NCBI GenBank assembly: GCA_012516125.1
Contig: JAAYXB010000076.1
Coordinates: 1-53,850, forward strand
DNA: 53,850 nt
From: Bacillota bacterium
GTDB taxonomy: Bacteria; Bacillota; SHA-98; UBA4971
Direction of reading: 5' to 3'
Both the position numbers and the translations under genes were made by a program. Below, in pieces: positions 1 through 53,850 of this stretch. How positions within the stretch are numbered: the first letter of the stretch is position 1; the number at the start of each line of letters is the position of its first letter. The notes under the pieces are model-generated. The model did no database searches. It saw only the letters and a list, made by a program, of their open reading frames with translations, and was not told the DNA's origin.

Positions 1-11
1 CCCCCGGGGGT

Positions 12-458
12 TTAGTTAATGACGATCCCGAGCCGCTTCAGTATCTCCTCGCCCCGGCGAATCGCCGCATTCTCGCGCTGCTGCCAATACACCCGCTCGC
101 CAACATAGTCCTTGTACCACTTGCTGTTGACGACTCGGGGATCATCCCAGGCCGCCTCGCCTTTCTCCTTAAATGCCTCGGCGACGGCCTTCTCTTCCTC
201 CTCGTCATAGACGTACTGGCCGGGCTTCCAGCCCTTCGCCTTCAGCGCTTCATGCTCCGGAATGGGCTGTGCGGTCCCCCATTCCGGGTGCCCGGCCTGA
301 TGCAGCGCGTTCATGCCGTTCCGAATTGTTGCTACAACCTGCTGTAGTTCGTCCGGATGGTTCAGCCAATACTCCAGACCGTACTCAGCAATGATTGACT
401 TGGCCCGGCATACCTCCATTCCTTTAAGAACAGCAATGTAGCGAGGAATCTCGCCCAT
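12..458 (-). CDS. hypothetical protein, ~148 aa
   Basis: I do not recognise this family. The protein is soluble, charged and rich in Glu, Lys and Trp, with no signal peptide or membrane segment. I chose the ATG at 458 because an AGGTGAG ribosome binding site lies just upstream; the in-frame GTG at 494 has no better site. It is the last of three genes reading leftwards behind the SAM riboswitch at 1.8 kb, but hairpins separate it from its upstream neighbours, so co-transcription is uncertain. The stop codon lies 11 bases from the window edge, so what follows cannot be seen. Confidence 0.6.
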   Translation of the reverse strand: MGEIPRYIAVLKGMEVCRAKSIIAEYGLEYWLNHPDELQQVVATIRNGMNALHQAGHPEWGTAQPIPEHEALKAKGWKPGQYVYDEEEEKAVAEAFKEKGEAAWDDPRVVNSKWYKDYVGERVYWQQRENAAIRRGEEILKRLGIVIN

Positions 459-545
459 TCTGCTCACCTGCCTTTCTTCCTGTCCCTCTCCCACTCCCGC
501 TCTTTGCTGTGGGCAGTGGGGTAAAGCGGTATCCTGCTGGAGGGA

Positions 546-566
546 GCAGGGGCCAAAGGCCCCTGC
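546..566 (-). terminator. hairpin right after the PDZ-like gene
   Basis: A perfect 9-bp GC-rich stem (GCAGGGGCC / GGCCCCTGC) with a 3-base loop begins immediately after the stop codon of the gene at 567-1010. No T-run follows on the minus strand, so it is at best a weak terminator or a 3'-end stabilising hairpin. Confidence 0.4.
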
Positions 567-1010
567 TTACACTTCGCCCTCTTGCAGCGGCCTGGTCGGT
601 CTTGTGCCCAGGCGCACATAGCGTCCCAGGGTCGAGTACGTCCACCAGGGTTCAGTGCCCGTCTTGCGCTTGAGGACCACGAGCACGGTGTCCCCAGCCC
701 GGCAGTAATCCGCAAGCTCGTGGGGCAGGAAGAAGTCGAACCCCTTTTGGATTGCCACGATGTAGTCTCCCTTTTGGATGTCTGCCGAGTCGGCGGGCGA
801 ATTGGGGAAGACGCCTTCGACGCGGACAGCAAGGGTCACGTCGAACCGTGGTCGTGACCAGATGATCCCGAGGTAGGGCAAGCCGTACCAGTAGGATGGA
901 GTGCTGGCCTGGGCGATTGTCACATACTCCTGGGCGAATGCAGGCCAGGCCACAAGCACCGCCACCAGGATCACGAACACCGTCACTGCCTTCCTTGAAC
1001 CTCTCATCAT
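567..1010 (-). CDS. secreted PDZ-like domain protein
   Basis: A 147-residue exported protein. Residues 1-26 form a classic signal peptide: a basic start (MMRGSRK), a hydrophobic core and a PAFAQ cleavage site. The rest resembles a single PDZ domain, with a GVFPNSPADSADIQKGDYIV stretch typical of PDZ carboxylate-binding folds (..SPA...G...GD.I). It has no attached protease domain, so it may be a stand-alone substrate- or partner-binding module outside the membrane. The start is supported by GAGGAGGGAC about 8 bases upstream. It lies downstream of the riboswitch-controlled gene at 1162-1650, but a strong hairpin lies between them. No close family name can be given. Confidence 0.7.
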   Translation of the reverse strand: MMRGSRKAVTVFVILVAVLVAWPAFAQEYVTIAQASTPSYWYGLPYLGIIWSRPRFDVTLAVRVEGVFPNSPADSADIQKGDYIVAIQKGFDFFLPHELADYCRAGDTVLVVLKRKTGTEPWWTYSTLGRYVRLGTRPTRPLQEGEV

Positions 1011-1144
1011 GCGTGTCCCTCCTCATTGTATTTAGCTCTTGGATACGATGCGGGTGCGCACCGTTGTTCCCCACGCGTTCCCAGGTCCCGGCATACGTGT
1101 TACAATAAGAGGGCAGGGCGGAGTGATTTGCATCACGTCCTGCT

Positions 1145-1183
1145 GGCAGAGGGCGCCTGCCTCACCGCGACGCGCCCTCTGCC
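1145..1183 (-). terminator. 12-bp hairpin over the end of the riboswitch-controlled gene
   Basis: GGCAGAGGGCGC at 1145-1156 pairs perfectly with GCGCCCTCTGCC at 1172-1183. The stop codon of the gene at 1162-1650 lies in the 15-base loop. No T-tract follows on the minus strand, so it may terminate weakly or mark the end of the mRNA. Confidence 0.45.
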
Positions 1184-1650
1184 TGCTTTTGTTCCAGGCG
1201 CCAGAGTTCGCCGTTCACATGCTCTTCAATGGAAAGGTAGATATCCCATGCCTCCGGCGAGACCAATTTCTTAAGCTCGTCCCGCAGCCTGCGGACAGCC
1301 TGCCGGCACTGCTGCCGGGCAAGCATGTCGCGGAGATAGTCCACTTTCGCACGCTGATGCCTCAAGGTCTGCACTTCCTCGAACGTGGCCGCGCCGGACC
1401 GGAAGCACATCATCCGTTCCTCGATCATGTCGCATATCGCGTCAAGCTCTATCCCCGCTCCCTCGGCGCCCTTGAGGGCTTTCTCCTGGGCGCGGTTCAG
1501 TGCCTGGGCGATGTCATCTTCCCCTTCGGAAAGACAATCGAACGACGCGACGAGTGCAGCGCACACGCTGTCGGTGAACGTCTCAAGGTCGTCGTGTTCG
1601 ACTCCCACACCCGCCAGTGCTTGCATTACCACCCGCTTCAGGCGGTCCAT
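1162..1650 (-). CDS. unknown helical protein downstream of a SAM-I riboswitch
   Basis: A 162-residue protein of no family I recognise. It is soluble and predicted to be mostly helical, with several Cys residues (for example the DSVCAALVASFDCLSEG region and RQQCRQAVRRL) and no signal peptide. I chose ATG 1650 because GAGAGGAGG lies 7 bases upstream; the open frame continues upstream only into the riboswitch terminator region. The transcript starts at a near-consensus promoter at 1885-1914 and passes through a SAM-I riboswitch and an intrinsic terminator. Expression should therefore fall when S-adenosylmethionine is abundant, which would suggest a link to methionine, cysteine or SAM metabolism. 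That link is inferred from regulation only; the protein itself gives no functional motif. Confidence 0.75.
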   Translation of the reverse strand: MDRLKRVVMQALAGVGVEHDDLETFTDSVCAALVASFDCLSEGEDDIAQALNRAQEKALKGAEGAGIELDAICDMIEERMMCFRSGAATFEEVQTLRHQRAKVDYLRDMLARQQCRQAVRRLRDELKKLVSPEAWDIYLSIEEHVNGELWRLEQKQAEGASR

Positions 1651-1695
1651 ACCGTGCCTCCTCTCTCGCGTACCCCGCCCTGCCAAACACGAAAA

Positions 1696-1720
1696 GCCCT
1701 CTTCCGCCGAGGAAGAGGGC
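1696..1720 (-). terminator. intrinsic terminator of the SAM-I riboswitch
   Basis: On the minus strand GCCCTCTTCC and GGAAGAGGGC form a perfect 10-bp stem around a 5-base loop, followed by TTTTCG. It lies 24 bases after the aptamer and 46 bases before the start codon of the controlled gene, as expected for the OFF-switch expression platform of an S-box leader. Confidence 0.88.
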
Positions 1721-1743
1721 ACACAAAACAACCGGGTATTGCC

Positions 1744-1870
1744 TCTCATCTCTCAGCGGAAAACCTCCGCTGCAGGATTTGGCACCTTACCCGCGCCCGC
1801 GTCACCAGACGCGTCTTGGGCAGGTTGCCGGGCTTCATCGGGCCAGTCCCTCCGCCGCTCTTGATGAGAT
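1744..1870 (-). promoter_or_regulatory. SAM-I (S-box) riboswitch aptamer
   Basis: The minus strand carries the conserved S-box core. P1 is formed by ATCTCATC at the 5' end and GATGAGA at the 3' end. Within it come GGAGGGACTGGCCC, GATGAAGCCCGGCAACC, then GGTGCCAAATCCTGC and a closing AGAGATGAGA. These are the invariant blocks of the SAM-I family. With SAM bound, the family stabilises P1 and lets a downstream terminator form, which is present at 1696-1720. A 99-residue minus-strand open frame through this stretch is only the RNA read as protein. Confidence 0.96.
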
Positions 1871-1884
1871 ATTTTCCAATTGTT

Positions 1885-1914
1885 ATTATAACCAGCCCCT
1901 TCCTGATCTGTCAA
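1885..1914 (-). promoter_or_regulatory. sigma-A-type promoter of the riboswitch transcript
   Basis: The minus strand shows TTGACA (1914-1909) and TATAAT (1890-1885), both perfect consensus, separated by 18 bases. Transcription would start near 1878, a few bases before the 5' strand of riboswitch P1. Confidence 0.9.
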
Positions 1915-1939
1915 ACCAGAATGCGCGAGATATAAGGAG

Positions 1940-2416
1940 CCCGCCGGAGTGACGACCCGCTCTGGAGACCTCGTAGCGGCCCCGTCAGTATTACCGGGAT
2001 AATTGTCAGCGAAGCCATATGAGCGTCGACAGCAGGACGCCGCAATGACCACGGATCACGCCTTACAAGTTCGCCGAAGCCGAACAGGAGAGCCGGTTCC
2101 TGCCGCCCCGAGTGTGGACGTCTTTCCCCAACAACACCCGCCGCGGTTACTACCGGCGTCCCCGGGACGCTCGGTAGGTGTCCCCCAAACCCAGTCTGCA
2201 GGAAGAATCCATCCATGGGCTCCGGTCCGCAAGCTCGGCACACCGCGGGTCTAGCCCCAGGAAGCTATGTCCGGCTCCCGCGAACTTCAGTATATTGAAC
2301 CTTTTTTCATGACATGGCAGGCACTCTCGAAGCGGTGGAGAAACATAAAGAGCAAAAGTTAGGTCGCGCTGCCGCTACGGCTTCGCGGGCGGTTCATCCT
2401 AGCCTCTATAAAGGGT
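1940..2416. other. intergenic stretch without a convincing gene
   Basis: This gap lies between the minus-strand riboswitch transcript and the plus-strand peptide-transporter operon. Open frames here are short, overlap on opposite strands and lack protein-like composition. It should contain the promoter of the transporter operon, but I found no clear -35/-10 pair. Confidence 0.5.
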
Positions 2417-2562
2417 AATCCTCCATGCCGAGCGTAGCCCGTCACCATCGAAAGGGTGAAAATGGCAACCGTCGGCTACTTTCGGGGTAGTCGTCCGTGC
2501 CAGCCTGCGGCTTGCGCCATCGAGAGTATGAAAATGGTAACCGACTCAGACCGCCAAACCTG
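2417..2562 (+). repeat. two tandem ~71-bp structured repeat units, left copy
   Basis: Two units begin at 2417 (AATCCTCCATGCC) and 2489 (AGTCGTCCGTGCC). Each then has a variable stretch, CCATCGA-AG, TGAAAATGG-AACCG and, in the first unit, CTTTCGGGGTAG. CGAAAG can pair with CTTTCG in the first unit. Related units lie at 8234-8470, so the family flanks the transporter operon on both sides. Confidence 0.75.
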
Positions 2563-2602
2563 TGTCGCCTGTGTCTACAGGATCGGAGGAGGGAACGCAT
2601 AA

Positions 2603-4138
2603 ATGAGGATCGCTCGGTCTGTGCTGGTGTTGCTGGTTGTCGCGCTCCTCGTGCCGCTGCAGTCGGGGCGCGCGGCCGAAACCACGCTTGTCATCCTGAT
2701 TCCATCGGACGTGGCAAACCTGGATCCTGCCTTTTGCATGGACAACGTCGAGTGGCGACAGACCTATGTTGCGTACGATAGGCTCGTCCAGTACGATGGG
2801 AAATCCACTAAGGTGAAGCCCATGCTGGCTGAGTCTTGGGACATCTCCCCGGACGGCAAGGTGTACACATTCAGACTTCGACGGGACGTTAAGTTCTGGG
2901 ACGGCACCCCGCTGGACGCAAACGCCGTGAAGTTCTCCTTCGACCGCGTCCAGAAGATGGGCAAGGGCCCGTCTGAGGCTTTCACGGCCTTGTCCGAAGT
3001 CAAGGTGATCGATGCGTATACCGTGCAGATGGTGCTGCGGCACCCGTTTGCGCCGTTTCTATCCTGCCTGGCAACCAACGGTGGCGGGATAGTCAACCCC
3101 AAGGTGATGCGGCAGGCAAAGAACGGGGACCTGGCCCACGAGTACCTTTCAACGCACCTCATGGGCAGCGGCCCATACAAGCTGAAAGAATGGGTGCGCG
3201 ACCAGCACATCATTCTCGAAGCCAACCCGAATTACTGGGGCGGCAAGCCGAAGGTCAGCACCGTCGTGATGAAGATCGTCCCCGAGCCCGGGGTTCAGAG
3301 GATGATGTTGCTGCGGGGCGAAGCTCACATCGCCGAAGGTCTTCTGATAGAGCAGATACAGAAACTGCGCGGCGAAAAAGGAATAGTGGTCGTGGAAGAG
3401 CCCAGCCAGTATTGCTGCTACGTATACATCAACACCCAGCGCAAACCGTTAGATAACCCGAAAGTTCGGCAGGCTCTCGCCCACGCCGTCGACTACCAGG
3501 GGATCATCAAGAGCGTCCTTCAGGGCTGCGGAACGCAGATGAGGGGACCTATACCGACCGGGATGTGGGGCCACAGCGAGTCCGTGTTTCAGTATCAGCG
3601 GGACGTAGCGAAAGCGAAGCAGCTCCTGGCTGAAGCAGGTGTCGAGGACCTCAGACTCAAGATCTTGTACTCCGACCGCGTACCGACATGGGCGCAAGAA
3701 GTGATGATCCTGCAGGCCAATTTCCGGGACATCGGTGTCAAGCTGGAGCCGGAGATGTACGCCTACGCGACCATGAGAGATAAGATAGACCGCGGCGACT
3801 TCGATCTCTGCATGGGGGTGTGGATGCCCGACTATGCGGACCCGTACATGTTCATGACGTACTGGTTTGACTCTACGAACTTCGGTCTCGCGGGCAACAG
3901 AGCTTTCTACTCCAACCCCAAAGTAGACGCCCTCATAAGGAAAGCCGCCGTCAGCACCTCTCAACCGGAGCGCGAGAGACTCTACCTGGACGCTCAGAAG
4001 ATAATCATGCAGGATTGCCCATACATATTCCTCTACCAGAAGAACTACTTGCTGGCGATGCGTTCCAATGTAAAAGGCTTCGTTTACAACCCGATGCTGA
4101 CGAACATCTACAACCTCCTGGACATGTGGATCGAGTGA
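2603..4138 (+). CDS. peptide/nickel-type ABC transporter substrate-binding protein
   Basis: A 511-residue extracellular solute-binding protein of family 5 (DppA/OppA type). Residues 1-25 are a signal peptide (MRIARS, hydrophobic core, GRAAET). No lipobox Cys is obvious, so the anchoring mode is unclear. Family hallmarks include the early LDPAF segment, the AESW-ISPDGKVYTFRLR block near residue 75, WDGTPL-A-AVKFSFDR, and the late IYLLD-like C-terminus. GGAGGAGGG sits about 10 bases before the ATG. It is the first gene of a plus-strand operon with two permeases and two ATPases. Family members bind oligopeptides, dipeptides, nickel or sugars; the ligand here cannot be read from sequence. Confidence 0.93.
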   Translation: MRIARSVLVLLVVALLVPLQSGRAAETTLVILIPSDVANLDPAFCMDNVEWRQTYVAYDRLVQYDGKSTKVKPMLAESWDISPDGKVYTFRLRRDVKFWDGTPLDANAVKFSFDRVQKMGKGPSEAFTALSEVKVIDAYTVQMVLRHPFAPFLSCLATNGGGIVNPKVMRQAKNGDLAHEYLSTHLMGSGPYKLKEWVRDQHIILEANPNYWGGKPKVSTVVMKIVPEPGVQRMMLLRGEAHIAEGLLIEQIQKLRGEKGIVVVEEPSQYCCYVYINTQRKPLDNPKVRQALAHAVDYQGIIKSVLQGCGTQMRGPIPTGMWGHSESVFQYQRDVAKAKQLLAEAGVEDLRLKILYSDRVPTWAQEVMILQANFRDIGVKLEPEMYAYATMRDKIDRGDFDLCMGVWMPDYADPYMFMTYWFDSTNFGLAGNRAFYSNPKVDALIRKAAVSTSQPERERLYLDAQKIIMQDCPYIFLYQKNYLLAMRSNVKGFVYNPMLTNIYNLLDMWIE

Positions 4139-4283
4139 CTATGGATAACCGACCTCGAAATCAAACCGTGCGCGGATCACGGGCGGCGCGGCCGCAGATT
4201 GTGCGAGAGCCTGGCGGTATGATCGCTTGACTCCGGCGCGCGCTATCCATTGCTGACGACAGTGCAAGACAGTGCAAGGGCAC

Positions 4284-4320
4284 GGTGTGGGTGGCGTGGG
4301 CGGCCGAAGCCACCCACACC
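4284..4320 (+). promoter_or_regulatory. intercistronic hairpin between binding protein and permease
   Basis: GGTGTGGGTGGC (4284-4295) pairs perfectly with GCCACCCACACC (4309-4320) around a 13-base loop. No T-run follows. Such hairpins after binding-protein genes often protect the upstream mRNA, giving more binding protein than permease. That role is inferred. Confidence 0.6.
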
Positions 4321-4342
4321 CTAACCCGGGGGTGGGCGTGGC

Positions 4343-5356
4343 ATGAACATGGTAACTTTCGTGAGCCGGAGATTGGTTGCGATGGTGCCGGTGCTGCTTG
4401 GTGTCACCATTCTCACCTTCTTGTTGTCGCACGTCATACCGGGTGATCCTGCAAGGCTCCTCGTCGGCCAGAAAGCGTCGGACGAAGTGGTGAAGAGGAT
4501 GCGGGAGGAACTGGGGCTCAACGACCCACTACACATACAGTACTGGAATTACCTAAAGCAACTTCTCCGTGGCGACTTGGGGACGTCCATCAGAAACCGG
4601 CGGCCCGTGGTTCAGGATCTTGCGGAAAGATTCCCTGCTAGTTTCGAACTCACCTTTGTGAGCCTGTTCATATGCGTGATAATCGCTATTCCCCTCGGGA
4701 TACTGACCGCCGTCCGGCGCAACCACGTGGTGGACCATGTCACGAGGGTGTTGGCTCTGCTTGGAGTGTCGACACCGGTGTTCTGGTGGGGGCTTCTCTT
4801 GCTCCTCATCTTCTATTTCCGCTTGGGATGGTTGCCAGGGCCGGGCAGAATAGACCTTGCGGTACCCCCGCCAGCCGGCCGCACAGGCCTCTATATCCTG
4901 GACAGCCTCCTATCGCGGGATTGGAGGGCTCTCGGCAGCAGCCTCCGGCACCTGGTGCTGCCCGCTTTCTGCCTGTCCTACGTGTACCTGGCCATAATGA
5001 CCAGGATGATCCGGTCTAGTATGCTAGACGTCCTGAACCTGGACTACATAAGGACGGCGCGGGCGAACGGTCTGCCGGAGCGGGCGATAATCTTCAGGCA
5101 CGCGCTTAGGAATGCGCTGGTACCGACTGTAACAATAGTCGGCTTGTCGTTCGGCGAACTCATTGGAGGCGCCATACTTACTGAGACTATCTTCGCGTGG
5201 CCCGGGCTGGGCTCGTATATGGTAGACTCCGTGCTGTTTCTGGACTTCCCTGCCATAATGGGGTGCACGATACTCGTATGCCTCATCTACATGACCGCCA
5301 ATCTGGTCGTGGACATCGCATACGGCTTTCTGGACCCTCGGATCCGGTGGGGGTGA
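4343..5356 (+). CDS. ABC transporter permease, DppB type
   Basis: A 337-residue integral membrane permease of the binding-protein-dependent inner-membrane family (DppB/OppB/GsiC). The N-terminus has TM1 (LVAMVPVLLGVTILTFLLSH) followed by the diagnostic IPGDPAR. The periplasmic region has GLNDPLHIQYWNYL and GDLGTSI. The EAA-type loop that contacts the ATPase is in YIRTARANGLPERAIIFRHA. Five to six membrane segments are visible and the length is typical. It begins about 200 bases after the binding-protein gene, behind a strong hairpin, and runs almost directly into the second permease. The start has only a modest GGGGGTGGG upstream. Confidence 0.95.
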   Translation: MNMVTFVSRRLVAMVPVLLGVTILTFLLSHVIPGDPARLLVGQKASDEVVKRMREELGLNDPLHIQYWNYLKQLLRGDLGTSIRNRRPVVQDLAERFPASFELTFVSLFICVIIAIPLGILTAVRRNHVVDHVTRVLALLGVSTPVFWWGLLLLLIFYFRLGWLPGPGRIDLAVPPPAGRTGLYILDSLLSRDWRALGSSLRHLVLPAFCLSYVYLAIMTRMIRSSMLDVLNLDYIRTARANGLPERAIIFRHALRNALVPTVTIVGLSFGELIGGAILTETIFAWPGLGSYMVDSVLFLDFPAIMGCTILVCLIYMTANLVVDIAYGFLDPRIRWG

Positions 5357-5360
5357 GACG

Positions 5361-6254
5361 ATGTGCCCGGGAGCTGCCGAGAGGAGCTATGGCCTCCGCG
5401 AGATGAGTCCCTGGATGAAGGACTTCTTGTTTACCATTAGGCTGGTCTACCGGAATCCCCTGGCCATGGCGGGAATCGTCATCATAACCTGCCTTGTGCT
5501 GGTCGCGGTCTTCGCGCCGTTGCTCGCGCCGTACTCCCCGATCGATATCAGCCTGGACGAGAGGCTGTCGCCGCCCAGCGCGTCCCACCTCTTGGGTACC
5601 GACGAGATGGGTCGTGATATACTTAGCCGGGTGATATACGGCGCCCGAATCTCGATCAGGATTGCAGTCACAGTGGTGACTATTGGCGGGGCGGTCGGCT
5701 CCATTCTGGGTGCCACAGCGGGCTACTTGCGAGGCAGGATGGGCAGTATTATCATGCGCGTTATGGACATGATCCTCGCCTTTCCTGCGCTGGTATTGTG
5801 CATGGTCCTGGCCGCGGCGCTCGGGCCGAGCCTCAACAACGCACTCCTTGCAATAGCGTTCGTACAGATCCCGAAGTACGCCCGGCTGGTGCACGGCCAG
5901 GCGCTGTCGTTGCGGGAAAAGCACTATGTACTGGCTGCGCGCTCCATGGCCGCCAGCACCCCGTGGATCATCTGGCACCACATATTCCCGGGCTGCCTTT
6001 CCTCGGTTCTGGTGCTCGCTACAATGGGAATGGGCGAGGCGATCCTTCTTGCAGCGTCGCTCAGCTTCATAGGACTCGGCGCCCAGCCCCCTGAGCCGGA
6101 GTGGGGAGCCATGGTCGCCATGGGTCGGCAGTATCTCATGGATCACTGGTGGCTGGCGACCTTCCCAGGGTTGGCCATTCTCGTGGTCGCTGTGGGCTTC
6201 AACATCCTCGGAGATGCACTCCGTGACATTCTCGACCCTCGATTGAGGCGATAG
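5361..6254 (+). CDS. ABC transporter permease, DppC type
   Basis: A 297-residue second permease subunit (DppC/OppC). It has the typical N-terminal membrane segment (MAGIVIITCLVLVAVFAPLL), the HLLGTDEMGRDILSRVIYGA motif, and the EAA loop near YVLAARSMAASTPWIIWHHI. A conserved C-terminus (GDALRDILDPRLRR) closes the protein. It would pair with the DppB-type subunit to form the translocation channel. The ATG lies 4 bases after the preceding stop with GGGGGTGAG upstream; an internal ATG at 5403 is a less likely start. Translation is probably coupled along the operon. Confidence 0.95.
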   Translation: MCPGAAERSYGLREMSPWMKDFLFTIRLVYRNPLAMAGIVIITCLVLVAVFAPLLAPYSPIDISLDERLSPPSASHLLGTDEMGRDILSRVIYGARISIRIAVTVVTIGGAVGSILGATAGYLRGRMGSIIMRVMDMILAFPALVLCMVLAAALGPSLNNALLAIAFVQIPKYARLVHGQALSLREKHYVLAARSMAASTPWIIWHHIFPGCLSSVLVLATMGMGEAILLAASLSFIGLGAQPPEPEWGAMVAMGRQYLMDHWWLATFPGLAILVVAVGFNILGDALRDILDPRLRR

Positions 6255-6258
6255 ACGT

Positions 6259-7236
6259 ATGGGTGAAAAGCTCTTGCTCCAGGTCGAGGATTTACACACA
6301 TACTTCTACACGCTCCAGGGCGTGATCAAGGCGATCGACGGCGTCAACCTGTGCGTGAGGGAAGGTGAGATCCTTGGCCTCGTGGGGGAGAGCGGGTGCG
6401 GTAAGTCGGTGACGGCTCTCAGCATCCTGGGCCTGGTGCCGAGCCCTCCCGGCAGGGTGGAAGGAGGTCGGATCCTGTTTGAAGGGGAGGACCTCCTTGC
6501 GAAAACCCCGGCGGAGATGAGGAGCATCAGGGGTAGCAGGATAGCCATGATATTCCAGGAGCCGATGAGCTCCCTAAACCCCGTCTTTCGCATCGGCGAC
6601 CAAATGATCGAGGTCATCAAGCTGCACAAGAAGGTGTCTACAGGCAGCGCGCGCATCCAGGCGCTTGAGATGCTGCACGAGGTCAGGATGCCGGACCCAG
6701 AGGCCGTGCTGGCCAAGTACCCCTTCCAGCTGAGCGGCGGTATGCTGCAGCGCGTCATGATCGCCATTGCTCTTTCATGCGAGCCCTCATTGCTGCTCGC
6801 CGACGAGCCAACGACTGCCCTCGATGTTACAGTACAGGCGCAGATCCTGAACCTCATGAAAGACCTGATACGCAAGCGAAACGCAGCTGTTCTCCTGATA
6901 ACGCATGCGTTAGGCGTTGTGGCGCAGACCTGCGACGCGGTGTCGGTGATGTATGCGGGTACCGTAGTTGAATCGGGCTCCGTCGAAAGTATTTTCCGCA
7001 GCCCGGCGCACCCATACACTCGCGGCCTGATGGAGTGCATTCCCGATCCGTCTCGTAAGTCAGATAAGCTGAAGATCATACCTGGGACTGTTCCCGATCC
7101 TGTGAACCCTCCGCCCGGGTGCAGGTTCCATCCAAGGTGCTACAAGGCGACCGCAACCTGTTCCCAGATCAGGCCTGACCCTGTGAGAGTCGGACCGGGC
7201 CACGTGGTGTGCTGTCATTATCCGGAGGAAGGATGA
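6259..7236 (+). CDS. ABC transporter ATP-binding protein, DppD type
   Basis: A 325-residue ATPase of the DppD/OppD group. Walker A is GESGCGKS near residue 44; the Q-loop is in [12 protein letters not shown]; the signature is LSGGMLQR; Walker B is [12 protein letters not shown]; the switch His is in [10 protein letters not shown]. The signature GGM replaces the usual GGQ or GGMRQR form, a common variant in this subgroup. The C-terminal oligopeptide-transporter domain contains CRFHPRC and further Cys, the pattern that binds an iron-sulfur cluster in some DppD homologues. The stop overlaps the next start (ATGA). Confidence 0.95.
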
Positions 7237-8222
7237 CCCGGATGCCCAAACCGCTGCTTGAGGTTAGAGGGCTTAAGAAGTACTTTGAGATACGCAAGGG
7301 CTTCCTGATGCGGACAGTTGGGTGGGTGAAAGCCGTCGACGGCGTAGACCTTGCTGTGTACCCTCTGGAAACCTTGGGCCTGGTGGGTGAGTCTGGTTGC
7401 GGGAAGACCACAGTGGGGCTGTGTATTGCGAGGCTGTATGAGGTGACGTCGGGGAAGATCTACTTCCAAGGCGCCGACCTCACGTCGCTCGCTGGCGAGA
7501 AGCTCCGGGCGATGAGGAGAAACATACAGCTAGTCTTTCAGGACCCGCAGTCCTCTCTCGACCCGCGCATGACGATTAAGCGTTCGGTCGGAGCTCCTCT
7601 CGCAATCCACGGTCTTGCGAAGGGCCGGGCCCTTGAGGAAAGAGTTGCCGACCTGCTCAGGATGGTCGGGCTTGACCCTCAGCACATGAACAGATACCCC
7701 CACGAGTTCAGCGGCGGCCAGAGGCAAAGAATCGGCATCGCGCGAGCGCTGGCACTAAGTCCGAAGCTGTTGATACTGGACGAACCGACCTCTGCCCTGG
7801 ACGTCTCGGTTCAATCGCAGATCCTGAACCTATTGCGAGATCTGCAGCAAAGGCTCCGGCTCTCGTATCTTTTCATATCACACGATCTGGGCGTGGTCCG
7901 TTACATGAGTTCTAGAATCGCCGTGATGTACCTGGGCAAGATCGTGGAGCTGGCCCCCTCTGAAGACCTGTTCTGTATGCCCCTACACCCGTATACCCAG
8001 GCGCTCCTCTCCTCGATCCCTTCGACCAATCCTGCCCACCGCGCCATGAGGGTGACGCTCGAGGGAGACATCCCGAGCCCCGCCAACCCTCCTTCGGGCT
8101 GCAGATTCCACACCAGGTGCACGTACGCTCGTGCCGAGTGTGCAAAGCTTGAGCCAGCGTTGCAGGACGCGGCTGCCGGGAGGTACGTCGCCTGCCACTT
8201 TCCGTTGAGCAATTCCCGGTAG
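7233..8222 (+). CDS. ABC transporter ATP-binding protein, DppF type
   Basis: A 329-residue partner ATPase (DppF/OppF). Walker A is GESGCGKT; the Q-loop is [11 protein letters not shown]; the signature is [15 protein letters not shown]; Walker B is [12 protein letters not shown]; the switch His is in [10 protein letters not shown]. The C-terminus has the same CRFHTRC oligopeptide domain as its partner. The ATG at 7233 overlaps the DppD stop and is directly preceded by GGAGGAAGG, so it is preferred over the in-frame codon at 7209. Two copies of AGCAATTCCCGG overlap the 3' end. Confidence 0.95.
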
Positions 8223-8233
8223 CAATTCCCGGC

Positions 8234-8470
8234 AGTCGTCCATGGCGGCCAGCTGCCGCCAGCTGCCGCCGCCGTCGAGAGGATGAAAGCGGTAACCGAC
8301 GCCTGTTTTCGACGTAGTCGTCCATGCCCCGCGTTGCGCGCCACCACCGAAAGGCAAGGATGGCAACCGCCACCTGTTTTCGGGGTAGCCGCCCATGCCG
8401 ACTTCGTCGGCACCAGCGAAGGATGAAAACGCCCGGCCCATTTTCGTAGTAGACAGAAATCCGGAGTTCG
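8234..8470 (+). repeat. tandem ~61-82-bp structured repeat units, right copy
   Basis: Units start at 8234, 8316 and 8387 (AGTCGTCCATG, AGTCGTCCATGCC, AGCCGCCCATGCC), with a decayed fourth from 8448. Each has a variable insert, then a CCGAAAGG-type block, GG-AACCG and TTTTCGGGGTAG. The outer arms co-vary: GTCGA/TCGAC in the first, CCGAA/TTCGG in the second and GCGAA/TTCGT in the third. The third also holds TGCCGAC-TTC-GTCGGCA. These units belong to the family at 2417-2562 on the other side of the transporter operon. Confidence 0.75.
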
Positions 8471-8584
8471 CAACGGAGAATGGAAACGTCTTCGGAAACG
8501 CCGTTAGCCCAGCAACAGGTGGGTCCGGGCTTATCACAGGCAGCGCCTTCCAACCAAGTCTATCTCCCCTGTCCTACAGGCCAG

Positions 8585-8746
8585 CCCCGTCGTCGAGTCA
8601 AGCGGTGCAACTTTCCAGCAATCCTGCGTCCTTCGCCTCCGTCAGGCTTTCAGTCCTCTCGTCGTCGAGTTAAGCAGTACAACGCGACAGATCCACGCCA
8701 TCCTGCACCGGGCGCTTGACGCCTTCAATCCCCTCGTCGTCGAGTC
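8585..8746 (-). CRISPR. three-copy degenerate CRISPR-like array, no cas genes
   Basis: Three copies of a ~37-base repeat lie at 8585-8611 (partial), 8646-8683 (complete) and 8721-8746 (partial). Read on the minus strand the complete unit starts GTTGTACTGCTTAACTCGAC and ends GACGAGAGGACTGAAAGC. The GTCGTCGAG core recurs at 8589, 8661 and 8736, periods of 72 and 75, leaving unrelated spacers of about 34 and 37 bases. The GTTG start and TTGAAAG end are typical of Bacillota CRISPR repeats. The outer copies are decayed at opposite ends, so this is likely a relic. Confidence 0.6.
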
Positions 8747-9243
8747 CCTGGCGTTCTATAAATGCCCCCTTTTGATCTCTAGCCACACTCTTCATTTGGG
8801 CCTGACTGCAAAACGCGCGTGTGCACAACTGTCATTTCAGCGATTCCGACACGAACCGCCGAATCTATGTTAGCATATCTTTCAGATCATTGGCAGCCCC
8901 GATGAGTCTCGTTAGGCGAAGGTGAGTCCCAGCAACACGAGTACTCCATTACGCAAGGAGATGTATTCTGCCTTCAAAACCTCCAAAACCGTGTCCTGAC
9001 TACGGGTTCCACCGCATTCTTCCGGCCGTGCGCCTTGCCTCCACTCTATGGCGGCCAAGAGAGTGCTCACGACGTAACGTCTGTTATGAGCTTCCAGGCT
9101 CTCGCCCGCAGAGCGAGGGAGCTTCCTTCTGGACCCCTGCATACTCTCGCGGATTTGTCCGATGCGAAGTCGAAAGTGTCTTTCCTAGTCTTAGCAGATC
9201 CTGCGGGATTTCCGACGAAATCCGTCGGCGTTGCGCGCCTAGC
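8747..9243. other. intergenic stretch downstream of the STAND gene
   Basis: No convincing gene is seen. A 76-codon minus-strand frame (8912-9142) ending in a hydrophobic stretch is not recognisable and has no clear ribosome binding site; it might be a decayed gene end. A GGATTTC-GTCG-GAAATCC hairpin near 9210-9230 lies just after the STAND stop codon but has no T-run. Confidence 0.4.
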
Positions 9244-12200
9244 TCATCGGAAGATCTCGTCCAGACGGTAGGTCAGCCGCTGCGCACTGGGCCAGCCCGC
9301 CTGGACAAACACGTCGAGGACTTCAAGGAGAGTCCGCCGGCACTCCTCATCTTCCCGCAGAAGGGTCCGGTACTCGGCCAGATATCGCTCAATCAAGTTC
9401 ACGATGAGACTTGCTGCCAAGGACTCATACTGGTAACCCCCTTGCTGTCCGCCTCGAATGACGCGACCGATCCGTAAGAACACACCGCGCGGATCTAAAG
9501 GGATGAATGCCTCCAGTGTTTTCAGCAAATGATGGGTAACAGTCGGCAGCCCCACGCCTGCGAGTTCATCAAGGATGGGTCCGGCTTCGCGGTAGAACCT
9601 CTTCTTTTCTTCAGGGGCCAACAACTTGCGATTTCTAGTTCCAGTGCGATCCTTCTCATCGAACGCCCCAGACGCAAAGTAGATCTCTCTCCCCACGGAG
9701 TCGATGAGATGGGCAAGGGAGCGGGCTTTTTCCTGGTCTACCTCCAGCCAGGCACGGAACGGTACGCCCTTGTGGGCCGCCTCGAGTCCACGCAGATCTC
9801 TGATGGCTGAGCGTAGGATACAGGCGATGAGAGCGAAAGCCCTTTCCCGAATCGCGTCCTGCTTCGGATCAGGAGGGTGGACCGGGCCATATGTCAGAGG
9901 CTCTCGGAGGTCCTGCACAATGCAGGCTGCTTCCTCGGGGTTAGCGTCGGGATTGGCCGCGATTCCGAGGATGACCTCGCGACACAACGTGTGGTCGCGC
10001 AAAAGGTACAACCCTGTAAAGATGTGAGTGCACTGTTCGCGGATCTTGCTGGCACCTGGCGCTTCGCCTACACGCTCAAAGACCTCTTTTGTAAGGCCAG
10101 CTACATGGTCCGGGTGAGCACTGGCAAGACGGCCCAGGGTTCCGTTGAGGAGACCCGCGAGGACCCCGCAGCTTTTCTCCTCTCGACATAGACGCTCGAT
10201 TATCCTCCACATGAGTTCGGGCACCGTGTGATAGAGAGCGGTAAGATGGCCGGCTATCTGAAAACGGACGGCGGGAACGGGATCGGTGCTGAGACGTTCA
10301 ATCGCCTGTAGGACTTCGGCACTTGCACAGCCGGGATGGCGGGCCACCGCAACCAGCCCTTCTGCGGCGTCGACGCGGGCTGCAGGGCTGCCCCAGGAGG
10401 GAGACTCGTCGAACTGGGCATCGCATTCAGGATCGTGGATGGGCTCGGCGTTATAGCTCGCCTCTATGAGCACGGTTTTGACGAAACGACGCGCGTCCTC
10501 TGTGAAGGACAGTTCGTCCACCCGCGCGATCCGACTGCAAGCGGCGGCGAGGTGGCCCCAGGCGTAGTCGCGCTCATTCGGGTGGACACCATCGGCGTCG
10601 GCATGGAAGAGCGCCTCTCGAAGCGCCTGAAGGGCCGGGAGCACGGCGGTGACCTCTGCCGGTGTGGGAACAGAGTTGAGGTGCTTATCCGCAAACTCCT
10701 TCACCGGCTGCTGAAGATCGCGGATCTTCTGGTTTGCTTCTGCCTTGACCTGCACACCTTCGTCCGCGAGGCACTCCTCCTTACTGTATGGGCTACTCGT
10801 AAATTCCTCAACGCGTACCGATGTCTCGTTCGGGGGCACGGGCTTAACCGCCCGGAAATCCACGAGAAGACGCTGGGCTTCCTCTGTCACAAGATCAGCG
10901 TCCGCCAGACACCCGAGTAAGCGGTTACGCATATGCTCTCCTACCTCACGGCGAGCCGCCCCGACCTCGTCGGGGATGGACAGAAGGGCACGCTCGACTC
11001 GCTCGCGCTCACCAGGGGGCAGAATTGGAAAAACCGCCTTGAGAAACTTACCGGCTGGGGCGCTCGTGTCCCGGCTGGTGAGAATGGGCATCGCCCAGGC
11101 GAGGGGCCGGATTTCTCTGCCAAGTGTTTCCGGAAATTGAGCTCCTAAGAGAAGGAGCCGACGCCAGAAGACAGCAAGCCGGTTTTCCGCAACCAGGACT
11201 TCTACGAGTTCGCGAAGTTCCACGGTGCGCTCGTCTCGCTCTGCCTGATGCTTTACGTATTGTTCAAAGGCGTCAAGCATCCTGAGCGGTTCATCATTCC
11301 GGTACGCATCGCCATCATCCCAGATGGCGCTGTAGTCGGTGCGGACCCGTGCTAGCCTGCCCCCGAAGTCGAAGGTCCTCTCTACTTCGGCAGACGGAGC
11401 ACCATGCCGGTGGGCAACGTACGCTTCCAGCACGGCAATGACCGCTCTTGTCGCATGCCGGGGGGCGTCTGCCAGAAACTCGGGGAACACCTCCGCTAGC
11501 TCATACAACGCCATGTGATAGTCCTGCTGGCGATCGGAGATCAGTGGCAGTATACGGCTTTCGCTCAGCTGCGTCGGCGCCTGTGACACCTCTTGGTGGG
11601 CAAAGGCAGCCCGATAAATGTCCTCAACCAGCCCCGGATCTAGGGGGATCAGCCGTTTCACTTCCAGTGCCAGCCATGGCATTTCTTCGAATCCGTACTC
11701 GCTGAGATGGCATGGCTCCAGGCATTGTCGTAGCAGTGCAGACGACGCAGACACGTCACTTTCGAACGTTCGGCAGACGGACTGGAGGGCATGGATCACC
11801 AGCCGCCGGTCTCTGGGAACCTGCGACCAGGCAAACTCAAGGAGGCAACGCGCCGCTTTCCCCGCGTTAGCTCGCTGCTCGGACGTGAAGCTATCGGGCT
11901 GTTCGCAAAGGGTTGTGAGAAGCGAGCGGACCATGTATGCCACAGGCGTCTTCAGGTCGCGGCTCAACCGTTCAAGGAGGTTGCACCAGGGGCCAGCGTC
12001 TGGTCCCACGAGGGGGCGGCCACCAGAAGGCACAGTCAAGAGTGACCCGACGAGATGACGAAGAGCTTGCTCGGCAGCACGCCGAGGGGCCTCATCAGGG
12101 CCCTCCAGAGAAGTGCAAAGGGGCTCCAGATCGGACAGATCTTTTGCAAGCTGCGCTGCCACGGACGCGCCTACGGCCTTGCCGATTTCAGGAATCTCGT

Positions 12201-14262
12201 CTACCTTCATCATTCTGAGTACGAGGTCCCAGAACCGCTGATGGTCACGGTCGGCAGACCACAGGTGCTGAAAATGAAGCGAAAGGCTTGGTCTGACGAA
12301 AACGACAAGATCGGGATCGTCTACCAATCGTCCTATCAGCGATTCATGACGGCCTCGCAATAGGAGGCGCGCCACGGCGTAATCAAATAGGATGTGGTGT
12401 GAGAAGGTCAAAACATAGCGGTCTGGCTCTGCGGTAGGCGAAGGCTGCCATTCCACTAAGACATGGGCACGCAGTAAGTCATTCAGCGGGGCGCTGGTCG
12501 CAGGTTCTACGATTCCCAACCGATCCACGCGCAGCGTACGGGCCTTGACCATTTCCTCGCATATCCGCCGGAGAACCGCCTCTCGTGCGTTCTGCTGAGC
12601 ATCATCCTCGCCACTGGAGCGGATTATCCGGTGCAACCAGTACCGATCGAGCAGTTCGAGCTGTGTCCTGACCGGAGTGAGATCAGCTGTATCTACCCCG
12701 GCATCGAGCAGTTCGGCCATAAGCTGCAGGTTAAATGGTACGCGCAGTAGATCGTAGAGCCCGTTTGGCGCGTTTTCAATAAGCGTCTGGAGATCGGCTG
12801 ATTGCGAGGAAATCTGCGCGAGCTCCTCGAGAGAGAGCCGTGGGATGCTTAGGTGCCGAATGCCTTTGAACGCTGGCTCTGGATCCTCGAATTCCGTCGG
12901 CGGTTGGCCCGAGAATAGCTTCCTCAGCTCCGTGTTATAGCGCAGGTCGAACTTCCGTATCGCGGCTACCACGCGCCAACGATCATTCCTCTCAACGACG
13001 ACCCGGATCAGGTCCAAGATCGCTATCTCCGCCGGACCGCCGCGGACTGCGTCTAGCGCGTCTATGACAAGGAACGCGGGTTGTGTTCCAGGCCAATTCT
13101 CCAGGATTTCGGGTAACTCATGGTCGAGATTGAGTTCTTCTCGGAGCTGTCCGAGACTACGGGCAGCTAAGCGGTCGGCTGCAAGGAAAACGAAGTCTCG
13201 CTCGTCACTTCTTATCGCTTCAACAAAGTCATGCAACGCTCCCGATTTCCCGGCACCTGGCTCGGCGACAACAAGGATGGAAGTACTTTCCGCTACCCGG
13301 CGGAGCTCGTCCGTAGACCGTCGACGGATTTTGAGCCGGGTTGAGCCAACGCGGATAAAAGCGTGATGGCCGAGAGCCTCAGAGAGCCAGCGAGAATAAC
13401 CTTTGAGCCGTTCAATATCGCTGCGGTAGCTCCGAGTGGCTTGAAGCTCGATCCCGGCATCGAGCAGGGTTTGCTGGAGCCCGAGCCGATCAGCGCCGGA
13501 TCGTCCTCCGGCAAAACTCGCGCATAAAGCGATAAGCTGCGCCCACGCTGTATCAGCCTGTTCGGGATTGCGCAAGACCACGCCGCGAAGCAGGTCCTTT
13601 GCCTCGCGTTCCCCGTCACCACCTTCATCCACATCCAGCACCTGGATGTAGACCAAGGAAAGGAGCTGCCGAATCTCATCGGCCGAGGGATCTATCCCGA
13701 GCACTGCCTGCCAGGACCTTTTGACGTGGTCAACCGCGGCCTGAAGCGCTTTGTGCTCCTCACCATTTGTCGCTGCATCATCTAAGGGTTGACCTTGGCC
13801 TAACGTCCGCAGTCTGTTGAGCGTTGCGGGTAGATGGACCCGGATCCGCCCTGAGCTGCCCGGCCCAGTAATAAGTACAAGCCGGTCTCTCTGTAGATCA
13901 AGCGGCTGCTCCCAGGGCCGTGTTTCGGTATGATAACCGCGACAGGCAATGAACTGTCGGACGAATTGGTCGAGAGCGGAGGCAAACTCCGAGTTAGGAG
14001 CTTGCGATAGGCGGACCGTGTGTTTGATCTGACAGAAAACGTATCCACCACCGGAGGTGCCCACCAGCAAGTCGTCCACTGGCCGTTCCGTTTCACAGCG
14101 GAGCCACTCCAGCGTGGTATCCTCGGGAAGACCCCAGGGTGGAGAGGCCCCGTCTTGTACCAGAATCCGCACTGCTACCCACGCGGTGACGCGCTGCTGA
14201 TAGTTCATGCCACGGGCGGCAGCGGCACCTCCCCCGGTCCCTTTCGAACTCTTCAGCGTCAT
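9244..14262 (-). CDS. giant nuclease-STAND NTPase, Avs-like defence protein
   Basis: A 1672-residue protein. Residues ~15-210 look like a Cap4/DUF4297-type PD-(D/E)XK nuclease, with acidic residues in RPVDDLLV (61-67) and QIK at 78-80. A STAND-type NTPase follows: Walker A EPGAGKS at 334-340 and Walker B FLVIDALDA near 397-405, then a winged-helix-like region to about 620. The remaining ~1000 residues are Leu- and Ala-rich helical repeats of HEAT/TPR type. In Avs antiviral STAND proteins such a C-terminal array senses a phage protein and triggers the nuclease; that sensing role is inferred here. GGAGGAATTGGC precedes the ATG. It lies 89 bases after pglZ on the same strand and is probably co-transcribed with BREX. 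Confidence 0.8.
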   Translation of the reverse strand: MTLKSSKGTGGGAAAARGMNYQQRVTAWVAVRILVQDGASPPWGLPEDTTLEWLRCETERPVDDLLVGTSGGGYVFCQIKHTVRLSQAPNSEFASALDQFVRQFIACRGYHTETRPWEQPLDLQRDRLVLITGPGSSGRIRVHLPATLNRLRTLGQGQPLDDAATNGEEHKALQAAVDHVKRSWQAVLGIDPSADEIRQLLSLVYIQVLDVDEGGDGEREAKDLLRGVVLRNPEQADTAWAQLIALCASFAGGRSGADRLGLQQTLLDAGIELQATRSYRSDIERLKGYSRWLSEALGHHAFIRVGSTRLKIRRRSTDELRRVAESTSILVVAEPGAGKSGALHDFVEAIRSDERDFVFLAADRLAARSLGQLREELNLDHELPEILENWPGTQPAFLVIDALDAVRGGPAEIAILDLIRVVVERNDRWRVVAAIRKFDLRYNTELRKLFSGQPPTEFEDPEPAFKGIRHLSIPRLSLEELAQISSQSADLQTLIENAPNGLYDLLRVPFNLQLMAELLDAGVDTADLTPVRTQLELLDRYWLHRIIRSSGEDDAQQNAREAVLRRICEEMVKARTLRVDRLGIVEPATSAPLNDLLRAHVLVEWQPSPTAEPDRYVLTFSHHILFDYAVARLLLRGRHESLIGRLVDDPDLVVFVRPSLSLHFQHLWSADRDHQRFWDLVLRMMKVDEIPEIGKAVGASVAAQLAKDLSDLEPLCTSLEGPDEAPRRAAEQALRHLVGSLLTVPSGGRPLVGPDAGPWCNLLERLSRDLKTPVAYMVRSLLTTLCEQPDSFTSEQRANAGKAARCLLEFAWSQVPRDRRLVIHALQSVCRTFESDVSASSALLRQCLEPCHLSEYGFEEMPWLALEVKRLIPLDPGLVEDIYRAAFAHQEVSQAPTQLSESRILPLISDRQQDYHMALYELAEVFPEFLADAPRHATRAVIAVLEAYVAHRHGAPSAEVERTFDFGGRLARVRTDYSAIWDDGDAYRNDEPLRMLDAFEQYVKHQAERDERTVELRELVEVLVAENRLAVFWRRLLLLGAQFPETLGREIRPLAWAMPILTSRDTSAPAGKFLKAVFPILPPGERERVERALLSIPDEVGAARREVGEHMRNRLLGCLADADLVTEEAQRLLVDFRAVKPVPPNETSVRVEEFTSSPYSKEECLADEGVQVKAEANQKIRDLQQPVKEFADKHLNSVPTPAEVTAVLPALQALREALFHADADGVHPNERDYAWGHLAAACSRIARVDELSFTEDARRFVKTVLIEASYNAEPIHDPECDAQFDESPSWGSPAARVDAAEGLVAVARHPGCASAEVLQAIERLSTDPVPAVRFQIAGHLTALYHTVPELMWRIIERLCREEKSCGVLAGLLNGTLGRLASAHPDHVAGLTKEVFERVGEAPGASKIREQCTHIFTGLYLLRDHTLCREVILGIAANPDANPEEAACIVQDLREPLTYGPVHPPDPKQDAIRERAFALIACILRSAIRDLRGLEAAHKGVPFRAWLEVDQEKARSLAHLIDSVGREIYFASGAFDEKDRTGTRNRKLLAPEEKKRFYREAGPILDELAGVGLPTVTHHLLKTLEAFIPLDPRGVFLRIGRVIRGGQQGGYQYESLAASLIVNLIERYLAEYRTLLREDEECRRTLLEVLDVFVQAGWPSAQRLTYRLDEIFR

Positions 14263-14351
14263 GCCAATTCCTCCACCTAGGCTTCTTCTCGGGGCTCTCT
14301 GTTGGCCTTGCTGAACGCGCCTTGACTCGCTTGCCTATCAACAGCCCCAAG

Positions 14352-16760
14352 CTACAGTACCAAGTTTACAGGAACGGAGGCTTCCTCCAGGACCTGCCCG
14401 CTATCCCCGTCGAACAGCCGGATAGTAGCCCGGGTCGGCGGACTTTCATCAAACCCCAGCCAGGAAACTGTTATGGTCTCCTGCAGGTGCCCAGTGTGCA
14501 GTTCCTTGGGCTCACTGCGTTTACCGTTGATGTCTACGACCACCCGTCTTGGCCTGGCAAACAAGACTGCCTCCCTCACCACTACCCGGACTGAGGCAAT
14601 TCTACTGGTCAGGCAGTCGGGTAGCTCCACCGTGACCGAGACTTTCTGCCCCAAAGGCGTAGCCGCGGCCTCCAGAACAGGCACAATACATTCCTGAAGG
14701 CTCAGACCCCCGTGCAGGAAGGGCCTCGTTCCGCCCGGCAGGGCGAAGACCGCAAGGCCGGGAAGGAAGGCGAAAATTTCCCGGCCCACCAGACCAAGCT
14801 CGGCCGCCGTCATGACCACGCAGCCTTCGTGGCTTGCGCCTACTGCAAACCGCTCCTTGCAGGCTGCGGCCGGTGGCGCATTTATTCTTTCGGGCTCCAC
14901 CCCCGGAGGCAGGAAGAGAAACCCGTGGTCGGCCGCCACCACAAAGCGGCAGAACCCTTGCTCCCTGAGGTAATGTATCCCCCTGGCGATCTGGTCTACC
15001 ATGTTGAGCAGACCGACCGGATCGAGATCTGCAGCGAAGGTGCCGAGCTTGTCGATCTCGCGTGAGAGGACCACCAGCAGCGAGACACCCCTTGTCTTTG
15101 CCTGCTCCAACTCGGCCAATTTCACCACCTTCGCCTGGGGGCCCAAGCGTCCCTGAAGCCATTCCTGCCGACCGTTGAGGTAATTTACTTCCACACCTTT
15201 CAGCCTGACGGTTAGACCTGACGCTTGTGCGGCGACCTCAAGACTCGCCTGCGCCTCGGGCAGCAAAGCCGGCATGCCTACCTCCGTGACGCTGGGAAGG
15301 ACGCCAGGCAAGGCCCCTAGGGTGATTTCGTACCCTTCCCGGGCCAGCAGGTCTTTCAGGTACCGGGCCAGGTCGTAACGGAGTGCGTCGGCGAGGAACA
15401 CCGCCGTCTGCATCTTGCCGGAGACCCACTGCTCCCAGAACTCCCGCTGCTCCGGTACCCAACTCTCACGCCGCACCGCTTCGGCGAAAAGCCGGTTAAC
15501 GTAATCGAGGAAGGCCCCGTAGGCCCTCCAGGCGGGATGCGCCAGGCGGCGGCGCTCTTCGGGGCTCAGTACCCGGGCCTGAGCGGCAAGCTGCAAAGCC
15601 CAGAGGTCAAGCCACCACCAGCCGTCGTCCGCCGTATAGCGGAGGACGAACTCGCCGACCCGGGGAACTTGCCCCGCCTCCTCTGAAGCCTGCTGGCACC
15701 CTTGGGCAAGCCGCGCCGCCAGAGCAACCGGCCTCCAGTAAGCGGCTCGGCCCTGCTTCGCCCAAAACGAAGCAGTCCTTTGGCCCGCGATTTCGACAAG
15801 ACGCGGCGCCTTCTCGTTGAGGTTGCTCCCGTCAGGAGCCACGGCGTTCAGCACTTCCTGCCGCCAGACGTCGTCCACGATGGGGAAGGTATCCAACCTC
15901 AGGAGCGCCTCGTGGGCATTCAGAACCGTGGCCAGCTCGTATTCCCCTTGCACCCTATGCGCCGCCTCCAGGTACGCGCTCCGCAGGTTTTCCCGGTCCC
16001 GCCAGGCGCGGGCCAGGCCGGCGGCCAGGGCGCGCTTCGGCGCGGACGGCAGCACCCCGGCAAAACGGCCGGAGAGCTCCGGCAGGATCTCCACCAACTC
16101 CGAAAGCAGGAGCGCAGCTTCCAGGCGCCGACGCAGCTCCGCTTCATCTTCGGGAGCCTCCCCCCAGCCGGCCCACTCGCGAAGCCGCTCTGCGAATACC
16201 GGCCACAGCCCTCGCACCACCAGGTCCTTTCGACCGACCGTCCCGCTTGCGAACAGGAGGATCCCTTCTTCTACCTGCCACCGCGGCAGCCCGAGGCTCA
16301 GGGCTAGCAGGGCGTCCAAAAGAACTGTTTCGCTTAAGGGCTGATCCCCGATCAGGCTCTCCCATGCCTGCGCCAGATCGCGGGCGTTCTCCGGTCGGCG
16401 CAACAGGTCCACGAGCCTTGGTGTCGGCAGAAGGTTGCCCGCACGGCGCAGCAGCTCAAGCAGGTCCATATCCCACCGCGCCCCGAGGAGCTCCCAGTCC
16501 CGCAGCCAACTCTCTTTCGGCGGCTGCTCCGGAACGTAAACCACCGAGCGCCCCTTCAGTTCGGGGTCTTGGAATTCCAGGGCGAAACGCAGGGCCAGGT
16601 AGCTACCGGTGAAACGCAAAAGCCGCGCGCCTTCCGGCACCGCCCTGGCGATGATTGGGGAGAGGGTGGCGCCGGAGTCGTACAATACCACGAGGCCTGC
16701 CGGCCCCTGGCGGCGGAGTTCCTCTTCCAGCAGTTGCCGCAGCATGACTACGAGTGTCAT
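14352..16760 (-). CDS. pglZ: BREX alkaline-phosphatase-like protein PglZ
   Basis: An 802-residue PglZ-domain protein, a required component of most BREX phage-defence systems. The family's alkaline-phosphatase-type metal site is visible in LADALRYDLARYL (about residue 455), VVLSREID, and AADHGFLFL (about residue 610). The N-terminal ~400 residues are helical and variable, as usual in the family. The C-terminus is beta-rich (VTVELPDCLTSR onwards). It follows pglX-C by 18 bases, with GGAGGAACCCT before the ATG, so the two are translationally linked. Length is within the type 1 PglZ range. Confidence 0.93.
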   Translation of the reverse strand: MTLVVMLRQLLEEELRRQGPAGLVVLYDSGATLSPIIARAVPEGARLLRFTGSYLALRFALEFQDPELKGRSVVYVPEQPPKESWLRDWELLGARWDMDLLELLRRAGNLLPTPRLVDLLRRPENARDLAQAWESLIGDQPLSETVLLDALLALSLGLPRWQVEEGILLFASGTVGRKDLVVRGLWPVFAERLREWAGWGEAPEDEAELRRRLEAALLLSELVEILPELSGRFAGVLPSAPKRALAAGLARAWRDRENLRSAYLEAAHRVQGEYELATVLNAHEALLRLDTFPIVDDVWRQEVLNAVAPDGSNLNEKAPRLVEIAGQRTASFWAKQGRAAYWRPVALAARLAQGCQQASEEAGQVPRVGEFVLRYTADDGWWWLDLWALQLAAQARVLSPEERRRLAHPAWRAYGAFLDYVNRLFAEAVRRESWVPEQREFWEQWVSGKMQTAVFLADALRYDLARYLKDLLAREGYEITLGALPGVLPSVTEVGMPALLPEAQASLEVAAQASGLTVRLKGVEVNYLNGRQEWLQGRLGPQAKVVKLAELEQAKTRGVSLLVVLSREIDKLGTFAADLDPVGLLNMVDQIARGIHYLREQGFCRFVVAADHGFLFLPPGVEPERINAPPAAACKERFAVGASHEGCVVMTAAELGLVGREIFAFLPGLAVFALPGGTRPFLHGGLSLQECIVPVLEAAATPLGQKVSVTVELPDCLTSRIASVRVVVREAVLFARPRRVVVDINGKRSEPKELHTGHLQETITVSWLGFDESPPTRATIRLFDGDSGQVLEEASVPVNLVL

Positions 16761-16778
16761 AGGGTTCCTCCTTCACTC

Positions 16779-18677
16779 CTATCCCTTTACGCGGGCGGCG
16801 TCAACGGGCAGCACTCCCGCCTGCTTGAGGGGCTCGATGTTAACGCGAACCCCATAGTCGCGGTTGGGCCGGCAGCCATGGGCCGTGATCTCATTCACCT
16901 TCTCCGCCACCCAGGCGCTGCGGCTGGTCAGCGAGAGCCTGTGGGGTTGGAGCAGGTTCTGAATTCGTTCGCTCAAGTCCCGAAGCTCCCCGACCCGCTC
17001 TTCGGCCTGCCGCCACGCCCGCTCGGCCTCCCGCAGCTCCCGCACGGGAGCGCCCGTCGCCCTCTTTTCGGCGTATTGCGCGGCCAGCCGCTCCGCTTCC
17101 CTTTGCGCCCCTTCCAGCACCGGCCGGAGATAGACCTCCCGTACCTTGCGAAGGGTGTCGGCGTCGAGCTTGTGCCAGTAGACAAAACAGCCGAAGGCGG
17201 GGACCCCGCGGGGGCGGCTGGCGATATGCCAGATAATGGGGCGCAGCCGGTAGAGGCCCGTGTGGTAGCCGAAAAAGTCCGTGGCCAGCCACTCGTCCAA
17301 GGTCTTGCCCAGAGCCTCGCGAAGCTCCCGCTCTACGGTCGGCATGGCCGTTTCTCCGAACAGCTCCGCCAGCTTTGCCCGCACGCGGAAAGCGAGCCCC
17401 CGCTCGAGCTCGCCGGCGGCGGTATAGGTGTCGCGAAGCGGCACGATGCCGTCCGGATCTTCTTTGACGGCCTCGTGGACCAGGTAGTGGACCAGCCGCC
17501 GGACGTGCTCATCACGAGTAACCAGGGCTTCCGGCGCCGCTCCCTCTTTGTCCTCCGGCTCCTCCTCTTTTCCGTCCGCCTCTTGATCCCCTTCGGCGGG
17601 CCGGCCCAGCTCGGCCTCGATGAGGGCCCGGTCCTCTTCGCCGATGCCGTAGAGCCGGTACACCTCCTCATTGATCTCACTCTGGATTTGTTCCAGGCGC
17701 CGCCTCAAGGCTTCCTCCCAGCGCGCGCAGGCCTCGGCCAGCGGCCGCAGGACCCCATCGCCCCAAGCCTCCCACAGGACCTGCCGTACCCTCCTCGCAC
17801 CTTCCCACTCGGACCAAGCGAAATCTCGGGCCAAGGGGTGACCGGTAACAGGAAGAAGCTCGGCATCGCTTCGACCTTTTTGCCGCCACCACGCCTGGAG
17901 GATCCAGGGGGCGATGAAAACCGTGGCCGTTTCGTCGCCCGTGGCCCATTCGCGGAGCAAATCGTGGGCTTCGCGGGCAAAAAATGCAAGCTCTACACTG
18001 GAAAGAATGGCTGGCGAGACAGGCAATTTGGCTACGGTTCCTACACTGCGCCCGTGTTCAAGGGGGTCAAGAATCCAGAAGAGCAGCGCCGATAATTCAG
18101 CGACTCCAAACGCATTGATCTGCCATGTATGACTTTGTGATGCTGGAAAAACAGCATGGGCTGATTCGCACGAAAATATACTTCCACTAGGCAATCTCCA
18201 CATGTCAAGACGGGGTGAACTACCTACGTCCGCCCACGCCAGGCCGGGTCGGAAGTAGAAGGATTCGTTTTGGGGGCGGGACCGCAGCCTGCCGCCGGGT
18301 TCACGGAAATTCTTTATCTCCTCCCCGTCGTTAGCCCAGTTGACCACGAGCTGGATGTCGTGGTAGAAGGACCGGCCGCCCTTGGCGAACGGCACCCACT
18401 TCTTGCCCTGCAGGGTTTCCTCGCGGCTGGCGGCGATTTCTTCCGCCGGCACTTCCCACCAGAAGCGAGTGAAGCGCAGGTCGTCACTTGTTTGGAGACC
18501 AACCTTGACGTCGGCGATTTTCGGCTTGTCGGGCATCCGGGCTACATCCCGGTCGAGCGGCGGGTACTTTTGAAATAGCTCCCGCAGGGAGGCGGGCGCC
18601 CAGTAGGCAAAGGGGGTGCCGGGGATCTCGGCCAGCTCACCCAGCTTGACGGTGAAGACAATGCGGTTACTTGCCAC
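16779..18677 (-). CDS. pglX: PglX C-terminal half as a separate gene
   Basis: A 632-residue protein matching the C-terminal, specificity-type half of BREX PglX. It starts with LGELAEIPGTPFAYW and contains VKVGLQTSDDLRFTRFWWEVP near residue 65, the region that follows the methyltransferase core in full-length PglX. It ends with YGVRVNIEPLKQAGVLPVD, a typical PglX tail. A Glu-rich stretch lies near residue 380. I prefer the GTG at 18677, directly after the pglX-N stop, because AGAGGTGAG lies 5 bases upstream. The open frame back to an ATG at 18704 would overlap pglX-N by 26 bases. With pglX-N this gives about 1284 residues, the size of one intact PglX. Confidence 0.85.
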   Translation of the reverse strand: MASNRIVFTVKLGELAEIPGTPFAYWAPASLRELFQKYPPLDRDVARMPDKPKIADVKVGLQTSDDLRFTRFWWEVPAEEIAASREETLQGKKWVPFAKGGRSFYHDIQLVVNWANDGEEIKNFREPGGRLRSRPQNESFYFRPGLAWADVGSSPRLDMWRLPSGSIFSCESAHAVFPASQSHTWQINAFGVAELSALLFWILDPLEHGRSVGTVAKLPVSPAILSSVELAFFAREAHDLLREWATGDETATVFIAPWILQAWWRQKGRSDAELLPVTGHPLARDFAWSEWEGARRVRQVLWEAWGDGVLRPLAEACARWEEALRRRLEQIQSEINEEVYRLYGIGEEDRALIEAELGRPAEGDQEADGKEEEPEDKEGAAPEALVTRDEHVRRLVHYLVHEAVKEDPDGIVPLRDTYTAAGELERGLAFRVRAKLAELFGETAMPTVERELREALGKTLDEWLATDFFGYHTGLYRLRPIIWHIASRPRGVPAFGCFVYWHKLDADTLRKVREVYLRPVLEGAQREAERLAAQYAEKRATGAPVRELREAERAWRQAEERVGELRDLSERIQNLLQPHRLSLTSRSAWVAEKVNEITAHGCRPNRDYGVRVNIEPLKQAGVLPVDAARVKG

Positions 18678-18678
18678 G

Positions 18679-20637
18679 TCACTCACCTCTTTCCTCGCCC
18701 GCATGCATCTCTGCCAGAGCCTCCTCGAATTGCACGCGCTTCTCCTCCCAGGCCCAGTCGGTCAGCCGGAAGAAGGTCACGGGGTGCTCGGTCCAGTCCA
18801 CGCCGTCGTTGGCGTGGCGTCGGCGCAGGGTGAAGGCGGCGTAGCGCGCGGTGGCCTCGTCCAGCACGTTGAAGCCCAGGTCCCAGATTATCTCAGGCAG
18901 AGCACTTTCCCGCAGAATTTCTTCCCGTATTTGTTGGAAGGATTTGAGAAAAAGGAAAGTGCGGCCGGTAAGGGCCCCCACGTAGCCGCCCTCTTTGCAG
19001 AGGTCGACCGCCTGCTCGATGAAGGCGGCGTAGTAGTAGTGGTAGGTGCGGGGGTAGTTCCGGCGGGCGTACTCCTTGCACCCGGCCGGCATCGCTCCGT
19101 AGGGCGGATTCATGAGTACCACGTCGTAGCGCTCGCTTAGGACGTCCATCAGGTGCGCGGCCTGCTCGGCAGCCAGGCCGAAGAATTGAGACCCCATATC
19201 GTTGGCTTCCGAGGCTTCGCGCCCGAAGCAGCGGATGCCTTCGACTATTTCCTCTACCGTTAGCGGTTTAGGAACGGGAATAAGTGAATCGCCCAAAGCA
19301 AGCTGAGTTCCTTGAAGGGGGAAAAGGCTCAGCTGACCCTCCATCTTCTGGAGCTCTTTAAGGGTGGTCTTACGCTTGGCAAATAGCTCTTCGAAGGGTT
19401 GACGGATTCGGAGTAATGAGCCAATCTCAAAGGTATCATTACAGGCTGCCAGGATCTCTTGAGCGATCTCACGCAGATCTGGATCGGAAAACTCTCCCAA
19501 AAAACGGAGGCATCGGTTGCCGTCGACAAACCGAACATCCGCGCAGACAATGTTAATCCTGTTCGGCTTAAAGCGGGCGGCAGGGTCGCCTTGTTTAAGG
19601 CTCTCAAAGGTGGTGTACGCTTTGAGCCACAGGGCGAGGGCAGCGATCTGGCAGGCCCTCAGGTCGATGTCCACCCCGTAGAGGTTGCGCTCAAGGATCA
19701 ACGCCGGGATTTGCCAGGCGGGAATTTCCGGATGCTCCTCCCGCCACATATGAAGCAAAAGGTCGAACGCGCCCAGCAGGAAATGGCCGCTACCGCAGGC
19801 GGGGTCGAGGACTTTCATTTCCTCCACCGAACGCCGCCGTTCGGGTGGGCGAAAATGGTTCCGGATAGGCACGAAATACGCCAGCTTTTCCCTCAGCGGG
19901 GAGTCGGGGTACGCCTCCAGCCAGAGCCGCCCCAGAGTGTTGTGCACCAGGGCCCTGACGATCCAGTCGACGGTGTAGAATTGGTTCAACGGCGGGATGT
20001 GGTCGGGCTTGGGGTTGCGCCGCAGGTCGCGGCAGATCTCCTCCCGCTCCTGACTGTTGAAGAATTGATAAGCCCAGCCCAGGGTCTCAAACTCGCGCCA
20101 TAGCTCCTCAGGTAGCCCCGCCAGGATCTCGCGTAGTCCGCGGTAGGCGGTAGGGCGAGGCCAAAGCAGGGCGTAGGGATCATCCTCGCGGAAGAGGATG
20201 GGAAGATGACTGCGAAGCTCGGCAAAGGCCTGCCTCAAAGCTTCCTGAACCAGCCGTTCCGGCGCGACGGCAAGCTCCGGGTCGGCGTCGGCGAGGTCAT
20301 ACTCGCGGCGGGAGCGCCCCCCGTACTCCGGCCGCATAATCACTGTCTCGACGGCAAGCCCGTTGGCCTCGGCGACGCGGAGGGCCAGGACACGGTTCAG
20401 AAAGGTGAAGGCTGCGTGCTTGAGGTAGCGCTCTCGCGCCCGGGCGTAGCCCAGGCCCTCGCGGGCGAGCGCCTCCTCCAGCGCCGCCCTTATGGCGGCC
20501 CGCTCGCCCGGAACACTCACTTTGCGGTCGGGAAGGAGGCCGTGGGCCCGCAGGAGCTGGTCGAACTCCTCTTCAAGCAGGTGGCGGCCCGCCAGGACCG
20601 CCTGGCGGATCCGGCTCCGGTCCTCCCGGTTCAGCAT
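18679..20637 (-). CDS. pglX: PglX N-terminal half, adenine-specific DNA methyltransferase
   Basis: A 652-residue gamma-class N6-adenine methyltransferase core. Motif I is DPACGSGHFL (about residue 279), which binds S-adenosylmethionine. The catalytic motif IV is NPPYGAMPAG (about residue 509), followed by YYYAAFIEQAVDLCKEGGYVGALT. The N-terminal ~250 residues are the helical region of type ISP/PglX enzymes. In BREX, PglX methylates host DNA at a non-palindromic site and takes part in exclusion. The gene overlaps the brxC end by 7 bases, with GGAGGTGAGGAGAG before the ATG. It stops with TGA exactly where the specificity half begins in a new frame. A frameshift in a once single gene and a true two-subunit enzyme are both possible. 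Confidence 0.9.
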   Translation of the reverse strand: MLNREDRSRIRQAVLAGRHLLEEEFDQLLRAHGLLPDRKVSVPGERAAIRAALEEALAREGLGYARARERYLKHAAFTFLNRVLALRVAEANGLAVETVIMRPEYGGRSRREYDLADADPELAVAPERLVQEALRQAFAELRSHLPILFREDDPYALLWPRPTAYRGLREILAGLPEELWREFETLGWAYQFFNSQEREEICRDLRRNPKPDHIPPLNQFYTVDWIVRALVHNTLGRLWLEAYPDSPLREKLAYFVPIRNHFRPPERRRSVEEMKVLDPACGSGHFLLGAFDLLLHMWREEHPEIPAWQIPALILERNLYGVDIDLRACQIAALALWLKAYTTFESLKQGDPAARFKPNRINIVCADVRFVDGNRCLRFLGEFSDPDLREIAQEILAACNDTFEIGSLLRIRQPFEELFAKRKTTLKELQKMEGQLSLFPLQGTQLALGDSLIPVPKPLTVEEIVEGIRCFGREASEANDMGSQFFGLAAEQAAHLMDVLSERYDVVLMNPPYGAMPAGCKEYARRNYPRTYHYYYAAFIEQAVDLCKEGGYVGALTGRTFLFLKSFQQIREEILRESALPEIIWDLGFNVLDEATARYAAFTLRRRHANDGVDWTEHPVTFFRLTDWAWEEKRVQFEEALAEMHAGEERGE

Positions 20638-23600
20638 CTCTCCTCACCTCCAGTCCGGGCCTTAACCTCCACCTCCACCGGGCAGCCGGCCCTGCGCCAG
20701 TAGCGGCGCAGTTCCTCGCTCAGGGCGTCCAGGTCAGTCTCCTGGGAAATGGTACGGCGCAGCACGAACGGTTCGACATTTTCCCCGGCCGGCCTGGGCA
20801 CTAGATCATCCAGGACGTTCTCCACCAGGCGGCGGCTCGCCTCGGCGGCGGCCAAGGACAGGGCGGCAAAAGACCGCTGGCAGCCAGAGCAGCGGAAGGT
20901 CTCTTCCTCTGGCGCGGAATCAGTCTCGCATCTCAGCGACTCAAGCGGCGCCAGGGCTTCTTCTGCTGCCTCGGGGGCGCGCCGGAACGCCCCGTGCCGA
21001 CGGATTTGATCGAGAGCCTTATGCACGGCTTCTTGAAAGGCGCGGTGGGCGTTCCCATAACTCTCCCGGTACCGACCAAGGAGAAAGGCGTAGTCTTGCC
21101 GGATTGGATCCCACCGTTCGAGAAGGTCACCTGCCTGAAGCCCCTCCCTGAGTTCCTGCCAGCGACGGGCAGCCTCGCCCGAAAGAGTGCTTCCCCAGTC
21201 GGCTGCGACCTGGACGAAATTGCGCGCCTGGCGGTACCGGTCAAAGGCGAATTCCTTTAGACGGCGTATGAGGGGTATCGTCTGACCGAATGTGTTCGCA
21301 AGTTCCAGGAAGCGGCGCAGGCGGTTGTTGGGGTCGGCGCACCGGACAAGCTCACCCAGGGTTTGGGCTGCTTGCTGACAGGCGGCGACAAAACACGCTG
21401 GTAGACCATTATCCTGGCAGCGAGTTACCAGTTGACCCGCTTCCTGTGCCCAATCCCGGGCCTGCTCCTGGACCGCAGCGGCGGCGCGTTCGAAGGTGTC
21501 GCCCCCGGGAACGCCGAAGATGGAGGAGCAAAGCTCGCTTGCCCTTCGCCAGTCCACAGGAGGGAGAAGGGCGAAAACGGCCCTCTGGAACTCCCGCACG
21601 CTCGTGAAGATAGTCTGCGCCTGGGGATCGGCCGGATCGGTGAGTTCCCGGTTCTGATAGCGCACCCTCACCAGACCAGCCTTGAACAGTCCAGCGGCGA
21701 GCATACGCACCACGCGTGGATCCCAGCCATAGGGCTTTTTTTCGAAATGGCTTACAAGGTCCCCGCCTCCGGCGGGGAGACCTCTCTGCTGGCGGCGGGT
21801 AAGCTCGGCTTTGAGCACGGAAAGAAGCCTGGCGTCCTGGTTAAGCTGGTTGGCCGGCGTGACCAGCCCCAGACGGCCGTAGACCGGCGGTAAGGCGGCG
21901 CCGACCTGCCAGCCGAGGATGCTTCCGCAATCTTCGTCGCGCTCCGGCCGGTCATCAAGGAATTCGGTGAAAAGCTCTCCCGTCAATGTGGCCAAATAAG
22001 TGTGGAGGACGGAAGCCATATCGTTCTCCGAGGGAGACAACTCCCGCCCGGCCAGGAACAATTTCCCCCGCAGGAAAGCCTGCTGCAACAGTTGGGGAAG
22101 ACGGATCTGGCGGGCAGTTTCAACTTCGCGCTCCAGGCGGTTGCGGTGTTCTTCCTGCGTCGGCGTAAGATGACGGGTTCGCCACTGCTCCAGGGCATGC
22201 TCGACGGCAAGGGTGCGCTCCAGCGCGGCGCGAAGTTCTGGGCGTTCCGCCGCCTTCCAGAAAAGCTTCTCCTGCTCCGCGATACTCAGGGCAAGGATAT
22301 CTTCCTCCGTCTTCTCGGCAAGAGGAGTGAAGAGTTCTACCGCCAGGTCGCCTTCTTGCGTAAGGCCTTCTCCGTCTACGGAGATGGCCACTGGTAGGCG
22401 CCGGCGGATCTGGCCGTGCAGGTAGCGAAAATCGCGGAGCATCTCCCGGACCAGCTCGGCGGCTTTATTTCTCATTTCGGAGAGGGTGGGGTAGTTTTTC
22501 TGCACGTGGTGCTCTAGCTCGTGCTCGACCGGGGTCAGGAGGCGGAACTTCCCTTCCTCTTCGACCACCCAGCCTTCTTCCTGCAGCCGCCGCAATCCCT
22601 CGCGGACCGCCTCCGCAAGCCTACTAATGTCGGCATCCACCTTGTCTACCAGCGCTGCCGCCAGGGTGTCCGGGGTACAGGGATAATGCTCGCGCACCTG
22701 TTGCAGGAGGAAAAGGACTTTGGTTATGCGGGCCACCGGAAGCGCGTCCACCTCGCCCAGCCGTTCCAGATCCCGGATGACTCGTACTTGCTCGGACCGC
22801 ACCGCGCTCAGGTCCGGCGCCAGCGCGTCGTAGAAAAGGTCCAGGCTGATGAGCCAGCCGACGGGCTGGTCCGCTCCCCGGACGAGGCCGGCCTCTCCGG
22901 TGAGGATGGCGTGTACCAGCTTCAACATGGAACGCTCCGAACCGCTGAGGCGCCGGGCTTCCTCGACGGAGCCGCGCATCGCTCCCATAATGTCCTGCAT
23001 AAGCCTGACGGCGTAGGGCGGGCAAGGGTACTGTTCGACAAAGTTTCTCTCGGTGAGGGTGCCATCAAGGTTTAAGGTAGAAAGCAGCGCACCTTGGTTG
23101 GCGCGGTAAAGGCCCTCCAGCTGGACGACCCCTTCGGTCTTCTTCGCCAGCAGCCTTGCGGCCACCACGGCCTGGACCTCGGTGGGCTCCAGGCCCAGGC
23201 GCAGGCGGAAGCGGTCCCGCAGCCATTCCAGAATGTGCCGGTCCCTGGTCAGGCGAGGCACCAAATCGGTGAGCGCCTCCTGAGCCGTAGCGATCAAAAG
23301 AATCTTGCCGCCGCCTTGCTGGACCACCTGTTCGGCCAGGGCATTCAGGTCAGTAAGCCTTTCTATGCTTTCGCCGATGTAAAGTCCTGCTTCGTCCAAT
23401 AGGAGGACCAGACGTCCCTTCTGGGGATCGAGCCCCTCGGCCTCACGCCGGAGCTCTGCGACCACCTCCGAGGGTGAAACGTCGCCTCCGACGCGTTTGC
23501 TGTCCTGGATGGCTTGGACGGCTTCGTTCTCTGTCCGGTAACGATTGGAAAGCAGCGCTGGTAGAGCCCGCCTGAGCACCACTTCGGCGTGCAATCGGCG

Positions 23601-24188
23601 CTCCTCCTCCCAGGTCCGGCCGTAGGTCTGTTGGACCCAGCTCCGGAACTCCTCCCACTTTCCGAGTCGCTGCAGCTCCTTCTCCCATGCGGCCACCCAG
23701 AATTCCGTGCTTAAACCCGCTTGCTCCAGCAACTTGCGGTAGATAAGCCGGCTAAAGGTCGGGCGCTGGGGACTCTGGGGGTCGTGATCGAGCAGGTTTA
23801 TATAGATGACTTTAGTACAGAGTTCGCGCCTTAAAAGTGGAAGAAAACTCTCCAGCCCCAGCTTACGGCATAGAAACTCCGTAGAGGGGTGCCGATGGCC
23901 GTCCTGATCCTCGAGGTCCCGACTCTCTAGAAGGTACCCCAGGACCTTGACGAAATGGCTCTTACCGGAGCCAAAGAACCCGGAGACCCACACGCAAGCC
24001 CGCTCCGTAGTCCCGCGCCGGGTTTCCACAAGAGTATCCGCTATTTCCCGGAAGTAGCGTTTAAGAGTTTCGGTGGGGACATACTCGTTCATTTCCGACC
24101 AGACTTTGCTGGGATCATGGTCGGTGATCTTAACCACGCTCTCCAAGGGGCGAAAGGGATCGCGAACGAGCAGGTCGCCGACGCGCAT
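20631..24188 (-). CDS. brxC: BREX P-loop ATPase BrxC
   Basis: A 1185-residue BrxC/PglY ATPase. Walker A is GFFGSGKSHF at residues 70-79, in the family context ACVWVSGFFGSGKSHFVK. Walker B is LVLLLDEAG near residue 263. The N-terminal VRDPFRPLESVVKITDHD is diagnostic for BrxC. The long C-terminal part is helical, and CSGC near residue 1130 may be half of a zinc site. In BREX systems this ATPase is essential for exclusion, and it may act with PglZ or BrxB. GGAGTGAGCTAAG precedes the ATG. It begins 14 bases after brxB and overlaps pglX-N, so the operon is tightly packed. Confidence 0.95.
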   Translation of the reverse strand: MRVGDLLVRDPFRPLESVVKITDHDPSKVWSEMNEYVPTETLKRYFREIADTLVETRRGTTERACVWVSGFFGSGKSHFVKVLGYLLESRDLEDQDGHRHPSTEFLCRKLGLESFLPLLRRELCTKVIYINLLDHDPQSPQRPTFSRLIYRKLLEQAGLSTEFWVAAWEKELQRLGKWEEFRSWVQQTYGRTWEEERRLHAEVVLRRALPALLSNRYRTENEAVQAIQDSKRVGGDVSPSEVVAELRREAEGLDPQKGRLVLLLDEAGLYIGESIERLTDLNALAEQVVQQGGGKILLIATAQEALTDLVPRLTRDRHILEWLRDRFRLRLGLEPTEVQAVVAARLLAKKTEGVVQLEGLYRANQGALLSTLNLDGTLTERNFVEQYPCPPYAVRLMQDIMGAMRGSVEEARRLSGSERSMLKLVHAILTGEAGLVRGADQPVGWLISLDLFYDALAPDLSAVRSEQVRVIRDLERLGEVDALPVARITKVLFLLQQVREHYPCTPDTLAAALVDKVDADISRLAEAVREGLRRLQEEGWVVEEEGKFRLLTPVEHELEHHVQKNYPTLSEMRNKAAELVREMLRDFRYLHGQIRRRLPVAISVDGEGLTQEGDLAVELFTPLAEKTEEDILALSIAEQEKLFWKAAERPELRAALERTLAVEHALEQWRTRHLTPTQEEHRNRLEREVETARQIRLPQLLQQAFLRGKLFLAGRELSPSENDMASVLHTYLATLTGELFTEFLDDRPERDEDCGSILGWQVGAALPPVYGRLGLVTPANQLNQDARLLSVLKAELTRRQQRGLPAGGGDLVSHFEKKPYGWDPRVVRMLAAGLFKAGLVRVRYQNRELTDPADPQAQTIFTSVREFQRAVFALLPPVDWRRASELCSSIFGVPGGDTFERAAAAVQEQARDWAQEAGQLVTRCQDNGLPACFVAACQQAAQTLGELVRCADPNNRLRRFLELANTFGQTIPLIRRLKEFAFDRYRQARNFVQVAADWGSTLSGEAARRWQELREGLQAGDLLERWDPIRQDYAFLLGRYRESYGNAHRAFQEAVHKALDQIRRHGAFRRAPEAAEEALAPLESLRCETDSAPEEETFRCSGCQRSFAALSLAAAEASRRLVENVLDDLVPRPAGENVEPFVLRRTISQETDLDALSEELRRYWRRAGCPVEVEVKARTGGEERC

Positions 24189-24202
24189 CTTAGCTCACTC
24201 CT

Positions 24203-24781
24203 TTACCGCCAGAGTATGACATCGCCCCGGTAATAGCCGCCACGGAAGTCTCCCGGAGGCGCGTCCAGCAGCGCCCCAAGGGTAGTCCCCGGGTAGGGAA
24301 GCACTACCGCGCAGTTTATATGACCCTCCAGACTGCTTAGGAGGGAGGAAGGTCGAAGGAAAGGGTAAAGGCTACCCATACGTAACAGTACCACCACACC
24401 ATTGCGAGGCATATCCTTTAAACTGGCCGCGAGAGTCTTTACCATTTCTGCCAGCAGGTGTTCCGAGAGCCGGCTCTGCAATTCCGAACGCTCCTGTTCC
24501 CGTTCCAGTTCGAGCAACCGGCTTTCCAGCTCGTCAACCCGGCAGTTGAGCAGTGCCCCCAGCGCTTGCTTTAAGGCATCCACCAGCGAAACGCACACCG
24601 CCCTAAACTGCTGGTGCCTGAGTCGCTCCACCAGGAGGCGAAACTGCCGCAGGGCCTCGCGTTCTTCCACCGGCGGGTACTGTACCCGGAAGAAAGGCAC
24701 GTTGTCCAAAGGCCGGTATGTACCCCGAAGTGTGTTTACGATCTTTTCTTCCAGTTCTTGCATTACTTCAGGCCAGCCCAT
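24203..24781 (-). CDS. brxB: BREX protein BrxB (DUF1788)
   Basis: A 192-residue DUF1788 protein. Family features include the early LDNVPFFRVQYPP segment near residue 35 and the C-terminal stretch beginning MPRNGVVVLLRMGSLYPFLR and ending GDVILWR. It has no obvious catalytic motif. In BREX it is a small core component, possibly an adaptor for the PglZ and BrxC proteins. I chose ATG 24781, which overlaps the end of brxA by 14 bases and has GGAGGAGTGG upstream inside brxA; an upstream codon at 24802 is also possible. Confidence 0.92.
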   Translation of the reverse strand: MGWPEVMQELEEKIVNTLRGTYRPLDNVPFFRVQYPPVEEREALRQFRLLVERLRHQQFRAVCVSLVDALKQALGALLNCRVDELESRLLELEREQERSELQSRLSEHLLAEMVKTLAASLKDMPRNGVVVLLRMGSLYPFLRPSSLLSSLEGHINCAVVLPYPGTTLGALLDAPPGDFRGGYYRGDVILWR

Positions 24782-25547
24782 TTCCCAGCCACTCCTCCAC
24801 ACTAGCGTAGCGCGGGGTGAAGCTTACGATCTCACCGGCGCGCTGGTAGTGCCACCAGCCGCGAAGCTGCCCCTGGAACAAAAGCTCCTCTTTTTGCCGA
24901 TCATCCGCCTGGAGCAGTGGCCAGATCTTGTCCCGTTCCGCTTCCCAGAAGGAGCCGTCCTTCTGGCAGAGCGAGAGCCAGAAGAAGGCGAAGGACTCAG
25001 GGAGGAGGTAGAGGCGGCGCAGGCTGGTGCGCGGGTGGCGCTCCATGAGGCTAAACTGCCGCAGGAGAGCCAGGAAGCCGCGCGCCCACCTAAGTCGCAG
25101 GTAAGCCGACCACCTCAAAAGTTCCGGATGGCGTTGGCCTAACTCAAGGAGGTATTCTATTACCTCGTCCCGGGTAAGCGCAGCTTCAGGTGCTTTGAGA
25201 CGTGCAAGTACCAGCGCCCGGTAGCACTCCACGACCAGGGGGTCGGTATGCACGAAGTACGGGAGAAGAATCTGAGTTTTGGCTGCTTCCGGCATGGGAG
25301 CGTGCATTGCTCGGGCCACGACCAGGGCGGGGGGCAGGCTCTCTGCTTGGAGGAAGCGCCGCCGAAACGCTTTGAGTGCATCGTTAATCATGTGCTCTGT
25401 AGCTTTGCCCAGCAGGTTCTCCCGCAGGGCCTGGTGCCTGAGCCTGTTGTAATCGCCATGGTCGGCGAAAGCTTCCAGCAGGCACCGCATCTCCGTCAGC
25501 CCCGTGCCGCCCCGTTGCAGGTGAGGTCGATAGGTCGCTGCTTCCAT
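24768..25547 (-). CDS. brxA: BREX protein BrxA (DUF1819)
   Basis: A 259-residue helical DUF1819 protein, homologous to the small BrxA DNA-binding component of BREX type 1. Near the start are MEAATYRPHLQRGGTGLTEM and FADHGDYNRLRHQALRENLL. Later come the family's RWARGFLALLRQFSLMERHP and LPESFAFFWLSLC segments. I chose the ATG at 25547, with GAGGTG 8 bases upstream; the upstream extension of this frame (to 25697) overlaps brxL and looks non-coding. It follows brxL by 16 bases. Confidence 0.92.
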   Translation of the reverse strand: MEAATYRPHLQRGGTGLTEMRCLLEAFADHGDYNRLRHQALRENLLGKATEHMINDALKAFRRRFLQAESLPPALVVARAMHAPMPEAAKTQILLPYFVHTDPLVVECYRALVLARLKAPEAALTRDEVIEYLLELGQRHPELLRWSAYLRLRWARGFLALLRQFSLMERHPRTSLRRLYLLPESFAFFWLSLCQKDGSFWEAERDKIWPLLQADDRQKEELLFQGQLRGWWHYQRAGEIVSFTPRYASVEEWLGNGLA

Positions 25548-25563
25548 TCTGTGGCACCTCGCC

Positions 25564-27615
25564 TTACTCCTGCAGCGCCTTGAGCAGGCAGTCTTTCGGG
25601 TCAGAATAAAAGGCCAAGTCAAGGCCGGCCAGAATCTCCGGCGGTATGTGGGGGATGTCCTTCGCGTTGGCCGTTGGTACGAGGACGCCCCGGGCACCGT
25701 TTTCCTTTGCTAGCTGCACGCACTCCGCCAGTTCAGTTACGGGCAGCACGCCGCCTTGCACGGTGATCTCACCCAGTACGGCAGTGGCAGGCCGGACGGA
25801 CTTGTTCACCAGCGTGGAGAAAAAGGCGACGAAGAAGGCGGCGGCCGTCTGGCTACCCTCCTTGGCCTGCATGAGGTTGACCACCTGGAAGTGGGCCTGC
25901 AAGTCCTCCAAGGAGCGGTCAATGGTGAACTTGTGGACGTTGCTGCGGAGGTAGTCGTAGGCGGTGCGGATTGCCTCCCGCATCGCCCTGCCCACCGCCC
26001 CTGTCACCGAGTAGCCGCTGCCTTTCATCAGGGCCACTTCCACGCGGAAAAGGGCGTACCGCTGGCTTTCCACGTCCAGCCCCACGGTAAAGACAACACC
26101 GGGAGCCGGCGGGTCGGGCGAGATGACCGCCTTTTCTCCCTGTTCAGGCAGGGACACGAAGCTTTCCGCGCCGGAAACCTTCTCCTGGTAGGAAAGAGAA
26201 GTATTCCAGTACTCCACGCCGCCCATCCGCCGGAGCTGCTCTTTCACCCTCCGGCGGAACTCCAGGGCCAGCCGCAGGTACTCTTCAAGTTCCTCCCTAT
26301 CGACGTTGCCGTCCGGGTGCAGGAGCTTCACAAACCCCGAGACGGTCTTGCGCACGGCCTTCTCGTCCCGCTTGTTCAGCGCCTCTCCCAGCCGGAAATG
26401 GCGGTCGATCAGATCGCCGAAGCTGAGCTTGCGAACTTCCCGGAAGACTTCCGCCAAGTAATCCATGACTAGGCCGTAGTGGCAGGTGAGCAGTTGGCTG
26501 GCCATCTTGGGAAACTCCCATCCGGGCAGGTAGGCGTGAAACCGGTCCAGAAACGCCAGGTCCTGCATCTCGGATGGGAAGGGGGTGAAAAGGTGGCCCG
26601 TGCGGAGGGCCAATTCCACGTCCACGTTGATGTTGCCGACGAAGACCAGCGAGGCAAGGGCGGTGATTTCCTCCCGGCCGCGGCTGAAGCTGCCTGCTTC
26701 CATGTAGTCCTTCAGCAAGTTGATTGCCTGGGGATTAGCCAGGCGGGTGAGCCCCGCCACCTCGTCGAAGGCGACCACGTCCCAGAGCCCGACCAACCCG
26801 ATTCGGCCTTTTCCGGTGTAGGAAATAAACAGAGACGGTACGGTGACGTCTCCCCCGGAGACCAGTATGGCATAGGGCGAGATTTCCCGGTAGACGAAGC
26901 TCTTGCCTGTGCCGCGTGGACCGAATTCCACCAGGTTGTAGTTGTTCTCTACCAGGGGGATGAGGCGCGCCAGGTACAAGAGCTTGAGCCGGTACGGCAT
27001 CTGGGCCGGCTCGACCCCAGCGCTGCGTAGCAGAAAGTCGACCCAGTCTTCCCGCGAAAACAGGCGGCGCTTTTCCCTTACCTCGTCAAGCAGGTTTCCC
27101 GTGGCCATCTGGATGGGCCGGAGTTCCACTATGGTGAACGGGCGCAGCTCGCCCCTGTGGACCAACTGGGGATCGTAGGCGAGATCCACCACCGCCCAGA
27201 TCCCACCGCTTAAAAGCCGCTCGTAGCGTTGGACCAGCTCCTCTCTCACATGCACGCGGTCGATCTGGAGGTTGACAAGGCTCGCCCAGTACTTGTCCTC
27301 AGTCTCCACGAGGCGCACCTTGACCTTGTCGATGACGCGGTGCTGCCCACGCTCCTTCACTTGAGATTTAAACCATTCGGATTGGTCGGGGCGGACGTAG
27401 TGCTCCGTCAGAACGTGCCGCACCTCTCGGAGCCCCGCTTCGATGACTGTCTCCTCAGAAGAAGAGCAGTATTTCCCCAGCAGATACTCCAGGACATATG
27501 CGGGGACATTCTGTTGCCCTTTGAGACTAGCTGCCAGGTCTTTGCGGACGACTCTTCCGGGAAAATGCTCCAAGGCGCGACGGTCTAAATCGTCCAACAC
27601 GGCTCCTGAATTCAT
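25564..27615 (-). CDS. brxL: BREX Lon-like AAA protease BrxL
   Basis: A 683-residue BrxL. The AAA ATPase has Walker A GPRGTGKSF near residue 233 and Walker B in DVVAFDEVAGL near residue 285. The C-terminal Lon-type domain has EGSQTAAAFF (expected nucleophile Ser near residue 586) and LVNKSVRPATAVLGEITVQG (expected Lys of the dyad). The N-terminus, LDRRALEHFPGRVVRKDLA, is diagnostic for BrxL. In BREX type 1, brxL normally ends the operon; here it comes first. AGAAGGGGCG precedes the ATG. I could not identify the operon promoter, which should lie in 27616-28140. Confidence 0.95.
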   Translation of the reverse strand: MNSGAVLDDLDRRALEHFPGRVVRKDLAASLKGQQNVPAYVLEYLLGKYCSSSEETVIEAGLREVRHVLTEHYVRPDQSEWFKSQVKERGQHRVIDKVKVRLVETEDKYWASLVNLQIDRVHVREELVQRYERLLSGGIWAVVDLAYDPQLVHRGELRPFTIVELRPIQMATGNLLDEVREKRRLFSREDWVDFLLRSAGVEPAQMPYRLKLLYLARLIPLVENNYNLVEFGPRGTGKSFVYREISPYAILVSGGDVTVPSLFISYTGKGRIGLVGLWDVVAFDEVAGLTRLANPQAINLLKDYMEAGSFSRGREEITALASLVFVGNINVDVELALRTGHLFTPFPSEMQDLAFLDRFHAYLPGWEFPKMASQLLTCHYGLVMDYLAEVFREVRKLSFGDLIDRHFRLGEALNKRDEKAVRKTVSGFVKLLHPDGNVDREELEEYLRLALEFRRRVKEQLRRMGGVEYWNTSLSYQEKVSGAESFVSLPEQGEKAVISPDPPAPGVVFTVGLDVESQRYALFRVEVALMKGSGYSVTGAVGRAMREAIRTAYDYLRSNVHKFTIDRSLEDLQAHFQVVNLMQAKEGSQTAAAFFVAFFSTLVNKSVRPATAVLGEITVQGGVLPVTELAECVQLAKENGARGVLVPTANAKDIPHIPPEILAGLDLAFYSDPKDCLLKALQE

Positions 27616-27646
27616 GCGTTTACGCCCCTTCTAACGTTTGGGTGCA

Positions 27647-27841
27647 TTACCTACCCATAGAGTCTTCGAAAACGCCCCGGAGGCGGTTGCGAAAAGCTGG
27701 CGGCCAGGTGAAGGTCTGGTCCTTAAACTCGAGGGCGCCTACTGGCGCCCCGACCTTGCGGGCCGCCCCCAGAACAATTTCCAGGCGTGGGTAAATCCAC
27801 CGTATGCCTAGCCATGTGCGTTCCTCACTCGAACAGCCTCC
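27647..27841 (-). pseudogene. start-less coding-like fragment upstream of brxL
   Basis: An open frame of 64 codons with protein-like content. It reads ...WLGIRWIYPRLEIVLGAARK, then VGAPVGALEFKDQTFTWPPA, then FRNRLRGVFEDSMGR and a stop. No ATG, GTG or TTG lies between the upstream in-frame TAG (27844-27842) and this sequence. It therefore looks like the end of a broken gene. I do not recognise the family. GGGCGCC-TACT-GGCGCCC within it forms a perfect hairpin. Confidence 0.4.
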
Positions 27842-27849
27842 CTAGCGCC

Positions 27850-27963
27850 CTACCTGCCTGCCATGGCCGTTGGCCCCTTGCTTACGATCTGGATGTCGTC
27901 CAGGAGCCGGGCCGAGCTGTAAAGAGATCCCCTTGCCTGGTCGAACCCGTTTCTTCCGGCCAT
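27850..27963 (-). CDS. very small basic protein, possibly frameshifted
   Basis: A 37-codon frame starting MAGRNGFDQARGSLYSSARL and ending DIQIVSKGPTAMAGR. AAGAAGG lies about 9 bases upstream. Shifting frame at a GGCAGGCAGG duplication near the end would extend it with AGRALGRLFE, which reads more like a natural tail, so a 4-base slip may have shortened it. The composition resembles tiny Gly/Arg-rich proteins seen in other Bacillota, but I cannot name a family. Confidence 0.4.
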   Translation of the reverse strand: MAGRNGFDQARGSLYSSARLLDDIQIVSKGPTAMAGR

Positions 27964-28146
27964 AGATTGGCCCTTCTTGTTAGGTTTGAACGCTATTGCC
28001 GCAGAGCAAAGTCGTTTTTGTAGGGGTCAAATCTCGGGTAGCAGGTGATCATCCTACCACGCGCCCGTTCAGAGTAGTCGGTGGAATAGCGTCCTGGTGC
28101 CTCAGTTCCGGCTTTCCGCTCTGTGCGAATTCCGGGGGAGAAAACG

Positions 28147-29835
28147 CTAAAGTGCCCCAATAAACTCATTGGCTGCCTGGGCAAGCAGGTCGGCCCGTTT
28201 AGCAACAAAGTCGCGGTATCGCGCTTTGACATTCTCCGCACCCCAACTTTTCCTCAGCAGTTCGTCACCTGCTGTCGCATCGGCAAACGACTCAGGTACC
28301 AGGTGTCCGTCAAGCACCTCTCTCGAAACGCCATACTGCGGCAAATATCGCCACGGGGGTTTTCCGGCCAACCTATTGACGTTTGTGCGTTCGTTCAGCA
28401 CCGTGATATTAGCCAGAGCATGAATATCGTCAGCCGCGATTCCGCTTTTTCTCAGTAGGCTTTGAGGGTAAATGTGATGCCACTGAGGCTCGAAGCCGGA
28501 GGAGATGGGGCTGCCCGTCCTATCGTAACCGATGCATGTGCCGTCCACCCAGTCGCGGGAGCCGCGACAGAACAAAACGAGGTATAGAAGTAGTCTTAGA
28601 AAACGGTTGCCCGCGCGGTCATACCGGTTTAGGAACTCCTCGGCGCCGATCTCGGGAAGCACGCGTAGGCGCTGCGAAAGAGCTTGTAGGGCTGCGTCAA
28701 AATCGGTCGCCTCATTGATGGCGCGTACGTCCTCGTTGAGACTGGTAATCGCCGAACCGCTGTACCGTCCGTCTTTGCTCGCAAGGAGAAACCACCGCAA
28801 GGCTTTCTTGAATCGGTAATTGATGGCCCCACTCCACCGGGCATGCAATACGAACAAGGGAATGAGCGCGTTGACAGATGGGAGAAGGTCTGCGGACATA
28901 ATGCCGAATTCGGCCAGCTGCTTTAAGACCGCACCGATTACATCGCGTGCACGGGCCCAAATCTCGGGCAGGCGTGTTGAGTTCCAGAAATCTCTGGGGA
29001 CCTCAACAAGCCTTGCCCGGCCGTGTCCGATACCCGTCATTGTGCGGATAAAGATGCCGGCGTCGAGGTCCCACCCGCGCTCGTCGAGATCATTCCGAAA
29101 GGGGAGGTAATGCTCCCGCACCCAGCCGGGGTTGCGCACGGCAGCCAAGGCCAGGATTACATCCGCTTCCTTAACGCGCGTGCCCGCCTGATTGAGGCGG
29201 CCGAAAATCACGGCGACGTCTTCGACCTCGTGCGTGATCGTAACAACGGGTATCTCCTGCTCGCGGATTTGCCATAGGCGCTGCACGCGGGCATGCACCT
29301 TAGGGAACAACTCTTCCATTGCCCGGCTGGTGTCAGCCGTAAATTGTTTCACGACCTCTCGGGCCAAATCGGTCAACTGCTCCACCTTGTCCACCGCCAG
29401 AATGCGGCGGACGCTCACCCAGCGCGGATCTCGTCGGCGGATGGGGTTCGGCAGCGCAAACTCCAGGTGCTCGCCGTCCTCGTCTGGCAAAAGGTTCACC
29501 ATCACGTTATACCGGTCCAGGGCCTTATTCCATTCGTCGGCACTCGGCCACCAGTAAGGCTTCTGGCCAAGCAGGAGACAGAGCGCCGTCGTCCGTTGCT
29601 GGCCGTCAACAATCCAGAGAGAAGGTTGCTCCCCCTCGGCCGTTTTGGCTTCGTGGTATGCGGATGAGTCCCACAACAGGAAAGAGCCGACCGGGTACCC
29701 GCGGTACAGGGATTCGACCAGAAACTTCACCTGTTCGGGATCCCAGACGAAATCGCGCTGAAACTCCGGGATGTCCATCCTCTTCCCTACGGCATGCCGC
29801 ACGATTTCCTTGACCTTCAGTTGTTCAAGCGCCAT
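28147..29835 (-). CDS. DUF262-DUF1524 type IV restriction enzyme, GmrSD/BrxU-like
   Basis: A 562-residue protein with both halves of the GmrSD family. The N-terminal DUF262 (ParB-like) domain has IPEFQRDFVWD and LWIVDGQQRTTALCLL, the family's nucleotide-hydrolysis motif. The C-terminal DUF1524 HNH nuclease domain has QWHHIYPQSLL near residue 449 and LANITVLNERTNVN. GmrSD enzymes cleave DNA carrying modified bases, and a close relative (BrxU) is found inside BREX islands, where it covers phages that escape BREX through base modification. This copy sits 530 bases upstream of brxL in the same orientation and has its own candidate promoter. The target modification is unknown. Confidence 0.9.
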   Translation of the reverse strand: MALEQLKVKEIVRHAVGKRMDIPEFQRDFVWDPEQVKFLVESLYRGYPVGSFLLWDSSAYHEAKTAEGEQPSLWIVDGQQRTTALCLLLGQKPYWWPSADEWNKALDRYNVMVNLLPDEDGEHLEFALPNPIRRRDPRWVSVRRILAVDKVEQLTDLAREVVKQFTADTSRAMEELFPKVHARVQRLWQIREQEIPVVTITHEVEDVAVIFGRLNQAGTRVKEADVILALAAVRNPGWVREHYLPFRNDLDERGWDLDAGIFIRTMTGIGHGRARLVEVPRDFWNSTRLPEIWARARDVIGAVLKQLAEFGIMSADLLPSVNALIPLFVLHARWSGAINYRFKKALRWFLLASKDGRYSGSAITSLNEDVRAINEATDFDAALQALSQRLRVLPEIGAEEFLNRYDRAGNRFLRLLLYLVLFCRGSRDWVDGTCIGYDRTGSPISSGFEPQWHHIYPQSLLRKSGIAADDIHALANITVLNERTNVNRLAGKPPWRYLPQYGVSREVLDGHLVPESFADATAGDELLRKSWGAENVKARYRDFVAKRADLLAQAANEFIGAL

Positions 29836-29911
29836 AATACGTCGGGTACCCCCTTATCCGAGTTCGCTCTCCTGGCTATCTCAAGACCGCTTGCCTGTTG
29901 CCCTATCCGCG

Positions 29912-29940
29912 GATATAAAGAACTCCTTGCTCCCGGTCAA
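29912..29940 (-). promoter_or_regulatory. candidate promoter of the GmrSD-like gene
   Basis: The minus strand shows TTGACC (29940-29935), a 17-base spacer and TATATC (29917-29912), a good sigma-A match. The start codon of the restriction gene lies about 70 bases further on. Confidence 0.6.
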
Positions 29941-29985
29941 TCTGCAGGGTAACCCTCCAGTCTCCCGCTCTCACTCGCCACCCAG

Positions 29986-30045
29986 TGTCGCCGACCATGA
30001 AATTCACCCAGGGGTGCGTCAGACAATTCACCCAGCCCCCGCTCG
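29986..30045. repeat. IS21 left terminal inverted repeat
   Basis: Starts TGTCGCCGACC and carries two AATTCACCC repeats. It is the mirror of 32907-32966. Confidence 0.8.
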
Positions 30046-30076
30046 TGTGATCTGCTCTCTCGGACGGCGCGAGTAT

Positions 30077-30486
30077 CTAATTCAAGATGCGGTCGCCATC
30101 CTCCTCCTTTCCAACTGGAAACGAAGATGAACCCGGATCGGAGCCGGCCCGCCCTCGGTCGGGGCGCCGGAGCGGGCGGTAGCTCTTTCCCTTCATCAGG
30201 ATATAGTGAGAGCTGTTGATAAGGCGGTCAAGGGCCCCCTCCGCCAGGACTGGATTGGAGAAGAGCGCATACCAGTCCTTTGGCGTGCGGTTCGATACCA
30301 TCATGAGCGAGCCGCTGCGGTAGTGTTCGCAGACGAGCTCGCAGAAGTCCTCGGCCTGGAGCGGGGCGAAATCGCGCAGCCCAAAGTCGTCGATGATGAG
30401 GAGGTCGGGCCCGAGGTAGGTGCGCATGCGTCTCTCGAAAGTGCCGTCGGCGTGGCCTCCGTCGAGATCGGCAAGTAGCTTGGAGA
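30077..30486 (-). pseudogene. istB: IstB C-terminal fragment (IS21 helper ATPase)
   Basis: The readable frame starts at about KLLADLDGGHADGTFERR and continues PDLLIIDDFGLRDF (Walker B region), then MVSNRTPKDWYALF (sensor region) and LINSSHYILMKGKSYRP. These are the C-terminal two thirds of an IstB AAA+ ATPase. The Walker A part is missing, and the frame runs directly back into istA sequence at about 30480-30490. The helper should be inactive. Confidence 0.85.
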
Positions 30487-31164
30487 TCGATCACTCCTCC
30501 CATACATCGGCTCTATGGCAAAAGCATCAATGCCATGCAAAAGCGCTCCTCTGCTGCAACAAGTCTGCTCAGGGATGGCCTGTTCGGCAAGTCCACAGGA
30601 GATGAACATGCGCGTGCTAAACGAAAGCACCATGATGAAGACCCAGAGCCTGTGACAGGTCCCGGTGCGAGGATCGCCCCATCTGCCCAGGTATCCGAAA
30701 TCAAGCTGGACTTCCTCCCCCGGCGGCACTTCCGGACGATAAACCGTGACCTCGTTCGGTGTGACAAGTGCGTCCGGCATCATGGCCCGCACATACCTGC
30801 GGAAGGAGCTCACACTCACGTCCACACCCGTTGCTTCACGTAGCCGCTGCCATACCGTACTCACGCAGTTGGTCGCAAGCCCCTCGGCGATGTAGTCTCG
30901 GTACCTATCGAGCTCGCCAAAGCAACTCGAACGCGCTGCCTGATCGACGATCTCGGGGAAGCGCTCTTTTACGAAAGCCTTCCACTCCTCAGGCGTGTTT
31001 TGCCCGTCTTGCGTAAACCCGGCCTCAACTGCAGCCCGGATATACTTGCGTACAGTCTTCCTGTCCACACCCAGGCTCTGTGCGATGCAACGAAAACCCC
31101 TTCCGGCTTGCCAGTGACGATAGATTTCGATGATGTCGCGCATAGCGAAGCTCCTTCTTCCCAT
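30487..31164 (-). pseudogene. istA: IstA N-terminal fragment (IS21 transposase)
   Basis: The frame opens with MGRRSFAMRDIIEIYRHWQ and an HTH (SLGVDRKTVRKYI), then the first catalytic-core Asp segment, EEVQLDFGYLG. It continues to VFIMVLSFSTRMFISCGLAEQ, after which similarity is lost. The second Asp and the Glu of the DDE triad are absent. The deletion joins this fragment to the 3' part of istB, so transposition needs a helper in trans. AGGAGGTG precedes the ATG. Confidence 0.85.
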
Positions 31165-31188
31165 TCTAGCACCTCCTGGCACTAGAAT
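31163..31188 (-). promoter_or_regulatory. hairpin presenting the istA ribosome binding site
   Basis: ATTCTAG and CTAGAAT pair around TGCCAGGAGGTG. The AGGAGG site sits in the loop and the start ATG overlaps the stem, so folding could limit istA translation. Confidence 0.45.
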
Positions 31189-31228
31189 GGCAGATCTGGA
31201 AACTGCGCGCCACCACAGGTGGGATTTC

Positions 31229-32650
31229 CTAAGTCGTGTCAAGGACGCATAGTGAGCGCTCATTGACTTTCGGCAAAGGAGCAGTTAGTCTGAGGGTGGG
31301 GCAGCCGCTTCTTGAGTGGGTGGTCCTTGACCGACCCGAGCGCTTCATGGAGTGGTTGCCCACGGCATTTCTTCTCTGGCAACGCACTTCTTCCGGCACT
31401 TTATACCTGGCTTCCACGATCGCCTTGGCCTCTTGGGCGGTCACCGACCTCCCGTCGACGTCTCTCAGTTCATAAGGCCTCTGCTCTTTGACTACAGCAT
31501 ATATCCTCATTGCGAGTTTCGAAGCGACGACGCACAACGCCTTGGTATGGGCGTGGCCCTTATTGACCATACAGCGGTAATATACCTACGCAAGCTGGGG
31601 ATCCCATCGCCTGGCTACGTCAGCGGCAAGGTACAAGGCTCGTCTCAGCCACGGAGGGCCTGCTTTGGTCATTCTAGTGCCCTTGGCCTCCCTTTGACCT
31701 GACTCCTCAACCCGAGGGGTAAACCCTGTGTAGGACAAGAAATGCTTGATCGATTTGAAGCGTTCGCCGTCGCCTATCCCTGCAAGTATCGCTGGCGCAA
31801 GAGTGTCCCCTACTCCGTAAACGGTACAGAGAAGCCTCCCAGGATCGAGTCTACAGTAGGTGCGCAGATTTCTCTTCTTGACGCTTTCCCACTGAGCCTT
31901 GAGACACTCGAGGACCTCGAAGTCCTCTTCAATGTCGACTCGCAGGTCGTCATAATCGCAGTCGGTCTCGATGTCGGCGGCGGTCTCGATGCATCTCCAG
32001 ATCTCGGAAAAGAGCTTCTCGCTAAATCCCGCAACTTTTCCCAGGGATCTCTCTAGCCTTGCTTTGCCGAGCTTCACAGCTTTCCGAGGGTCGAGGTACT
32101 TGGTGTACAGGCGCTTGGCAAGCGGAGAGTCGACGTCGTCCACTACCGAACTTATCCCCGGCAGAGCGATCTCCGCCTTTGCCTGTATGGTTCTTTTGTA
32201 ATCCCCGATGAGACTTGCGATTTTGGCTTCCTTCTTCGCACCCCTGCGCAGGTTATGCCACAGCGGTTCCATCGTGGACGGACGGAACAGTCCCTCCGGG
32301 TGAACGACAGCCATCTTGGCCAAGGTGTAGGCGTCTATGGTATCTGTCTTGGCATGACGCTTGTAGAACCTCCTGAGATCGTGGGTTTTCTGTGGGGAGA
32401 CGAGAAAGAACCCGTATCCCCTCGACGAGAGGTAGCTTCCCACGCTGTGCCAGATGGTGCCTGTGGGTTCGCTGATGAACATCACTTCCTCCGGCAAAGC
32501 CCCGCCACACAGCGTTGCCACCATTTCATCCATACTAGACCTCTCTGGTGTAAACCGCACCGGTTCTCCTACTATTCTCCCGGACTCATCGACCGCGACC
32601 GCCTCGCTTTGTGACTTTGACCCCAGATCAAGCCCGATGTAAAGTCTCAT
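31229..32650 (-). pseudogene. IS110-family transposase with an in-frame amber codon
   Basis: The ATG at 32650 opens MRLYIGLDLGSKSQ, the first acidic motif of the DEDD RuvC-like domain. MFISEPTGTIW and AKTDTIDAYTLAKM follow. The C-terminal Tnp_20 domain has YGVGDTLAPAILAGIGDG and LSYTGFTPRVEESG. A TAG at 31588-31586 interrupts after RRWDPQLA, but the same frame continues with IS110-like sequence (VYYRCMVNKGHAHTK, then AMRIYAVVKEQRPYELRD). The break is therefore a nonsense mutation, not the natural end. The shortened 354-residue product keeps the catalytic regions and might retain some activity. Confidence 0.85.
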
Positions 32651-32895
32651 GTTCCCCCTCCTCGTGGGCCGAGGGCCTCGCCGAGTAAGCAGCTCACACC
32701 TGTGCTTCATAAGGGCCGTGGAGGAGATGCCCAATTTCCTGAATCGAGCCTGGCCTCTTACCGGCGAGCTTACACTCCCACCTGTTGGGCCTCCCCGATC
32801 ACCAGGGACCCCAATGAATTTGACTGCGAATCCCTCTGCCCCAGTATGAATGTTGGCTCTCCCACAGGGCATCTCCTCCCGGTTCCAAGATACAG
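32651..32895 (-). other. IS110 upstream non-coding end, candidate bridge RNA region
   Basis: About 245 bases without a gene separate the IS110 start codon from the IS21 right repeat. In IS110-family elements the non-coding end next to the transposase encodes the bridge RNA that pairs with donor and target DNA. This is inferred from position; I did not resolve the two binding loops or the exact element end. Confidence 0.35.
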
Positions 32896-32906
32896 GTGAA
32901 TTACTT

Positions 32907-32966
32907 GAGCGCGGGGTGGGTGAATTATCTGACAAACCCCCTGGGTGAATTTCATGATTGGCGACA
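32907..32966. repeat. IS21 right terminal inverted repeat
   Basis: Ends GGCGACA and contains two GGGTGAATT repeats; a third copy (AGGTGAATTA) lies just inside near 32891. It mirrors 29986-30045. Confidence 0.8.
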
Positions 32967-33448
32967 AGAATACTTCAAAGCTCGTGGAAGTTGAGGTGGC
33001 GGCTCTCTCGTCGCAAAGCTGAGCTGTGCAGAAGTCGCCAGAGCCGCCAGCGCCAGCATGCCGCCATCAGAGGTGCCAGACTCAGTGGCTTCCGTGTGAC
33101 CACGAGGCTATGCGGCCCAGAGGCGTCCCGCATTCGGGTTTCTTGTGCGTCCATCCGAGGCCACAGAGTGTACGGCCGTTCGTACAGACTCCAGCTCACC
33201 CTCGATTTCTCCGCCATCCGCGGCGTGCCACATCCTCCGCGGTGACCGTGCAGATAGAGGCCTATGTCAAAGCCGATCCGAGACTCGCCCAGTTAGGCAG
33301 GTCAGAACCCGCCTCTCGGGTAGCGCCTGATGAGTGGGACGCGAGGAGGTCTGCTGGTTGAGGTCAGCCGTGTCAGCAGACCGGCGGCTAGGGCGGGAAT
33401 TCTTCAGGACACATCGGGTGACCCGTTCGACGAGAATAGTCTTGCCAC
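32967..33448. other. decayed sequence between IS elements
   Basis: No intact gene is seen. Several short frames on both strands overlap with no ribosome binding sites. It is probably eroded mobile DNA, like its neighbours. Confidence 0.4.
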
Positions 33449-33733
33449 TCATGCACCCCATGACACTGCCCTCATCCATGAACGCGCTGCGGTTGAACAC
33501 CCCTCCTTGACAAAGCTGAGCAAGTATGACTTGAGCGGGCCCAGCTCCCAAAGCTGGGCAGGCCTGAGCTTGTATTGGGATTGTGCCTGCGCCTCAGTGT
33601 AAATGCGGACGGTCTTCGGGTCGCGGCCGGTCACCCCGCGATCTGCTTGATATTGAATCCCTTGGCATGCAGCTCCTTGGGGTAAGGCATTTGCCCCGTT
33701 CCCAGGACGTACTTGACACTTCATCCTTGCCAC
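33449..33733 (-). pseudogene. possible IstA-like transposase scrap
   Basis: Part of this frame, GVTGRDPKTVRIYTEAQ followed by LGPLKSYLLSFVKEG, resembles the HTH and the post-HTH segment of IS21-type transposases. The remainder does not, so this would be a short eroded remnant. It is separate from the IS21 copy ending at 32966. Confidence 0.3.
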
Positions 33734-33857
33734 GGACTCGGTTTTCTGCTTCGGTGGGGCGAGGGGATCTCCACCCGGCCCCTACGGTGGACCCTGTAAC
33801 TGCGCTTGATTGGCGGAGTGGGTCAATTCCCAATCAACGACAGCAGGTCAAACGTAC

Positions 33858-35439
33858 GGCCTTTCGTCAACTTTGCTGCATGCAGGCATTACCTGTTAAA
33901 GCCCGCCGCGGCTGCTGGTATGGTTGAGGTCAGACGTGTAGTGGAAGGACCGTCGCACTCACGCTAGCAGCGATGTTTCCGGGATTCCGGGTGATGGACA
34001 TGAAACGGATCGATGGTGCCGTTAACATAGCGATCGCCAGGAGGGGTGAGGGGGTAAGTGCTCTGACTGTGGGGCCCGAAGCAAGAGCATGCATAGCTAC
34101 TATGTCCGTCGTCCTCGGGACCTGCTGATGCTCGGCCATCGGGTAGAGGTCCGCGCGGCCGTACGTAGAGCCTGCAACGGCGCGTAAGCCCACTAGGCAC
34201 CAACTCGACCGCCTTGCCGCGGCAGAGCGACTCCCGATCCGGTACGACGAGGTGCAGCGCCAGTTTCGTAACGGCGAGTCGCTACACGCCATCAGCAGGG
34301 CCACAGGTCCCTCCCGCAAGAGCGTACGTGAGTATGCCCGGTCCGGGGAAATGCGCAGGCGCGCTCCTGGCGGTTTGTGACCACGCAGGCTCGGGCCCTT
34401 TGTACGTTACCTCGATGAGATATGGCAGGCAGGCCGCACTAATGCAAGTAAACTCTTTCGAGAGGTAGCGGCCATGGGGTATGATGCAGGGGTAACGCGG
34501 GTGAGGGACCTCGTGCGACACTGGAGGGCTGCTCTCGGCTCGTCCGACGCCATGGTGCCTGGCGGCAGTCTCCACCGGCCCACCTGGAAAGACGTGCGTT
34601 GGGCCGTACTGTGTCCGCTCGAGCACAGGAAGCGTGGTCAAGAGGAGCTCGCAGAGACGTTTCTCGCCCTGCATCCTGACCTACGGGAAGCCCATGACTT
34701 GGTTTGGCGGTTCTGGGCGATGCTACGTGACCATGCCAAAGATGACCTCGAAGTCTGGATAGAGCAGGCCCGATTGGGCAGATTCCATTCCTTCAAGCGA
34801 CTTGCCAGAACGTGTGCTGCAGATCTTGCGGCGATCGGGGCCGCTACCGAGCTGCCGTGGAGCACTGGCCGAGTGGAGGGTCATATAACCCGGGTGCAGC
34901 TTATCAAGCAGATTGGGTACGGACGGGCGGGCTTGGCTCTCCTTCGCGCTGCGTCCTCGGGATACAATCTGCTCCTGTCAAGGGGAGTAATACCTGTGTC
35001 TTTGCCTGAAGTCCTTCTGAACGATGTCGAGAACCCTATGTGCGAGTTCTGCCTGGTGAGCGTTGCCGAAAGCCCTTGGACCGGGTACCCCGTGGCGTTT
35101 CGCCTTCGAGGGAACTCCTCGACACACTTCGAGTTGTATCCGACCCGGGGTCGTCGTCCCAAGGACCGGACCCGAGTGCTATCAGCCCGGTTCGGTCACG
35201 ATCCCGAGCACCAGGTATGGATTCCATACCGTGCCGACGGAAGCAGCCGTTGGCGTGTGTGCGTTGAAGTGCAGCCATCCGCGGGCTTTGCGAGCCTGCT
35301 GGCCGAGGTCTATGCCGACTAAGAACACGCCATCGTTGACGGCTGATTCCGCGTCGGTGACTCCTCATCGCAGAGGCCTTGCCGTTCGACAGAGACTCGG
35401 TGCAGCATAGCGTGTGTGCACCAAAGTTGACGAAGAGCC
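33858..35439 (+). mobile_element. degenerate ISL3-family insertion sequence
   Basis: The left end GGCCTTTCGTCAACTTTGCT (33858 on) and the reverse complement of the right end, GGCTCTTCGTCAACTTTGGT (from 35439), form ~25-bp imperfect inverted repeats of the ISL3 type. The element is about 1.6 kb and carries a damaged transposase on the plus strand. The flanking 8 bases do not match, so no target duplication survives. Confidence 0.8.
34186..35322 (+). pseudogene. ISL3-family transposase, broken
   Basis: Readable frame: the HTH segment SLHAISRATGPSRKSVREYA, an in-frame TGA at 34378-34380, then VRYLDEIWQAGRTNASKLFR, and from 34474 a 282-codon open stretch. That stretch includes the transposase core (RFWAMLRDHAKDDLEVWIEQ, then LPWSTGRVEGHITRVQLIKQ and YGRAGLALLRA), diagnostic of ISL3. 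After about residue 175 of this stretch the sequence no longer resembles the family's short tail, so the 3' end may be altered. The expected N-terminal half (33885-34185) has several stops. Confidence 0.75.
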
Positions 35440-35725
35440 AATTCCAGACAGGTCTTGACACCTCACCCTGTCCGGGCACCGTGCATCTCCTATCGTCCAG
35501 GGATCTGACAACCCCAAACCGCAACGGATTTGCCAATACTACTAGGAACATGGAAAATAAGGCTGTAGTGTATTATATTAAGAGTAGGAGCACCCGTGCG
35601 CGCAGGCTGTTGCGCCTCTTGCGGACGCGATACGTTCTACAGGCTCGCAGGAGCTAATTAGATGCGGCGGGGGTAGCCCTCGACAGCAGAGTCCGGCAGA
35701 AGCGACGGGACAGGTGGGGGGATGA
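35440..35725 (+). other. leader region of the cyclase operon
   Basis: The sequence is more AT-rich than its surroundings. It must hold the promoter for the four-gene operon that follows; TATTATATT occurs near 35570, but I cannot pair it confidently with a -35 box. GGTGGGGGGATGA directly precedes the cyclase ATG. Confidence 0.45.
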
Positions 35726-36811
35726 ATGGTGAAAGGAAGCCAGTATCGGACGATTGCGGACAAGCAGATTCGGTACAGGATCCGAGTCAATCCGTTGAGG
35801 GTGGGTCTACTGGGGAAGAGCATGGCGAAGGCGGAGGCCCAAGGGGAAGCAGCAGAGGTAAGGCGCATCGTCGATGAGGAGTTGTCGCAACAGTTCAGAC
35901 TGGGAGGGCATCCAGACTACGACTACCTCCTGGAAAACGTGACCGATGAGGCTGATTATGAGCACGAGCGCGAGGATGGAGTGGAGCTTTGTATCATGTA
36001 TGTCGATCTGCGGAATTTCTCAAAAAGAGCCCTGTTCGTTGACGACCCCGGATATGAGACGATACATACTATTGCAAGCCTGAAGCAGAGAGCTGTTTCT
36101 ACATGGATCAAGTTGGCACGGTACTACCAAGGTCATATCCATTCGATCACGGGTGACGGGTTAATGGTCCTCATTGGGGGAAAACAGGAGTATGATTCGG
36201 ATACTTGGACTCTGGGGGCCAGGGCGTTTCTCACAGCTCTTAGGGTTCTGGAGAGCGAGAGCATGCTGAACGAAGAGCTAAGGGAGCACCTACGACAGAA
36301 GGGTCTTGAGGAATATGCTGCATCCTCAGACAACCTACTTGACATAAAGGTTGCCGTGGACTTCTCGCCTAGTACACTGATGAATCCCCAGGGAGTCGTC
36401 GTGCGCCTGGGAGACGAGCGAATACCTGTAGGAGAAGTCAAGGCGACATCGTTTCATGTCGATTCATGCGCAAAGCTCCTGACCTACTACAAAGATGCTA
36501 AGGAGCGTTTGGACGGTAGTCCCAAACTCGGTCGAGTACTGCTGTTGGGTGAGGAATACAAGGAACTAATGGCTTTCAACGATGATAAGGTGTCCGTTTT
36601 TCCGATAGGGAGCTACAAGAGGCAGATGTACAACGTCGAGAAGTCATACGCAGGTTACTACATAGACGTTAAGGAGTTCAAGGACAACATCCTTACCCTG
36701 TCTGACGTGGCTGCCTTGTGTAACGTTTTCGATGCCTCAAAGGGATCCAATGGAGCTGAAGACACGAGCTTGAAGATCGCCAGAGGTGTACGCATACAGC
36801 ATGGACTTTGA
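35726..36811 (+). CDS. Pycsar-like class III nucleotide cyclase
   Basis: A 361-residue protein with an adenylate/guanylate cyclase catalytic fold. The first metal-binding Asp is in CIMYVDLRNFSKRA (about residue 92). The second is in HSITGDGLMVLIGG (about residue 147), the GDG motif of class III cyclases. The DLRNFS/GDG context and the effector downstream fit Pycsar cyclases, which make cCMP or cUMP after phage infection. The base used here cannot be read from sequence. There is no membrane segment or fused sensor. The protein ends KIARGVRIQHGL, a C-terminus that an E2-E1 enzyme could in principle conjugate. The stop overlaps the next start by 11 bases. It lies between ISL3 and IS3 remnants. 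Confidence 0.82.
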   Translation: MVKGSQYRTIADKQIRYRIRVNPLRVGLLGKSMAKAEAQGEAAEVRRIVDEELSQQFRLGGHPDYDYLLENVTDEADYEHEREDGVELCIMYVDLRNFSKRALFVDDPGYETIHTIASLKQRAVSTWIKLARYYQGHIHSITGDGLMVLIGGKQEYDSDTWTLGARAFLTALRVLESESMLNEELREHLRQKGLEEYAASSDNLLDIKVAVDFSPSTLMNPQGVVVRLGDERIPVGEVKATSFHVDSCAKLLTYYKDAKERLDGSPKLGRVLLLGEEYKELMAFNDDKVSVFPIGSYKRQMYNVEKSYAGYYIDVKEFKDNILTLSDVAALCNVFDASKGSNGAEDTSLKIARGVRIQHGL

Positions 36812-38537
36812 GGCACATCTAAAGCATCTCTTCAGAGAACAACTGCAAGAACTAGGCTTCACCCGTGTTGAAGACGACCTATACCAAGGCAGGGTACCAG
36901 CGGAAGGGACTGTTGACGGGTGGTACATAGACATTCAGATCCACTGCAAAGACTATCCAATATCTGCACCGAGAGTCGAGCTTAAGGGCATAAATGGAGA
37001 CAGCGAGGTCTTCCGGTGTGTTCCTCCAAGGTGGCGCCACTTGGACGAGCAGATTGGCTATAGGCCCGCTGAGTCAAGATTCTGGGTCTGTTGCCTACAC
37101 AATTGGTTCATGAACAGCGAGTTTGATGCTAGATACATATACAACAGGATAGAGGACTGGCTCAGCTCCAACGTCACGCAATCCTGGGCACCAGGAGAGG
37201 ATGCGCCTGCTTGGCGACTAGCACCTCAGTTGAGCGACTTCGCGCTGTTCGTCACGGAGACTCTCGTTTCGGACATATGCTCTAACTCGCCGAGGGACAT
37301 CCATCTTTGGAGACTAGCCCATGACCGTTACGTCTTTCGTAGCGGCAGTACCGCTGCTAATCCCAAGAAGAACCCAGGCAACAAGTATGACCTCGAGCAG
37401 ATTGAGCATAGTGGCACTCGGCGTGCCCGTCAGCAATATCTTTTCTTTCCCGAGGCGACTCCCGGCAATGAGATCCTTGATGTAACACGGCAAGCGTGCC
37501 TTGGTGATGACTACCTCGTCTCATTGTGCTGTGTTGTGAAACTTGACAAAGCGGAGAAATTCAAGACCGCCTACCAGCTTCTATCTCATCTTAAGGGTTC
37601 TTCTGCTGTCATCTCTGTACTCCGGGGTATTAAGGAGGAAGGGTTCAACAATACTCCAGTGGCCAACCTGCCAATAATAGTCCAGTACGAGAGTGACCAG
37701 GGCAGACTCGAGATTGCAGCCTTCGTGGTCGATCTTGATTCTTTCCTCGGCGATGCCGCACGTGTCTACCTTAAGCCGTTTCGAATCGAGACACTCCCTC
37801 AACGAAAGACTGCAGTTGATCTCAATGTAGCGCTGCTCGGCGTTGGTTCTCTCGGTAGCCAGATAGCGAAGGTGCTGGTTGATAAGGGAGTGAAAAGTCT
37901 CACGTTGTCAGATTTTGATTACTTCTCCGCATCGAATCTTGGACACCATGAGCTGACTTATTTCGATCTGGGCTTCTTTAAGGTCGAAAGAATGCAAAAG
38001 AGACTGCTCTTGTCTTACGACTCCCCGCCGGTAAGAGCCACCTTGTCGGACGAGAAGGCTATCCAGGATGCTGACATAGTGGTTGTAGCGGTTGGAAGCT
38101 CGTCATCCTTTGATCGGCTTGCTTTCAAGACTCTCGCAGATTACCCAAAGCCGATCGTCTGGGTATGGACATCCCCGCACAACGTGTTGTCAGAGGTTGT
38201 CATTACACACAGAGACTCCGGGTGCTTGAACTGCTACTACATGTTGACACAGTCTGACAATGAGTTGCGCTCAGTGCATGAAGCTGCTAAGAGACAGATA
38301 GCATTGTACCCCGTGTCCGACATAGACATGTGCGGAAACCCTCACGTTATTTCCCAGTGGGACAGGATGGTCCTCCTGGCTACTCAGGTGGTCACCTTGC
38401 TAGCGTTCTACAGCGAAAAAGGGCGATTCCCGTTCGAGTACGTCAATTACCTGTGGAAAACGGACGACATATACCCTAAGACCTATGTGGGACACATCAA
38501 CGCAAACCCGCGGTGTCCCTTGTGCAGGAGGGGTTAA
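36801..38537 (+). CDS. E2-E1 fusion protein, Cap2-like
   Basis: A 578-residue protein from ATG 36801 (an upstream GTG at 36786 is less likely). The N-terminal ~150 residues look like an E2 ubiquitin-conjugating fold: CKDYPISAPRVELKG, then a Cys pair at residues 97-98 in RFWVCCLHNW, a candidate catalytic Cys. The C-terminal half is a ThiF/MoeB-type E1: nucleotide-binding VALLGVGSLGSQIAK, the acidic LSDFDYFSASNLGHHEL, and the candidate E1 Cys in DIDMCGNP. GCLNC and the C-terminal CPLC form a likely zinc site. This order (E2 then E1) matches Cap2 of type II CBASS, which conjugates the signalling enzyme's C-terminus. Here the likely client is the cyclase encoded immediately upstream. Confidence 0.85.
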   Translation: MDFEAHLKHLFREQLQELGFTRVEDDLYQGRVPAEGTVDGWYIDIQIHCKDYPISAPRVELKGINGDSEVFRCVPPRWRHLDEQIGYRPAESRFWVCCLHNWFMNSEFDARYIYNRIEDWLSSNVTQSWAPGEDAPAWRLAPQLSDFALFVTETLVSDICSNSPRDIHLWRLAHDRYVFRSGSTAANPKKNPGNKYDLEQIEHSGTRRARQQYLFFPEATPGNEILDVTRQACLGDDYLVSLCCVVKLDKAEKFKTAYQLLSHLKGSSAVISVLRGIKEEGFNNTPVANLPIIVQYESDQGRLEIAAFVVDLDSFLGDAARVYLKPFRIETLPQRKTAVDLNVALLGVGSLGSQIAKVLVDKGVKSLTLSDFDYFSASNLGHHELTYFDLGFFKVERMQKRLLLSYDSPPVRATLSDEKAIQDADIVVVAVGSSSSFDRLAFKTLADYPKPIVWVWTSPHNVLSEVVITHRDSGCLNCYYMLTQSDNELRSVHEAAKRQIALYPVSDIDMCGNPHVISQWDRMVLLATQVVTLLAFYSEKGRFPFEYVNYLWKTDDIYPKTYVGHINANPRCPLCRRG

Positions 38538-38538
38538 C

Positions 38539-38997
38539 CTGGGCCGAAGGCTCCACGTATCAGGCGGCGTCATAGACAGACTGAGATCCCTGACACTGAG
38601 ACATTTGCCTTATGAGAATGGAGGCCTCTTGTATGGAAGGATGAACCCTTCTTGGGTCTCAGTACATGACCTTTCTGATGCTGGGCCTGACTCAAGTCGC
38701 TCCACGTCGGGAGTAGTGCTAGACAACTCATATCTGGAGGCCTACACCAGGAAATGCATCGAAAGGCAGCTATACGTAGTGGGTACCTGGCACTCCCACG
38801 CCTTGTCGGGCAATTGTCATCCATCTCCATGCGACGTCAGGATGATGATGCTCCTGCAGTCATTCTATCCGAAAGAAATGCGCCCGGTTTTCTGTATTAC
38901 TTCCTTTGGACGAGGGGTCCTGGAGTACAGATTCTTGAACATAACGGAATCTGGTGTACCAGAAGAACTTGCGGACGTTGTCTTCGACCTGCCATAG
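38539..38997 (+). CDS. JAB/JAMM isopeptidase, Cap3-like
   Basis: A 152-residue metalloprotease domain with the full JAMM signature: the Glu of YENGGLLYG, then HSH in GTWHSHALSGNCHPSPCD, followed by Ser and Asp. The gap between HxH and SxxD is eight residues, against the usual seven. In type II CBASS the matching protein (Cap3) removes conjugates made by Cap2. The start is uncertain. An AGGAGGGG site sits 5 bases before a CTG at 38539, two bases after the E2-E1 stop. The nearest in-frame ATG (38485) would overlap the upstream gene by 53 bases. The domain itself begins at RRLHVSGGVIDRL, so the CTG start would keep it whole. Confidence 0.85.
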   Translation: MGRRLHVSGGVIDRLRSLTLRHLPYENGGLLYGRMNPSWVSVHDLSDAGPDSSRSTSGVVLDNSYLEAYTRKCIERQLYVVGTWHSHALSGNCHPSPCDVRMMMLLQSFYPKEMRPVFCITSFGRGVLEYRFLNITESGVPEELADVVFDLP

Positions 38998-39016
38998 ACA
39001 GGAGGCGACGAGGGTC

Positions 39017-40036
39017 ATGGTTGAGCAAACTGATGGTCCTGACCTAACCGATGCGAGGATTAAGTTCCTCTACAAAGCGATTGAAGACGCACAAGCGATC
39101 ATTAGGTTCACGGATGGGAAGGCCGGTGCGGTAGTCGGTGTGTGGGTTGCTCTGGCCACGACGTGTATCAAGCAGGAGCTCTGGACACGGGTCTCGGCAG
39201 CCAGAAGTGAACTGGAGCAGCTGTGCGTCGTTGCCTTGTTATCATGTGGTTTCTTGTGCATGGCCAAGAGCCTCTGGCTGGCCTTCCTCACTCTTGTTCC
39301 AAGGAGTTCGCCTGCCGCGCACATCGTACCTGATCCTGAGAATGGACCTCTAGGACTGTTCTACCTGCACACAGTAAAGCCAAAGCTTGCAGGCAGGTAT
39401 CTCTTCTTCGAGTCGCCCGAGCCCAAGCTTAGTCCCCCGGTAAAGGAGTACTTGAGCGCTGTCAACGAAATCGACCCGCAGCACATAATGCGCGAGCTGG
39501 TCTATGAACTGCAGAAAGTCTCCTACATCAGGAACGTCAAGATCGCCCGTGCAGGTGAGTCTGTACGCGCCTTGCTTCATTTCACGGTTGTCGCGCTGCT
39601 GTTGTTGCTGTTCAAAGCTGCTTCATATTGCTCTCTAGTCAATTGGTATGCGCCTAGATTTGACAAGCTAGTCGATCCTGCGTTATTCGTGGTCCTCTTC
39701 GTAGGTCACCACATAGCTGACTATCTCATGCAAACAGACAGGCAAGCCCATGAGAAATCCTCAAAGCTATGGCCTCTCCTCTGCCACTCTGTCGTCTATA
39801 CTGTTACCGTCCTTGCCCTGGCCTATCTTGTAACAGGTTTCTTTTCCTGGGTGGCAGCCATATCACTGCTTGTCACTCACGCCGCGATAGATAGCAGGCA
39901 TCCCATATACTTCTGGTGCAAGGTAGTCAAAGGAATACGTAATCCGAGCCACGAGACGTACTCGGGTGTTGTCAGACGGGTAGACCAGGTCTTTCACATA
40001 GTTGTCCTCTTCACGCTGTCGCTAAGATGGTATTAG
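39017..40036 (+). CDS. membrane effector: PycTM-like region fused to DUF3307
   Basis: A 339-residue membrane protein from ATG 39017, with GGAGGCGACGAGGG upstream. The N-terminus (FLYKAIEDAQAIIRFTDGKA) runs into a first membrane helix (AVVGVWVALATTCI) and a second (LCVVALLSCGFLCMAKSLWL), the layout of the PycTM effector of Pycsar. After ~90 cytosolic residues comes a third helix (ALLHFTVVALLLLLFKAAS). The C-terminal part has GHHIADYLMQTDRQAHEKSS and LLVTHAAIDSRHPIYFW, which fit DUF3307, a small multi-helix membrane domain of unknown function. Pycsar effectors damage the membrane when cyclic pyrimidine nucleotide binds. DUF3307 as part of such an effector is unusual. Confidence 0.75.
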   Translation: MVEQTDGPDLTDARIKFLYKAIEDAQAIIRFTDGKAGAVVGVWVALATTCIKQELWTRVSAARSELEQLCVVALLSCGFLCMAKSLWLAFLTLVPRSSPAAHIVPDPENGPLGLFYLHTVKPKLAGRYLFFESPEPKLSPPVKEYLSAVNEIDPQHIMRELVYELQKVSYIRNVKIARAGESVRALLHFTVVALLLLLFKAASYCSLVNWYAPRFDKLVDPALFVVLFVGHHIADYLMQTDRQAHEKSSKLWPLLCHSVVYTVTVLALAYLVTGFFSWVAAISLLVTHAAIDSRHPIYFWCKVVKGIRNPSHETYSGVVRRVDQVFHIVVLFTLSLRWY

Positions 40037-40172
40037 CGGCTTCCGCATGTGGTTCCCCGGTGCTTATGTCACTCCCTCCTGGGCCAAAGGAGAACGTACG
40101 AACGTTGGGCCTGATCTGGTTTTACGGACACATAGAGGCTTGGAGGTGTAATCTTCGAGGGGAGGTGTCCAC

Positions 40173-40560
40173 GTGGCACAGACGAAGCCACCATATCCGC
40201 CACAGTTCAGGGCAGAGGCGGTTCGCCTGGTACGCGAAAGCGGGAAGCCTATGGCGCAGATCGCGAGAGATCTGGGGGTATCAGTGGAATCGCTGCGTAA
40301 GTGGACCAAGCAGGCTGAGATCGATGCCGGATAGCGCGAGAGGCCAACAGTTGCGGAAGGGGAGAGGCTCAGCCGACTAGGCGAGAAGACCGGATTCTGT
40401 ACGGGAAGCGCCAACTCTCGCTAGGTAAGACGGTTGCTGAGAGCTTTCTTTCCACGCTTGAGGCTGAACTACCTGACCGATGGGGTTGGTCAAGCGGTCA
40501 GCCGTTAGCGTCGGTCATCCTTGATTACATCGAGGGCTTCTATAAGTGGAACTTGGTCGA
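40173..40560 (+). pseudogene. IS3-family transposase relic
   Basis: The GTG at 40173, after GGGGAGGTG, opens a 53-codon OrfA fragment: YPPQFRAEAVRLVRESGKPM and DLGVSVESLRKWTKQAEIDAG, then TAG. Further on (about 40427-40560) an OrfB tail is readable: KTVAESFLSTLEAELPDRW and LDYIEGFY. The catalytic core between them is deleted. It marks the right border of the cyclase operon. Confidence 0.75.
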
Positions 40561-40812
40561 GCAGGAAAGCATGCCATGCCGGGGGGGCGCGGTGCCCTCG
40601 CCCGTCCGGGCAGGACCCATCCGCCGAAAAGTAGCGCGAACTCTTGGCGACATACTTAGGCCCCAACGCGCGGCAAAGCCGCCGGCGCCGGTCGCCGATG
40701 TCGGTGTAGCTCTCGACACCGGCACCGGCAGTGGCATGCGGCCTGTGTGGCAGTGGCCGCTGCAGGATGGTCTCTCCCAGAGACTCCATGGCCAGTTCTG
40801 TGGCCAGCGGTC

Positions 40813-41706
40813 CTACAGCTCAGCAAGACGGCGCTCCTTGCTGAACAGGAGCATCACTGACAATATGGCGACGGCGAACCCGAGTTGGACCAGCATAAAC
40901 CCGTAGATTGGGTAGGGGCTGCCCGACGCAGAGGTCGCGAGCGCCGCTATGCTGTCGTTTGCTCGGATGTACCAGTAGACCGGGAGAAACTTGGCGACAG
41001 CGAGCACCGACTGCCTCATGATTGCCTGGGGCACAAACGCGCCGCACAGGAAGCCCATGCCCAAAGAGATGACGTTAACAGCGCCCGACTGACCGCTGCT
41101 CGTCTTCACGAAGTGACCCACCGCAGACCCAATGACAGCCGTCACGACGGTAGGCACGAGAGAGTTGGCTGGGTACAGCCATACAAGTCCCGAGGAAAAC
41201 GGGCCTGTGCCGTTCAAGATGAGGCCGAAGAGCACCATAATCGCCCAGCACCCACGGGCGAATACCGCGTGTCCGGCAGCAATCGCCAGATCAAAGCCCC
41301 GATGCGGAACCGGTGTGCACATATTGCGAAGGCGAAGGTCTCGCCTATTGAACACCATCATTATCGAGCTGATGCCCATCATCACCATTGCGACCAGTGC
41401 ATATGACTGGTACGCGAAATAGGAGGTGTATTTGCTGTCGGATTCCTTCGATGTTCCTGAACGCCCACCTGCCACCTTGAGACTGACCGGTGTCTCGGCT
41501 GCAAGGTCAGCCCTGACCGCAGCTACCAGCCGAGCCTGGCGGTCTTCTGCAGTCTCCCCTGCCTCACCCGCCATGCCGAGCTCCCTGTGGATGCTCGCCG
41601 TGTTGAGGAACTCGTCTATACAAATGTCAACGTAGTGACTGGTCGTGGACGCCGGCACGATGACCTTTTGTATGACGGCTATCTGGCTCGCAGACGCCCG
41701 CATCAT
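40813..41706 (-). CDS. ABC-2-type transporter permease, N-terminally truncated
   Basis: A 297-residue frame matching the C-terminal part of ABC-2 membrane proteins. An extracellular segment with a short helical stretch (STTSHYVDICIDEFLNTASI) comes first, then about five membrane helices (for example YALVAMVMMGISSIMMVF, MGFLCGAFVPQAIM and LVQLGFAVAILSVMLLF). The usual first membrane helix and ~60 N-terminal residues are missing: an in-frame TAG lies 15 bases before the first ATG (41706), and no ribosome binding site is visible. A partner ATPase gene is not nearby. It is probably a decayed or truncated gene next to the dispersed repeat at 41751. Confidence 0.6.
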   Translation of the reverse strand: MMRASASQIAVIQKVIVPASTTSHYVDICIDEFLNTASIHRELGMAGEAGETAEDRQARLVAAVRADLAAETPVSLKVAGGRSGTSKESDSKYTSYFAYQSYALVAMVMMGISSIMMVFNRRDLRLRNMCTPVPHRGFDLAIAAGHAVFARGCWAIMVLFGLILNGTGPFSSGLVWLYPANSLVPTVVTAVIGSAVGHFVKTSSGQSGAVNVISLGMGFLCGAFVPQAIMRQSVLAVAKFLPVYWYIRANDSIAALATSASGSPYPIYGFMLVQLGFAVAILSVMLLFSKERRLAEL

Positions 41707-41750
41707 TCTGAGAGATTCGCCCTAAAGACTTGCATACTTCTCCTTCCTGC

Positions 41751-41990
41751 TGGGCGGAATCTAGGTATGGCGCCAGGAGACCGTTGGACTTCCCCAGCAA
41801 CTGTTAGTTCGCGCGACCCCAGCGACGCCTTTGTGGGTTTCAACTGGGCCGAGACGGCATAACGTGGGAGGCTTCAACGGCCCCCGCCATGAGTTTTCGC
41901 CTCATTTCTTGACGCTGCTAGGGTTGCCTGTGCTGATCTCCGGGGACGGCGTGCTCGCGCGCTTGCGGCGCGCCTCGTTTGTGGCATGAG
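41751..41990 (+). repeat. dispersed repeat copy, inverted relative to 52560-52766
   Basis: TCTAGGTATGGCGCC and CATGAGTTTTCGCC occur here on the plus strand, separated by about 115 bases. They occur directly joined on the minus strand at 52738-52766. AGGGTTGCC-GTGC and GACGG follow in both, and a palindromic stretch, GGCGTGCTCGCGCGCTTGCG, follows here. The two copies flank about 11 kb. No transposase is inside; a MITE-like element is possible. Confidence 0.5.
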
Positions 41991-42186
41991 GGACCTGGAG
42001 GGACCTGGGCGCGCCGGAAACAGATTTCCTATTTCCTTCTGAGATTGCAGGCTATTACGCGGGAACGCGGAATATCTCTACGAAACGCGTCGTCCAGCCG
42101 CCCGACCCGACGTTGGCCCCGAAAGCGACTCCGGCGCGGCTGTCGGCGGAGCAGGTGGACGACAAGTCCGCCAGGGGGTGATCACT

Positions 42187-42618
42187 ATGGTATCGATGTC
42201 GAATTGGCTGTTTTGGGCGCTTCTCTCAGCGGTGTTTGCCGCGCTAACCTCTATTCTGGCCAAGGTGGGCATCGAGGGTGTCGATTCGGACTTGGCCACG
42301 CTCATTCGCACCTTCGTGATCGTGATGGTGCTCGGTGTATTCGTGTTCGCAACCGCCAAGTGGACCAACCCATTCTCGCTGCGTCCGAAGACGCTCACGT
42401 TTCTGGTCCTCTCTGGGTTAGCAACGTGTGCCTCCTGGGTTTGCTACTTCCGGGCGTTGCAGATCGGAGAAGCGTCGAAGGTCGCTCCAATCGACAAGCT
42501 GAGTGTTGTGTTGGTCGCTGTGTTCGCCGTACTGTTCTTGGGCGAGCGACCTAGTTTGAAGGATTGGCTTGGGATCGCTCTTGTTGCACTAGGCACGGTC
42601 GTGCTTGCGCTCAAGTAA
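42187..42618 (+). CDS. small EamA/DMT-family transporter
   Basis: A 143-residue membrane protein with one EamA domain, about half the size of typical ten-helix DMT transporters. Around five hydrophobic helices are visible. Family features include FAALTSILAKVGIEGVDS near the start and IGEASKVAPIDKLSVVLVAV followed by LGERPSLKDWLGIALVALG at the end. Small members work as dimers. I chose ATG 42187 with GGGGGTG 6 bases upstream; an in-frame GTG lies at 42178. The substrate is unknown. Confidence 0.85.
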   Translation: MVSMSNWLFWALLSAVFAALTSILAKVGIEGVDSDLATLIRTFVIVMVLGVFVFATAKWTNPFSLRPKTLTFLVLSGLATCASWVCYFRALQIGEASKVAPIDKLSVVLVAVFAVLFLGERPSLKDWLGIALVALGTVVLALK

Positions 42619-42698
42619 AGGATCTGAAGGCAACTATGCCACTATGAGGGGCAGAATCTCAACTGCATCCCGCTAGCCGCGATAGGGAGGGGGACAAC

Positions 42699-43421
42699 AT
42701 GCGAGTTTGGCTTCATGAGTGGAAAGGCAACGAGTGGGGCTGGAATGCGTGGAGCCTCGACCACACCGGGTTTGCCACGTGGGCGCCCACGCGCGATGAG
42801 GTCCTTCTGCGTGTGCGCGGCAAGTTCGCCGAGCACCAGCAGTGGCTGGCCCGCCATGGATGCAACGTAGTGGAGGCCACCCCAGGCGACGTCACTGTCG
42901 TAGAAGAGGTGTCCGGCAACGAGGTGCTCTTTGAGCATGATCTGGTTCCTGCTACGCGTGACGAGATCGCGGAGTGTCTCAGGTTACTTAGTTACTCGAG
43001 GCAAGACCTTGTAGCCACCGTCGAAGGTCTTCCCGACTCGGTCTTGGACTGGGACCCGCCGTATCGCCAGTTTGCAGAGTGGGCTCGCTGGCGCACCATC
43101 CGGCAGATCGTTGAGCATATCGCTCTGACTGAAGTGGGCTATTACCTTCCCGCCATCGGTTACTCGGGCCCGGATCCAACTAGCCTAGTCGGTGCTGGCG
43201 CCGACTGGCGTGAGCAGTTGCTGCGGAGCAGGCGCGAGACGGAACGCTTCTTGACACAACTAGCTGGTTCGCACGATAGAGCGCGGGTGACGAGAGGCGA
43301 GGAGGAGTGGTCGGTTCGAAAGGTGCTTCGACGACTCGTAAGGCATGAACTTCTTCATTGGAAGAGCATTAGGCGGATTGTCAGAGACTACGGTGATAAG
43401 GAGAAACGCGCCCACTGGTGA
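42699..43421 (+). CDS. DinB-like protein with an N-terminal HicB-like region
   Basis: A 240-residue soluble protein. Residues 1-75 (WLHEWKGNEWGWNAWSLDHT) look like the short HicB-type domain seen before DinB domains in some Bacillota. The rest is a DinB_2 four-helix bundle: WDPPYRQFAEWARWRTIRQI, VEHIALTEVGYYL and a late RHELLHWKSIRRIVRDY. The His residues in IVEHIAL and RHELLHWK are in the places where DinB proteins bind a metal. DinB-fold enzymes include thiol transferases, but no specific reaction can be assigned here. GGGAGGGGG lies about 10 bases before the ATG. Confidence 0.8.
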   Translation: MRVWLHEWKGNEWGWNAWSLDHTGFATWAPTRDEVLLRVRGKFAEHQQWLARHGCNVVEATPGDVTVVEEVSGNEVLFEHDLVPATRDEIAECLRLLSYSRQDLVATVEGLPDSVLDWDPPYRQFAEWARWRTIRQIVEHIALTEVGYYLPAIGYSGPDPTSLVGAGADWREQLLRSRRETERFLTQLAGSHDRARVTRGEEEWSVRKVLRRLVRHELLHWKSIRRIVRDYGDKEKRAHW

Positions 43422-43587
43422 GAGGGATGCAGCGGTAAGCGTCGAAGATTGCACCTTGCGCAGTCACAGATCCCGTGGGTGGGAAGGAGGCTCCGATATA
43501 TAGTGTTCCTGCCTGACGAGAGATGAGATCGCCATCTTCACAGGTGATACAATCACATACGCGCAGCGAGGGAGTCGGGAGTTGCCC

Positions 43588-43818
43588 ATGGCTGGGACGG
43601 TTGCTGAACAGAAGGTGACCATAGACAAGAGGTGTGGGATTCCTGTCTACGGCCCTGTGTGTACTTTCTGTTGCCACATCGACCCAAGGCCAAGAAGAAG
43701 AACCTGCAAGGCATTCCCAGGAGGAATCCCCGAAGAAATCTGGCTCGGGACCAACGACCATAGGCTTCCGTTCCCGGGCGACGGCGGTATGACGTTCGCT
43801 CCGGCCGTTTCGACATAG
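43588..43818 (+). CDS. small Cys-containing conserved protein
   Basis: A 76-residue protein with CTFCCHIDPRPRRRTCKAFP followed by IPEEIW and NDHR-PFPGDGGM. The CxxC plus further Cys suggests a metal-binding or structural site. This pattern (cysteines, RTCKAFP, IPEEIW, DHR-P-PGD) is one I associate with a widespread small uncharacterised protein family. GGGAG precedes ATG 43588. Confidence 0.65.
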   Translation: MAGTVAEQKVTIDKRCGIPVYGPVCTFCCHIDPRPRRRTCKAFPGGIPEEIWLGTNDHRLPFPGDGGMTFAPAVST

Positions 43819-43838
43819 AGGTTCGGGGTATCTGTGCT

Positions 43839-44147
43839 ATGATTCTCAGGTTTGCGTGCAGGTACACTGATGGCAGAATCGCAAAGGCGGAAGTGGAGTT
43901 CGATTCCACAGGAAAGGGCTTCATCCGGCGTGCCGACGACTCGTACATACGGAGCGCTTTGGAAGAGGCCCTTGTCACGCCCATTCAGTGTGAGGTAAGC
44001 GAGTGTAGGAATGGAGCGTTGGCTACAGGTCCTGCGGTCGCCCAACCGGGCACACCTTTGCATGCCATGGCAATGATCGCATCTCGCACGCTGCTGAAGA
44101 AGGGCATACAGATGGTCGCAATTGAGGGCAAGCCTTTCCAGGTGTAG
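43839..44147 (+). CDS. hypothetical protein, 102 aa
   Basis: Not recognised. The N-terminal half is rich in beta-type residues (RFACRYTDGRIAKAEVEFDS) and there are no membrane segments. A GGGGT stretch lies upstream of the ATG, but the site is weak. It follows the Cys-containing small gene by 20 bases and may be co-transcribed with it. Confidence 0.5.
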   Translation: MILRFACRYTDGRIAKAEVEFDSTGKGFIRRADDSYIRSALEEALVTPIQCEVSECRNGALATGPAVAQPGTPLHAMAMIASRTLLKKGIQMVAIEGKPFQV

Positions 44148-44245
44148 GGCGAGACCATGGGCGGCGCCCCCGCCCGTGCCTCCGTCGTGCCTGCCGTCAC
44201 CATGCCCGTCTCCGTCGCGCGTGCGGCGGTGGGGTGGTGGCAGTG

Positions 44246-44434
44246 ATGCGCTGTAATGCTGATATGCTGATGTGCGGAACGGGTGGAGCCGGAAAGGCGA
44301 CCCACCGCACACGTCTTCTTACCCGGATGATATGGGGAACGCGTGAGGACGGGACCTGTGCGGCTATGTCCGGGACCATCCACGTCTCACCCAGCGTTCT
44401 GCCAAAGATGTCGTCCTGGGTGGAATTCGAATGA
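44246..44434 (+). CDS. possible small ORF coupled to the next
   Basis: A 62-codon frame from ATG 44246 with GGGGTGG about 12 bases upstream. Its stop overlaps the next start (ATGA), which suggests coupling. The composition is not clearly protein-like, so it may be spurious. Confidence 0.3.
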   Translation: MRCNADMLMCGTGGAGKATHRTRLLTRMIWGTREDGTCAAMSGTIHVSPSVLPKMSSWVEFE

Positions 44435-44652
44435 CCCGGGACGACATTGTTAATGAGATCGCGTTGCAGGGAGGGTACGTCCCGAGCCTGCATCCCAAGG
44501 CCTTCGAAGAGCTGCAAGGCCTGCTACGTCGCGACATGGCTGTCGCAAAGATGCTGGCGGCAGCCATAGTCAAGCTTTGTAAGAATCCCCTCCCTCCCCC
44601 AGGATATGGGCGGTGTGGGCCGCAGGCTAGGAAAACGAAAGGAAACCGGTGA
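44431..44652 (+). CDS. small hypothetical protein, 73 aa
   Basis: Not recognised. A predicted helical segment (FEELQGLLRRDMAVAKMLAA) is followed by a basic tail (ARKTKGNR). The ATG overlaps the preceding stop. There is no clear ribosome binding site of its own, so expression would depend on coupling. Confidence 0.4.
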   Translation: MTRDDIVNEIALQGGYVPSLHPKAFEELQGLLRRDMAVAKMLAAAIVKLCKNPLPPPGYGRCGPQARKTKGNR

Positions 44653-44837
44653 CCTGAGGCCTCTTCTTTGCAGACTGGCCGGAGGAGTGGGCCAAGTAAC
44701 GCCCCGGATCCGCCAGCGGAGAGAGCGACGCACGTTTGAGATGGAGTGAAGCGGGCTTGGACCTCAACCGCGCTACTACCTCCGTGGTCAAGCTACAGAG
44801 CCGCCTGAACCGCTCCGGCGGCTTCTCCAGAAGTGAA

Positions 44838-45269
44838 TCACGGGAAGACTGTGTCTATGTTCAGCTCAAACCCGGGCAGGATGGGGCTTACGAGTGTGGA
44901 TCCCAAAGGATAGACGCCTGCGGTTGACAGGTCCCCATCTTTGAGCGTGGCTACCTCGATGCTTCGGCTTTCGGGATCTGCCAACCAAAGCTCGCGTATC
45001 CCGAAGCGCGCGTAGGTCTGACACTTGATCTTTCGATCCCATCCGGCTGTCCCGGGAGAGAGAACTTCCACCACAAGGTCCGGAGCGCCCCAAATGTTTG
45101 CCTCTTTATGGTGAGCCACGCTCGGCGACGGAACCACCCTGAGCACCCCCCCGATGAGCTCGTACCGTTGGTGTCCGGGCGGGATCTGGCAGTAGTCATC
45201 GTAGGTAAGGCGCAGAGAAGGTGCAAGATACTCCGTCGCGACCTCCCGTACGCTATCTGGCTTCGTCAC
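44838..45269 (-). CDS. Uma2-family nuclease-like protein with an internal deletion
   Basis: A 143-residue Uma2 (DUF820) protein, shorter than the usual ~190. The start (LRLTYDDYCQIPPGHQRYEL, IGGVLRVVPSPSVAHHK) and end (GAPDLVVEVLSPGTAGWDRK, then TYARFGIRELWLADP) are typical. The middle, about 55 residues including the first PD motif of the PD-(D/E)XK fold, is missing between AHHK and EANIWGAPD. The frame is kept. The second PD with E and K remains. Activity is therefore doubtful. The GTG start is supported by GGAGGGAGCACC. Uma2 proteins are abundant and mostly uncharacterised. Confidence 0.8.
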   Translation of the reverse strand: MTKPDSVREVATEYLAPSLRLTYDDYCQIPPGHQRYELIGGVLRVVPSPSVAHHKEANIWGAPDLVVEVLSPGTAGWDRKIKCQTYARFGIRELWLADPESRSIEVATLKDGDLSTAGVYPLGSTLVSPILPGFELNIDTVFP

Positions 45270-47278
45270 GGTGCTCCCTCCAGACGAACCTGATAGTATC
45301 GATCGGGTCCCGGCTTGATTGTATCATGCCGAGGCTCGCGCGGCCATCCCTCGATTGTGCGATCTCAGCCGCCTATGTCACGAACATGTCCCCCTTGCAC
45401 CGCGGGAATAGCGCCCGTCAACCCCAAAGCAGCAGGAAAAAGGGCGCGGACTCGTGAATCGACATATTGAGGAGGTCTGCGGAATGGCCGTGTCCAGGAA
45501 CAGCAAGCCTTATCTTCTCGGGATAGACGTCGGGACGACGCACATAAAGGCGGTGGTATTCGACGACGCGGGGACGGAGGCGGCGAGGTGCGTCGCCGAT
45601 ACGCCCTCGAAGCCCGGCGACGGCCCGGGTCAGGTGGTGTGGGATCCTGACGCAATTTGGGAGACGGTCATCTCGGTCACGCGCGGCGCAGTCGAAATGC
45701 TTCAGGAAGGGCCCACGGGGCGCTCCAGGCACTCCCGCAGCGCTGCCCCAGGATCCGAGGCGGACCGCGAGGGTATTGTGCCCGCAGGGGCTCACCCTCG
45801 AGTCACCGGCGCCCTCACCGGAGCGACCGTCCCCGGAGGCGAAGGAGGCAAAATGAGGCCAGGGCCCGGGTTTACCCCCGCGTGTCGTCCCGAGATCGTG
45901 GCCGTCGCGATCGCGAGCGTCGGCGAGTCGGGCGTCCCGCTCGACCGGGAGGGCCGCCCCCTCTACCCGATAATCGCGTGGTTCGATCCGCGCACCGCGC
46001 CGCAGGCCGCCTGGTGGGCCAGGGAGATAGGCCAGGAGCGAACGAGGGACGTCACGGGACTCTCGGTGAAATCCATATACTCGGCGCTGAAGATCCTGTG
46101 GCTCTTGGAGAACGTGGACGGGCTTAGAGACACCATAGACGCCTGGCTGCCGGTGTCGAGTTTCGTGTCGTTCAAGTTGACCGGGGGTGGCCGCTCCCGC
46201 GACGGCAACGGCGGTTCAGGCAGCGACAAGAGCACCGCGGGCAGAGGCCGCAGCCACCCGGCGGACTACTTCATCGACTTCTCCCAAGCCTCAAGGACCC
46301 TCCTCTTCGACCAGGCCACGCTGGACTGGTCCAGGGAGCTGGCCGAGGCCGCCGGGATCCCGGCGCGGATTCTGCCGCAGGCAGTCCCCAGCGGGACTCT
46401 AGCCGGGCGCGTCGCGCGCGAGGCCGCGCGGGCCACGGGCATCCCGGCCGGGGTCCCGGTGTTCGCAGGCGGCCACGACCACGTGTGTGGAGCGCTGGCG
46501 GTCGGCGCCACAAAGCCCGGCGTCGTCCTCGACTCGTGCGGCACGGCCGAGAGCGTACTCTCATCGTGCCCGAGCGCCTCCATCCTCCGGGCCGTTTGCG
46601 AGAACGGATTCTCCTTCGGCCGCCACGTGGTCCGGGACATGCATTACGCCATGGGGGGCCTCCTCGCGTCGGGCGGCGCGGTGGAGTGGTTCATTCGCGA
46701 GTTCCTCGGGGAGAGCCCGTCCTATGAGCACATGGTGGAGCTGGCCCGCAGCTCGAAGCCCGGAGCAGGCGGGGTCGTGTTCGTGCCACGCCTCCTTGGC
46801 AGCGGGCCCCCGACCCGCGACGAGCGAGCGACCGGCGCTTTCGCCCGCCTTCGGCCGAGCGCGACGCGGGCGGATTTCGCGCGGGCCGTCTTCGAAGGCC
46901 TCAGCCTCGAGCTCAAGACTGCCATCAGCGCCATGGAGGCCGCCGTCGGGCAGCCTGTGTCGAGGGTCATCGCCACCGGCGGCGGGGCCAGGAACGACCT
47001 CTGGCTTACCATTAAGGCGAGCGCGCTCGGCCTTCCCATCGAAGTGCCGCGGGTAACAGAGGCGTCGGCGCTCGGCGCCGCGCTCCTCGCGGGCATCGGG
47101 TGCGGGCTGTATCGGGACGCCGACGACGCGCTGGCGCGGACCTTGCGTATCGCGCGCCGGGTGAAGCCGGATGAATCGCTGCGCTGTGTTTACGAGGACG
47201 CATACGCCGTCTACGGCGCGGTCAGCGAGGCGCTGCGCCGCGTGGACGACGAGGCCGGCCATCCTACACTGCCCGTCG

Positions 47279-50623
<3,345 letters not shown>

Positions 50624-50639
50624 ATGACCGCGTCCTCCT

Positions 50640-50770
50640 TATGCATGGATCACTCCTGGGCGAGTGTGGCAGCCGGCGTAGACAGCGTAGACGGCGCAGT
50701 CAGCGCAAATGGCACAGGCAAATGGTGCAGATGGCGCAAACGCCGCAAACAGGGTAAACGCCGCCGCTCC
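50640..50770 (-). repeat. 9-bp imperfect tandem repeat between carA and carB
   Basis: On the plus strand successive 9-mers read GGCGTAGAC, AGCGTAGAC, GGCGCAGTC, AGCGCAAAT and GGCACAGGC. After a shift come GGCGCAAAC, GCCGCAAAC and GGGTAAACG. The repeat fills most of the ~150-base gap between carA and carB, which in most genomes are nearly adjacent. It is consistent with local expansion. Confidence 0.7.
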
Positions 50771-50774
50771 TCGG

Positions 50775-52445
50775 TTAACCCATGGTCGTGCCCGTGGTCT
50801 GGTCCACGGCCGTGCGTGCGGCCCCCCGGCCGGCGGCAGAGCTTGCTACCTGGCCGCCGCCACCGCGATTTCCCTCCATCATGCTGACGAACTTCTCGAA
50901 CAAGTATCGCGAGTCGTGCGGGCCGGGCGATGCCTCAGGGTGGTACTGCACCGAGAAACAGAGGAGTTCGGGCACCTCCATGCCTTCTACGGTGCCGTCG
51001 TTGAGGTTCACGTGTGTGATGCGAACGGCAATCGCGGTCCCGTTGGGCTGCGTGTGAAGGGCCAGCTGGCTCACATGAAGGAACGGAGCCGCTCGGCCTG
51101 CTCCTCGTGAAGCGTCCCGCTCCGCCGCACCCGCCCCGTCGCCCGGACATGCTGTGGCCATGCGTGCCAGCGTGCCCGTAGACCCCGCTGCGCTCGCACG
51201 CCCTACTGTGCCTTGGCACCATGTCGGGGTTGCACACTCAGCAGTGCCCGAACACACCGCCGTACCCGCACACCCCGCCGAGCCTCCGCCCGCCGGTGCG
51301 TCTCCATAACCCGCCGCAGCTCCGCGCCAGGTTGCAGGTGCGCGGCGTTCTGAGGCTGGCAAGACTGTTGGGCCGCGCCCGAGTACGCCAGGAATGAGGG
51401 GCGGGCAGGGCACACCTGGTGTGACCGGCATGCATTGCACGCCCGGCGCCATGCCCGGTTGGTTCGGTAGGCTCGCCATACGCGGCGCGGCGCCTGTCGC
51501 GGCAGCGCCCGCCAGGGGCATTTCGGGCGTTTCGCATATGGACGAATCAGACGCCTGGACGCAAAAGCCGTGGTTTTGGGATGTGATCTCGACCCTTCCC
51601 GTGAGGAGGTTCTTCACAGGATGGTTGGCGCCCCTGTGACCATACTTCAGCTTGAAGGTGGTGAGGCCAAGCGCGAGGCCGAGGATCTGGTGGCCGAGGC
51701 ATATCCCGAAGATGGGCTTCCGGCCCACAAGTTTTGCAACCTCCCGGACCACCGTCGGAACCCCCGCGGGATCCCCCGGCCCGTTGGAGAGGAAGATGCC
51801 GTCCGGGTCCTTTGCCAGGATGTTTTCAGCCGAGGTGTAGGCCGGCACCACGGTCACCTGGCACCCCGCGCTCTCGAGCATCCGGAGGATGCTGCGCTTG
51901 ACCCCGAAATCGAGGGCAACCACACGGTAACGACCGGAAGTGTTCCACGTGTACTCCCGGGAGCAGGTGACACGGCTCACCATGTCCCGCCCCACAAGGC
52001 CGGGATAGGACCGCACCTTGCGCAGCAAGCTCTCTCGGTCGAGGTCGGTGGTGGATACCACCCCCCGCATTGCGCCCGCCTCGCGGACGTGCCTCGTGAG
52101 GGCGCGGGTGTCTACGTCCTCGATCCCGAGCACCCCGTTGGCCTCAAGGTAGTCGAACAGGCTACGGGTGGCTCTCCAGTTGCTGGCGAAGCGGCTGTAC
52201 TCGCGGACGATGATCGCCTCCACCTGCGGGCCCGCCGACTCGGTGTCTGATTCGTTAGCACCGTAGTTGCCAATGAGGGGGTATGTGAAGGCAACGATCT
52301 GTCCCTTGTAGGACGGGTCGGTGATGATTTCCTGATACCCGGCCATGCTCGTGTTGAACACTACCTCGCCGTACGCTTCCCCGCTCCCCGCGAACGCCTT
52401 TCCTTCAAGCCAGAAGCCATCCTCCAGGACCATCAGCGCTCTCAT
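50775..52445 (-). CDS. carA: carbamoyl-phosphate synthase small subunit with a large insertion
   Basis: A 556-residue CarA; homologues have about 360-380. The N-terminal CPSase domain is typical ([20 protein letters not shown] and [16 protein letters not shown]). The class I glutamine amidotransferase has the nucleophile in FGICLGHQ and the His-Glu of the triad in [13 protein letters not shown]. Between SQNHGFCV and [15 protein letters not shown] lie ~150 residues (about 301-455) of Ala/Gly/Pro/Thr/Cys-rich low-complexity sequence. This insertion interrupts a surface loop but leaves the catalytic residues intact. A Gly/Ala-rich tail also follows the normal end. ATG 52445 is the family start. 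The transcript has a ~390-base leader with an ArgR-like site. Confidence 0.94.
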
Positions 52446-52559
52446 ATAGCTCCCACCTCGCCGGCAGGTCAACCCACCCCTGTCGCGCTCTTCTATGAGT
52501 CACTGGCAAACCCGCCCAGAGATCGAGGCGTTTCTGCACGCTGCCTGAGTAGATCGCCA

Positions 52560-52766
52560 CGAGTTCGCGCCGCTTTTCAGCGGGCGAGTTCTGTCCAGGG
52601 TCGCCCGTCTTGCGCTCCAGGGACGGCGTGCTTGCGGAGCGCCTCGTTCGAATTTGGCGTGCCCCCGCGACAAATTCTCGACGCTCCGTCGTGTAGGCAC
52701 CGGCAACCCTGACATCCTTGACACCCTCAAAGACGGTGGCGAAAACTCATGGCGCCATACCTAGAC
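52560..52766 (-). repeat. dispersed repeat copy in the carA leader
   Basis: On the minus strand TCTAGGTATGGCGCC is joined to CATGAGTTTTCGCC. AGGGTTGCCGGTGC and a palindromic GAGGCGCTCCGCAAGCACG stretch follow. It is the inverted partner of 41751-41990. It lies inside the transcribed leader of carA, where it could form hairpins. Confidence 0.5.
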
Positions 52767-52806
52767 TATGAGATGGGTGGGGGAACCTGCCAGAAGAAGC
52801 GCAGAT

Positions 52807-52822
52807 ATGCATACTTATGCAT
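52807..52822 (-). promoter_or_regulatory. ArgR-type operator (ARG box)
   Basis: ATGCATAAGTATGCAT is a 16-base palindrome matching TGNATWWWWATNCA at all but one position. It lies about 12-27 bases after the predicted carAB transcription start. A weaker half-match (AGCAATAAGAAGCA) lies next to it upstream. ArgR with arginine represses such promoters. Confidence 0.65.
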
Positions 52823-52840
52823 CTCATGCTTCTTATTGCT

Positions 52841-52868
52841 ATTATAGGCAGCGGCACGTGAAAGTCAA
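52841..52868 (-). promoter_or_regulatory. promoter of carAB
   Basis: The minus strand shows TTGACT (52868-52863), a 16-base spacer and a perfect TATAAT (52846-52841). Transcription would start near 52834, about 390 bases before carA. Confidence 0.75.
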
Positions 52869-53019
52869 TGGTGTGCATAAACTTTTGCTGCGTTTCCAAG
52901 CAGCACGCCGTATTCGAGGTGTGATGCGCAAGACCCGGGGTGCGAGCGCGGGACGCCAGGTGCAAGGCGCAGAGGCCCACATGTGAACTCGCTGCGGAGT
53001 CATGTGGCGCCTAGGCCGC

Positions 53020-53682
53020 TCACCGCGCCACGGCCGACCCGTCTTTGCGGGGCTCGGAGCCGCAGATGAACACGCCGGTGTCGGGGTCGCGCCAGATGAG
53101 CTGGCCTCCGCGGAAGCCGGCGAGTTCTTCGTCTACGCGGGTCTGGTGGCCCCACTTCGCAAGCTCCTCCACGACTTCGCGGCCTATCGCGAGCTCGACC
53201 GCCACCTCCCGCCCCGTGAGGACGCGGACACGCGGCGCGTCGATGGCGGCCTGTGGATTGAGGGCATGGTCGATGAGACCCAGGACGACCTGGATGTGCC
53301 CCTGGGGCTGCATGTCGCCGCCCATGACGCCGAAGGCGGCGAGCGGCACGCCGTCCCGGGTGATGAAAGCGGGGATGATGGTGTGGTACGGGCGCTTGCC
53401 GGGGGCGAGGCGGTTCGGGTGCCCCTCCTCAAGGGTGAAGCCGCAGTTCTGCATGGAGATGCCCGTCCCCGGGATGACGATGCCGGACCCGAAACCCATG
53501 TAGTTGGACTGGATGTACGAGACCATCATGCCCGAGGCATCGGCGGTGCAGAGGTACACGGTGTCGCCGTCAAAAGGTCCGCAACGACGGTGCTTGCGGC
53601 CGCGGAGCGATCGACCCGGACCCAAACCCGGACCCGGACCCAGACCGGGACCGGGACCGGGCCGCGACCTGGCTTCACCCAC
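53020..53682 (-). pseudogene. gamma-glutamyltransferase, 3' part only
   Basis: Recognisable Ggt small-subunit sequence begins at GDTVYLCTADASGMMVSYIQ, where the Thr (residue 41 of this frame) is the autocatalytic nucleophile. MGFGSGIVIPGTGISMQNCG, HPNRLAPGKRPYHTIIPAF and GGDMQPQGHIQVV follow. It ends near the normal C-terminus. The large subunit is not encoded upstream in this frame: an in-frame TGA precedes the GTG at 53682, and the remaining 168 bases of the window show no Ggt sequence. Just before the Thr lies a Pro-Gly-Leu repeat from a hexamer expansion. The gene is therefore truncated or frameshifted, unless the rest lies beyond the window in another frame. Confidence 0.75.
53611..53668. 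repeat. hexamer microsatellite in the ggt remnant
   Basis: Repeated GGACCC/GGACCG units code for Pro-Gly-rich sequence on the minus strand, directly upstream of the Ggt catalytic region. It resembles the low-complexity insertions in CarA, CarB and the kinase. Confidence 0.75.
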
Positions 53683-53850
53683 CGTTGGCCGCGCACCCGC
53701 GTTCGCTCACCTAGAAGCCTGCTCCAAAACGCCCACCGAATGGTGGTAGAGACGGCGGTGGAGGGCGAGTTTCCAGTTTTGGACCGGAGGATCTGGCCAG
53801 TCTGGCAGTTTTAGCCTTGTAATGTAGAGCAAGTAGTAGTATCCTCAAGA
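53683..53850. other. window end, no recognised gene
   Basis: No Ggt large-subunit sequence or other recognisable coding sequence is visible in the last 168 bases. The region becomes AT-richer after 53800. Confidence 0.4.

Follow-up and report, generated by a model that had tools for sequence, protein, structure and literature searches.

A canonical SAM-I riboswitch whose leader lineage appears to have changed its target gene in uncultured Bacillota

SAM-I (S-box) leaders that terminate transcription are common in Firmicutes. When a gene without a known role stands behind an S-box, association alone usually serves to place it in methionine, cysteine or SAM metabolism (PMC3766115). SreA of Listeria monocytogenes in turn is an S-box RNA whose terminated form acts on prfA in trans (PMC7221448). 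Here we describe an S-box leader in a stretch of 53,850 bp (hereafter the window), which is the whole contig C62 of a 3.24 Mb draft genome (G000), position 1 being a contig end. The leader and the genes behind it comprise the following features:

1914-1885, minus strand: promoter TTGACA-18-TATAAT, sigma-70-type, consensus match 12/12
1870-1743, minus strand: full SAM-I (S-box) aptamer, Rfam RF00162, 90.2 bits, E 3e-20
1720-1696, minus strand: intrinsic terminator, a hairpin followed by TTTT
1650-1162, minus strand: ORF1 (P0001), 162 codons, protein predicted all-helical, ATG at 1650 behind an AGGAGG Shine-Dalgarno
1010-567, minus strand: ORF2, conserved neighbour, 147 aa, with a signal-peptide-like N terminus and weak PDZ similarity
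494-12, minus strand: ORF3, conserved neighbour, 149-160 aa

The aptamer covers the RF00162 model end to end (1-108), its score lies far above the gathering score of 44.4 bits, and it is the sole Rfam match at gathering score in the 53.85 kb scanned. The terminator hairpin was computed at -20.1 kcal/mol (z -4.15; equally stable shuffles 0/200), terminator values ranging from -18.9 to -20.1 kcal/mol, and is separated from the ATG of ORF1 by only about 45 nt. A preliminary description of this DNA had claimed a complete switch of consensus promoter, S-box aptamer and terminator and had proposed a search with RF00162; both the full-length covariance-model match and the remaining parts bear it out. 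Judged by its sequence, the element is a canonical SAM-I riboswitch, and the switch itself is ordinary. The genome holds one further S-box, on contig C53 ahead of metK.

In silico, the terminator 5' arm has a second pairing partner in the P1 3' strand together with a few bases directly downstream; the resulting antiterminator of -14.6 to -16.3 kcal/mol takes up six of the eight nucleotides of this strand. This alternative pairing is common to the leaders of G000 and of its congeners G001, G002 and G004. Thus the P1-linked antiterminator and the terminator that characterize a SAM-I expression platform are both present, and mutually exclusive P1/antiterminator and terminator pairing is supported in silico. 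The minimum-energy folds of the G002 and G004 leaders differ from the ligand-bound fold; riboswitches computed without ligand are often not found in that fold. Read together, these elements have the layout of a standard OFF switch that works by transcription termination. With SAM bound, P1 would form, the terminator at 1720-1696 would follow and ORF1 would be off, while at low SAM the P1 3' strand would pair with the terminator 5' arm and RNA polymerase would read through into ORF1. We infer in the same way that the window's switch is transcribed and responds to SAM. An antisense action was considered and rejected, as the divergent ABC-transporter genes (2603 onward) point away and no plausible gene lies opposite.

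The program-called ORF is longer (195 aa from 1749), and the conserved start backed by a Shine-Dalgarno is that at 1650. The 162-residue protein was initially described as lacking a recognised domain, which holds: it reaches the cut-off of no Pfam or NCBIfam family. Its AF2 model is all-helical (mean pLDDT 85.6, pTM 0.59), and in a Foldseek search of the PDB with this model no match had an E below 0.001. Several weaker resemblances were rejected: VIA-align matches to CorA, katanin and MIT domains (Z about 10) fall in the noise range for helical bundles, an ATP-cone similarity (E 0.005) stays below the Pfam cut-off, and a weak match on contig C40 of the same genome (E 0.1), which overlaps a ribonucleotide-reductase-like gene, was left out of the count. 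The idea that ORF1 is a phage or plasmid gene was rejected too: phage and plasmid records gave no match, and viral contigs gave one partial, weak match. Between G000 and G002, ORF1 shares 81.5% amino acid identity with dN 0.11 and dS 0.72 (dN/dS about 0.15), and purifying selection acts on it. Since metK of the same pair has a dS of 0.75, close to that of ORF1, the divergence of the unit between these two genomes fits vertical descent. Two frameshifts interrupt the G004 copy of ORF1, which is out of frame in that assembly; the gene may be dispensable there, or these may be draft-assembly errors.

Leader, ORF1, ORF2 and ORF3 are found together in the congeners G002 (C20) and G004 (C104, JACIXY010000048.1). 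The terminator has the same sequence in all three genomes; the window promoter is identical in G004 and 80% identical in G002, and promoter, aptamer and ribosome-binding region of G000 and G002 share 80-88% identity. Within the aptamer, the G002 inner stem carries a compensatory change from GGG/CCC to GAG/CUC. ORF2 is confined to these three genomes among 101. ORF3 occurs in the same three, and G008 carries a piece of its 3' end next to an integrase. There, on C63 (L127, 4776-5162), a lipoprotein-like gene has a C-terminal end that is the 3' end of ORF3 (93% nucleotide identity to the window), near three tRNA genes and a tyrosine integrase related to that of G002; a tyrosine integrase and three tRNA genes are also found near the unit in G002. 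Behind ORF1, the candidate terminator hairpin is no stabler than shuffles (z 0.20) and was not accepted as a terminator. Repeats were observed as well. A dispersed repeat around CCATCGAAAGGGTGAAAATGGCAACCG lies at 2445-2543 and 8314-8429 of the window and has many similar copies in the genome and its relatives. Inverted repeats TGTCTCATT...AATGAGACA, looking like insertion-sequence remnants, occur in three genomes near the unit or the leader (L046, 9190-9235; L047, 5620-5790; L063, 490-525), and G004 C104 (L047) contains CRISPR-like direct repeats GTTGCACCGCTTGACTCGATGACGAGAGGACTGAAAG at 6435-6610 with spacers of about 36 nt.

The leader is not tied to ORF1. In G001, a member of the same genus, a leader on C36 with 84% identity to that of the window over 180 nt, terminator included, precedes a 123-aa protein that differs from ORF1 and that we call ORF-X. 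In the sister genus, too, S-boxes precede ORF-X (G007, G010, G012). In G009 C159 (L073, 428 onward) its first 23 codons run in frame into a peroxiredoxin gene, a fusion that places peroxiredoxin behind a SAM-I switch; in G010 C48 (L075) the two are separate genes. Outside the window's family, all ten full ORF-X matches in one class of 73 genomes (G176, G271, G419, G421, G422, G423, G427, G449 and G450, the last with two copies) lie directly behind an S-box; an eleventh match, a short fragment, is not included in these ten. Altogether, an S-box lies directly upstream of ORF-X at 15 loci in four families, and homologues without S-box were found in G047, G092 (twice), G127, G160, G210, G257 and G324. 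Most ORF-X copies are open, with dN < dS where measured; the gene behind the leader has in-frame stops in G419 and G422 and is short in G176. A terminator is present in 18/18 leaders compared, and a ribosome-binding site and start follow nearly all of them. The protein of about 120 aa belongs to no Pfam family and finds nothing convincing in NCBIfam. Its model is all-helical and confident (pLDDT 94, pTM 0.77), without a significant PDB match (Foldseek, none with E below 0.001), and ORF-X was not found in viral contigs and plasmids. The idea that ORF1 is a divergent ORF-X was rejected after an hhalign profile comparison (probability 0.5%). ORF-X is absent from all three carriers of ORF1. We regard ORF-X, rather than ORF1, as the better candidate for an S-box target not described before.

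Built from about 250 nt per sequence, a tree of 43 S-box leaders places the three ORF1 leaders inside those of ORF-X, together with G001 (local support 0.978), within a wider ORF-X leader group supported at 0.972. This group includes an S-box leader on G016 C11 (L063, 222-400). It is complete, belongs to the same lineage and has a terminator-like hairpin, with no recognisable gene behind; an integrase fragment lies about 700 nt beyond it. The ORF-X leaders of f56/f145 and of G449/G450b sit elsewhere, and thus the tree gives no single origin for all ORF-X leaders. From the leader tree and the gene distribution, we infer a change of target: the ORF1 leader would descend from one that controlled ORF-X, ORF-X would have been lost in the branch of G000, G002 and G004, and ORF1 would have come to stand behind the switch. 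This order of events is the simplest account, while leaders may also have been shared through recombination; arrival of ORF1 by a mobile-element route is possible. Overall, we give a probability of about 0.7 to the reading that a canonical, SAM-terminated riboswitch controls ORF1 through a leader inherited from the ORF-X lineage. The preliminary description had mentioned loss of an original target and capture of a new gene as its second option, and this option is now the better supported one, since in G001, as in further genera and families, leaders of this lineage precede ORF-X. The gene displaced here would be ORF-X, which is no known methionine-pathway gene. ORF1 itself is probably a small helical protein with a protein-binding or regulatory role, produced at low SAM or methionine; this is a guess from its fold class and from divergent relatives that adjoin XRE, MerR or receiver-domain genes.

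Alternatively, ORF1 could have belonged to the S-box regulon for a long time and serve methionine, cysteine or SAM metabolism. In favour of this, leader and ORF1 have stayed together in three species and purifying selection acts on ORF1. However, when 398 genomes from the phylum were searched with an ORF1 profile, 11 divergent relatives came up (G013, G014, G015, G016, G092, G127, G162, G234, G257, G280, G324), and none of them has an S-box nearby (0/11, flanks up to 1.5 kb); ORF1 is absent from G001, G003 and G005. An S-box thus precedes ORF1 in 3/3 cases within its own genus and in 0/11 outside, and the association does not recur across genera. Where the preliminary description had asked whether S-box leaders recur upstream of homologues, the answer is positive for two congeners and negative for the 11 divergent relatives. 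Homologues lacking the leader were what it had named as speaking against its proposal of a new methionine-regulon member, and they leave that proposal weak for ORF1. In addition, ORF1 matches no enzyme or transporter family, the sister lineages of its leader carry ORF-X, and several of its relatives adjoin XRE, MerR and receiver-domain genes or an AMIN-type amidase-like gene (gene names read from the sequences), none of which is a methionine gene. Consequently, we consider regulon membership unlikely.

A second alternative is that the leader itself is the selected product and acts in trans as a SAM-terminated small RNA, the gene behind it being of minor importance. SreA provides a precedent (PMC7221448), and the leader lineage is kept before targets as different as ORF-X, ORF1, the ORF-X-peroxiredoxin fusion of G009 and, on G016 C11, no recognisable gene. 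The downstream genes that look broken, by frameshifts in G004 or by in-frame stops in G419 and G422, and the short one in G176, would fit as well. In contrast, ORF-X is found behind an S-box in four families, mostly open and with dN < dS where measured, ORF1 has a dN/dS of about 0.15, and every leader has a strong terminator that is followed in nearly all cases by a ribosome-binding site and start. A trans-acting role seems quite improbable. That a decayed or displaced S-box lies beside an independently transcribed ORF1 by chance, as the broken ORF1 of G004 and a G016 homologue without leader but with a promoter-like site close to its start might hint, is very hard to believe with promoter, aptamer, terminator and ribosome-binding site intact and conserved at a dS of about 0.7 and the terminator so close to the ATG.

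We return to the change of target, which, together with ORF-X as a recurrent S-box target, makes this locus of interest rather than the switch. One might tentatively go further, at somewhat less than even odds: a SAM-I lineage in uncultured Bacillota would serve the undescribed ORF-X family in several families and would have been passed to unrelated genes (ORF1, and peroxiredoxin by in-frame fusion), so that low SAM would trigger a response outside methionine metabolism. A single leader lineage that can be traced across a change of target calls for caution in assigning S-box genes by association. The leader that appears to have passed from ORF-X to ORF1 offers an example in which to study the gain of new genes by riboswitches. 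ORF-X, preceded by an S-box at 15 loci across four families and lacking a Pfam or NCBIfam family, stands as a concrete candidate for a SAM-responsive function not described before.

Compared with known systems, the window leader resembles SAM-I leaders (RF00162) in its complete aptamer, its overlapping P1, antiterminator and terminator and its own promoter, while the gene it precedes is, unlike the usual targets, no known methionine, cysteine or SAM gene and of no annotated family. With SreA (PMC7221448) it would share a role of an S-box RNA beyond methionine genes; unlike SreA, the window leader, known from its sequence, gives no sign of trans action. The ORF-X leaders, for which no public family name was found, are of the same lineage and have the same order of promoter, S-box, terminator, Shine-Dalgarno and small ORF, but ORF1 has no detectable relationship to ORF-X (hhalign 0.5%). 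Finally, the S-box leaders of metK, metY-like, metNIQ and metH-like genes in the same class belong to the same RNA family and occur in the same or related genomes, whereas the window leader groups in the tree with those of ORF-X.
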